From Fidelibacterota bacterium (GTDB taxonomy: Bacteria > Fidelibacterota > UBA8477 > JABMPR01), in contig JABIFG010000329.1 in NCBI GenBank assembly GCA_018650795.1, forward strand, positions 1 to 35,182: 35,182 nucleotides of DNA, read 5' to 3'. Position numbers and translations under genes: made by a program. Below are positions 1-35,182 of this stretch, piece after piece (the first letter of the stretch is position 1; each line of letters starts with the position of its first letter). The notes below the pieces were generated by a model. The model had not been told where the DNA came from. It did not search any database and was given only the letters and a program-made list of their open reading frames with translations.

Positions 1-8
1 AACAAAAA

Positions 9-29
9 ACGCTTCAGATGAGGAAGCGT
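9..29 (-). terminator. Hairpin with A-tract, possible minus-strand terminator
   Basis: A perfect 7-bp stem (ACGCTTC/GAAGCGT) encloses a 7-base loop. A run of A lies on its left, so on the minus strand the stem would be followed by a T-tract, as in an intrinsic terminator. No minus-strand gene lies immediately to its right, so its role is unclear. It may belong to a neighbour outside the window or be an incidental hairpin. Confidence 0.25.
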
Positions 30-125
30 ATTAACATGAAATCGCAGCACCATGAGGTGTTTGCTTAATATGTTGGAGGCCCGGAAAGTGTCTCTTATTT
101 TTTAAGCGATCTTGTCCGAATTACT

Positions 126-2999
126 TTGACGACTTACACTCCTGAATTATTTATTCCAGGTGGCTTAACAGCCTCATCAAGTGATACGACGATTCGCCTT
201 AGATGGACTGATAACTCTAGCTTTGAGGCTGGTTTTGTCATCGAACGTGATGAAGGCAGTGGTTACCAGGCCTTGGCCACCGTTGTGACAAATGCCACTG
301 AGTACTTGGATGTGGCTCTGGAGTATGATAAGCAATACAGATATCGTGTTGGCATCTTTTATGAGGGTGTCAACTCTGAGTTTTCCAATACAGCTCTGGT
401 CAATTCGCCTCTCAGCTTTAGCCCGACCAATCTAGCTGCTGATGCGACCGCACTAACAATCGTTTTACGGTGGGATGATAACTGTATTTTTGAGTCAGGG
501 TTCAGATTGGAACGCGACGGTGGATTAGGATGGGAACCCCTGGTAGAGCTGGGAGCAAATGTTACCACCTACGAGGATGTTGATCTAGCATATGACACCT
601 GGTTTCGTTATCGAGTGGCCGCATTCACGCCATCCCTCCAATCAAGTTATTCAACCTATTATTCAATTTATTCGCCGCTACTTTTTGCACCCGTTAACCT
701 GGCGCTGACCACCAACGATACTTCAATTATCCTCACCTGGCAGGATAACTGCATTTTTGAGAGCGGATTTATCATCGAGAGGGGTCAGGGATCTACTAGT
801 GGTTATGGATATCTTGCTATCGATACCGTTGCTGCTGACGTCGTGACTTACACTGATTTTGATATGGAAGAGGATGCCTGGTACTATTATCGAGTGGCAG
901 CATATACTTCGGATGAAAGATCATCATATTCCAGCACTTCAGGTATTTCATCTCCTCTGAATTTTGCTCCTACATACCTGACAGCCACATCGGTCGATAC
1001 ATCAATCCAGCTACGCTGGGTGGACAATTGTATTTTCGAGGATGGCTTTATCCTTGAAAGAGATGCAGGTACAGGTTTCGAAGTAATTGCAGAATTGGGT
1101 ACAGATACGACAGGTTATCTGGATTCCGATATGGAATATGGTCTTATTTACACTTACCGGGTGGCGGCTATCGACGATGGAGAGCTTTCAGAATATTCCT
1201 GGGAAGTGTCTAGACTCTCACCTCTTCAATTTTCCCCCACATATCTTACTGCTGATGATGTAGGCAACAATATACAATTGGTCTGGAATGATAATTGTAT
1301 TTTTGAAGAGGGGTACATCGTAGAGCGCAATTCAGGCGCAGGTTATACACTCCTAGCTACTCTAGGGGCCAATTCCGCGAGTTATCTGGATACAGATATG
1401 ACTTTTGATGTGATCTACAGGTATCGTGTGGCTGCATTTACCAGCTCAACTCAGTCTGATTACACGAACTCATATTCAATCCAATCACCCCTGAGCTTTT
1501 CTCCTACCAATCTTTATGCCTTCGTGAACTCAAATTCTATTGACCTCTCCTGGCAGGATAACTGCATCTTCGAATTGGGATATATTTTAGAGCGAGATGA
1601 CGGGAGTGGTTTTGTAGAAATCGCTGATGTCACATCGGATGTTACTGCTTATTCTGACACAGACCTGACAGAGGGTGTAATTTACAGGTATAGAGTCTCG
1701 GCTTATACAGCCACACTTCAGTCTGACTACTCCTGGTCATTTACAGTGACTTCACCCATTCAATTTGCACCGGTAAATCTGCAGGCTGTTATTCAGGACA
1801 ACAGCATTGATTTATCGTGGGTGGACAATTGTTCATTTGAGGATGGGTTTGTCATCGAACGGGATGCAGGATCTGGTTTTGTGGAAATTGGTGATCTCAG
1901 TGCCAACTACACTTTTTATTCCGATGCTGATCTGGAATACTATACGATCTATCGTTATCGCGTAGCTGCCTATACAGCAACTGAACAATCTAATTATACA
2001 GGCATTATTAATGTTCAGTCACCCATGGAAATAACACCTTCAGCACTGGTTGCTACTTCCTATGATACAGAGATCCTCCTGGAATGGCAGGATAATTCCA
2101 CAGTTGAGGAAGGTTTTAGAATTCAACGTGATGACGGAACCGGTTACGTTCAGGTAGCCGAGCTGCTGCCAGATGTTGTTACCTATACCGACTATGACGT
2201 GGTTTACGGAACGGAGTATAGCTATCGTGTTCTGGCCTTTGCCAATGGCCAGGAGTCATCATTTACCAATGTGGCTACTGGGAGTATTGCCTGGTTGTAT
2301 AGCGAGTGGGAAACCATAAGTGCGGGTACCTATACAATAGGTGATGCGAGTGTTCCCTCTGGTGTCTTTGACCATGTCCTGGCTGCCGATATTGAGATGA
2401 TGCGGTATGAAGTGACAAATATTCAATACGCCGCCTTTATGGAAGAAGCCTATGTGGCAGGAGAAATTTCACTGAATGTTGAAGAAACCGGGTTTGAGAA
2501 CTCAGGTGGTGACCTCGTCTATAATCTGCTTATGACAGGAAGTCGAATTATATGGGATGGCTCAGCCTTCACCATATCGGAAGGTTATGCGCTCTATCCA
2601 GTTGTGGGTGTTACCTGGTATGGTGCTGATGAATTTGCGTCATTCTATGGCTGGTCACTGCCAACTGAAGCGGAGTGGGAAGTTGCTGCCAGAGCTGACA
2701 CAGAATTTGATTACCCCTGGGGTAATAATGATCCGACCTGTGATTTGGCGAATTTTTCAGGTTGTTCTCCGGAATTACTCGCCGTTGGTCAAACCTCAGG
2801 TGTGAGTCCCTTTGGTATCTATGACATGGTTGGAAATGCTTGGGAATGGACTGACTCATTTTATGATGGTGCCAATGACTCATATGTCTTGCGAGGTGGG
2901 AGTTGGTCCAATTACACAGACAACCTAAAAGTCTGGTATCGAACCGAGGGTTTACCAACATCAGCTTATAATACGATTGGGTTTCGCTGTGTGAGATAA
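126..2999 (+). CDS. Fn3-repeat protein with C-terminal FGE/SUMF1-like domain
   Basis: This is a probable surface or secreted protein. Residues about 8-720 are eight tandem fibronectin-III-like repeats of about 90 residues. Each starts near an S-P-[LIM]-x-[FI]-x-P motif and carries W-x-D-N-[CS]-x-x-E-x-G-[FY]-x-[IL]-[EQ]-R, and repeats 2-7 have a Cys in this motif. Residues about 728-957 match the formylglycine-generating-enzyme/sulfatase-modifying fold: an MxRYEVTN-like opening, LPTEAEWE, YPWGN, DMVGNAWEW, RGGSW (923-927) and a terminal GFRC. The two catalytic Cys of true FGE enzymes, expected just after RGGSW, are absent, so a structural or ligand-binding role is more likely than sulfatase activation. 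The only in-frame start is TTG at 126, without a visible ribosome binding site or signal peptide. The frame is open back to 69. The true N-terminus may therefore be lost to a frameshift or lie in another frame. A strong terminator follows. Confidence 0.85.
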   Translation: MTTYTPELFIPGGLTASSSDTTIRLRWTDNSSFEAGFVIERDEGSGYQALATVVTNATEYLDVALEYDKQYRYRVGIFYEGVNSEFSNTALVNSPLSFSPTNLAADATALTIVLRWDDNCIFESGFRLERDGGLGWEPLVELGANVTTYEDVDLAYDTWFRYRVAAFTPSLQSSYSTYYSIYSPLLFAPVNLALTTNDTSIILTWQDNCIFESGFIIERGQGSTSGYGYLAIDTVAADVVTYTDFDMEEDAWYYYRVAAYTSDERSSYSSTSGISSPLNFAPTYLTATSVDTSIQLRWVDNCIFEDGFILERDAGTGFEVIAELGTDTTGYLDSDMEYGLIYTYRVAAIDDGELSEYSWEVSRLSPLQFSPTYLTADDVGNNIQLVWNDNCIFEEGYIVERNSGAGYTLLATLGANSASYLDTDMTFDVIYRYRVAAFTSSTQSDYTNSYSIQSPLSFSPTNLYAFVNSNSIDLSWQDNCIFELGYILERDDGSGFVEIADVTSDVTAYSDTDLTEGVIYRYRVSAYTATLQSDYSWSFTVTSPIQFAPVNLQAVIQDNSIDLSWVDNCSFEDGFVIERDAGSGFVEIGDLSANYTFYSDADLEYYTIYRYRVAAYTATEQSNYTGIINVQSPMEITPSALVATSYDTEILLEWQDNSTVEEGFRIQRDDGTGYVQVAELLPDVVTYTDYDVVYGTEYSYRVLAFANGQESSFTNVATGSIAWLYSEWETISAGTYTIGDASVPSGVFDHVLAADIEMMRYEVTNIQYAAFMEEAYVAGEISLNVEETGFENSGGDLVYNLLMTGSRIIWDGSAFTISEGYALYPVVGVTWYGADEFASFYGWSLPTEAEWEVAARADTEFDYPWGNNDPTCDLANFSGCSPELLAVGQTSGVSPFGIYDMVGNAWEWTDSFYDGANDSYVLRGGSWSNYTDNLKVWYRTEGLPTSAYNTIGFRCVR

Positions 3000-3026
3000 T
3001 CGCAAATCCAATTTTAATGATACATC

Positions 3027-3059
3027 AACACCCTTCCTGAACAGAAGGGTGTTTTTTTT
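3027..3059 (+). terminator. Intrinsic terminator after the Fn3/FGE gene
   Basis: A perfect inverted repeat (AACACCCTTC / GAAGGGTGTT) with a 7-base loop runs directly into eight T residues, 27 bases after the stop codon. This is a textbook Rho-independent terminator for the upstream plus-strand gene, placed between convergent genes. Confidence 0.92.
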
Positions 3060-3070
3060 GATCCCTGATC

Positions 3071-3406
3071 CTACCAGACCATTGGAGTATATCCATTCTT
3101 GATGAGCGTGGATATCTGTTCACCAACATATTGAACGTTAACACCCAGGGCTGCGACTTTTTCTCCAACTCCATCTTCGTCAGCAATCATTTTACACGCA
3201 ACCGCAGTTTCTTGTTCGTTTTGATAATCCATTAATAGAGCCTGGAGTCGTTTATCAGTGAGCAAGAGTGCTTCAGATGGGCCAAAGAAGTACAACTTCA
3301 CCTCTTCCATCCAGGCGTGTTTCAGAGCATTCACAGCATACGTGGTTCCAGCCTGAGCTACTTCAGAGTCTCCACTACTGATGATGACAAGGAGCTTAGT
3401 ATTCAT
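3071..3406 (-). CDS. DsrE/DsrF-like family protein
   Basis: This small soluble protein of 111 residues has the DsrE-like alpha/beta fold: an N-terminal beta strand (KLLVIISSGD), helix (YAVNALKHAW), strand (VKLYFFGPSEALL) and a C-terminal G-V-x-V-x-x-G segment. A single Cys (C71, in VACKMIAD) sits where sulfur-handling members carry their active Cys. Family members take part in sulfur relay or are uncharacterised stress-linked oxidoreductase-like proteins, and nothing nearby narrows this down. The start is supported by GGAGA at 3414-3418, seven bases before the ATG. The gene is a single unit, convergent with the upstream gene and divergent from the downstream one. Confidence 0.75.
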   Translation of the reverse strand: MNTKLLVIISSGDSEVAQAGTTYAVNALKHAWMEEVKLYFFGPSEALLLTDKRLQALLMDYQNEQETAVACKMIADEDGVGEKVAALGVNVQYVGEQISTLIKNGYTPMVW

Positions 3407-3504
3407 TTTTATCTCTCCAACTAGTAAATTTCCAATTTCAGGTAACTTCTTTTATCAGAACAAATATATTCCATTTCTAAGTCAAATTGTGATGATTCTG
3501 TAGT

Positions 3505-3533
3505 TTGAAATATTTTTGAATTCGGACCATTAT
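3505..3533 (+). promoter_or_regulatory. Possible sigma-70-type promoter for the SBBP gene
   Basis: TTGAAA and CATTAT are separated by 17 bases, about 50 bases upstream of the ATG. The -10 matches the consensus at only four of six positions. Confidence 0.25.
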
Positions 3534-3582
3534 ACGCCATACTTAGGCCGAAAGAAATAATGTCCATATTTGGAGAAATCCC

Positions 3583-6500
3583 ATGCATTCGAAACTGAAT
3601 CCCCCAGCTTACTTAATCTTATCAATACTATTGCTTATCAGTGGAATGGGATATGGACGAAATACCTCTTCCTCAGCTGATTTGTTTCAAGATCACTCCA
3701 ATCCAAAACTGGGGAAAATGATCGATATGCGACCCAGTGAGCTGATCAATGAGTATCAAAATGCTGGAACTACACTTGGTCCGGGAATGGACAATTCAAG
3801 TACACCAAGCTGGCAGTTTAGAGATACCATGACAGACAGTGTCGATCTTGGCTGGATTCAGGAATTTGGATCCAATACTATGCCTAGTAGCGATGTGTTG
3901 ACAGGTTTAACTGTAGATGATGTCGGGAATGTATATGTAACCGGTATTAGTGATTTTAGCTGGCTTACTATAAAATATGATGCCTCAGGCACTCTGCTCT
4001 GGAGCCAGACCTACACCGAAGCTGGAATTACCGATACCTATGGGGATGATATTTTGGTTGATGATGACGGCAATGTCTATGTGACCGGATACCGCTGGGG
4101 ACCATTTATTGACTCTGACATTTTGCTCATCAAGTATGATCCATCCGGTACACAGCAATGGCTGGCAGAGTATGCTGGTGCTGGCCTCAATAACGATTTC
4201 CCCAATGATATCGCGATTGATCCTGAAGGAAATATCTTTATCGGAGGTTATAGTTACAGCGCGACGGTGGAGTCTGACTTTGCCACACTGAAATTTGACA
4301 ATGATGGTAATTTAGTTTGGGATGTGTTGTTTAATGGAAGTGCCTGGGCAGATGACTGGATCACTGATATCGCCCTGGATGATAGCGGCAATGTCTATGT
4401 GGCTGGCGTCAGTACCAGTGAGGATAGTAATGCTGATTATGGTATCATCAAATATTCAGCTGATGGTACCGAAGAATGGGTCACTCTTTTTGATGGGATC
4501 ACCGGTACAGATTGGGCTACCAGCATTGCACTCGATACTGCAGGTCAAACCTATGTAACGGGTGTAAGCCAACATTATGATGATTACATTGATTACTATA
4601 CACTCAAACTTGATACAGCAGGTACTGAACTTTGGGGCATTCGCTGGGGTGCTTCAGGAGATGGTGATAGTTGGGCTTCTGATATTGTCGTCGATGATAG
4701 CATGAATGTTACCGTCACTGGGGTCAGCTATGGAGGCGAGTTTGGTTTTGATTATGTCACCGTACAATGGGATTCCACTGGATCAGAATCATGGGTAGCA
4801 AGCTACACCAATAATCTTTTCGGAGGTTACGACGAAGCAACCGCGATGACGCTTGACAGTGAAAATAATATCATTGTAACAGGTGTGACTGAATCTGATA
4901 GTCAGACAGATGATATTGTAACAGTCAAATATGATACTGCTGGGGTAGAGTTATGGTCGCGCATATTTGATGGGGGAGAAGGCATCGATGATGCTGCTTT
5001 CTATTTGGGTCTTGATAGTAGTGGTGCCGTCCTGGTCGGTGCCCGGGCCAACTCCAGTTCAAATCTTGAAAACTATTCCATCCTCAAATATCAATCTGAT
5101 GGCACTGATAGCTGGGCATCACAATATGATGGTCCCGGTAACAGTCTGGACCTGGGAGTTACTCTGACTACAGATGGTTTGAGCAATGCCTATGTGGCGG
5201 GGATCATTGTCAGTCCCACGAATGGTTCGGACATCTCAATTATTAAATACGATACTACAGGTATCATGGAATGGTCCCGTGAGTACAATGGCGTTTCCAA
5301 TGGCAATGATGTACCTCGTGATATTTTGACCGATCCAGAAGGCAATGTAGTTGTCGTTGGCTATAGTGAAGGCTCAAATGGAGATAGAGATATCATAACC
5401 TTGAAATATTCATCAGATGGGGATCAATTATGGGTCGTCAGCTATAACGGTCCAGCTGGTAATGATGATGAGGCCACCAAGATGCTGATTGACAATAACG
5501 GACATATCTATGTGACGGGATATAGCAGCGGCAACTTGACCAATTATGATTATACCACGATCAAGTATGATGCCTCTGGGAATGAGACCTGGGTTGCCAG
5601 GTATGTGGGTCCCAATTATGGAACTGATGTTGCGGTGGATATTGTGATGGATGAAGAAGAAAATATCTATGTCACTGGCTCGAGTTATCGTATGGGTATG
5701 AATATCGATTATGCCACAGTGAAGTATGATATGTTTGGTTTTGAGGAGTGGGTCGCTCGTTACAATGGTGCTGTAAATCTAAATGATTATGCTACGGCTA
5801 TAGATCTGGATAACCTGGGCAATATTTACGTCACTGGATATACGGTAGGCGATGCCTTGAATGATGATATCACGACAGTAAAATATACATCTGCTGGCGA
5901 TGAAGTCTGGGTACGAGACTTTGATGGTGAGGCAAATTTTGAAGATCGGGGAAGTCACATCGCCGTAGATAATCGAGGTGGGGTAGTGGTCAGTGGATCT
6001 ACCTATGGGCTCAGTGGTGGAAAAGATTTCGTTACTTTGAAGTACAGCTCAACTGGTGATGTACAGTGGACCAATATATATGATGGGGCTGGTTTCGGTG
6101 ATGATCAAGTTCGGTCCATGACTCGAGATGGTACCGGCGCCATTTATGTAACAGGTCAGAGTTTATCCGCTTTGGGTAGCTATGATTATGCCACATTGAA
6201 GTATGCTGAGAGCGGTGAATTGCTGTGGGAAAAGAGTTTTACAGGTTCTGGCTACTCATATGATGATCCGGCCGATATGGTAGTTGATCCCCGCGGAACC
6301 GTCTGGGTGACAGGGAGTTCCCATTATATGCTGCTGGGCAATTTCGATTGGAGTCATGTAATAACCATTCAGTATCTCCAGAATTTGTATCCAGTATCCG
6401 TTGAACCCGAATTACCTCCAGCTTTCGCGCTGGAGCAGAATTATCCAAACCCTTTCAATCCTACTACCACACTGCAATATGACTTACCGGAAGCCGAAAA

Positions 6501-6696
6501 TGTGTCGCTAGTGATCTATAATATTCAAGGACAGGAAATTGTTGTGCTTGATGCCGGATTTAAAATGGCTGGTCGCTATAGTCTTGATTGGGATGCCAGA
6601 GATAGAAGAGGCCAGTCAATGAATACGGGTGTGTATTTCTGTCGGTTGAATGCAGGGGAGTATTCCCAGACAATCAAGATGCTCTATCTCAAATAG
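3583..6696 (+). CDS. Secreted SBBP beta-propeller repeat protein with C-terminal sorting domain
   Basis: This 1037-residue exported protein has an N-terminal signal peptide (MHSKLNPPAYLILSILLLISGMGYG). Residues about 85-930 contain some 15 repeats of about 57 residues, each with D-x-x-G-N-x-[IY]-V-T-G followed by [IVL]-K-Y-[DST]-x-x-G-x-x-x-W. This is the SBBP (seven-bladed beta-propeller) repeat pattern. From about residue 940 comes FALEQNYPNPFNPTT and a FlgD-Ig/Por-type C-terminal domain with GQEI, TGVYFCRL and a final IKMLYLK. In FCB bacteria this arrangement marks cargo for surface display or type IX-like secretion, which is inferred here because no secretion genes are in the window. The start is supported by GGAGA a few bases upstream. 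No enzymatic domain is seen. Its likely role is extracellular adhesion, binding or scaffolding. Confidence 0.9.
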   Translation: MHSKLNPPAYLILSILLLISGMGYGRNTSSSADLFQDHSNPKLGKMIDMRPSELINEYQNAGTTLGPGMDNSSTPSWQFRDTMTDSVDLGWIQEFGSNTMPSSDVLTGLTVDDVGNVYVTGISDFSWLTIKYDASGTLLWSQTYTEAGITDTYGDDILVDDDGNVYVTGYRWGPFIDSDILLIKYDPSGTQQWLAEYAGAGLNNDFPNDIAIDPEGNIFIGGYSYSATVESDFATLKFDNDGNLVWDVLFNGSAWADDWITDIALDDSGNVYVAGVSTSEDSNADYGIIKYSADGTEEWVTLFDGITGTDWATSIALDTAGQTYVTGVSQHYDDYIDYYTLKLDTAGTELWGIRWGASGDGDSWASDIVVDDSMNVTVTGVSYGGEFGFDYVTVQWDSTGSESWVASYTNNLFGGYDEATAMTLDSENNIIVTGVTESDSQTDDIVTVKYDTAGVELWSRIFDGGEGIDDAAFYLGLDSSGAVLVGARANSSSNLENYSILKYQSDGTDSWASQYDGPGNSLDLGVTLTTDGLSNAYVAGIIVSPTNGSDISIIKYDTTGIMEWSREYNGVSNGNDVPRDILTDPEGNVVVVGYSEGSNGDRDIITLKYSSDGDQLWVVSYNGPAGNDDEATKMLIDNNGHIYVTGYSSGNLTNYDYTTIKYDASGNETWVARYVGPNYGTDVAVDIVMDEEENIYVTGSSYRMGMNIDYATVKYDMFGFEEWVARYNGAVNLNDYATAIDLDNLGNIYVTGYTVGDALNDDITTVKYTSAGDEVWVRDFDGEANFEDRGSHIAVDNRGGVVVSGSTYGLSGGKDFVTLKYSSTGDVQWTNIYDGAGFGDDQVRSMTRDGTGAIYVTGQSLSALGSYDYATLKYAESGELLWEKSFTGSGYSYDDPADMVVDPRGTVWVTGSSHYMLLGNFDWSHVITIQYLQNLYPVSVEPELPPAFALEQNYPNPFNPTTTLQYDLPEAENVSLVIYNIQGQEIVVLDAGFKMAGRYSLDWDARDRRGQSMNTGVYFCRLNAGEYSQTIKMLYLK

Positions 6697-6715
6697 GAAA
6701 TAATTTTCAATTGTT

Positions 6716-6752
6716 ATCAAAGGGGGCTGGTGAATTACCAGCCCCCTTTGAT
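6716..6752 (+). terminator. Strong GC-rich hairpin terminator
   Basis: A 15-bp perfect stem, whose core is CAAAGGGGGCTGG against its complement, has a 7-base loop and lies 19 bases after the stop of the propeller gene. The trailing T content is modest (TTTGATTGTT), so termination may rest on the very stable stem. Confidence 0.8.
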
Positions 6753-6848
6753 TGTTCCCTGCCTTCTTAAGGAAGAGTCTATAGGTTTAGCAGAGCGAAG
6801 TAAAAATATGCTTAGAAGGCTCACACCTCCAAATGGGCTAAGCTTTGC

Positions 6849-6877
6849 TTGAGACTTGAATACCAGACAGTTATACT
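6849..6877 (+). promoter_or_regulatory. Candidate sigma-70 promoter for small ORF and dipeptidase
   Basis: TTGAGA at 6849-6854 and TATACT at 6872-6877 are separated by 17 bases, about 65 bases upstream of the 46-residue ORF. The spacing and hexamers are good. Between 6753 and 6941 I see no other feature. Confidence 0.5.
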
Positions 6878-6941
6878 TATCTTGCAGCATTCAATAAACG
6901 ATTTTAAATCAATATGACACACACTTCCAGGGAGAAAAAGT

Positions 6942-7082
6942 ATGGTGGATCAAAAACCAGCAAAGAAATCGGCAGAACGTCGTGGACCAGATCGTCGTCA
7001 AAAAGATGTTAAAGTCGCAGTAGAGCGAAGGAAAGATTTAAATAGAAGGGATCTCAGAGATCGTCGACAAAGATCCCGATAA
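6942..7082 (+). CDS. Small Arg/Lys-rich basic protein, 46 aa, coupled to dipeptidase
   Basis: This ORF runs from an ATG with a good ribosome binding site (GGGAG at 6930-6934, seven-base spacing) to a TAA whose last base is the first base of the dipeptidase ATG (TAATG). The product is 46 residues, extremely basic and polar, with repeated D-R-R and E-R-R pairs (ERRGPDRRQ, VERRKDLNRRD, DRRQ). It has no signal peptide and no membrane segment. I do not recognise a family. The charge pattern suggests nucleic-acid, membrane-surface or acidic-partner binding, or a highly charged helix. Its value could also lie in translational coupling, delivering ribosomes to the dipeptidase start. The upstream ribosome binding site and the exact stop-start overlap argue for translation. 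Confidence 0.6.
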   Translation: MVDQKPAKKSAERRGPDRRQKDVKVAVERRKDLNRRDLRDRRQRSR

Positions 7083-8329
7083 TGCAAAATCGATATTCCA
7101 TCAGAACTCTATCAGATCTCTTAGTAATAACTACCAGTCTGATATTCGTCGGTTGTTCCGCTGGGAATAATGCTGGTAGCATGAGTGAATCGGATATCCT
7201 GTCTTTTCATCAGCAAATCCTTACCATTGATACCCACGTTGACACGCCTCTGCGACTCAAGTATGAAGGCATTGATCTAAGTCAGCATCATGATCCCCAT
7301 GAATACCACAGTAAGCTGGATTTCCCCCGCATGGATGAAGGGGGACTTGATGCAGTCTTCTTTGCAATTTGGACGCCCCAGGGAGCTCGTACAGACTCAG
7401 GTCATTCAGCAATAAAGCAACAAGCTCTGGATATTCTTGATATAGTGGAAGCAGAGATAGGCAAGCTTTCTCAGTACGCTGAAATCGTGACCCACTCCCA
7501 AGACGCAAGTCGACTTCAAACTCTGGGTAAACATGCGATTTATCTGGGGCTGGAAAATGGGTACCCGATTGGCACAGATATAAACAACCTGGAATTATTT
7601 TATAAACGGGGTATTCGTTATATCACGCTGTGTCATATGACCAATAACGAAATTTGCGATTCATCCAATGACACCACTGAGTATGGTGGTTTGAGTCCCT
7701 TTGGTTTGAAGGTGATTAAGCGCATGAATCAACTGGGAATGATGGTCGATATTTCTCACAGCAGCGAGGCTACTGTTGAACAAGCTGTAGCAAGCTCACG
7801 TGCACCAGTCATTGCTTCACACTCCTGTTCCAAAGCCATGTGCGATAACCCTAGAAACTTGAGTGACAGTCTGCTCACGCTTATTGCTGCCAAAGGCGGA
7901 GTGGTTCAGATGTGTCTGCTCAGTGATTATATTACCCCTGATCCACCCCAGGAAGGCCGTGATTCAGCGCAGGCAGTTTTAAAGCAGAAATGGAAAGATA
8001 TTGATCGCCAAACTGACACTAATCGAGAGGCCTATCGTCTGGAATTGAGTGAGTTAAATCGAAATTTTCCAAGAGTATTACCCAGCGTAGCCGATGCAGT
8101 GGATCATATTGATCACATGGTTAAGCTCATAGGTATCGATCACGTGGGTATCGGAACCGATTTTGATGGGGGAGCTGCCCTATCCGACTGTTTCGATGTA
8201 AGTGAACTACCGAACATCACACTGGAACTTTTCAAGCGTGGATATAGCAAATCAGATATTCGCAAAATCTGGAGCGGCAATTTGCTACGTGTTTTTTCGA
8301 AGGTGGAGCACCTGGCTGCAACCCTCTAG
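7082..8329 (+). CDS. Membrane dipeptidase (peptidase M19, renal-dipeptidase family), lipoprotein
   Basis: This zinc dipeptidase hydrolyses dipeptides, probably in the periplasm or at a membrane surface. The metal and catalytic residues of the M19 TIM barrel are all visible: H52 and D54 (DTHVDTP), E159 (GLENG), H226 (VDISHSS), H247 (ASHSC) and D360 (GIGTDFDGG). Residues 1-25 form a lipoprotein signal ending in FVGC, with C25 as the lipidation site. Its length of 415 residues is normal for the family. The start overlaps the stop of the preceding 46-residue ORF by one base, and no independent ribosome binding site is seen, so translation probably depends on coupling. A substrate such as peptidoglycan-derived D-amino-acid dipeptides is possible but not shown by sequence. 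Confidence 0.93.
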   Translation: MQNRYSIRTLSDLLVITTSLIFVGCSAGNNAGSMSESDILSFHQQILTIDTHVDTPLRLKYEGIDLSQHHDPHEYHSKLDFPRMDEGGLDAVFFAIWTPQGARTDSGHSAIKQQALDILDIVEAEIGKLSQYAEIVTHSQDASRLQTLGKHAIYLGLENGYPIGTDINNLELFYKRGIRYITLCHMTNNEICDSSNDTTEYGGLSPFGLKVIKRMNQLGMMVDISHSSEATVEQAVASSRAPVIASHSCSKAMCDNPRNLSDSLLTLIAAKGGVVQMCLLSDYITPDPPQEGRDSAQAVLKQKWKDIDRQTDTNREAYRLELSELNRNFPRVLPSVADAVDHIDHMVKLIGIDHVGIGTDFDGGAALSDCFDVSELPNITLELFKRGYSKSDIRKIWSGNLLRVFSKVEHLAATL

Positions 8330-8414
8330 ACCTCCAGTTTCTGCTCGATCAACTCAATCCTCGATCCATTATTCCTAACAGGTGATTTCTCGCATGAAGG
8401 GTAGCTGATAAATA

Positions 8415-8442
8415 TTGATTTACCTCAAATTAGGACTATAAT
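8415..8442 (+). promoter_or_regulatory. Candidate sigma-70 promoter for the TerB-like/DUF2652 pair
   Basis: TTGATT (8415-8420) and a consensus TATAAT (8437-8442) are separated by 16 bases, about 55 bases before the next start codon. Confidence 0.5.
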
Positions 8443-8496
8443 AGTCACATATTAATTTAACTATCTATTTAGCAACAATTTCAGGGAGGAAAAGGT

Positions 8497-8904
8497 ATGG
8501 ACATTCAATTCGATAGACCTGCAGAAGCAATGGCTGCAATCACCTGGTTAATATGTAGCGCAGATGATGTAGGTTCGGTTGAGGAACGAGACTTTCTCCA
8601 TGCCCATATAAAGAATACACAGGATTTTTCCGGTATGTCACGTGCTGAATTCAGTACCTTGCTGACATCTACTCGTACCAAATTATTCAACAATTTGGAC
8701 AATAATGGATTTTGCCTGGCATCACCAGCCATCGATACCGTGATCAATGCTGCCAACGCTACATTGAATGACGATCAGAAATTTCAAGCCTATGTCATGG
8801 CCGTTGTACTTGAAAAATCAGATGGACTTGTTGACGAGGAAAAAGTAATCCTTGAAAAACTTCGTTCCCGTTTTCAGATCACCTTTGATATGACCAATGA
8901 GTGA
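8497..8904 (+). CDS. TerB-like (tellurite-resistance/DjlA N-terminal type) helical protein
   Basis: This 135-residue all-helical soluble protein resembles the TerB/DjlA-N fold: an opening helix (AEAMAAITWLICSADDVGSVEERDFL), a middle section, and a closing section with an acidic second half-repeat (AYVMAVVLEKSDGLVDEEKVILEKLRSRF). The duplicated pattern of helix, then D/S-D-G-x-V-x-x-E-E/K, then helix is typical. Family members may bind metal near the acidic motifs, but the function is mostly unknown. The ribosome binding site GGGAGG is strong. The stop TGA overlaps the GTG start of the next gene by four bases, so the two are translationally coupled and likely act together. Confidence 0.6.
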   Translation: MDIQFDRPAEAMAAITWLICSADDVGSVEERDFLHAHIKNTQDFSGMSRAEFSTLLTSTRTKLFNNLDNNGFCLASPAIDTVINAANATLNDDQKFQAYVMAVVLEKSDGLVDEEKVILEKLRSRFQITFDMTNE

Positions 8905-9524
8905 CAATGATGATTAAAAAAGGCTATTTCATCATTACGGATATCACGGGATACACTATTTTTCTAACAGAAACTGAGTTGGACCATGCTCATCATATTA
9001 TTCATGCCCTTTTTGAGTCTCAACTCGATGTAATTGGAGCGCCTTTGCAAATCTCTAATTTTCAAGGGGATGCTATTTTATGCCATGTCCCTGAAGAAAC
9101 AGTGGGGCAGGGTGCTGATTTAATGCATCTAGTAGACGCTATTTATGATGCATTCTCCGCTAAGATCGCCGAGATGCAAATTGATCCACCTTGCGGATGC
9201 AATGCTTGCTCAAATATCACCATGCTGGATCTAAAAATGTTCATGCATTATGGGGAGTATCTGGTGAAAACTGTGGGGACCAGTGATGAAATCATTGGCT
9301 CTGATGTGATTACCGCTCATCGGATGATGAAAAACGATGTCCCTGAAAAAACAGGGATTCACTCCTACTTGCTGATAACTGAAACAGCTTTAAAAAAGCT
9401 TGGGTTGGAGAACGCTTCTAAATTTGTGGATTACTCACAAAACTATGAACATATCGGGGAAGTTGCCATGAATGTCACGCAGCTGGGTACTGCCAAGGGC
9501 AACCCTTTTCAACCGCATAAATAA
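8901..9524 (+). CDS. DUF2652 protein, class III nucleotide-cyclase-like fold
   Basis: This 207-residue protein has the N-terminal signature ITDITGYTIFL (D14) and FQGDAIL (D57). These correspond to the two metal-binding Asp strands of class III adenylate/guanylate cyclases. A Cys cluster (C98-G-C-N-A-C103) is followed by LDLKMFMHYGE, the pattern of DUF2652. Whether it makes a cyclic nucleotide is unknown, and the usual substrate-specifying Lys/Asp pair is not obvious to me. Residues about 130-150 hold the conserved GSDVITAHRMMKNDV helix. The start is taken as GTG at 8901, overlapping the upstream stop, and ATG at 8907 or 8910 is equally possible. It forms a two-gene operon with the TerB-like gene. 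Confidence 0.75.
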   Translation: MTMMIKKGYFIITDITGYTIFLTETELDHAHHIIHALFESQLDVIGAPLQISNFQGDAILCHVPEETVGQGADLMHLVDAIYDAFSAKIAEMQIDPPCGCNACSNITMLDLKMFMHYGEYLVKTVGTSDEIIGSDVITAHRMMKNDVPEKTGIHSYLLITETALKKLGLENASKFVDYSQNYEHIGEVAMNVTQLGTAKGNPFQPHK

Positions 9525-9536
9525 ATATTCAATACC

Positions 9537-9558
9537 TCAGCATGATATCTCATGCTGA
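9537..9558. terminator. Hairpin between convergent genes
   Basis: A perfect 8-bp stem (TCAGCATG/CATGCTGA) with a 6-base loop sits midway between the stops of the DUF2652 gene and the minus-strand YecH-like gene. No strong T-tract follows on either strand, so a weak bidirectional terminator or mRNA 3' end is the best guess. Confidence 0.45.
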
Positions 9559-9565
9559 AGGATCA

Positions 9566-9805
9566 TTAGTGATTACAGATTTGATCCTTGTCTAAACCGA
9601 AGCCGCCCTCGGTCGGGTGAAACTTACCTTTACTCTGCAGGAAATCCATAAGCTGATCAGCATTCATTCGATCAGATGAACATGTAAAATAGGTTGTTGC
9701 TGCACCAAACTGGGTGTGAATTGCTTCACGTAGTGATTCGCGAGTGTAGGAGAGACCGGAGTTAGCCATCATGTGCATGACTTCGTGACCGTGTATGTGA
9801 TTCAT
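9566..9805 (-). CDS. yecH: YecH-like (DUF2492) metal-binding protein
   Basis: At 79 residues it is the same length as E. coli YecH and matches it along its whole length: an N-terminal IHGHEV, ESL-x-x-AI, FG-x-x-x-x-[FY]-x-TCS, a KGKF segment, and a terminal I-C-x-H. The His/Cys set H3, H5, H7, C42, C77 and H79 is consistent with metal binding. Its biological role is not established. It is the last gene of the minus-strand run Rrf2-HAO-NapC-cupin-YecH, 36 bases after the cupin, and starts from an ATG preceded by GAGGT. Its place suggests a metal or nitrosative-stress accessory role, which is inference from context. Confidence 0.85.
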   Translation of the reverse strand: MNHIHGHEVMHMMANSGLSYTRESLREAIHTQFGAATTYFTCSSDRMNADQLMDFLQSKGKFHPTEGGFGLDKDQICNH

Positions 9806-9841
9806 TTATACCTCAAAATAATTAATACTTTCAAAAAAGAC

Positions 9842-10180
9842 TTAAACCCTCACCATTGTGAGTAGCATCTTAGAACTTTCCAATGCGTCCAGGGCATGGT
9901 TTATCATAGCTGGCATCAGGATAACCTCACCGGAACCTAAAGCAAACTTTTCTTCTCCGATAGTTATCTCCATATTTCCTTCAAGAATTTGCACATAGGC
10001 GTCCATGGGGCTGGAGTGGCCACTTAATCCCTGTCCTGCATCAAAAGCAAACAGGGTTAAGTTCACATCTTGTGATTTTCTTAGCGTTTTGCTAACTATG
10101 GCGCCGGGATTAATCTTGATATCATTTATTAAATCAAAGGCTTTTGCTGCGCCAAGCCCCTGGTCTGTTTCTATCTGCAT
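9842..10180 (-). CDS. Small cupin-domain protein
   Basis: This single-domain cupin of 112 residues has a conserved core: GHSSPMDAYVQILEGNMEITIGEEKFALGSGEVILMPAMINHAL. The first motif has a single His followed by SSPMD instead of the usual HxHxxxE, and one His remains in motif 2 (INHAL). Metal binding may therefore be reduced or different, as in a known subgroup of small anaerobe cupins. No enzymatic assignment is possible. Its ATG overlaps the TAA of the upstream multihaem gene by one base (TAATG), so it is translationally coupled to the respiratory operon and probably serves it as a sensor, binding or stress protein. Confidence 0.8.
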   Translation of the reverse strand: MQIETDQGLGAAKAFDLINDIKINPGAIVSKTLRKSQDVNLTLFAFDAGQGLSGHSSPMDAYVQILEGNMEITIGEEKFALGSGEVILMPAMINHALDALESSKMLLTMVRV

Positions 10181-11670
10181 TAGTACTGCTCCATTCTCGA
10201 TTCTTGCAAGTATTTATGGATTGCTGATTCAACCTCGAATGTATCTAATTTAGACAGATATTGATAGGGAAATTTACTGTCAAAAGCAAAGATATCATGA
10301 CAAACGGTACAGTCTGAGTCTACATCCTTACCCGTATCATCTTGCATATTTTCATGATGACATCGGAAGCAGCCATCATCTCGTTTATGTCCCAATTGAG
10401 ACGGATATACACCCCATTCAATATTCATATTGGGATGGATATATCGATCGTATTCAGCCGCTAGTAGATCACTGGTATTCGATATGTCTACTTGACGAGA
10501 GAAATAAATGTCCGGATAATTCTCCTGGTAATAGGCGAATAGGTGCTTGCGTACCTGTTCAACGCCACGCGATTTATCTGGAGAATGCGTCTGTAGTGCA
10601 TCCAATGCTTCACGTCTTATAAATGGCAGATCCAGGGGGATTATTCCATCAGCAAGGAATCCATCAACAATGTCCTCAGGCTCACGGTACACATGGGTAG
10701 CACGATTGTGGCAATCTACACAATCCATTTGTCGCTCTTCAAGTATCGGTGTATCCTGATTAAGGCGTTTGTTTTGAAACTGCCTTGAACTCCCATCGGG
10801 ATAATCGACTTTAACCCACTTTATCTTTGAGCGTTGATCATCGACACTTGCATAAGATACTTTAACACCCCTGGCAATATGCCAATGAACACCGACCCGT
10901 TCCTTTTGCATATCCGCATCAACTTTGAAGGAGAGGGTGGTATAAAGAGCTTCTGGTATCTCATCATTGGTATAGTGAATCCGTTTTATGAGCTGTTCTC
11001 CATAGTGCTTCTCCGGCCAATGACACTTCTCACAAGTTTCTCGGGCAGGTCGCAACTGACGTACAGGTGTTGGAATGGGTCGCTCGTAAAGATTAAAACT
11101 TACACTGACCATCTGCCATAAACCATTAAGTTTAGATTCAAACAGAGCCTCAGCCCCTTCACCTACATGGCACGACACGCATTTTACATTGGCGTGAGAA
11201 GAAACCTGGTAGGTTTGCCATTCGGGATTCATAACACTGTGACAGGCCGTACCGCAAAACTCAGCTTCATCCATGAAATGGAGGGTTTGAGTGCTGGCCA
11301 GAATCAAGAATAAGACATTGATCAGGGTCAGAATACCTACCGTTTTAAAAATATGCGAACCAGTTATGGCCGCTTTAATCCCATCTTCCCCAAATTCCGT
11401 GCTGAGCAGTTCCAGCCCGGTTTTACCAGTGATTTGTTGCTGTCGCTTCCATCCCAGTGGGATCATTGCTAACCCAAAGAGAAAGAGGAGGGGTAAAACG
11501 AGGTAGGAGATTAAACCGATATAGGCATTGGTTACAAGTCCAACGAACCAGGCAAATTCCATAAAGATGAACATCAGGAAGGTGGATGTGGTGAGTACCA
11601 CACCCATTTTCCCTATTCGATTCCTGGAAACGCTCCGAATAAATTGCAGATATCTTCTGCTAATGGTCAT
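10180..11670 (-). CDS. Membrane-anchored multihaem cytochrome c (NapC/NirT/NrfH-like)
   Basis: This likely quinol-oxidising electron donor to the adjacent octahaem protein is 496 residues long. Three hydrophobic segments lie near residues 24-46, 50-73 and 108-128. A periplasmic domain carries six haem-attachment sites: an unusual CX3CH (C139-H144, FCGTACHSVMNPEW) and CXXCH at C164, C213, C317, C434 and C454. The first site with S-V-M-x-P-E matches the NapC/NrfH quinol-site region, and the second (CVSCHVG) fits the same superfamily. The protein is longer than NrfH or NapC, with an extra C-terminal haem domain. It starts 3 bases after the HAO-like stop, with GAGGAAGAG as ribosome binding site overlapping the end of that gene. 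Together the two resemble NrfHA and HaoA-CycX pairs. Confidence 0.88.
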   Translation of the reverse strand: MTISRRYLQFIRSVSRNRIGKMGVVLTTSTFLMFIFMEFAWFVGLVTNAYIGLISYLVLPLLFLFGLAMIPLGWKRQQQITGKTGLELLSTEFGEDGIKAAITGSHIFKTVGILTLINVLFLILASTQTLHFMDEAEFCGTACHSVMNPEWQTYQVSSHANVKCVSCHVGEGAEALFESKLNGLWQMVSVSFNLYERPIPTPVRQLRPARETCEKCHWPEKHYGEQLIKRIHYTNDEIPEALYTTLSFKVDADMQKERVGVHWHIARGVKVSYASVDDQRSKIKWVKVDYPDGSSRQFQNKRLNQDTPILEERQMDCVDCHNRATHVYREPEDIVDGFLADGIIPLDLPFIRREALDALQTHSPDKSRGVEQVRKHLFAYYQENYPDIYFSRQVDISNTSDLLAAEYDRYIHPNMNIEWGVYPSQLGHKRDDGCFRCHHENMQDDTGKDVDSDCTVCHDIFAFDSKFPYQYLSKLDTFEVESAIHKYLQESRMEQY

Positions 11671-11673
11671 TTC

Positions 11674-12999
11674 CTATTTCTCTTCCTCAAATAGTGGTTC
11701 ATATACTTTTTGTATTTCACCGGAGCGAATCCCTGCTTTCAACTCTTCTGTGCTACGGGTAATCCAGTTATGCATGGGATTCTTTGTGAAAAGTTCCTCA
11801 ATATAGGCATTTACTTCTGGATCGTTGTAGTGTTGAGCTTCCGGAATGAACTCAAAATAGAAGTTTTGGGCAACATCATACATGCCATGCCACCACGCAT
11901 AATCCGGACCCCCCATGGCTGCTCCATGGCGAACTCTCCGGCCTTCATGATGCCATAGTTCCCAGTAGACCCATTCAATTTTATTACTGAATGATGCCTG
12001 TCGCTCCAGGCGGTTATTCTTTCTGAGAAGATTCATAATCTCGGTAGCTGGTTTGGCGAATTTTTCATTATACAGTCTGACAACACCATCAAACTGGTAA
12101 TAGAAATTGTCTACGAATTGGGTTTCATGACAGGCTGAGCAAACGTCCTGCATATGCTCCTTTTTTTCCGTCCAGTTGTCTTTGCGCTTTGATACTGGAG
12201 GTCGAAGTGTCCATGATATCCGATTACCTACATCATGAGTCACCTTTTGATTTGGAGTGGCTGACATATGGCAGGTCGCACATGTGGGCGCAATATTGTA
12301 ATCTTCACCGACAACCCACTTATCAGAATCAAGATTCATCTTATCTATGTTTGTGTAATAGGTATTACCATGTTTTGACTCCTCATATACTTCTTTTTGA
12401 GGATGATCAGGACCAAGGTGACATTTTGAGCAAGCTTCAGGTTGACGAGCCTGGGCTTTGTCGAATGAATGTCTGGTATGGCAGGCGGAACAGGCACCCT
12501 TTGATCCGTCAGGATTGATACGTCCGATGCCTGAGTTGGGCCAGGACAACTTGGAAAGTTTGTTGGGTGAATCAGGATCGATCTGAACTTTCGAACCATG
12601 ACAGGATTCACAACCCATGATGGCAATTTGATTTCCGCCAGCCACATGAGCGAGATAGGCATCCTTTGAATCCAGAATTTCTCCAGCATGAGCGTGATAG
12701 GAATTTGAAACCTGTTCAGTTTCATTGGGGTGACATTGACCACAGTCTTTGGGAGTTACCAATGTGGCAATCCAACTTCCTTCGTGTTTGAATGCGTCTG
12801 GATCCTTACGGTCTGCGGCATGGCAGTCATAGCAGGTCACATTGTGCCTGGCATGGTTTGATCCCAACCACTGTTTGTACATTCCCGCCGTCTTCTCCTT
12901 ATGGCAAGTCATACATTTTCCTGCGATTTCGCTTGTTGCGCCCAAAACCAAAGTGATTGCAAACAACAACATTAATGCGACGGATACTGAACGTTTCAT
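11674..12999 (-). CDS. Octahaem cytochrome c, hydroxylamine-oxidoreductase-like (HAO/eHao family)
   Basis: This exported redox enzyme of 441 residues has a signal peptide (residues 1-20) and eight CXXCH sites at C29, C56, C86, C130, C170, C190, C240 and C287. An HAO-type C-terminal helical region follows, including ELWHHEGRRVRHGAAMGGPD and AWWHGMY. The haem count and tail match octahaem HAO-like proteins rather than pentahaem NrfA. Family members oxidise hydroxylamine or hydrazine, or run in reverse on nitrite, NO or hydroxylamine. Pairing with a NapC/NrfH-like quinol partner favours the reductive type (inference). Whether the P460 cross-linking Tyr is present needs alignment, with Y367 or Y374 as candidates. 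The ribosome binding site is GAGGG, overlapping the Rrf2 stop region. Confidence 0.85.
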   Translation of the reverse strand: MKRSVSVALMLLFAITLVLGATSEIAGKCMTCHKEKTAGMYKQWLGSNHARHNVTCYDCHAADRKDPDAFKHEGSWIATLVTPKDCGQCHPNETEQVSNSYHAHAGEILDSKDAYLAHVAGGNQIAIMGCESCHGSKVQIDPDSPNKLSKLSWPNSGIGRINPDGSKGACSACHTRHSFDKAQARQPEACSKCHLGPDHPQKEVYEESKHGNTYYTNIDKMNLDSDKWVVGEDYNIAPTCATCHMSATPNQKVTHDVGNRISWTLRPPVSKRKDNWTEKKEHMQDVCSACHETQFVDNFYYQFDGVVRLYNEKFAKPATEIMNLLRKNNRLERQASFSNKIEWVYWELWHHEGRRVRHGAAMGGPDYAWWHGMYDVAQNFYFEFIPEAQHYNDPEVNAYIEELFTKNPMHNWITRSTEELKAGIRSGEIQKVYEPLFEEEK

Positions 13000-13009
13000 T
13001 TTTTCACCC

Positions 13010-13438
13010 TCATTTATTTAATTTTTGTATTGATACAGGTTTGAATTGTGCCACAGTGGTGGAGGCTAGCATCTGGCGACTCCGTTCTCTCAGAGGTGCC
13101 CATTCATCATGTACGGGACACTGTGTCTCGGCAGTACAGGTTGGTAGTCCAAGAACACAGCTTTCAAAAACGCCATTTCCATCGATGATTAGAATCACAT
13201 CAAGCAGGGAGAGTGACTCGGGTGCTTTGGCCAATGAGAAACCACCAGTTTTACCCCTGGAACTCAGTACAATACCATCTTTAACCAGACTCTGGAGTGT
13301 TTTTGAGATAAAGTGCCTTGAAATGCCCATATCTCTCGCAATCTGATCAGCAGGGATGTTTCCCTGATCCCGATATTCAGCCAGATATAGTATACCCTGG
13401 AGAGCGTATTCACATTTTCTTGAAAAAAGTACTGTCAT
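13010..13438 (-). CDS. Rrf2-family transcriptional regulator (IscR/NsrR-like)
   Basis: This 142-residue DNA-binding regulator has the Rrf2 opening FSRKCEYAL, a winged helix-turn-helix (IPADQIARDMGISRHFISKTLQSLVKDGIV) and the wing SSRGKTGGFSLAK. A cluster-binding motif follows: C94-X6-C101-X5-C107-X2-H110. Three Cys plus His is close to the IscR [2Fe-2S] pattern, and the Rrf2 family also includes the NO sensor NsrR. I start at ATG 13438, preceded by GAG. An in-frame GTG at 13453 lacks a ribosome binding site. It lies 10 bases upstream of the HAO-like gene and is probably autoregulated, controlling the operon in response to NO, redox state or Fe-S status (inference). Confidence 0.88.
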   Translation of the reverse strand: MTVLFSRKCEYALQGILYLAEYRDQGNIPADQIARDMGISRHFISKTLQSLVKDGIVLSSRGKTGGFSLAKAPESLSLLDVILIIDGNGVFESCVLGLPTCTAETQCPVHDEWAPLRERSRQMLASTTVAQFKPVSIQKLNK

Positions 13439-13484
13439 TAATATCTCGTACACGAATAATAATTAGTGCCTGCATGTATTGCAA

Positions 13485-13501
13485 ACATAACCGGAGTATA
13501 T
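13485..13501 (-). promoter_or_regulatory. Possible Rrf2 operator/promoter element
   Basis: An imperfect AT-rich dyad (ACATAACCGGAGTATAT) lies about 50 bases upstream of the Rrf2 start and contains a TATACT-like -10 on the minus strand. Partial symmetry around CCGG fits the general look of Rrf2 operators but is far from decisive. Confidence 0.2.
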
Positions 13502-13550
13502 AGTCTGATTTAAAGAAAAAACCTGAAACTGTATTGATTTCCCAAGTCGC

Positions 13551-13832
13551 TTAATTCATAAAATATTTTTGAAGGTACAAAAGAGCTGCCAGGGGAGCAG
13601 CAATGGCCATTATTTTATTAGCCCAGGTAGAGTCTTTCCAATTCCAATAACATGAGCTGCCAGACAGGGCAATCAATGTCCAGACGCCTGCCAGGTATAG
13701 TTCATAAATTTTTGGCCGCGTATCAGGTGAAGGCCACCCGAAGATGAACAAACCGATCAGTCCAATGACACCAATCGAAACCTGAATGATGTTGGTGATA
13801 TCTTTCTGCGATTTCTTACCGTTTTGTCCCAT
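13551..13832 (-). CDS. Small membrane protein, 93 aa, function unknown
   Basis: I do not recognise this family. After a short charged N-terminus (MGQNGKKSQKD) there are three hydrophobic segments, roughly residues 13-30, 45-57 and 70-90, with SSCYWNWKDSTWANK between the last two. The start is set at ATG 13832 because GGGAGGG lies five bases upstream. A longer frame to 13892 would overlap the transporter gene and lacks a ribosome binding site. It follows the SLC12-like transporter gene by 22 bases on the same strand, so it may be co-transcribed and act as a small accessory subunit, which is inference from position only. Confidence 0.65.
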   Translation of the reverse strand: MGQNGKKSQKDITNIIQVSIGVIGLIGLFIFGWPSPDTRPKIYELYLAGVWTLIALSGSSCYWNWKDSTWANKIMAIAAPLAALLYLQKYFMN

Positions 13833-13854
13833 AATCCCTCCCAGGTATAATCTA

Positions 13855-16038
13855 TTATACAACCATGCTTTCACCACCACTGTCTTTGACAAATAGACAT
13901 GAAGTGTTCACCGCGCTCGAAAGGGTATGCATCGTATCACCATCCAATTCGTTGGAAATACCAAAAATATTAAGATCTGCAAAGGGTGCAGTGGGTAATA
14001 CTTCTTTAAAATTACCAACCAGAACGATAGCCTCTGTAGTGACAGGGAGTCGGGCACGATCAAAGAGTCTTTCCTGGGCAGCCTTAGCATGTGCAGCATC
14101 ATCTTCATTCGCTACGGCAGTTATAAATCTGAGCTGACCATGCCAGTTTCGATTCAATTGAATGGACATGAGGATGGCCAGATCTTTGTTAGGGCTGGAT
14201 CGGCGGAGCCAGACATTCAGAGTATCCTTATTTCCCAACGCATTTTTTGCATGTTGTGAGTAGACCGCGATACCCATTTTTTCCCTGACGGCTACTGCTA
14301 TCATATCCTCGAGTCGTGTGTCTTTGGAACGATCATGACTCATGCTTAAAAACATGATATTGGGGGGAAAGTACATGCTGCGCATTACCTGCGCCGTAAT
14401 GCTTATACCTTCCAGGAAATGACGACACTCAATCAGAGATGTAGTGACGAGTAAATCTTCGGATTGGAGAGGTTCCGCCAACGCAGCCAATTGCGACTCC
14501 TTAGCTTTGTGCTCCTTTGAGTCTATTTTTAATTCTGGACCTTTCCTGAAAATTTTATTGCTCAAAGTACGGATAATGGAATTCACACTCTCCTCAGCAA
14601 TTCTCACAGAGAAGAGACGCAGGGTACCAGATGGAAAGACAATATCTCTAAGGAATCCCATACGATGTTTCCAGGTCAGGGGATCTTCTACAGGAACCAT
14701 GATATTGGGTTTCCAGGTTTTTGGATGTGACCTCATTTTTTCTGATTGTCTGGCTGACCATTCAGCCATTGCCATAAACATTCCAGCGCGAACATCACCC
14801 CAGGGTGCCTGCAAGCCTCGTTTGACCTGAACAAGATAGGCCATTATTATGAGGAGCCAGGCGACTGCAGCAAAAATGGGGTTGACCATAAACATGACGA
14901 TGACTGCCCACAAAAATCCTATAATAGGAATACTGATATGGACTTTAAAAAGAGGTCTGAAGGAAGGGATGCCTATCCCGATTTGGAGAGCAACAGAGAT
15001 GTTGATGGTAGCATAAGTAATCAGGAAAAACATGGTGAGCAGCGGAGCGATGGTATTCAAGTCTCCCAGTAATAGACTGACCAGTATAGCTGCTGCAGTG
15101 AATATGATTGAATAAACAGGTTCGCCCGCTTTGCTACGCTTGGCAAAAAGTCGAAAGAAGGGGATGACCTTATCCGATCCCATGGCCATGAGAGTTCGGG
15201 GAGCACCTACAACTGAACCCAGGGCTGATGAAAGCGTGGCTCCCAACACACCGGCGGCTACTGCAAGTTTCCAGCGTGAGATGTCCATCATAATAGTGTG
15301 ATTCGAAACCAATGCAGCTGAGTCAGCGAGATGATCAAGATAGTAAGCAACCACCACATAAATAACAAATGAGACAGCTATTGCCGATAGCATACCTAGA
15401 GGTAATGATTTCTTTGAATCCTTTAAATCACCTGACATAGCAGCACCAGCTTCAATTCCTGTTACTGCTGGAAAAAAGATGGCAAAAACCACCCAAAAGG
15501 ATGCCTGTGGAAAATCACCCCAGACGACTATCTGTGGGGTGACCTCCCCTGAAGCGGCAAAAAAGGATACCAGAGATACTGCAATGACAAACATGATCAG
15601 GTATTGTGTCCGCATAGCGAACTGGGCACCTAGGAGACTCACTATCAGCACCAGAACGAGTACTGAAACTCCTATTAGGATGGGATCATGGCTCGGGAAA
15701 AGGGCAATCCAGGCTTCAGTAAAACCTGAAATGTACATGGCGCCGCCCAGTGTTTGGGATAGATAAAGCGGGATGCCTACAGCACTTCCGGCTTCCAGAC
15801 CCAGAGATCTGGATATCAAGGCATAGGAACCTCCGGCACCCACCCGAGTGTTTGTGGCGATGGCCGCTATTGATAATCCTGTAGTGACTGTAATCATTTT
15901 TGCCAACAGGATGATAAGCAATGCACCGCCAAATCCTGCATTACCTACAACCCAACCGAGGCGTAGGTACATGATGACGCCAAGTATGGTTAGAATCGTG
16001 GGAGTGAAGACACCGGCAAATGTCCCTAATTTTTTCAT
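13855..16038 (-). CDS. SLC12-like cation-chloride/amino-acid transporter (APC superfamily)
   Basis: This integral inner-membrane transporter has 727 residues: about 12 membrane segments in residues 1-420 and a cytoplasmic C-terminal domain of about 300 residues. Signature segments resemble the cation-chloride cotransporters: GVFTPTILTILGVIMYLRLGW at the N-terminus, FAIFFPAVTGIEAGAAMSGDLKD in the middle, and VGAPRTLMAMGSDKVIPFF. The C-terminal half starts at KTWKPNIMVP, as in SLC12 C-domains, and is probably regulatory. The likely substrates are K+ or Na+ with Cl-, or amino acids, and sequence alone does not decide. The ATG has GAGGT eight bases upstream. It is transcribed divergently from the TonB receptor and followed by the small membrane protein. 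Confidence 0.85.
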   Translation of the reverse strand: MKKLGTFAGVFTPTILTILGVIMYLRLGWVVGNAGFGGALLIILLAKMITVTTGLSIAAIATNTRVGAGGSYALISRSLGLEAGSAVGIPLYLSQTLGGAMYISGFTEAWIALFPSHDPILIGVSVLVLVLIVSLLGAQFAMRTQYLIMFVIAVSLVSFFAASGEVTPQIVVWGDFPQASFWVVFAIFFPAVTGIEAGAAMSGDLKDSKKSLPLGMLSAIAVSFVIYVVVAYYLDHLADSAALVSNHTIMMDISRWKLAVAAGVLGATLSSALGSVVGAPRTLMAMGSDKVIPFFRLFAKRSKAGEPVYSIIFTAAAILVSLLLGDLNTIAPLLTMFFLITYATINISVALQIGIGIPSFRPLFKVHISIPIIGFLWAVIVMFMVNPIFAAVAWLLIIMAYLVQVKRGLQAPWGDVRAGMFMAMAEWSARQSEKMRSHPKTWKPNIMVPVEDPLTWKHRMGFLRDIVFPSGTLRLFSVRIAEESVNSIIRTLSNKIFRKGPELKIDSKEHKAKESQLAALAEPLQSEDLLVTTSLIECRHFLEGISITAQVMRSMYFPPNIMFLSMSHDRSKDTRLEDMIAVAVREKMGIAVYSQHAKNALGNKDTLNVWLRRSSPNKDLAILMSIQLNRNWHGQLRFITAVANEDDAAHAKAAQERLFDRARLPVTTEAIVLVGNFKEVLPTAPFADLNIFGISNELDGDTMHTLSSAVNTSCLFVKDSGGESMVV

Positions 16039-16169
16039 TTACTATGACCTCGTGATGAGAAAATGGATGTTAAGCTTAGTAATTTCACGGTTTCATATTA
16101 ATGAATAAATATATAATCTCACTAAATATTCCATTGATAATTCAATTGTGAATCTCAAATTTTCTGACC

Positions 16170-18524
16170 GTGAAAAAAATATTTCTGATCTTACCGCTTC
16201 TTTTGGTGTTCATTCCCTATTCTCAGGCGTTGGCCGCCGCTACAGGTACGCTCTCAGGCAGGATTATGGATTCCGAAACCCTGGAAACACTGCCTGGAGT
16301 CAATATTGTCATAGATGGCACACGCCTTGGTGCAGCAGCAGATGCGAACGGTTATTTTGTTATCAAAGCAGTGCCGGTTGGGGAGTATCGCCTCCATATC
16401 AGGATGGTTGGTTATAAGGTCAAGATCCTCAGACAAGTCCGTGTCGCGGCAGACCAGGAAACCGAATTGCAGATTGAGTTGGAACCTATTTCTATTGAAA
16501 TGGGCGCTGTTACTGTTACCCGTGGAAAACGAGAGGGAGCAGGGGAACGCTTGAATCCAAGCCAACGAGAGCTGGAGCCCCGTGAAATCCTGACTCTTGC
16601 CGGAGGGGGAGAAGATATTTTCAGAAGTATCACTACCATGCCGGGAGTGATAGCCCGCTCGGATGCATCAGCCCAATTTTATGTCAGGGGAGGCACCCCA
16701 GACCAGAATTTGATCATTGTGGATGACGTTCCAGTTTTTAACCCATACCGCCTCAAAGCTCTGGGGGGTCCCATCAGCATGTTTAATCCTGATGTGGTTG
16801 AATATGTTGAATTACTTCCTGGTGGCTTTTCGGCACAGTATGGGGATAAGTTATCTTCTGTGCTTATCGCACGTAACCGAGAAGGCAGTCGCTTTGAAAA
16901 CCTGGGTAAGGTCAGTATGAGTCTCATTGATGTGCGAGTCCTGGCTGAAGGACCATTGCCAGGATCCGGTGAAGAGGGTTCCTGGTTATTATCTGGTCGT
17001 AGAACCTATTATGATGTCCTGCTGGACAGATTGGCTGATGTTCCCACCGGTACGGTTTTCCCAAATTTCAAAGACATTCAAGCTAAAGTGGTCTATGATC
17101 TTTCCCCTGAGCAGAAGATCCGGATCAACTTTTCTGATTCCCGGGAAGAAATGATTTTAACTGAGCTTGAAATTGAGGGAGAAGGTGAAGACCTGAATCT
17201 GTTTGAAAATGAGGACTTCTTTACCCTCAGTAACAACATTGATAGCCGTCTGGCGAGTGTAGGCTGGATGAACGCCTTTAGCGATGTTTCGCTATCAAAC
17301 CTGACACTATCACGCTTTAACGATACCTGGACCATGAATTTTAAAGCAGGGGATTACCATTATTCCCCTGTCATTGATATGCGCAAGATGGAGATCAGAG
17401 AAGATCTCACTCATATTCTTACTCCCAGACATACTATAAAAACAGGATTAGCTATTTCTGATCTTATCACTGATATCGGTATCTCCATGACCATGGATTC
17501 CAGTTCTTACTATGAGCAGAATCCTGAGGATCGACGGATAGATGATGGTGCCATACTTGATCGGGATATTCGTCTACAGAACGCCAGCTCCATGACTGGG
17601 ATGTATATCCAGGATGAGTGGATACTCATTCCTCCTGTGCTCACTATTCTGGGTGGATTTAGAGGAGATTATTCTACTTATACACAGGAATGGGTTTACA
17701 GCCCGCGCCTTTCAGCAACATACAACCTGAACTATCAGACTTCGCTGCATATGGGATGGGGTCACTATTATCAAGCGCCCAATTTTGTTTCACTTTTTGA
17801 ACGCTTTGAGAGATCAATCGAGTGGAATCTATTTGAGACCATTAATCTGCGGACCGAAAAATCAGAACATAGTTTACTAGGGCTAGAATTCCGACCTTCG
17901 CCAGAGTATGTGACCAAACTCGAAGGCTATTACAAGGATTTAAAAAATCTGGTTGTCCAAAGAGATTCCACCTACAGTTATATTCCTGACAATTCTGGCG
18001 CAGGTTTTGCCTACGGGGCTGAGTTATTTCTCCAGAAACGAGAGTTACCTAACTCACGATTATCCGGATGGTTCAGCTACTCGTATAGTGTTTCGAAGGA
18101 GAAAGGGGAAAAGCCCTACTTCTATTATCGCGAATTTGATCAACGCCACACCCTCTCACTGGTAGGTCGCATTAACATCTACAACAATATGTTTGTAGAT
18201 ATTCAATACGGCTATGGGAGTGGATTCCCCTGGACCCCGCCCATTTATGATTCCCAGGGCCATGTGCTGCGGGATGCTGAGGGAGAGATCCGTTTTGAGG
18301 AAAAAAATACAGCACGATATCCGGTCTACGAGCGATTGGATCTACGTATGTCCATGCGTGGAGAATTGTTTGGGGATTATAAAATTGAATTGTATCTGGA
18401 ACTGATTAACGCCTTAAGCCACGAAAACATTTACGAATATTATTGGTCAGAGGATTATGAGACCCGCTTTACATCCTACATGCTTCCGCTCTTACCCTTT
18501 TTCGGAGCCAGAGTCAATTTTTGA
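16170..18524 (+). CDS. TonB-dependent outer-membrane receptor with carboxypeptidase-regulatory-like domain
   Basis: This outer-membrane importer has 784 residues. After a signal peptide (residues 1-22) comes a CarboxypepD_reg-like beta-sandwich (about 26-108, GTLSGRIMDSETLETLPGVN...). A plug domain follows (about 112-235; DIFRSITTMPGVIARSDASAQFYVRGG, LLPGGFSAQYGDKLSSVL), then a 22-strand-type barrel to the C-terminus, ending in an aromatic residue (GARVNF). This is the FCB-style SusC-like or siderophore-type organisation. The substrate is unknown and no SusD-like partner is adjacent. The start is GTG with a weak ribosome binding site. A conventional TonB box is not obvious. The intergenic segment 16039-16169 must hold divergent promoters, but I see no strong consensus there. 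Confidence 0.9.
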   Translation: MKKIFLILPLLLVFIPYSQALAAATGTLSGRIMDSETLETLPGVNIVIDGTRLGAAADANGYFVIKAVPVGEYRLHIRMVGYKVKILRQVRVAADQETELQIELEPISIEMGAVTVTRGKREGAGERLNPSQRELEPREILTLAGGGEDIFRSITTMPGVIARSDASAQFYVRGGTPDQNLIIVDDVPVFNPYRLKALGGPISMFNPDVVEYVELLPGGFSAQYGDKLSSVLIARNREGSRFENLGKVSMSLIDVRVLAEGPLPGSGEEGSWLLSGRRTYYDVLLDRLADVPTGTVFPNFKDIQAKVVYDLSPEQKIRINFSDSREEMILTELEIEGEGEDLNLFENEDFFTLSNNIDSRLASVGWMNAFSDVSLSNLTLSRFNDTWTMNFKAGDYHYSPVIDMRKMEIREDLTHILTPRHTIKTGLAISDLITDIGISMTMDSSSYYEQNPEDRRIDDGAILDRDIRLQNASSMTGMYIQDEWILIPPVLTILGGFRGDYSTYTQEWVYSPRLSATYNLNYQTSLHMGWGHYYQAPNFVSLFERFERSIEWNLFETINLRTEKSEHSLLGLEFRPSPEYVTKLEGYYKDLKNLVVQRDSTYSYIPDNSGAGFAYGAELFLQKRELPNSRLSGWFSYSYSVSKEKGEKPYFYYREFDQRHTLSLVGRINIYNNMFVDIQYGYGSGFPWTPPIYDSQGHVLRDAEGEIRFEEKNTARYPVYERLDLRMSMRGELFGDYKIELYLELINALSHENIYEYYWSEDYETRFTSYMLPLLPFFGARVNF

Positions 18525-18570
18525 GTTCAATGAGTTACTGAGTTCAATAGGTTGTGTCTTGCTGAGGCTC

Positions 18571-18623
18571 TCGAAGCATGAGGACCCCTAACTCGGTACC
18601 GAAGCCTGAGGTTCTCGAAGGCT
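18571..18623. repeat. Two copies of a GAGGYTCTCGA-core hairpin repeat
   Basis: Copy 1 (18571-18587) has arms GCT/AGC around the core GAGGCTCTCGA. Copy 2 (18603-18623) has arms AGCCT/AGGCT around GAGGTTCTCGA. In both, GAG pairs with CTC inside the arms. They sit between the convergent TonB receptor and metH genes, downstream of a GAGTTCAATGAGTT-type segment that also recurs near 26911. They look like degenerate intergenic REP-type elements. The rest of 18525-18811 shows nothing I can name. Confidence 0.55.
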
Positions 18624-18811
18624 GGGACCCCCAAAGGATAACCAAAAAGAATATTGGCAAGTAAGCCAGATATGTACATCAACTGGTGAATCCCACCTTT
18701 TAAATATTCACAACTAGAACGAATACTCCATAGATATGATCAACAGTCTCACTCCAGGCTTTTACTATCTGGTTGTATTGGTATAAAAGGGCAGGATTGA
18801 GCGACAGTCAA

Positions 18812-21800
18812 CTAGACTGAAAAATATTTTGCTTTGGGGTGATGTACAATAATAGCTGAAGTGCTTTGCTCAGGTACAATCTGATATTCCTCCGTAAGTG
18901 TAATCCCTTCTGACTCAGCCTCGAGCAACTCAAAGATCAGTTCCTGATCTTTCAACTCAGGACAAGCGGGGTATCCAAACGAATAACGACTTCCGTGATA
19001 TTTTTGCCTGAAGAGCTCCTTGGTTAGTTCACCGTCATCCCCAGCAATACCCAACTCATTACGAATGTGTTTATGCCAGTATTCTGCCAGAGCCTCGGCT
19101 GTCTCTACGGCAAAGCCGTGGAAGTATAGATAATCGGTGTAGGCATTCTGATTGTATAAATCTTGTGCATATTCTGTAGCTTTTGATCCCACTGTGACCA
19201 GTTGGAAGGCCAGAACATCACGCTTACCCGACTCCACACTGTGATAGTAATCGGGGATTGATCGACCGGGAGCTTCACTTTGCCTGGGAAAGTCAATAAA
19301 ATGTTTGGGTTTCTCATCATCAGGATGTGCATATATCCAGAGTCTGTCACCTTCGGATTGACATGAGTAATAGCCATAAATGACTTTAGGCGAAAGCAAT
19401 TTCTCCTGCACAACCTGTTCTGATAGCTTGTTGAAAGTGGGGAAAATGGTTTCCTGCTCCAGCTTTACATATTCTTCAGCACTTACTTTGCCCCGCTTAA
19501 AGCCCCATTGTCCGCGGAAAAGGGCGGACTGATTAATATAGGGAAAAATGGTTTCAAGACTTACGTCCTCCACCACTTTACGTCCCCAGAAAGGAGGTGT
19601 AGGAATGCGCTCAGCAGGTTCCAGGGTTTCAAAAGTTTTTGTTGGGGCCGTCCTGGTTTTGCTCTTTTTGACAGTCCGGCTTGTTGCCAGGTCTTGCTCC
19701 AAAGTCCCAGCTTCTATTTTCTGCATGAACTTTAAACCATCAAAGGCATCTCGGGCGTAGGCCAGCGATCCTGCGTAATCTTTGCTTAAGTCCTGCTCCA
19801 CATAGGCACGCGTGAGGGCCGCCCCACCAAGGATAACCGGAGGTGTGACACCATGATCCATGAGAACTTCAAGGTTGTCTTTCATGATAATAGTGGATTT
19901 CACTAGAAGACCGCTCATGCCGATAGCATCAGCCTTTTCATCCTGAAAACTTTTCAACATGGCTTCTACTGAGACTTTGATTCCCAGGTTCACCACATTG
20001 AAACCATTATTACTGAGAATGATATCTACCAGATTTTTGCCAATATCATGCACATCACCCTTGACTGTAGCGAGGATGATCTTGCCCTTGGCTGAAGCAT
20101 CGGTTTTTTCCATAAATGGTTCGAGATAGCTCACGGCGGCTTTCATGGTTTCAGCAGATTGGAGAACGAAGGGAAGTTGCATTTTGCCGGCACCGAATAG
20201 TTCACCGACTTCTTTCATTCCGTCTAGCAAAATGTTATTAACAATTTCCAGTGCTGAATACTCCTTCAGGCCAGCTTCAAGATCTGCATCCAGACCAGAG
20301 CGGTTTCCGTCAATAATTCGGGCAACCAGTCTTTCCTTGAGGGGCAGGGAAGAGAGATCGACCTTATTTTTGGCAGCAGCCACCAGATCTGTGTGTAGCT
20401 CCAACAGGCTCACCAGCGGATCATACTCTCCCTCTCGCTTATCGAGAATGAGGTCTTCGCAGACTTTTCGATCATTCTCTTTAATTTGATAGAAGGGTTG
20501 AATACGACCAGCATGGAGAATGGCTGCATCCAGACCAGCTTCAATCGCCATGTTCAGAAAGACAGAGTTGAGTAGATGGCGCGTGGCTGGTTTTAAACCA
20601 AAGGACACATTCGAAACACCCAGGCTGGTAAAGGCTTGGGGAAAAGCTTGTTTGATCAGTCGGATACCATCCAGGGTAGCCATGGCCGATTTGCGGAACT
20701 CTTCATCACCAGAAGCCAGCGTGAATGTGAGGGGATCAAAAAAGAGATCACTTTCTCGTAGACCATGTTTGGTAACCGCTAAATCGTAAATGCGCTGAGC
20801 TATTTCAAGTTTTTTCTTGGCAGTCTTAGCCATACCGTCTTCATCGATAGTAAGACAGACCAGTCCAGCTCCAAATTCGCGACAAAGTTTAATGATTTCT
20901 TCGGCTTTGGCATCGCCGTCTTCCAGGTTGATGGAGTTCACTATGGCACGACCCGTGATACGCTCCAGAGCAATGCGAATGGTAGGGACTTCAGTTGAAT
21001 CTATCATGATTGGTATGGATATCTGACTGTTGAGTCTATTGATGTACTCATCCATGTCAGCTGCTTCATCACGACCTACATAGGCTACACAAACATCTAA
21101 AACATGGGCACCTTCAGCCACCTGATCCCGCGCCATGCTCACCATGCCATCCAGATCACCGGCCAGTAGCATTTCTCGGAATTTCTTTGAGCCGTTGGCA
21201 TTGGTGCGTTCACCAATTATAAGCGGAGCTGGTTCCTGCTTGAACGAGGATACTGAATAGAGGGAGGTGGCACCGGCAGAAAATGTTGGTTCACGCCTGG
21301 CTGGATTGAGTCGACCTGCCTGCTCAACCACTGCTTTCAAATGTTCGGATGTGGTACCACAACAGCCACCAACGACGTTAACGCCCATTCCAGTAATAAA
21401 GTGGCTGAGATCATGAGCCAGTTCTGGTGCAGTCAGATCATAGACCATCTCACCATCAATATTGTGGGGCATGCCTGCATTAGGAATTACAGATATAGGA
21501 AAGGGTGAGTGAGCTGATAGGGCGTGGAGGTGTTCACTCATGGCTTTTGGACCAGTTCCACAATTGAGACCAACTACATCTAGAGGATAGGGCTCCAAGG
21601 TTGTAAGCGCTCCTAGCATATCCGTCCCCAACAGCATGGTTCCCATGGTTTCCATGGTAACTGATGCCATGACTGGTAGATCAATGTGTTTTTCTCTCAG
21701 CGTGTGGAATACTGCATTTAAGGCTGCTTTGGCCTGAAGAGGATCCTGGACCGTTTCAACCTGGAGAACATGAACACCACCATCAATGAGACCGGCCGCC

Positions 21801-22225
21801 TGTTCCCGATAGGCTAGGTAGAGCTCATGATAGGAGATATGCCCTAAGGAGGGCAGCCGCGTTCCTGGTCCCATGGAACCAGAGACATAACGCGGATGTC
21901 CCGGTGTCGAAAATTCTTGGGCGACTGAACAGGCCAGTTGGGCAGCTTTCAAATTAATTTCATAAACTTTATCTGCTAAATCGTAGTCGCCTAGAACCAC
22001 ATGAGTGCCGCCAAAGGTATTGGTCTCAATGACATCACAACCGACATCCAGAAATCCCGCATGAATTGATTTAATTGCTTCTGGCTTTGATAAAACCAGC
22101 AATTCATTACAGCCCTCTTTACTCCAGAAATCTTCACTTGTAAGATTCAAGCGCTGAATACTGGTCCCCATAGCTCCATCAAAAACAAGAACTTTATCTG
22201 TGAGGCTCTGACGAAAGGTTTTCAA
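18812..22225 (-). CDS. metH: Cobalamin-dependent methionine synthase
   Basis: This enzyme transfers a methyl group from 5-methyltetrahydrofolate through cobalamin to homocysteine. It has 1137 residues and all four modules in order. The homocysteine/zinc domain has Cys near residue 222 (LNCGTGP) and 288-289 (GGCCGTT). The pterin-binding barrel starts at IIGERTNANGSKKF. The B12 domain has DVHDIGKN, with the lower-ligand His near 724, and GMSGLLVKST. The C-terminal reactivation domain contains RYSFGYPACP near 1085. It is slightly shorter than the E. coli enzyme. The start is TTG at 22225, supported by AGGAGA eight bases upstream and by the correct N-terminal DGAMGTS context. It is monocistronic and divergent from lptC. 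No cobalamin or SAM riboswitch fits in the short leader. Confidence 0.97.
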   Translation of the reverse strand: MKTFRQSLTDKVLVFDGAMGTSIQRLNLTSEDFWSKEGCNELLVLSKPEAIKSIHAGFLDVGCDVIETNTFGGTHVVLGDYDLADKVYEINLKAAQLACSVAQEFSTPGHPRYVSGSMGPGTRLPSLGHISYHELYLAYREQAAGLIDGGVHVLQVETVQDPLQAKAALNAVFHTLREKHIDLPVMASVTMETMGTMLLGTDMLGALTTLEPYPLDVVGLNCGTGPKAMSEHLHALSAHSPFPISVIPNAGMPHNIDGEMVYDLTAPELAHDLSHFITGMGVNVVGGCCGTTSEHLKAVVEQAGRLNPARREPTFSAGATSLYSVSSFKQEPAPLIIGERTNANGSKKFREMLLAGDLDGMVSMARDQVAEGAHVLDVCVAYVGRDEAADMDEYINRLNSQISIPIMIDSTEVPTIRIALERITGRAIVNSINLEDGDAKAEEIIKLCREFGAGLVCLTIDEDGMAKTAKKKLEIAQRIYDLAVTKHGLRESDLFFDPLTFTLASGDEEFRKSAMATLDGIRLIKQAFPQAFTSLGVSNVSFGLKPATRHLLNSVFLNMAIEAGLDAAILHAGRIQPFYQIKENDRKVCEDLILDKREGEYDPLVSLLELHTDLVAAAKNKVDLSSLPLKERLVARIIDGNRSGLDADLEAGLKEYSALEIVNNILLDGMKEVGELFGAGKMQLPFVLQSAETMKAAVSYLEPFMEKTDASAKGKIILATVKGDVHDIGKNLVDIILSNNGFNVVNLGIKVSVEAMLKSFQDEKADAIGMSGLLVKSTIIMKDNLEVLMDHGVTPPVILGGAALTRAYVEQDLSKDYAGSLAYARDAFDGLKFMQKIEAGTLEQDLATSRTVKKSKTRTAPTKTFETLEPAERIPTPPFWGRKVVEDVSLETIFPYINQSALFRGQWGFKRGKVSAEEYVKLEQETIFPTFNKLSEQVVQEKLLSPKVIYGYYSCQSEGDRLWIYAHPDDEKPKHFIDFPRQSEAPGRSIPDYYHSVESGKRDVLAFQLVTVGSKATEYAQDLYNQNAYTDYLYFHGFAVETAEALAEYWHKHIRNELGIAGDDGELTKELFRQKYHGSRYSFGYPACPELKDQELIFELLEAESEGITLTEEYQIVPEQSTSAIIVHHPKAKYFSV

Positions 22226-22336
22226 GCTGTTTCTCCTATTGGTGTATTTTTTGCAACCAATCTAAGACTATGCCAAAATAATCGATTTGCCAGCTTTTTT
22301 CCTGACTTTGTTTCAAGACTTGATTACATTGACTCC

Positions 22337-22882
22337 ATGATGTACCGAATCATTATGGTGGTTTTTACTGGCATTATTTTCCTTAGTTGTGACCCTGTTG
22401 GGCAATCACTGACAGAAAATAAAACGCCTGAAGGACGCATCCCTACCCAGGAAAGCTGGAATCCTGTTATCAGGATCAATTCCGTAGGTAAAGAAAACGT
22501 CCAGGCTCGAGCAGCCTATTCAGCACACTATGTGGATCCACGGGAAATTATTTTTATCGGAAAGGTCAAGCTGGACTTTTTTGATCTTGACGGTGCCCAT
22601 AGCTCAATCATGACAGCCGACACGGGCAGGATCGATGAAAAACGACATTTGTTTACAGCAAGGGGCAATGTGTTTGTTGAATCAGATTCAGGCATGACGC
22701 TTTCAACCAGCATAATGTACTGGTATGAGAATAAAGAATCAATTTATACAGATCAGCCTATTGTTCTCACAACTCTGACTGATACTCTGTATGGTATCGG
22801 ATTTGAATCAGATGCTAATTTAGAGAACTGGACTATTACAAAACCTACCGGTGTGACCTATAGAGAGTTTGGGAATGAATGA
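22337..22882 (+). CDS. lptC: LptC-like LPS export lipoprotein
   Basis: This periplasmic, probably inner-membrane-anchored component of the lipopolysaccharide bridge has 181 residues. An N-terminal lipoprotein signal ends at FLSC (C18). A beta-jellyroll OstA/LptC-like core follows, with IIFIGKVKLDFFD, SIMTADTGRIDEKRHLFTARGNVFVES, IMYWYENKESIYTDQPIVL and DTLYGIGFESDANL, the typical LptC succession. The stop overlaps the lptB start by eight bases, and the pairing with LptB and sigma-54 is standard for Gram-negatives. The start ATGATG has only a weak ribosome binding site. Lipid anchoring instead of a transmembrane helix is common in FCB bacteria. Confidence 0.88.
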   Translation: MMYRIIMVVFTGIIFLSCDPVGQSLTENKTPEGRIPTQESWNPVIRINSVGKENVQARAAYSAHYVDPREIIFIGKVKLDFFDLDGAHSSIMTADTGRIDEKRHLFTARGNVFVESDSGMTLSTSIMYWYENKESIYTDQPIVLTTLTDTLYGIGFESDANLENWTITKPTGVTYREFGNE

Positions 22883-23609
22883 AACTACTCTAAGCGGTCG
22901 CAATCTGTTTAAACAGTATGGTAAACGTACTGTGGTAAGCGATGCCTCCATTGAGGTGAAAACCGGAGAGGTGGTGGGCTTATTGGGTCCCAATGGAGCT
23001 GGGAAAACCACGACCTTTTACATGGTTACTGGAATGATTAGGCCAAACTCAGGATCGGTATTTCTCGGTGATGAAGAGATTACACGCCAACCCATGTACA
23101 AGCGGGCTCGTGCAGGCATAGGCTATTTACCACAGGAAGCAAGTATCTTCAGAAAATTGTCTGTGGAAGATAATTTGAGGTTGGTTTGTGAAACTCTGGA
23201 TATTGACAAGCAGGCTCAGGAAGAGAAGCTGGAATACCTGCTCAACGAACTCTCCATTGGCCATGTTCGTAAGAACAAGGGACACCAGTTGAGTGGTGGG
23301 GAAAGACGTCGAACAGAAATCGCGCGTGCTCTGGTAACGAATCCAAATTTTATTCTGCTGGATGAGCCCTTTGCCGGGGTTGATCCCATTGCTGTGGAAG
23401 ACATCCAGCAAATTGTGCTGGCCTTGAAAACCAAAGGTATTGGTGTTCTGATTACAGATCACAATGTTCATGAAACCCTTTCAATTACTGATCGTAGCTA
23501 TTTGCTATTTCAGGGTGAAATATTATTATCAGGCAATGCTGAATTTCTAGCGAATGATGAACAGGCCAGAAAACTCTATCTCGGAAGCAATTTCAAACTG
23601 GATCGATAA
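22875..23609 (+). CDS. lptB: LPS export ABC transporter ATPase LptB
   Basis: This cytoplasmic ATPase powers LPS extraction by LptFG. With the ATG at 22875 it has 244 residues: Walker A GPNGAGKT (38-45), the Q-loop segment YLPQEASIFRKLSV, signature LSGGERRR, Walker B FILLDEPFAGVDP, and the H-loop ITDHNVHE. YLPQEASIFRKL and FAGVDPIAV are diagnostic of LptB. A TTG six bases upstream is in frame, but the ATG has the better-placed GAGAG. It overlaps lptC by eight bases and is followed after five bases by rpoN, so all three are probably one transcript. lptF and lptG are not in the window. Confidence 0.96.
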   Translation: MNETTLSGRNLFKQYGKRTVVSDASIEVKTGEVVGLLGPNGAGKTTTFYMVTGMIRPNSGSVFLGDEEITRQPMYKRARAGIGYLPQEASIFRKLSVEDNLRLVCETLDIDKQAQEEKLEYLLNELSIGHVRKNKGHQLSGGERRRTEIARALVTNPNFILLDEPFAGVDPIAVEDIQQIVLALKTKGIGVLITDHNVHETLSITDRSYLLFQGEILLSGNAEFLANDEQARKLYLGSNFKLDR

Positions 23610-23614
23610 CTACT

Positions 23615-24976
23615 TTGGAACTATCACAACATCTTGAACTAAAACAGACCCTTACACCGCAGCAGATTCTGCTGTCAACGCTACTGCAGTTGCCTTCCAT
23701 GGCTCTGGAGCTGAGGATTAAGACGGAGCTTGAGATTAATCCACTGCTGGAGTTAGAGGAAGACGTTATTGAGTTGGATAATCCCGAAGAAGAAGCCGAG
23801 ACCGAAGAACCAGAAATTGATCTCGAGGATTATTTTTCCAATGATGGTTATGAAGCAAAAGAATACTATGATAAGAGCGCTGAGGAGGTGGAGTTCCAAA
23901 ACGCCTATCTGCCCAGTCTCTCTGAGGACTTGCTGGAACAAATAGCAACTTTGCTCATTTCCGAGGATGAAAGAGCCATTCTGGAAGAGATGATCTGGAG
24001 TATCGACGAACGAGGCTATCTCATCATAGAGCTTGAACTCCTCGCCGATAAATTTGAAGTGGAGCTTCGCGTTATTGAACGATTGCACAGGCAACTTACT
24101 CAGTTAGAACCACTGGGCATTGGCTCACGAACGCTTCAGGAATGTTTACTGATTCAGGTAGCGAAAATACATCCCAAAACACCTGCGCACTATATCGTCA
24201 AAGATTATTTTGATGAGTTTGCCAACAAGCGCTTTGAGAGAATTCTGCGTAAGTTGCATCTTACAAAAAGCGATCTCCGGGATGCTGAAGAGCTCATCTC
24301 ACGTCTTAACCCCAAACCCGGTGATGGCTATCTGGATCCCAAAACCAACTATGTGACACCTGATTTTTATATCCGTGAACAGGAAGGTGAATTCATTGTC
24401 ACCTTGAATGATTCATTTATTCCCGAGCTCCGAATTTCTGGTAGTTACAAAAACATGATGTCCAATCAGAAAAAACTTGATACTGATACCAAACTCTTCC
24501 TCAAAAAGAAGGTGGAGTCGGCCAAGTGGTTTATCAATTCCATCCAAATGCGACGTATCACCATGTTAAAGGTGATTAATGCTATTATAGAACGCCAGAA
24601 AGGCTTTTTCCTGATGGGGTCAAATTATCTGAAGCCCATGGTACTCAGGGACATAGCCGAAGATATCAGTATGGATATTTCCACCATAAGTCGTGTTACC
24701 AGCGGTAAATATGCACAGACTGATTGGGGCACATTTGAGCTAAGATATTTCTTTAGTGAAGGGATTGAAGCTGAAGATGGTGAAAACATCTCAACCCGTC
24801 GGATAAAAGAGCGCCTGCGGGTAATTATTGAGGAAGAGGATAAGTCCCATCCGATTTCTGATGAAGCCATTTCAAAAGTTCTGCAGGTTGAAGGATTTCC
24901 AATCGCCCGCCGCACCGTGGCCAAATATCGGGAGCAGCTCAATATCCCTGTCGCCCGCCTACGCCGGGAAATCTGA
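23615..24976 (+). CDS. rpoN: RNA polymerase sigma-54 factor
   Basis: This alternative sigma factor for activator-dependent promoters has 453 residues. The N-terminal activator region is Gln/Leu-rich (LSQHLELKQTLTPQQILLSTLLQLP), followed by an acidic linker (about 46-80). The core-binding domain includes LEPLGIGSRTLQECLLIQ, and the DNA-binding domain has a helix-turn-helix (RDIAEDISMDISTISRV). The RpoN box is ARRTVAKYRE at 431-440. The TTG start is the only sensible one because the conserved LSQ...LKQ follows at once. It lies five bases after lptB, with no separate ribosome binding site seen. No enhancer-binding activator is in this window. Confidence 0.96.
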   Translation: MELSQHLELKQTLTPQQILLSTLLQLPSMALELRIKTELEINPLLELEEDVIELDNPEEEAETEEPEIDLEDYFSNDGYEAKEYYDKSAEEVEFQNAYLPSLSEDLLEQIATLLISEDERAILEEMIWSIDERGYLIIELELLADKFEVELRVIERLHRQLTQLEPLGIGSRTLQECLLIQVAKIHPKTPAHYIVKDYFDEFANKRFERILRKLHLTKSDLRDAEELISRLNPKPGDGYLDPKTNYVTPDFYIREQEGEFIVTLNDSFIPELRISGSYKNMMSNQKKLDTDTKLFLKKKVESAKWFINSIQMRRITMLKVINAIIERQKGFFLMGSNYLKPMVLRDIAEDISMDISTISRVTSGKYAQTDWGTFELRYFFSEGIEAEDGENISTRRIKERLRVIIEEEDKSHPISDEAISKVLQVEGFPIARRTVAKYREQLNIPVARLRREI

Positions 24977-24979
24977 TAT

Positions 24980-25017
24980 GCTTCGGCGGGCAGACCCGTC
25001 TTCGTAGAGAAATATAA
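24980..25017. repeat. Direct intergenic repeat, copy A
   Basis: A segment of about 38 bases shares CCCGTCTTCGTAG followed by (A/G)GAAATATAA with copy B, 95 bases downstream. It starts two bases after the rpoN stop and has no coding content. Confidence 0.6.
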
Positions 25018-25074
25018 ACAAGGGACAGAACCCCGTTTCACAATCAACGTGTAATGATAACGATTTCCTCAGGT

Positions 25075-25113
25075 ACTCCGCCGCGGCAGGCCCGTCTTCG
25101 TAGGGAAATATAA
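25075..25113. repeat. Direct intergenic repeat, copy B
   Basis: This is the second copy of the element described at 24980, with GGCAGG then CCCGTCTTCGTAG and GGAAATATAA. It differs at a few positions and at its left end. Confidence 0.6.
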
Positions 25114-25128
25114 TTTACGTATCAATCT

Positions 25129-25152
25129 AGGCTGGGATTCGAATCCCAGCCT
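25129..25152. terminator. 24-bp perfect palindrome between convergent genes
   Basis: AGGCTGGGATTC is followed immediately by its exact reverse complement, between rpoN (plus) and the ABC permease (minus). No T-tract follows on either strand. It may be a cruciform or hairpin 3'-end signal or a protein-binding site. An alternative, slightly offset hairpin can form with the downstream GCCGGGAT. Confidence 0.45.
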
Positions 25153-25178
25153 GGCACAGCCGGGATCAAATAAATTAT

Positions 25179-25958
25179 TTAACTGTAAAGTCGTTTATGG
25201 ATGGCTCTTAATACAATTGACGTGTTCAGGATGGTTACAACGATTATCCAGGCAAAATGTTGAAGTAGATCAACGTTCCATATCTGATTAAAAATCCCAC
25301 GACTTAATTCAACACCATGATATAGAGGTGTAAACCAGGCTATGATTTGCACGGCCTGGGGTAATTGGCTCATGGGGAAGAAGATACCGGAAAATAAAAA
25401 CAGAGGTGTCAGAAAGAGCGTGAAGAAATAGTTGAATAATTCAATTTCTTTAATCACGGAAGTAAATAGAAGTCCGATTGTGGCGAACATGAAGCCAATG
25501 ATGAAAATCAACGGGAATATGAACAGAATGCCCCAGTGAAGTCCCATTCCAAAAACGAATAGAATGGACAAAAAGGCACCTCCATAAATAGTTCCCCGTG
25601 TGGCACCCCACAGTAATTCTCCTAGAGCCAGATCTTTGGGGTTGACAGGAGTGGAAAGAATCCCATCATAGATCCGATCAAAATTCATTTTTACAAAAAC
25701 ATTATAAGTTGTCTCCAGGGTGGCACCCCACATGATGCTGGATATTAGTAGTCCTGGGGCAATAAAATTGATATACGGCAGACCTTCCATTTCGGTGATG
25801 TAGGCACCTAAACCCAAACCCATTCCCAGAAGATAGAGGAAGGGCTCAAAGAAATTGGGTAGGATATTCAACTTCCAGGTTCTCTTGTAAACGGTTGCGT
25901 TTCTCTGCCAGACCCGCAAGGCTGCCTTTAGTCGGACTTTTGGAGCTTTAGTTCTCAA
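25179..25958 (-). CDS. ABC-2 type export permease (NodJ/DrrB-like)
   Basis: This inner-membrane permease has 259 residues with six predicted helices. The N-terminus is amphipathic (VWQRNATVYKRTWKLNILPNFFEPFLYLLGMG) and typical of NodJ. GLLISSIMWGATLETTYNVF and DGILSTPV precede the central helices, and the C-terminal signature is GIFFPMSQLPQAVQIIAWFTPLYHGVELSRGIF. It exports an unknown lipid, polysaccharide-like or drug substrate with the ATPase encoded just upstream. Its TTG start overlaps the ATPase stop by four bases (TTGA), so translation is coupled. Confidence 0.9.
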   Translation of the reverse strand: MRTKAPKVRLKAALRVWQRNATVYKRTWKLNILPNFFEPFLYLLGMGLGLGAYITEMEGLPYINFIAPGLLISSIMWGATLETTYNVFVKMNFDRIYDGILSTPVNPKDLALGELLWGATRGTIYGGAFLSILFVFGMGLHWGILFIFPLIFIIGFMFATIGLLFTSVIKEIELFNYFFTLFLTPLFLFSGIFFPMSQLPQAVQIIAWFTPLYHGVELSRGIFNQIWNVDLLQHFAWIIVVTILNTSIVLRAIHKRLYS

Positions 25959-26887
25959 TCGATGAGCTCCCTTCCAGTCAGCTTCAGAAAGACATCTTCC
26001 AGGGATGAACGTCTGCTGAGTAAAGTTTTGACCGGGATTTTCATATCCTGAATCTGAGCGTGCAAGGGGGTGGCATCAGGCGTATAGAGCAAGAGACGAT
26101 CTGAGAGTGATTCATGGAAATCGATCTGGTCAGCCACTGCAGCAAGGATTTTTTCACGGGCTTGCTTTTCACCACGGATTTCTACAACGTAGGGAGACAC
26201 CTCTGACTTGATCAGATCCCAGGGTGATGCCTCTGAAATTATTTTCCCCCGATCCATGACTGCGATTTTATCACACAATTGCTCAGCCTCATCCATGTAA
26301 TGGGTGGTCAGTAGCAGGGTGACTCCCTGTTCAATTAATTCATGACATTTGGCCCACACATGATGTCTGGCTTGTGGGTCCAAACCGGTGGATGGCTCAT
26401 CCAAAATGAGAATACTGGGTTTATTGATGAGGGCTCTGGCAATTTGAAGACGCCGTTTCATGCCACCACTCAGGGTACGGACATTTTCGTTTCGTTTTTC
26501 AGAGAGCTGAAAGAATTCAATCAGTTCATTAGCCCGGCGGACGGCCTGGTCTCGGGTAAGATCGTAGTAACGGGCATACACCAGTAGATTGTTGATTACA
26601 TTTAAATCGTAATCGAGGCTATCATCCTGGGTGACCACTCCGATGCCTCTTTTTACGGCGCTCATGTTTTCCATGACATTCTCACCATTGACTTCTAGGA
26701 CACCTGAGGTGAGGGGTGTAACGCAGTATATCATACGCATGACAGTGGTTTTACCGGCACCATTCGGTCCCAGGAATCCATAGCATGTTCCGGGCTCTAT
26801 TTGGAAATTCACATCATCAACGGCCTTTAGTGTAGCATACTTTTTGGTAAGATTTCGGGCTTTAATGATGGGGGCTGGTTTATGCAT
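25955..26887 (-). CDS. ABC transporter ATPase (NodI/DrrA-like)
   Basis: This cytoplasmic ATPase of 310 residues partners the NodJ-like permease. It has Walker A GPNGAGKT (40-47), Q-loop segment VVTQDDSLDYDLNVINNL followed by ARYYDL (characteristic of NodI), signature LSGGMKRRLQIARAL, Walker B ILILDEPSTGLDP, H-loop TTHYMDEAE, and a C-terminal DrrA-type extension ending SSLEDVFLKLTGREL. The ATG lacks a strong ribosome binding site. The substrate is not predictable from sequence. It is the first gene of a two-gene operon. Confidence 0.92.
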   Translation of the reverse strand: MHKPAPIIKARNLTKKYATLKAVDDVNFQIEPGTCYGFLGPNGAGKTTVMRMIYCVTPLTSGVLEVNGENVMENMSAVKRGIGVVTQDDSLDYDLNVINNLLVYARYYDLTRDQAVRRANELIEFFQLSEKRNENVRTLSGGMKRRLQIARALINKPSILILDEPSTGLDPQARHHVWAKCHELIEQGVTLLLTTHYMDEAEQLCDKIAVMDRGKIISEASPWDLIKSEVSPYVVEIRGEKQAREKILAAVADQIDFHESLSDRLLLYTPDATPLHAQIQDMKIPVKTLLSRRSSLEDVFLKLTGRELID

Positions 26888-26970
26888 GATTCAACTTACA
26901 CGAAAGTAGAGGGAGTTCAATGAGTTCAATGGGTTTGATGGTTGAGGAGCGAGTGCCTGGTTATTCTGGT

Positions 26971-26989
26971 GGCCGAGGCTCTCGAGGCC
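26971..26989. repeat. Third copy of GAGGYTCTCGA-core hairpin repeat
   Basis: GGCC, then GAGGCTCTCGA, then GGCC reproduce the layout of the two copies at 18571-18623, with different but again complementary arms. A GAGTTCAATGAGTT-like segment precedes it near 26911. It lies in the 300-base gap 26888-27187 between the ABC operon and the TrpR-like gene. An ORF that could be read across it (26920-27120) looks fortuitous. Confidence 0.5.
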
Positions 26990-27150
26990 TGAGGTATAAT
27001 GCTGAGTTTATTGACTTGCTCTCGAAACCGGATGTATTCCAGATAGTTCAAGGTGAGATTCAAGTTGGAGTCACAGGGGCAGATTTATCTCTGCTTAACG
27101 ATGAAGCAGGTAGAGGATGAGAATTTAATTTCCATTGGCTTCAAAAAGGC

Positions 27151-27188
27151 TTGCATTGAGAAAAATATGTTCTAATGTATCAGTGCAA
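27151..27188 (+). promoter_or_regulatory. Candidate promoter/operator of the TrpR-like gene
   Basis: TTGCATTGA (27151-27159) and TCAGTGCAA (27180-27188) form an inverted repeat with eight of nine positions complementary, spaced by 20 bases. The left arm contains a possible -35 (TTGCAT), with TAATGT as -10 sixteen bases on. The right arm reaches the first base of the start codon. This is consistent with autoregulation, but a leader this short would make the mRNA nearly leaderless. Confidence 0.4.
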
Positions 27189-27478
27189 TGAAACAAGAAT
27201 TTACTCATACTGAACTGGCGCACATTCTGACCTCCATTACGGAAGCAAAACAGATGAGTGAATTGCTTCAGGATTTTCTCACGCCTCAGGAGCTGGAAGA
27301 CTTGGTTCTGAGGTGGGAGATAATCAAGCTTCTCCACAAAGGTCTGCCCCAACGGGAAATTGCTAAAGAACTCGGGGTTGCCATTGGAACCGTTTCCCGG
27401 GGAGCCAGAGAATTGAAATACGGCCACAATGGCTTTGTGCAATTGCTCAAAACTTTAGATGAGAAAGCTGACCAATGA
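27188..27478 (+). CDS. TrpR/YerC-like repressor
   Basis: This 96-residue helical DNA-binding protein aligns by eye with E. coli TrpR: LTPQELEDLVLRWEIIKLLHKG, then the helix-turn-helix PQREIAKELGVAIGTVSRGARELK (about 54-77). Of the TrpR tryptophan contacts, T44, R54, T81 and R84 correspond to T32, R42, T68 and R71. S88 is replaced by Glu (E75). The tail KYGHNGF resembles the YerC/YecD branch, so it is TrpR-superfamily but not certainly a tryptophan sensor. Its position just before trpB2, with a W-containing leader-like ORF between, supports tryptophan control. No clear ribosome binding site precedes the ATG. Confidence 0.82.
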   Translation: MKQEFTHTELAHILTSITEAKQMSELLQDFLTPQELEDLVLRWEIIKLLHKGLPQREIAKELGVAIGTVSRGARELKYGHNGFVQLLKTLDEKADQ

Positions 27479-27549
27479 TGCTTTCATCAAACTTATCACC
27501 ACACACATTTTATTGGACCTGGCGTTGTAGTCAGGTTCCCTTTCTTTAA
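27475..27549 (+). CDS. Candidate tryptophan leader peptide, 24 aa
   Basis: A 24-codon ORF begins ATGATG, overlapping the TGA stop of the TrpR-like gene (ATGA), and ends TAA at 27547-27549, 35 bases before trpB2. It contains F-Y-W-T-W-R-C, with Trp codons at 27514 and 27520. Two Trp codons in 24 are notable for so rare a residue, and they lie exactly in the 5' arm of a terminator-like hairpin (27515-27539). The ORF is too short to be a normal gene, so a regulatory leader is the natural reading. GAGAAAG about nine bases upstream could serve as ribosome binding site. The finding is hypothetical but position, content and structure agree. Confidence 0.5.
   Translation: MMLSSNLSPHTFYWTWRCSQVPFL
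27515..27547 (+). terminator. Candidate attenuator hairpin before trpB2
   Basis: GGACCTG (27515-27521) pairs with CAGG-T-TCC (27532-27539), seven base pairs with one bulged T and a 10-base loop, followed by CTTTCTTT. The 3' arm (AGGTTC, 27533-27538) can alternatively pair with GAACCT at 27568-27573, just before the trpB2 Shine-Dalgarno AAGGAG. The structure is of modest stability. Confidence 0.4.
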
Positions 27550-27584
27550 AAAAATAATACTAGAAAAGAACCTAAGGAGTAACC

Positions 27585-28943
27585 GTGAAGAAAATATTTC
27601 TTTCAGAAAATGACATGCCAAAAACCTGGTATAATATAGCTGCAGATTTATTGACAGCCCCCTTGCCACCTTTGAACCCAGGTACTTTACAACCACTTGG
27701 TCCAGACGATTTAGCACCCCTGTTTCCCATGGCGCTCATCGAGCAGGAAATGAGCATGGAACGGGAGATCGCCATTCCAGAGCCAATTCAAGAGGGCTTG
27801 AAGATGTATCGACCATCCCCGCTGATCAGAGCGACAGGTCTTGAGAAAGCATTAAAAACTCCGGCTAAGATATATTTCAAATATGAAGGTGTCAGTCCCG
27901 CTGGCAGCCACAAACCCAATACGGCTATCGCACAAGCTTACTACAATAAGCAGGAGGGGGTCAAGCGTATTGCAACTGAGACTGGTGCAGGGCAATGGGG
28001 TAGCTCAATGGCGTTAGCTGGACAAATGTTTGATCTCGAGGTTAAGGTCTATATGGTGAAGGTAAGTTTTACTCAAAAGCCATATCGACGCTCGATGATG
28101 GAGAGTTGGGGGGCAACAATTGTTCCCAGTCCAAGCATGGATACTGAGTTTGGCCGAAAGATTCTGGCCGAAGATCCAGAGAATACTGGATCGTTGGGAA
28201 TTGCTATCTCCGAGGCAGTGGAGGATGCAGCCAAACGAGACGATACCAAATACTCTCTGGGGAGTGTCCTGAATCATGTACTTCTGCATCAGACGGTTAT
28301 TGGCCTGGAAGCTAAGAAACAGATGGAAATCGCAGGTGACACGCCGGATGTCGTCATCGGGTGCGTTGGTGGTGGCAGTAACTTTGCCGGGTTAGCTTTT
28401 CCATATCTTCGGGATAAAATCAACGGTGCCGATATTGACTTTAGAGCAATCGAACCTAGCGCTTGTCCAACACTGACTCGTGGGAAATTCACCTACGATT
28501 TTGGTGATATGGCACAAATGACCCCATTGGTGTCTATGCATACCCTGGGACATACATTTATGCCTCCGGGAATACATGCTGGCGGATTGAGGTATCATGG
28601 TATGGCACCAATGCTATCCCATGTGGTGAAAGCAGGTTTGGTTGATGCGTATGCCTACCAACAAGTTGAGGTATTTGATGCTGCCGCACTTTTTGCCAGA
28701 ACTGAAGGTATCATTCCAGCACCAGAATCTGCACACGCAATTAAGGGAGCCGTTGATGCGGCTGTCGAAGCTCGAGAAGCAGGTCAGGAAAAAACCATAT
28801 TATTTAATCTGAGTGGGCATGGACATTTCGATATGTCAGCCTATGATGCGTATTTCGCTGGTAACTTGACTGATTATAGACCGACAGATCAAGAATTAGC
28901 AGAGGGATTAGCTTCTACTGATGGTCTTCCTAAAGCCGATTAA
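27585..28943 (+). CDS. trpB2: Tryptophan synthase beta-like protein TrpB2
   Basis: This PLP enzyme of 452 residues, typical of the TrpB2 (COG1350) branch, is longer than TrpB1. It has the N-terminal extension [20 protein letters not shown], the PLP lysine K110 in [17 protein letters not shown], and the phosphate-binding loop GGGSN (262-266). TrpB2 condenses indole with serine, often without TrpA, and may salvage indole or deaminate serine. No trpA or other trp gene is nearby, favouring a stand-alone role. The start is GTG with AAGGAG five bases upstream. The TrpR-like gene, leader-like ORF and hairpin directly upstream suggest tryptophan-responsive expression. Confidence 0.95.
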
Positions 28944-28952
28944 TCTTCATAC

Positions 28953-28995
28953 AGCCGGGTAATTTGAATCTTGAGTTACCCGGTTCTCCTTTTTT
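28953..28995 (+). terminator. Intrinsic terminator after trpB2
   Basis: A ten-pair stem (AGCCGGGTAA with TTACCCGGTT, one wobble) and a 13-base loop are followed by six T residues, ten bases after the trpB2 stop. Confidence 0.85.
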
Positions 28996-29010
28996 AAGGA
29001 TTCCTCCTTG

Positions 29011-29041
29011 ACCCCTGGCTTTGCATCAGTCTGGGGTTTTT
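29011..29041 (+). terminator. Second, weaker terminator-like hairpin
   Basis: ACCCC pairs with GGGGT, with an inner CT/AG pair across an internal loop, followed by a T-rich stretch. It probably acts as a back-up to the preceding terminator. Between 29042 and 29187 I see no clear consensus promoter. Confidence 0.5.
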
Positions 29042-29187
29042 ATTAATGAATACTCTGGCAATTATGTTCCATCTGCACGGTTTCGCTATTTTTTTCGTTT
29101 CATCTATGATTTGAGAGTTTGAAGAGTATTTTCGTGTCCTTAAAAAAAGTAGACAAGAACCTATAGAAGTAGTTTAGGAAAAAGAAA

Positions 29188-30003
29188 ATGAAAAAACGCA
29201 CCGAAAAGTTTTACGACAATCAAGAACTCATACACAGCCCCAGGGGCCGCATGTTACGCATCATGAGCGAATACCTTGGACCCGAGGAAGTGTTTCGAAA
29301 AAATAAGATTCAAGATACGATTGTATTTTTTGGATCAGCCAGAACCCAGCCGAAACATATCGTAACTCAGGCTATTGAAAAAGCTAAAGCCGCGGGAAGC
29401 AGTATTGAAAAGCTGGAGCAGTTAGAACGAGATTTGGGGATGTCGAGATATTATGAAGATGCTCGTGAACTGGCATACAAGATGACGGTTTGGTCAAAAA
29501 AATTAAAACAAAGTAAACGGCGCTTTATAGTTGCAACTGGCGGTGGTCCTGGAATAATGGAAGCTGCTAACAGGGGTGCTGCTGAAGCAAAAGGATTATC
29601 AGTTGGCTTGAATATCTCATTACCTTTTGAACAATCTGGGAATCCATATATCAGTCGAGAGCTGGAGATGGAATTTCATTATTTCTTTATGCGGAAATAT
29701 TGGTTCGTCTATCTCGCCAAAGCTTTGATTGCTTTTCCTGGTGGATTTGGAACCTTTGATGAATTGTTTGAAACTCTGACTTTGATTCAAACCAAAAAGA
29801 TAAGCAAGCATATGCCAATCATGCTGTTTGGAAATCGGTTCTGGGATAAAATGATTGATCTGCAAGGCCTGGCAGATTTTGGAACCATTAGCCATTCTGA
29901 TTTAGATCTATGTTATCGAACTGATAGTGTAGATGATGCCTTTGAGTATCTCACGAAGCAACTCACCGATCTCTACCTGGAAGAGGCTCCAGCAGCTGAC
30001 TAA
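29188..30003 (+). CDS. LOG-family protein (cytokinin-activating/nucleotide-binding, TIGR00730-like)
   Basis: This cytoplasmic Rossmann-fold protein has 271 residues. It carries both signatures of the LOG family, formerly annotated lysine decarboxylase: GGGPGIMEAANRGA (from G118) and PGGFGTFDE (from P184). Family members hydrolyse nucleoside 5'-monophosphates to a base plus ribose 5-phosphate, using the Arg and Glu of these motifs. The N-terminal 45 residues and a lysine-rich insert (about 60-110) make it longer than the minimal form. The ATG follows an A-rich stretch with GGAAAAAG. The last codons overlap the stop of the convergent anmK gene. Confidence 0.9.
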   Translation: MKKRTEKFYDNQELIHSPRGRMLRIMSEYLGPEEVFRKNKIQDTIVFFGSARTQPKHIVTQAIEKAKAAGSSIEKLEQLERDLGMSRYYEDARELAYKMTVWSKKLKQSKRRFIVATGGGPGIMEAANRGAAEAKGLSVGLNISLPFEQSGNPYISRELEMEFHYFFMRKYWFVYLAKALIAFPGGFGTFDELFETLTLIQTKKISKHMPIMLFGNRFWDKMIDLQGLADFGTISHSDLDLCYRTDSVDDAFEYLTKQLTDLYLEEAPAAD

Positions 30004-31139
30004 ATAGTTTTTGGGTCAAAGAGTTTGCCCAATGTGACTGCCTTTTGGGCACCGGTCACGCTGGGCAGATTAGCTGTAAAATCATTCACGAAGAGATATC
30101 CGAGATAGGCAAATCCAAAGGCTTCTTTATTAGCTTGAGTAACCCCATTTAAATTCGTTTTATAAATATCAAGCCGGGGTAAATCTTTGACCAGCATATC
30201 CATAAGAGTTTTATTAAGTACCCCACCACCACCAACTTGCATTGAGTTGGCAGAATATTCGGAAGACAATGAATTAACACTCCTGGCAATGGTTTTGGCA
30301 GTTAAAAGAGTTGTTGTATGAATTAGATCTTTAAACTCCTGTTCATTTCCAGGATAAAACTGTTTCAATATGTTCTGAAAGTATAACTTTCCAAATTGCT
30401 CCTGACCGGCAGAGCGGGGAGGTGTGCGTTGATAAAACTCATGCTCAAGCAATGAATCAAGCAGTTTTAAATTGAGTTTACCCTGTGCCGCAAGATGGCC
30501 ACCTTGATCATAAGCCAGTTTATCTTGAGTAAATAAACGTACAGCTCGGTCAATCAGCGTATTTCCTGGACCCGTATCCCAGGCTAGTAGCGGGTTTGAA
30601 TTATTGACTCCGGGAACCATAGTCAGGTTTGCAATACCACCAATATTTAAGGCTAATACATCCAAGGATTCCTGCTGAAAAAGAAATTGATCCACAATTG
30701 GAATCAAGGGTGCTCCCTGTCCTCCCATTTCGATATCAGCTGTTCTGAAATCATAGATTACAGAACAGTTAAAAGTTTCTGACATGTACTTGGGATTACC
30801 AATCTGAAGCGAAAAGTGGGGTGGCTCATGTTTGATGGTCTGACCATGTGAGGCAATGAAATCGAAACTGAGATGAAGCTTTTTAATCTCAGATGCAAAC
30901 CATGCTCCCAATTCATCATCAAGCATTGAAATATCCTTATCATTCAACTCGAGAGGATTCCTGAAACTTGTTTGAAATTGATGGGGGTAGGTAATTTCAT
31001 GACTATACAACACTTCATAGTCTGGAGAGCGACCATCGCCGGAAAAATTCACGAGACAAAGATCCAGACCATCAGCAGAGCTACCTGTCATGAGGCCAAG
31101 GATATTCACACTCTTCTTATGGACATTTCCAATTATCAT
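30000..31139 (-). CDS. anmK: Anhydro-N-acetylmuramic acid kinase
   Basis: This enzyme phosphorylates 1,6-anhydro-MurNAc released from peptidoglycan to MurNAc-6-P for recycling. It has 379 residues and the ASKHA-kinase fold with family motifs GLMTGSSADGLD (ATP loop), IASHGQTIKHEP, GGIANLT, WDTGPGN and VGGGGVLNKTLMD. In GSSADG the usual MSGTSxDG motif has an Ala. The ATG start has only a weak ribosome binding site. Its last three bases overlap the LOG gene end, tail to tail. The dipeptidase elsewhere in the window could in principle feed the same recycling theme, but the genes are far apart. Confidence 0.93.
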   Translation of the reverse strand: MIIGNVHKKSVNILGLMTGSSADGLDLCLVNFSGDGRSPDYEVLYSHEITYPHQFQTSFRNPLELNDKDISMLDDELGAWFASEIKKLHLSFDFIASHGQTIKHEPPHFSLQIGNPKYMSETFNCSVIYDFRTADIEMGGQGAPLIPIVDQFLFQQESLDVLALNIGGIANLTMVPGVNNSNPLLAWDTGPGNTLIDRAVRLFTQDKLAYDQGGHLAAQGKLNLKLLDSLLEHEFYQRTPPRSAGQEQFGKLYFQNILKQFYPGNEQEFKDLIHTTTLLTAKTIARSVNSLSSEYSANSMQVGGGGVLNKTLMDMLVKDLPRLDIYKTNLNGVTQANKEAFGFAYLGYLFVNDFTANLPSVTGAQKAVTLGKLFDPKTI

Positions 31140-31350
31140 CGTATTAGCAAATTATTCGATCACTTATTCATTTCCTAGTGTGGTGTTTGCGAACTGCGCA
31201 AGGTATTTGTGACCCTACATCCCAACTGGAAATGACCAACGGATTTTCATTCCACATCCATAGGTTCCCGACTATCTTGCCTCGCGATTTTAGAATGATG
31301 CCAGCGAAAAATAATACCTGGCTTGAATATAGATTGAATGGGAGAGATTT

Positions 31351-32643
31351 GTGGATATCAAGATTGAAGTTGGGAAACCTCACGAAAGAACAATAAAAGT
31401 TCAGGTGGAATGGTCTGAAATGGAACCCGGTTTCGAAAAGAAATTGACCAAACTAAATAAACAGGTCAATCGACCAGGATTCAGACCAGGTAAGATTCCG
31501 AGAAAAATCATGCTACAGTCTTATGGACATAGTGTATTGGCTGAAATTCTGGATGAAACCGTACAGGCTGCCTACTACAAAGGTATTATGGAGAATGAAT
31601 TGTCACCCATTGACCAGGGTAGCATTGAAGATATGTCTGAATTTGACATAGGTAAGAATCTTGAATTTTCACTCAAACTTCAGGTTGAGCCAGATTTCGA
31701 AATGTTTAACTATCAGGCTGGTTTCAAAATAACTAAGACAGAATATACTGCAAGTGACGAAGACATAGCCCATGCCCTCGAGCATCTTCAGGAGCGCTTT
31801 GCTGAAGTCGAAATTCGTGATGATGGAGCTGTGGATGGTGATTTGCTAAAGGGTGATCTCCAATACCTGAATGAATCCGGTGAGCCCATTGAGGGTAGCC
31901 ATGTTGCTGATCGATATATTAAGATTGGTGATGGTGTCTTTGGTGATAAGGTTGCTAAAAAACTGATCGGTTCCAAAGTGGGTGATGATGTGACCTTTGA
32001 TATTCCTGCTCAAACCAAGGAGGCTGAGGATCTTCATATCAAGCTGCAAGTGAAAGCTGTGGAAACCCATATCCTTCCAGAATTGAATGATGAATTCGCC
32101 AAACAGGTTGATCCAAAATTTGAATCTATGGATGCCTTGAAGGAAAGCAGTCGGGAAGATATTCAGAAACAATTGGATTTTGATGTCTTAAAGGCTCAGG
32201 ACCAGAGCCTGGCTAACAAGTTGGTTGAAGAAACCAAATTGGAAGTGCCGGATGCTATGATAGATGACTACCTCGGTAAACTTGTTGAGCGAGTTCGGCA
32301 AGAACGTGGTGCTGATGTAGATGAAGACGAAGTTCGTGAGCAAAATCGGGAACGAGCCATCTGGGAGTTATCCTGGTATCTCATTCGTAAAAAACTCATT
32401 GCCACAGAGAAAATTGAAGTTACTGATGAAGATGTGGAATTAAAACTTGATGAACTCGTTGCACAAATGCCTGGTGATCAAGAAAAGATGAAAGCACTGT
32501 ATAGAGATAAACAATATCTGCCTCAGATTAAAGATGACATTCTGGAGAAAAAGATATTTGCTCACATCGAATCATTTGCAAAAGTAAAAGTTAAAAAAGC
32601 TAGCAGCAAAGAGATAGGAGGCTACCATGCACACGCTCACTAA
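31351..32643 (+). CDS. tig: Trigger factor, ribosome-associated chaperone
   Basis: This chaperone and peptidyl-prolyl isomerase binds nascent chains at the ribosome exit. It has 430 residues. The N-terminal ribosome-binding domain has the signature GFRPGKIP (43-50), an FKBP-like PPIase domain occupies about 155-240, and an extended SurA-like C-terminal arm follows. The tail ends in a His-rich YHAHAH, encoded by the segment overlapping clpP. The start is GTG with GGGAGAG just upstream. It heads the tig-clpP-clpX operon, the common bacterial arrangement. The divergent gap 31140-31350 should hold its promoter, and I see no confident consensus. Confidence 0.95.
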
Positions 32644-33226
32644 TCAACTCGTCCCAATGGTTGTAGAACAAACTGGTCGATCTGAAAGAGCCTATGATAT
32701 TTATAGCCGTCTTCTTAAAGAACGAATCATTTTTCTCAGTACGCCTATCGATGACAATGTTGCGTCTCTGGTTGTAGCACAGTTATTGTTTCTGGAAGCT
32801 GAGGATAGTGAAAAGGATATTAATTTATATATAAACTCTCCCGGTGGGATTATTACTTCTGGTATGGCTATTCTAGATACAATGAATTTTATAAAACCTG
32901 ATGTCTCCACCATTGTCGTGGGGCAAGCTTCCAGCATGGGAGCACTCCTGCTTGGTGCAGGGGCTAAGGGAAAGCGCTATACACTACCTAATTCACGAAT
33001 CATGATTCACCAACCCCTTGGTGGAACTGAAGGACAAGCTTCTGATATAGTGATTGCTGCTGAAGAAATTCAGAAAACAAAATTAAAGTTAAATAAGATG
33101 TTAGCCAGGTTTTGTAAAAAACGTGTTTCGCAAATCGAGAAGGATGCCGACCGAAACTATTTTATGTCTGCACCTGAAGCAGTCGAATATGGTATTGTAG
33201 ACGAAATTCTCGAAAAACGAGGCTAG
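32627..33226 (+). CDS. clpP: ATP-dependent Clp protease proteolytic subunit
   Basis: This serine protease of 199 residues forms a tetradecamer with ClpX for regulated degradation. The nucleophile S103 (GQASSMGA) and H128 ([11 protein letters not shown]) are present. The third catalytic residue, normally Asp in the T-[DE]-R-D motif before FLSA/FMSA, appears to be Asn here: [12 protein letters not shown]177 (codon AAC at 33155). Asn is known at this position in Listeria ClpP1, so activity may persist, perhaps reduced or partner-dependent. The rest matches the family well, including NLYINSPGG and [14 protein letters not shown]. The start has AGGAGG five bases upstream and overlaps tig by 17 bases. 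Confidence 0.95.
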
Positions 33227-33230
33227 ATTC

Positions 33231-34463
33231 TTGGCAAAACATAAACAGGAAAAATCTTGTTCTTTTTGTGGTAGACCCCAAGAGGAAACAGGCCTGCTGA
33301 TTGCCGGTCCTACGGGTTCAAATATTTGTGGACGTTGTATTGATCATGCACAGCAGATTGTTAAAGATGAAAATCCTGAGCCGGATACTTCTTTCAGTTT
33401 ATTCAATTCTCTTGATGATATACCAAAACCGATTGAAATTAAATCACACCTCGACGCTTATGTGATTGGACAGGAGCAGGCCAAACGTGCTGTTTCGGTG
33501 GCCGTGTATAATCATTACAAACGCATCATGGTACAGAGTGATGTTCAAGACATTGACCTGGAGAAGAGCAATATTTTACTCATGGGACCAACTGGTACCG
33601 GTAAAACGCTTTTGGCTCGCGCTCTGGCAACTTTTCTGGATGTACCCTTCGCTATCGCAGATGCCACGGTTCTAACGGAAGCTGGATATGTTGGTGAAGA
33701 TGTTGAGAATATATTGGTCAGATTGCTTCAGTCTGCTGATTATGATGTAGAAGCCACAGAAGCAGGCATTATCTATGTCGATGAGATTGATAAAATATCC
33801 CGTCGCTCTGCCAATGCTTCAATCACGCGTGATGTGTCTGGTGAGGGTGTACAACAGGCCTTATTGAAGATTTTAGAAGGTACCGTAGCCCAGGTCCCGC
33901 CAAAAGGGGGGCGTAAGCATCCCGAACAGCCTCTGGTTTCGATCAATACTAAAAATATTCTGTTCATTGTAGGTGGGGCTTTTGAGGGCATTCAAGAAAT
34001 AATCGCTCGTCGCCGCAAAAAGACTCTATTGGGATTTTCTACTTTTGACGAAGAGGAATCGAGACTCAAAGGGGCTGATCTTCTACAGGTGGTTGAACCT
34101 GAAGATTTGCTTCAGTATGGGCTTATCCCTGAGCTTATTGGGCGTTTGCCTGTGGTAGCGGCTCTGGAAGAACTTTCGCGGGAAGCTCTGCATTCCATAC
34201 TACTGGTACCACGTAATGCACTGATCAAGCAGTATCATAAAATGTTTGAACTTGAGGGGGTCGAGCTGGTCGTTGAGGAAAAGGCTCTTGATGCGATTAT
34301 TGATGAAGCTCAAAAATACGGTACAGGTGCCCGGGCTTTGCGGCGATCCATGGAGAAAGTGATGCAGGATATAATGTTTGAACTCCCTGACTGGGACTCT
34401 ATTAAAAAATGCGTTATCACAAGAGCTGTCGTCACTGATGGAAAGAAACCCCGGCTAAGCTAA
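33231..34463 (+). CDS. clpX: ATP-dependent Clp protease ATP-binding subunit ClpX
   Basis: This AAA+ unfoldase feeds ClpP and has 410 residues. A zinc finger comes first (C10, C13, C33, C36). Then come Walker A GPTGTGKT (119-126), pore loop GYVGED, Walker [25 protein letters not shown], the RKH-type loop [10 protein letters not shown], and an LGF tripeptide ([10 protein letters not shown]) at the ClpP-binding loop, where IGF is usual. The C-terminal arginine region is [15 protein letters not shown]. The start is TTG four bases after clpP, with GAGG about eight bases upstream inside the clpP end. Co-expression with the Asn-variant ClpP makes a functional ClpXP plausible. Confidence 0.97.
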
Positions 34464-34501
34464 TACTGTATTGGATAGTGTTTCGTAGTCAGGAGCCAAT
34501 A

Positions 34502-34529
34502 AAAAAGGGGCTGTTGCCAGTCTCTTTTT
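34502..34529 (+). terminator. Terminator after the tig-clpP-clpX operon
   Basis: AAAAAGGGGCT pairs over eleven positions with AGTCTCTTTTT (two G-T wobbles), with a 6-base loop. The 3' arm itself supplies the T-tract. It lies 39 bases after the clpX stop. Confidence 0.75.
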
Positions 34530-35082
34530 AAAGTGTATTCGAGGCATAGTAGTTTGGTCTTTCGACTAGTTCGGTTCGTATCACGCCTCTAACAATCCCA
34601 CATCAAATTCTCATAATATGATTTGCTTTGCTAAACCTCATTTTGCTACACAACTAGCAAATATTCACTTTATATATTAATGATATGTCACATTTTGTCA
34701 TACCTGCAATTATAGATAAGGTGTACTTCTACCTAAAAAAGTATAGCGTAAAATGTTAAATAACAGTAATCTACACGATGCTATGGATATGCGGATAACC
34801 TGTATTTCATGTTCAATCTGGAGAATGATTATATCATTAAAATATGCTTAGATGCAATTTATTTTAATTAGATAAAACCGCTTTTTTTAGTTTGATACCC
34901 TTTTTGGGGGTGATAGTTTTCGCGACAGTTGATAAGATTTTGGCAAACAAAATTATGAATATTAACCCGTTCACAGAAATCCCAGCTTTATTTGGGGTTC
35001 AAAATTGTGTTTTATGTCACATGAATGTGTTGGTATTCAAACAGGATTTGCAAAATCGTAAAATAACGAAGGAGGATAAAAG
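34530..35082. other. AT-rich intergenic region with a TTTGCTA inverted repeat
   Basis: I see no convincing gene in these 553 bases. An ORF at 34892-35086 lacks a ribosome binding site and would overlap the real downstream start. A perfect inverted repeat TTTGCTA (34642-34648) / TAGCAAA (34655-34661), with another direct TTTGCTA at 34627-34633, could be an operator. The long leader suggests regulated expression of the downstream exported protein. Confidence 0.35.
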
Positions 35083-35182
35083 ATGACAAAAAGGCTACTA
35101 TCATTTGTTACTGTTGTAGCGATACTTTCTTCCATGGTCTTTGGCCAGGTGAGTGGAAAGATCGTCGGAACAGTGTATGATG
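35083..35182 (+). CDS. 5' end of an exported protein, probably with carboxypeptidase-regulatory-like domain
   Basis: Only 33 codons are inside the window. A strong ribosome binding site (AAGGAGG at 35069-35075) precedes the ATG at 35083. The peptide is a signal sequence (MTKRLLSFVTVVAILSSMVFG), probably cleaved before QVSGKIVGTVYD. G-K-I-x-G-T-V-x-D is the first strand of a CarboxypepD_reg-like domain, which usually precedes a TonB-dependent receptor or other outer-membrane protein in FCB bacteria. The gene runs off the right edge. Confidence 0.75.
   Translation, partial: MTKRLLSFVTVVAILSSMVFGQVSGKIVGTVYD

Follow-up and report, generated by a model that had tools for sequence, protein, structure and literature searches.

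A candidate tryptophan leader overlapping the trpR stop codon ahead of trpB2 in one genus of Fidelibacterota

In the TrpL leader of Escherichia coli, a hairpin includes the Trp codons as part of its first arm, as is also the case in the leader described here. The E. coli trp operon combines a short leader containing neighboring Trp codons with a TrpR operator at the promoter, according to the excerpt of PMC7755916. In Chlamydia trachomatis, which has no de novo Trp synthesis, trpR is the first gene of the Trp salvage operon trpRBA, and a putative trpL lies between trpR and trpB. As presented in the excerpts of PMC7755916 and PMC6504234, this TrpL is 59 amino acids long, contains no consecutive Trp codons, is unvalidated and is predicted to attenuate poorly, and the trpR-trpB spacer includes a second promoter along with a YtgR operator. 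Candidate Trp attenuators with double or triple UGG codons are found in Corynebacterium and Streptomyces, including one before C. diphtheriae trpB2A; these have GC-rich terminators with poly-U, and the excerpted part of PMC1262725 mentions no coupling to trpR. The same excerpt describes leader peptides in Mycobacterium cys operons that are without obvious terminators, and suggests that these operate through Rho.

The window, a stretch of 35,182 nucleotides, carries trpR, a short open reading frame with Trp codons, and trpB2, in that order (Table 1). Compared with the excerpted account of the E. coli trp operon, trpR is here the first gene, and the leader is joined to it by a stop/start overlap. 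The gene targeted is a solitary trpB2, a conserved terminator was not found, and the stop codon is in or beyond the second arm of the hairpin. Like the chlamydial operon, the locus begins with trpR, has a putative Trp leader ahead of the TrpB gene, and belongs to an organism that probably makes no Trp de novo. In contrast to the chlamydial leader as excerpted, this one is a short ORF that overlaps trpR and is conserved within its genus, and the enzyme is TrpB2 without TrpA. Conserved regulatory codons and the lack of a conserved intrinsic terminator are shared with the Mycobacterium cys leaders, as far as the excerpt of PMC1262725 extends, but the amino acid, gene and phylum differ, and the regulatory codons here share bases with a conserved hairpin. 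Neighboring UGG codons are shared with the Corynebacterium and Streptomyces candidates, and C. diphtheriae trpB2 has the same name as the present gene. Among the literature matches listed, the portions seen contain no description of a trpR-leader-trpB2 arrangement, and no paper in the collection searched treats Marinimicrobia together with TrpR. According to the excerpt of PMC2395257, no significant trpR homologue turned up when the Sargasso Sea set was searched in 2008.

Table 1. Features of the trpR-trpB2 locus in coordinates of the window
Feature	Position	Strand	Basis or remark
Promoter-like pair, TTGCAT (27151-27156) and TAATGT (27173-27178)	27151..27178	+	Upstream alignment; promoter role inferred
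TrpR operator-like imperfect palindrome, GTTCTAATGTATCAGTGCA	27169..27187	+	Pattern search; last base adjoins trpR ATG
trpR, TrpR-like repressor, 96 aa	27188..27478	+	PF01371, 80.5 bits (cut-off 27)
Trp leader ORF, 24 codons	27475..27549	+	Start within trpR stop; frame and Trp codons kept in 16/17 genus loci
C-rich, G-free leader part, possible Rho loading segment	27481..27510	+	10 C and 0 G in 30 nt
Candidate regulatory codons TGG ACC TGG (Trp14, Thr15, Trp16)	27514..27522	+	Trp count in in-frame leaders
Hairpin 1:2, 9 bp, arms 27515-27523 and 27530-27538	27515..27538	+	Folding; 91.4% of cells paired, 17 sequences
Pyrimidine tail, CCTTTCTTT	27539..27547	+	Terminator-like in only part of the genus
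Segment 3, GAACCT	27568..27573	+	Complementary to AGGTTC (27533-27538) in 3' arm
Shine-Dalgarno of trpB2, AAGGAG	27574..27579	+	Read directly
trpB2, TrpB-like PLP enzyme	27585..28943	+	TIGR01415, 644.9 bits (cut-off 518.85); GTG start
Terminator-like hairpin after trpB2, CTCCTTTTTT tail	28953..28985	+	Pattern scan

The leader peptide of the window is MMLSSNLSPHTFYWTWRCSQVPFL. Its ATG (27475-27477) shares bases with the TGA stop codon of trpR (27476-27478) in the sequence ATGA, its Trp codons are at 27514-27516 and 27520-27522, and its stop codon is at 27547-27549. When positions 27479-27584 were subjected to 200,000 mononucleotide shuffles and read from the ATGA, at least two Trp codons preceded a stop in 0.38%, and WW or WxW occurred in 0.06%. 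Because the leader is conserved in the 17 genus loci, it is well beyond chance. A sequence-only reading had proposed this ORF with its ATGA start and two Trp codons, had placed the Trp codons in the 5' arm of a hairpin upstream of trpB2, and had seen the overlap as a link between the repressor and a leader ahead of a stand-alone TrpB2. The ORF is present as described and can be read directly, the hairpin is borne out with its stem end corrected to 27538, and the overlap is confirmed as a conserved feature of the genus. The same reading had named Trp codons kept amid a drifting peptide as a sign in its favor, and this is seen in 16 of the 17 loci and fails in L017.

The genus comparison comprises 17 trpR-trpB2 spacers from 19 genomes, representing 17 related species and compared by sequence only; L037-L050 repeat loci already in the set and were left out of the counts. 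The order trpR, leader element, trpB2 is found in 17 of the 19 genomes. G016 contains only the end of trpB2, at a contig edge, and its missing element is likely an assembly gap; G018 has no trpB2 match. The distance from the trpR stop to trpB2 is 96-123 nt in 14 loci and 295-389 nt in the remaining three (L010, L022, L026). The extra spacer between leader and trpB2 in L022 contains simple tandem repeats.

All 17 spacers contain at least two TGG triplets plus the hairpin, and in 16 the Trp codons are in frame with the start that overlaps the trpR stop. The overlap is ATGA or GTGA in 16 loci (L017 included) and TAATG in L020. Distances from the start to the last Trp codon are multiples of three in the 16 in-frame loci (36, 45, 48, 51, 54 or 63 nt) and 53 nt in L017, where the Trp codons are out of frame. 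Three Trp residues occur in 11 of the in-frame leaders (W-W-T/I-W), and two occur in the other five (YWTW, LWTW, WRTW, EWNW and WKIW). The N-terminal part of the peptide drifts, and the C-terminus varies in length and sequence. The leaders thus lack the conserved C-terminal residues that follow the Trp, at the stop codon, in TnaC-type arrest peptides, which sense free Trp.

The leader stop codon lies 9-33 nt past the last Trp codon, in or beyond the hairpin. Six species have an early TAG (L010, L012, L018, L022, L025, L026), keep the frame to the last Trp codon, and complete the 3' arm of the hairpin with bases past the stop, which argues for a role at the RNA level. The window has no match in Rfam release 15 at the gathering score, and a permissive search of 27400-27650 returned three sub-threshold matches, none of which is a Trp leader. 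As in the TrpL class, a short ORF with repeated Trp codons precedes a Trp gene.

Hairpin 1:2 has a folding energy of -14.2 kcal/mol. Its stability stands out locally (z of -4.05 with 0/200 shuffles as stable for 41 nt, and -2.70 with 3/200 for 61 nt), and for the whole 116 nt z is only -1.36, with 21/200 shuffles as stable. Over the 17 sequences, the fraction of paired cells given in Table 1 compares with at most 68.4% for slid versions of the arms.

The leader frame, the Trp codons, the stop/start overlap, the hairpin, the operator-like site and the gene context all recur in the comparison. We consider it rather likely, from this pattern, that the Trp-codon leader serves as a second control on trpB2, acting after TrpR repression, and ribosomes would likely stall at its Trp codons. 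In Trp-rich cells, TrpR with tryptophan would shut the trpR promoter via the operator at 27169-27187. On transcripts that escape while Trp is plentiful, ribosomes would end trpR, traverse the coupled leader and leave, so that hairpin 1:2 could form and cut off expression ahead of trpB2. When Trp-tRNA is scarce, ribosomes would stall on the TGG codons and, to judge from the geometry, cover the 5' arm and block 1:2. The freed 3' arm would then pair downstream (2:3), trpB2 would be expressed, and Trp would be made from salvaged indole. For the output step, we rank premature transcription termination (by Rho or at a weak intrinsic site) first and translation initiation second; the Rho-dependent, intrinsic-terminator and translational alternatives weighed below are versions of this same step.

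If the second-control reading is correct, TrpR and Trp-codon control would extend to an uncultured marine phylum, and would act on a lone, probably indole-salvaging enzyme instead of a biosynthetic operon. It would also provide a conserved case of a leader in a trpR-trpB spacer, where the chlamydial leader is putative.

The first layer of this proposed control depends on trpR and its upstream region. The protein belongs to the TrpR family by Pfam PF01371, and its score against the TrpR equivalog TIGR01321 (60.7 bits) is under the cut-off of 67.25. Near relatives of it, with 76-89% identity, are with one exception labeled Candidatus Neomarinimicrobiota, and 21 of the 23 genomes in the order contain TrpR. 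Alignment upstream of trpR in 16 genus loci reveals CTTG in 16/16, CTTGCAT in 13/16 and TTCTAATGTATCAGT in 16/16. As predicted from these sequences, transcription probably begins at the trpR ATG or immediately upstream of it, and the transcript would be near leaderless. When one mismatch is allowed, the operator-like pattern has a single match in the genome that carries the window, namely the trpR site, and 17 of the 19 genus genomes have it upstream of their trpR. A backward control pattern has 3 matches in total over the same 19 genomes. The site also precedes the trp operon in four of the five genus genomes that have trpA and trpC; in the fifth, G008, an operator-like site noted by eye is 2 positions off the pattern.

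Rho-dependent attenuation is a possible if somewhat doubtful form of the output step. Here the C-rich leader would be a Rho loading site, shielded by stalled and queued ribosomes when Trp is scarce and exposed by released ribosomes when it is plentiful. In the leader before the Trp codons, pooled over 17 loci, C makes up 31.2% and G 6.6% of the bases, compared with 21.0% and 24.8% in trpR, and this bias is in the top 5% of windows of its own locus in 10/17. The genome also encodes Rho. Because the leader is C-rich and G-poor and an intrinsic terminator is unsupported, Rho-dependent output is a live alternative. However, the bias falls outside the top 5% in 7/17 loci and is ordinary in L018 and L026, and the leader segment measures 21-48 nt. 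Rho sites are usually longer than this. Moreover, stalled ribosomes usually promote downstream Rho polarity, as illustrated by chlamydial ytgD in the excerpt of PMC7755916. In one specific combination, ribosomes would arrive at the Trp sensor chiefly by completing trpR, since the leader start lies within the trpR stop, and this repressor-coupled attenuator would lack an intrinsic terminator and use the C-rich leader as a Rho loading site shielded by stalled ribosomes. As a whole, this combination is unlikely. If it were true, a single transcript would sense repressor output, free Trp and Trp-tRNA together.

Classical attenuation, in which the hairpin at 27515-27538 and CTTTCTTT would be an intrinsic terminator whose action a stalled ribosome prevents, is also unlikely. 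The terminator-like pattern was matched in a scan, the T-run score nT is 2.2-3.5 in 10/17 loci (1.26 in the window), and the GAACCC segment could serve as an antiterminator. However, the scan of 26800-29200 found 4 terminator-like sites when 1.8 were expected. By a d'Aubenton-Carafa-type score with a threshold of zero, all 17 leader hairpins are negative, ranging from -3.7 to -61.2, with -29.6 in the window. Hairpins after trpB2 score above zero in 6 of 13 scorable loci; because the other seven are also below zero, the score may undervalue the terminators of this genus. No T-run is visible by eye in six leaders (L007, L010, L012, L022, L025, L026). A conserved intrinsic terminator in the leader was rejected on the grounds of these scores and missing T-runs.

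The position of the stop codon also weakens the classical scheme, since in the window it lies past the hairpin, where the T-run ends. With such a stop, within the hairpin or past it, a ribosome that translates the whole leader would cover the hairpin too. The attenuation claimed by the sequence-only reading is well supported by comparison in its sensor half, the Trp-codon leader, and not in its terminator half. The covarying hairpin arms for which it had hoped were not found either: in the 17 sequences, covariation of the 1:2 arms is equal to that of shuffles, and the 5' arm is nearly invariant.

In the alternative pairing 2:3, the partner of the outer 3' arm is a segment located 25-32 nt downstream. 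The window has AGGTTC/GAACCT; five relatives have GGGTTC/GAACCC, two more have it with one mismatch, and L022 and L026 have GGCTC/GAGCC. Among the 102 cells of the 17 loci, 81 are paired, a value reached in 9 of 5000 permutations when relatedness is ignored and, for three of the loci, the best of four spacings is taken, a choice that favors pairing. In the 14 loci anchored by the Shine-Dalgarno, 68 of 84 cells are paired, and 119 of 5000 permutations, again ignoring relatedness, reach this value. These sequences thus suggest modest covariation. In none of the 17 loci does the duplex energy exceed the shuffle mean (mean z of -1.5), single-locus p-values range from 0.012 to 0.484, and five of the 17 are less than 0.05. 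The pairing is weak or located elsewhere in L008, L010, L012, L018 and L025.

A switch between 1:2 and 2:3 might alter access to the trpB2 Shine-Dalgarno, but such translational attenuation is quite unlikely. It would fit with the location of segment 3, which adjoins the Shine-Dalgarno in the window and near relatives, and with the 3' arm of L008, L012, L018 and L025, which pairs with or beside it. When 14 of the 17 loci were folded in free and stalled states, however, the predicted openness of the Shine-Dalgarno upon stalling decreases in 11 and increases in 3, usually by a small amount, and its sequestration was rejected as a uniform mechanism. Because openness falls in the stalled state, direct pairing would turn trpB2 off in starvation. 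Also, termination fits better than Shine-Dalgarno control with the three loci in which 295-389 nt separate the trpR stop from trpB2.

That the ORF is non-regulatory, either a chance frame in the spacer or part of an untranslated conserved hairpin, is very improbable: L017 is out of frame, and the Trp codons overlap a hairpin arm so that their conservation could be structural, but the start overlap and multiple-of-three spacing are present in 16/17 loci, and the six leaders with an early TAG keep the frame through the last Trp codon.

The second-control reading, in which the leader acts on trpB2, can be set against the Trp physiology of these organisms. The assembly that carries the locus is 4.42 Mb and 91% complete. 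TrpB2 is the only TrpB homologue found in it (a single match), and it has no trpA over the cut-off, no trpC and no second trpB. Because trpA and trpC were not found and TrpB2 is alone, the organism probably cannot make Trp from chorismate. From known TrpB chemistry, TrpB2 is predicted to join salvaged indole with serine, and probably does so here. Both trpC and an above-cut-off trpA are present in five of the 19 genus genomes, and 11 of 13 others have only short sub-threshold trpA matches, which we take as unrelated barrels. Leaders of the five trp operons have two Trp codons in L077 and L079, one in L078 and L080, and none in frame in L081; the two with two codons count for the second-control reading, and the three with one or none count against it. 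In L077, L078 and L081, the trpC domain is inside one ORF of 1380 aa, and in L079 and L080 it is in the second of two ORFs of approximately 607 and 773 aa.

Elsewhere in the phylum, 14 TrpR loci were examined. The next gene is trpB or trpB2 in 11 of these, all without a leader, and the leader therefore looks specific to the genus. In L014, L021, L024, L030 and L031, trpB2 starts 11-23 nt past the trpR stop, and in L023 and L032-L036, trpB starts inside, at or just past this stop. The two genes overlap in L032, L034, L035 and L036, with ATGA in both L035 and L036 and with TAATG in L034. The leader occupies the place at which L034, L035 and L036 begin trpB in the trpR stop, which is suggestive of its origin. 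The pair trpR-trpB is recurrent in other families of the phylum. In L027-L029 (family f27), the product of the gene next to that for the TrpR-like protein resembles HisG by eye, and the TrpR-like protein is possibly a HisR-like regulator.

A covariance model of the hairpin was built from the 17 loci, which match it by construction. It found no second copy in the 17 genomes, and only three weak matches (G028, G210 and G187) in the remainder of 244 phylum genomes. These were rejected as copies of the element, as they look like unrelated coding sequence by eye.

Upstream of trpR in the window, approximately 40-54 bases of the stretch 26976-27030 are repeated in three further contigs of the genome, with 78-85% identity. 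This stretch is perhaps a small dispersed repeat.
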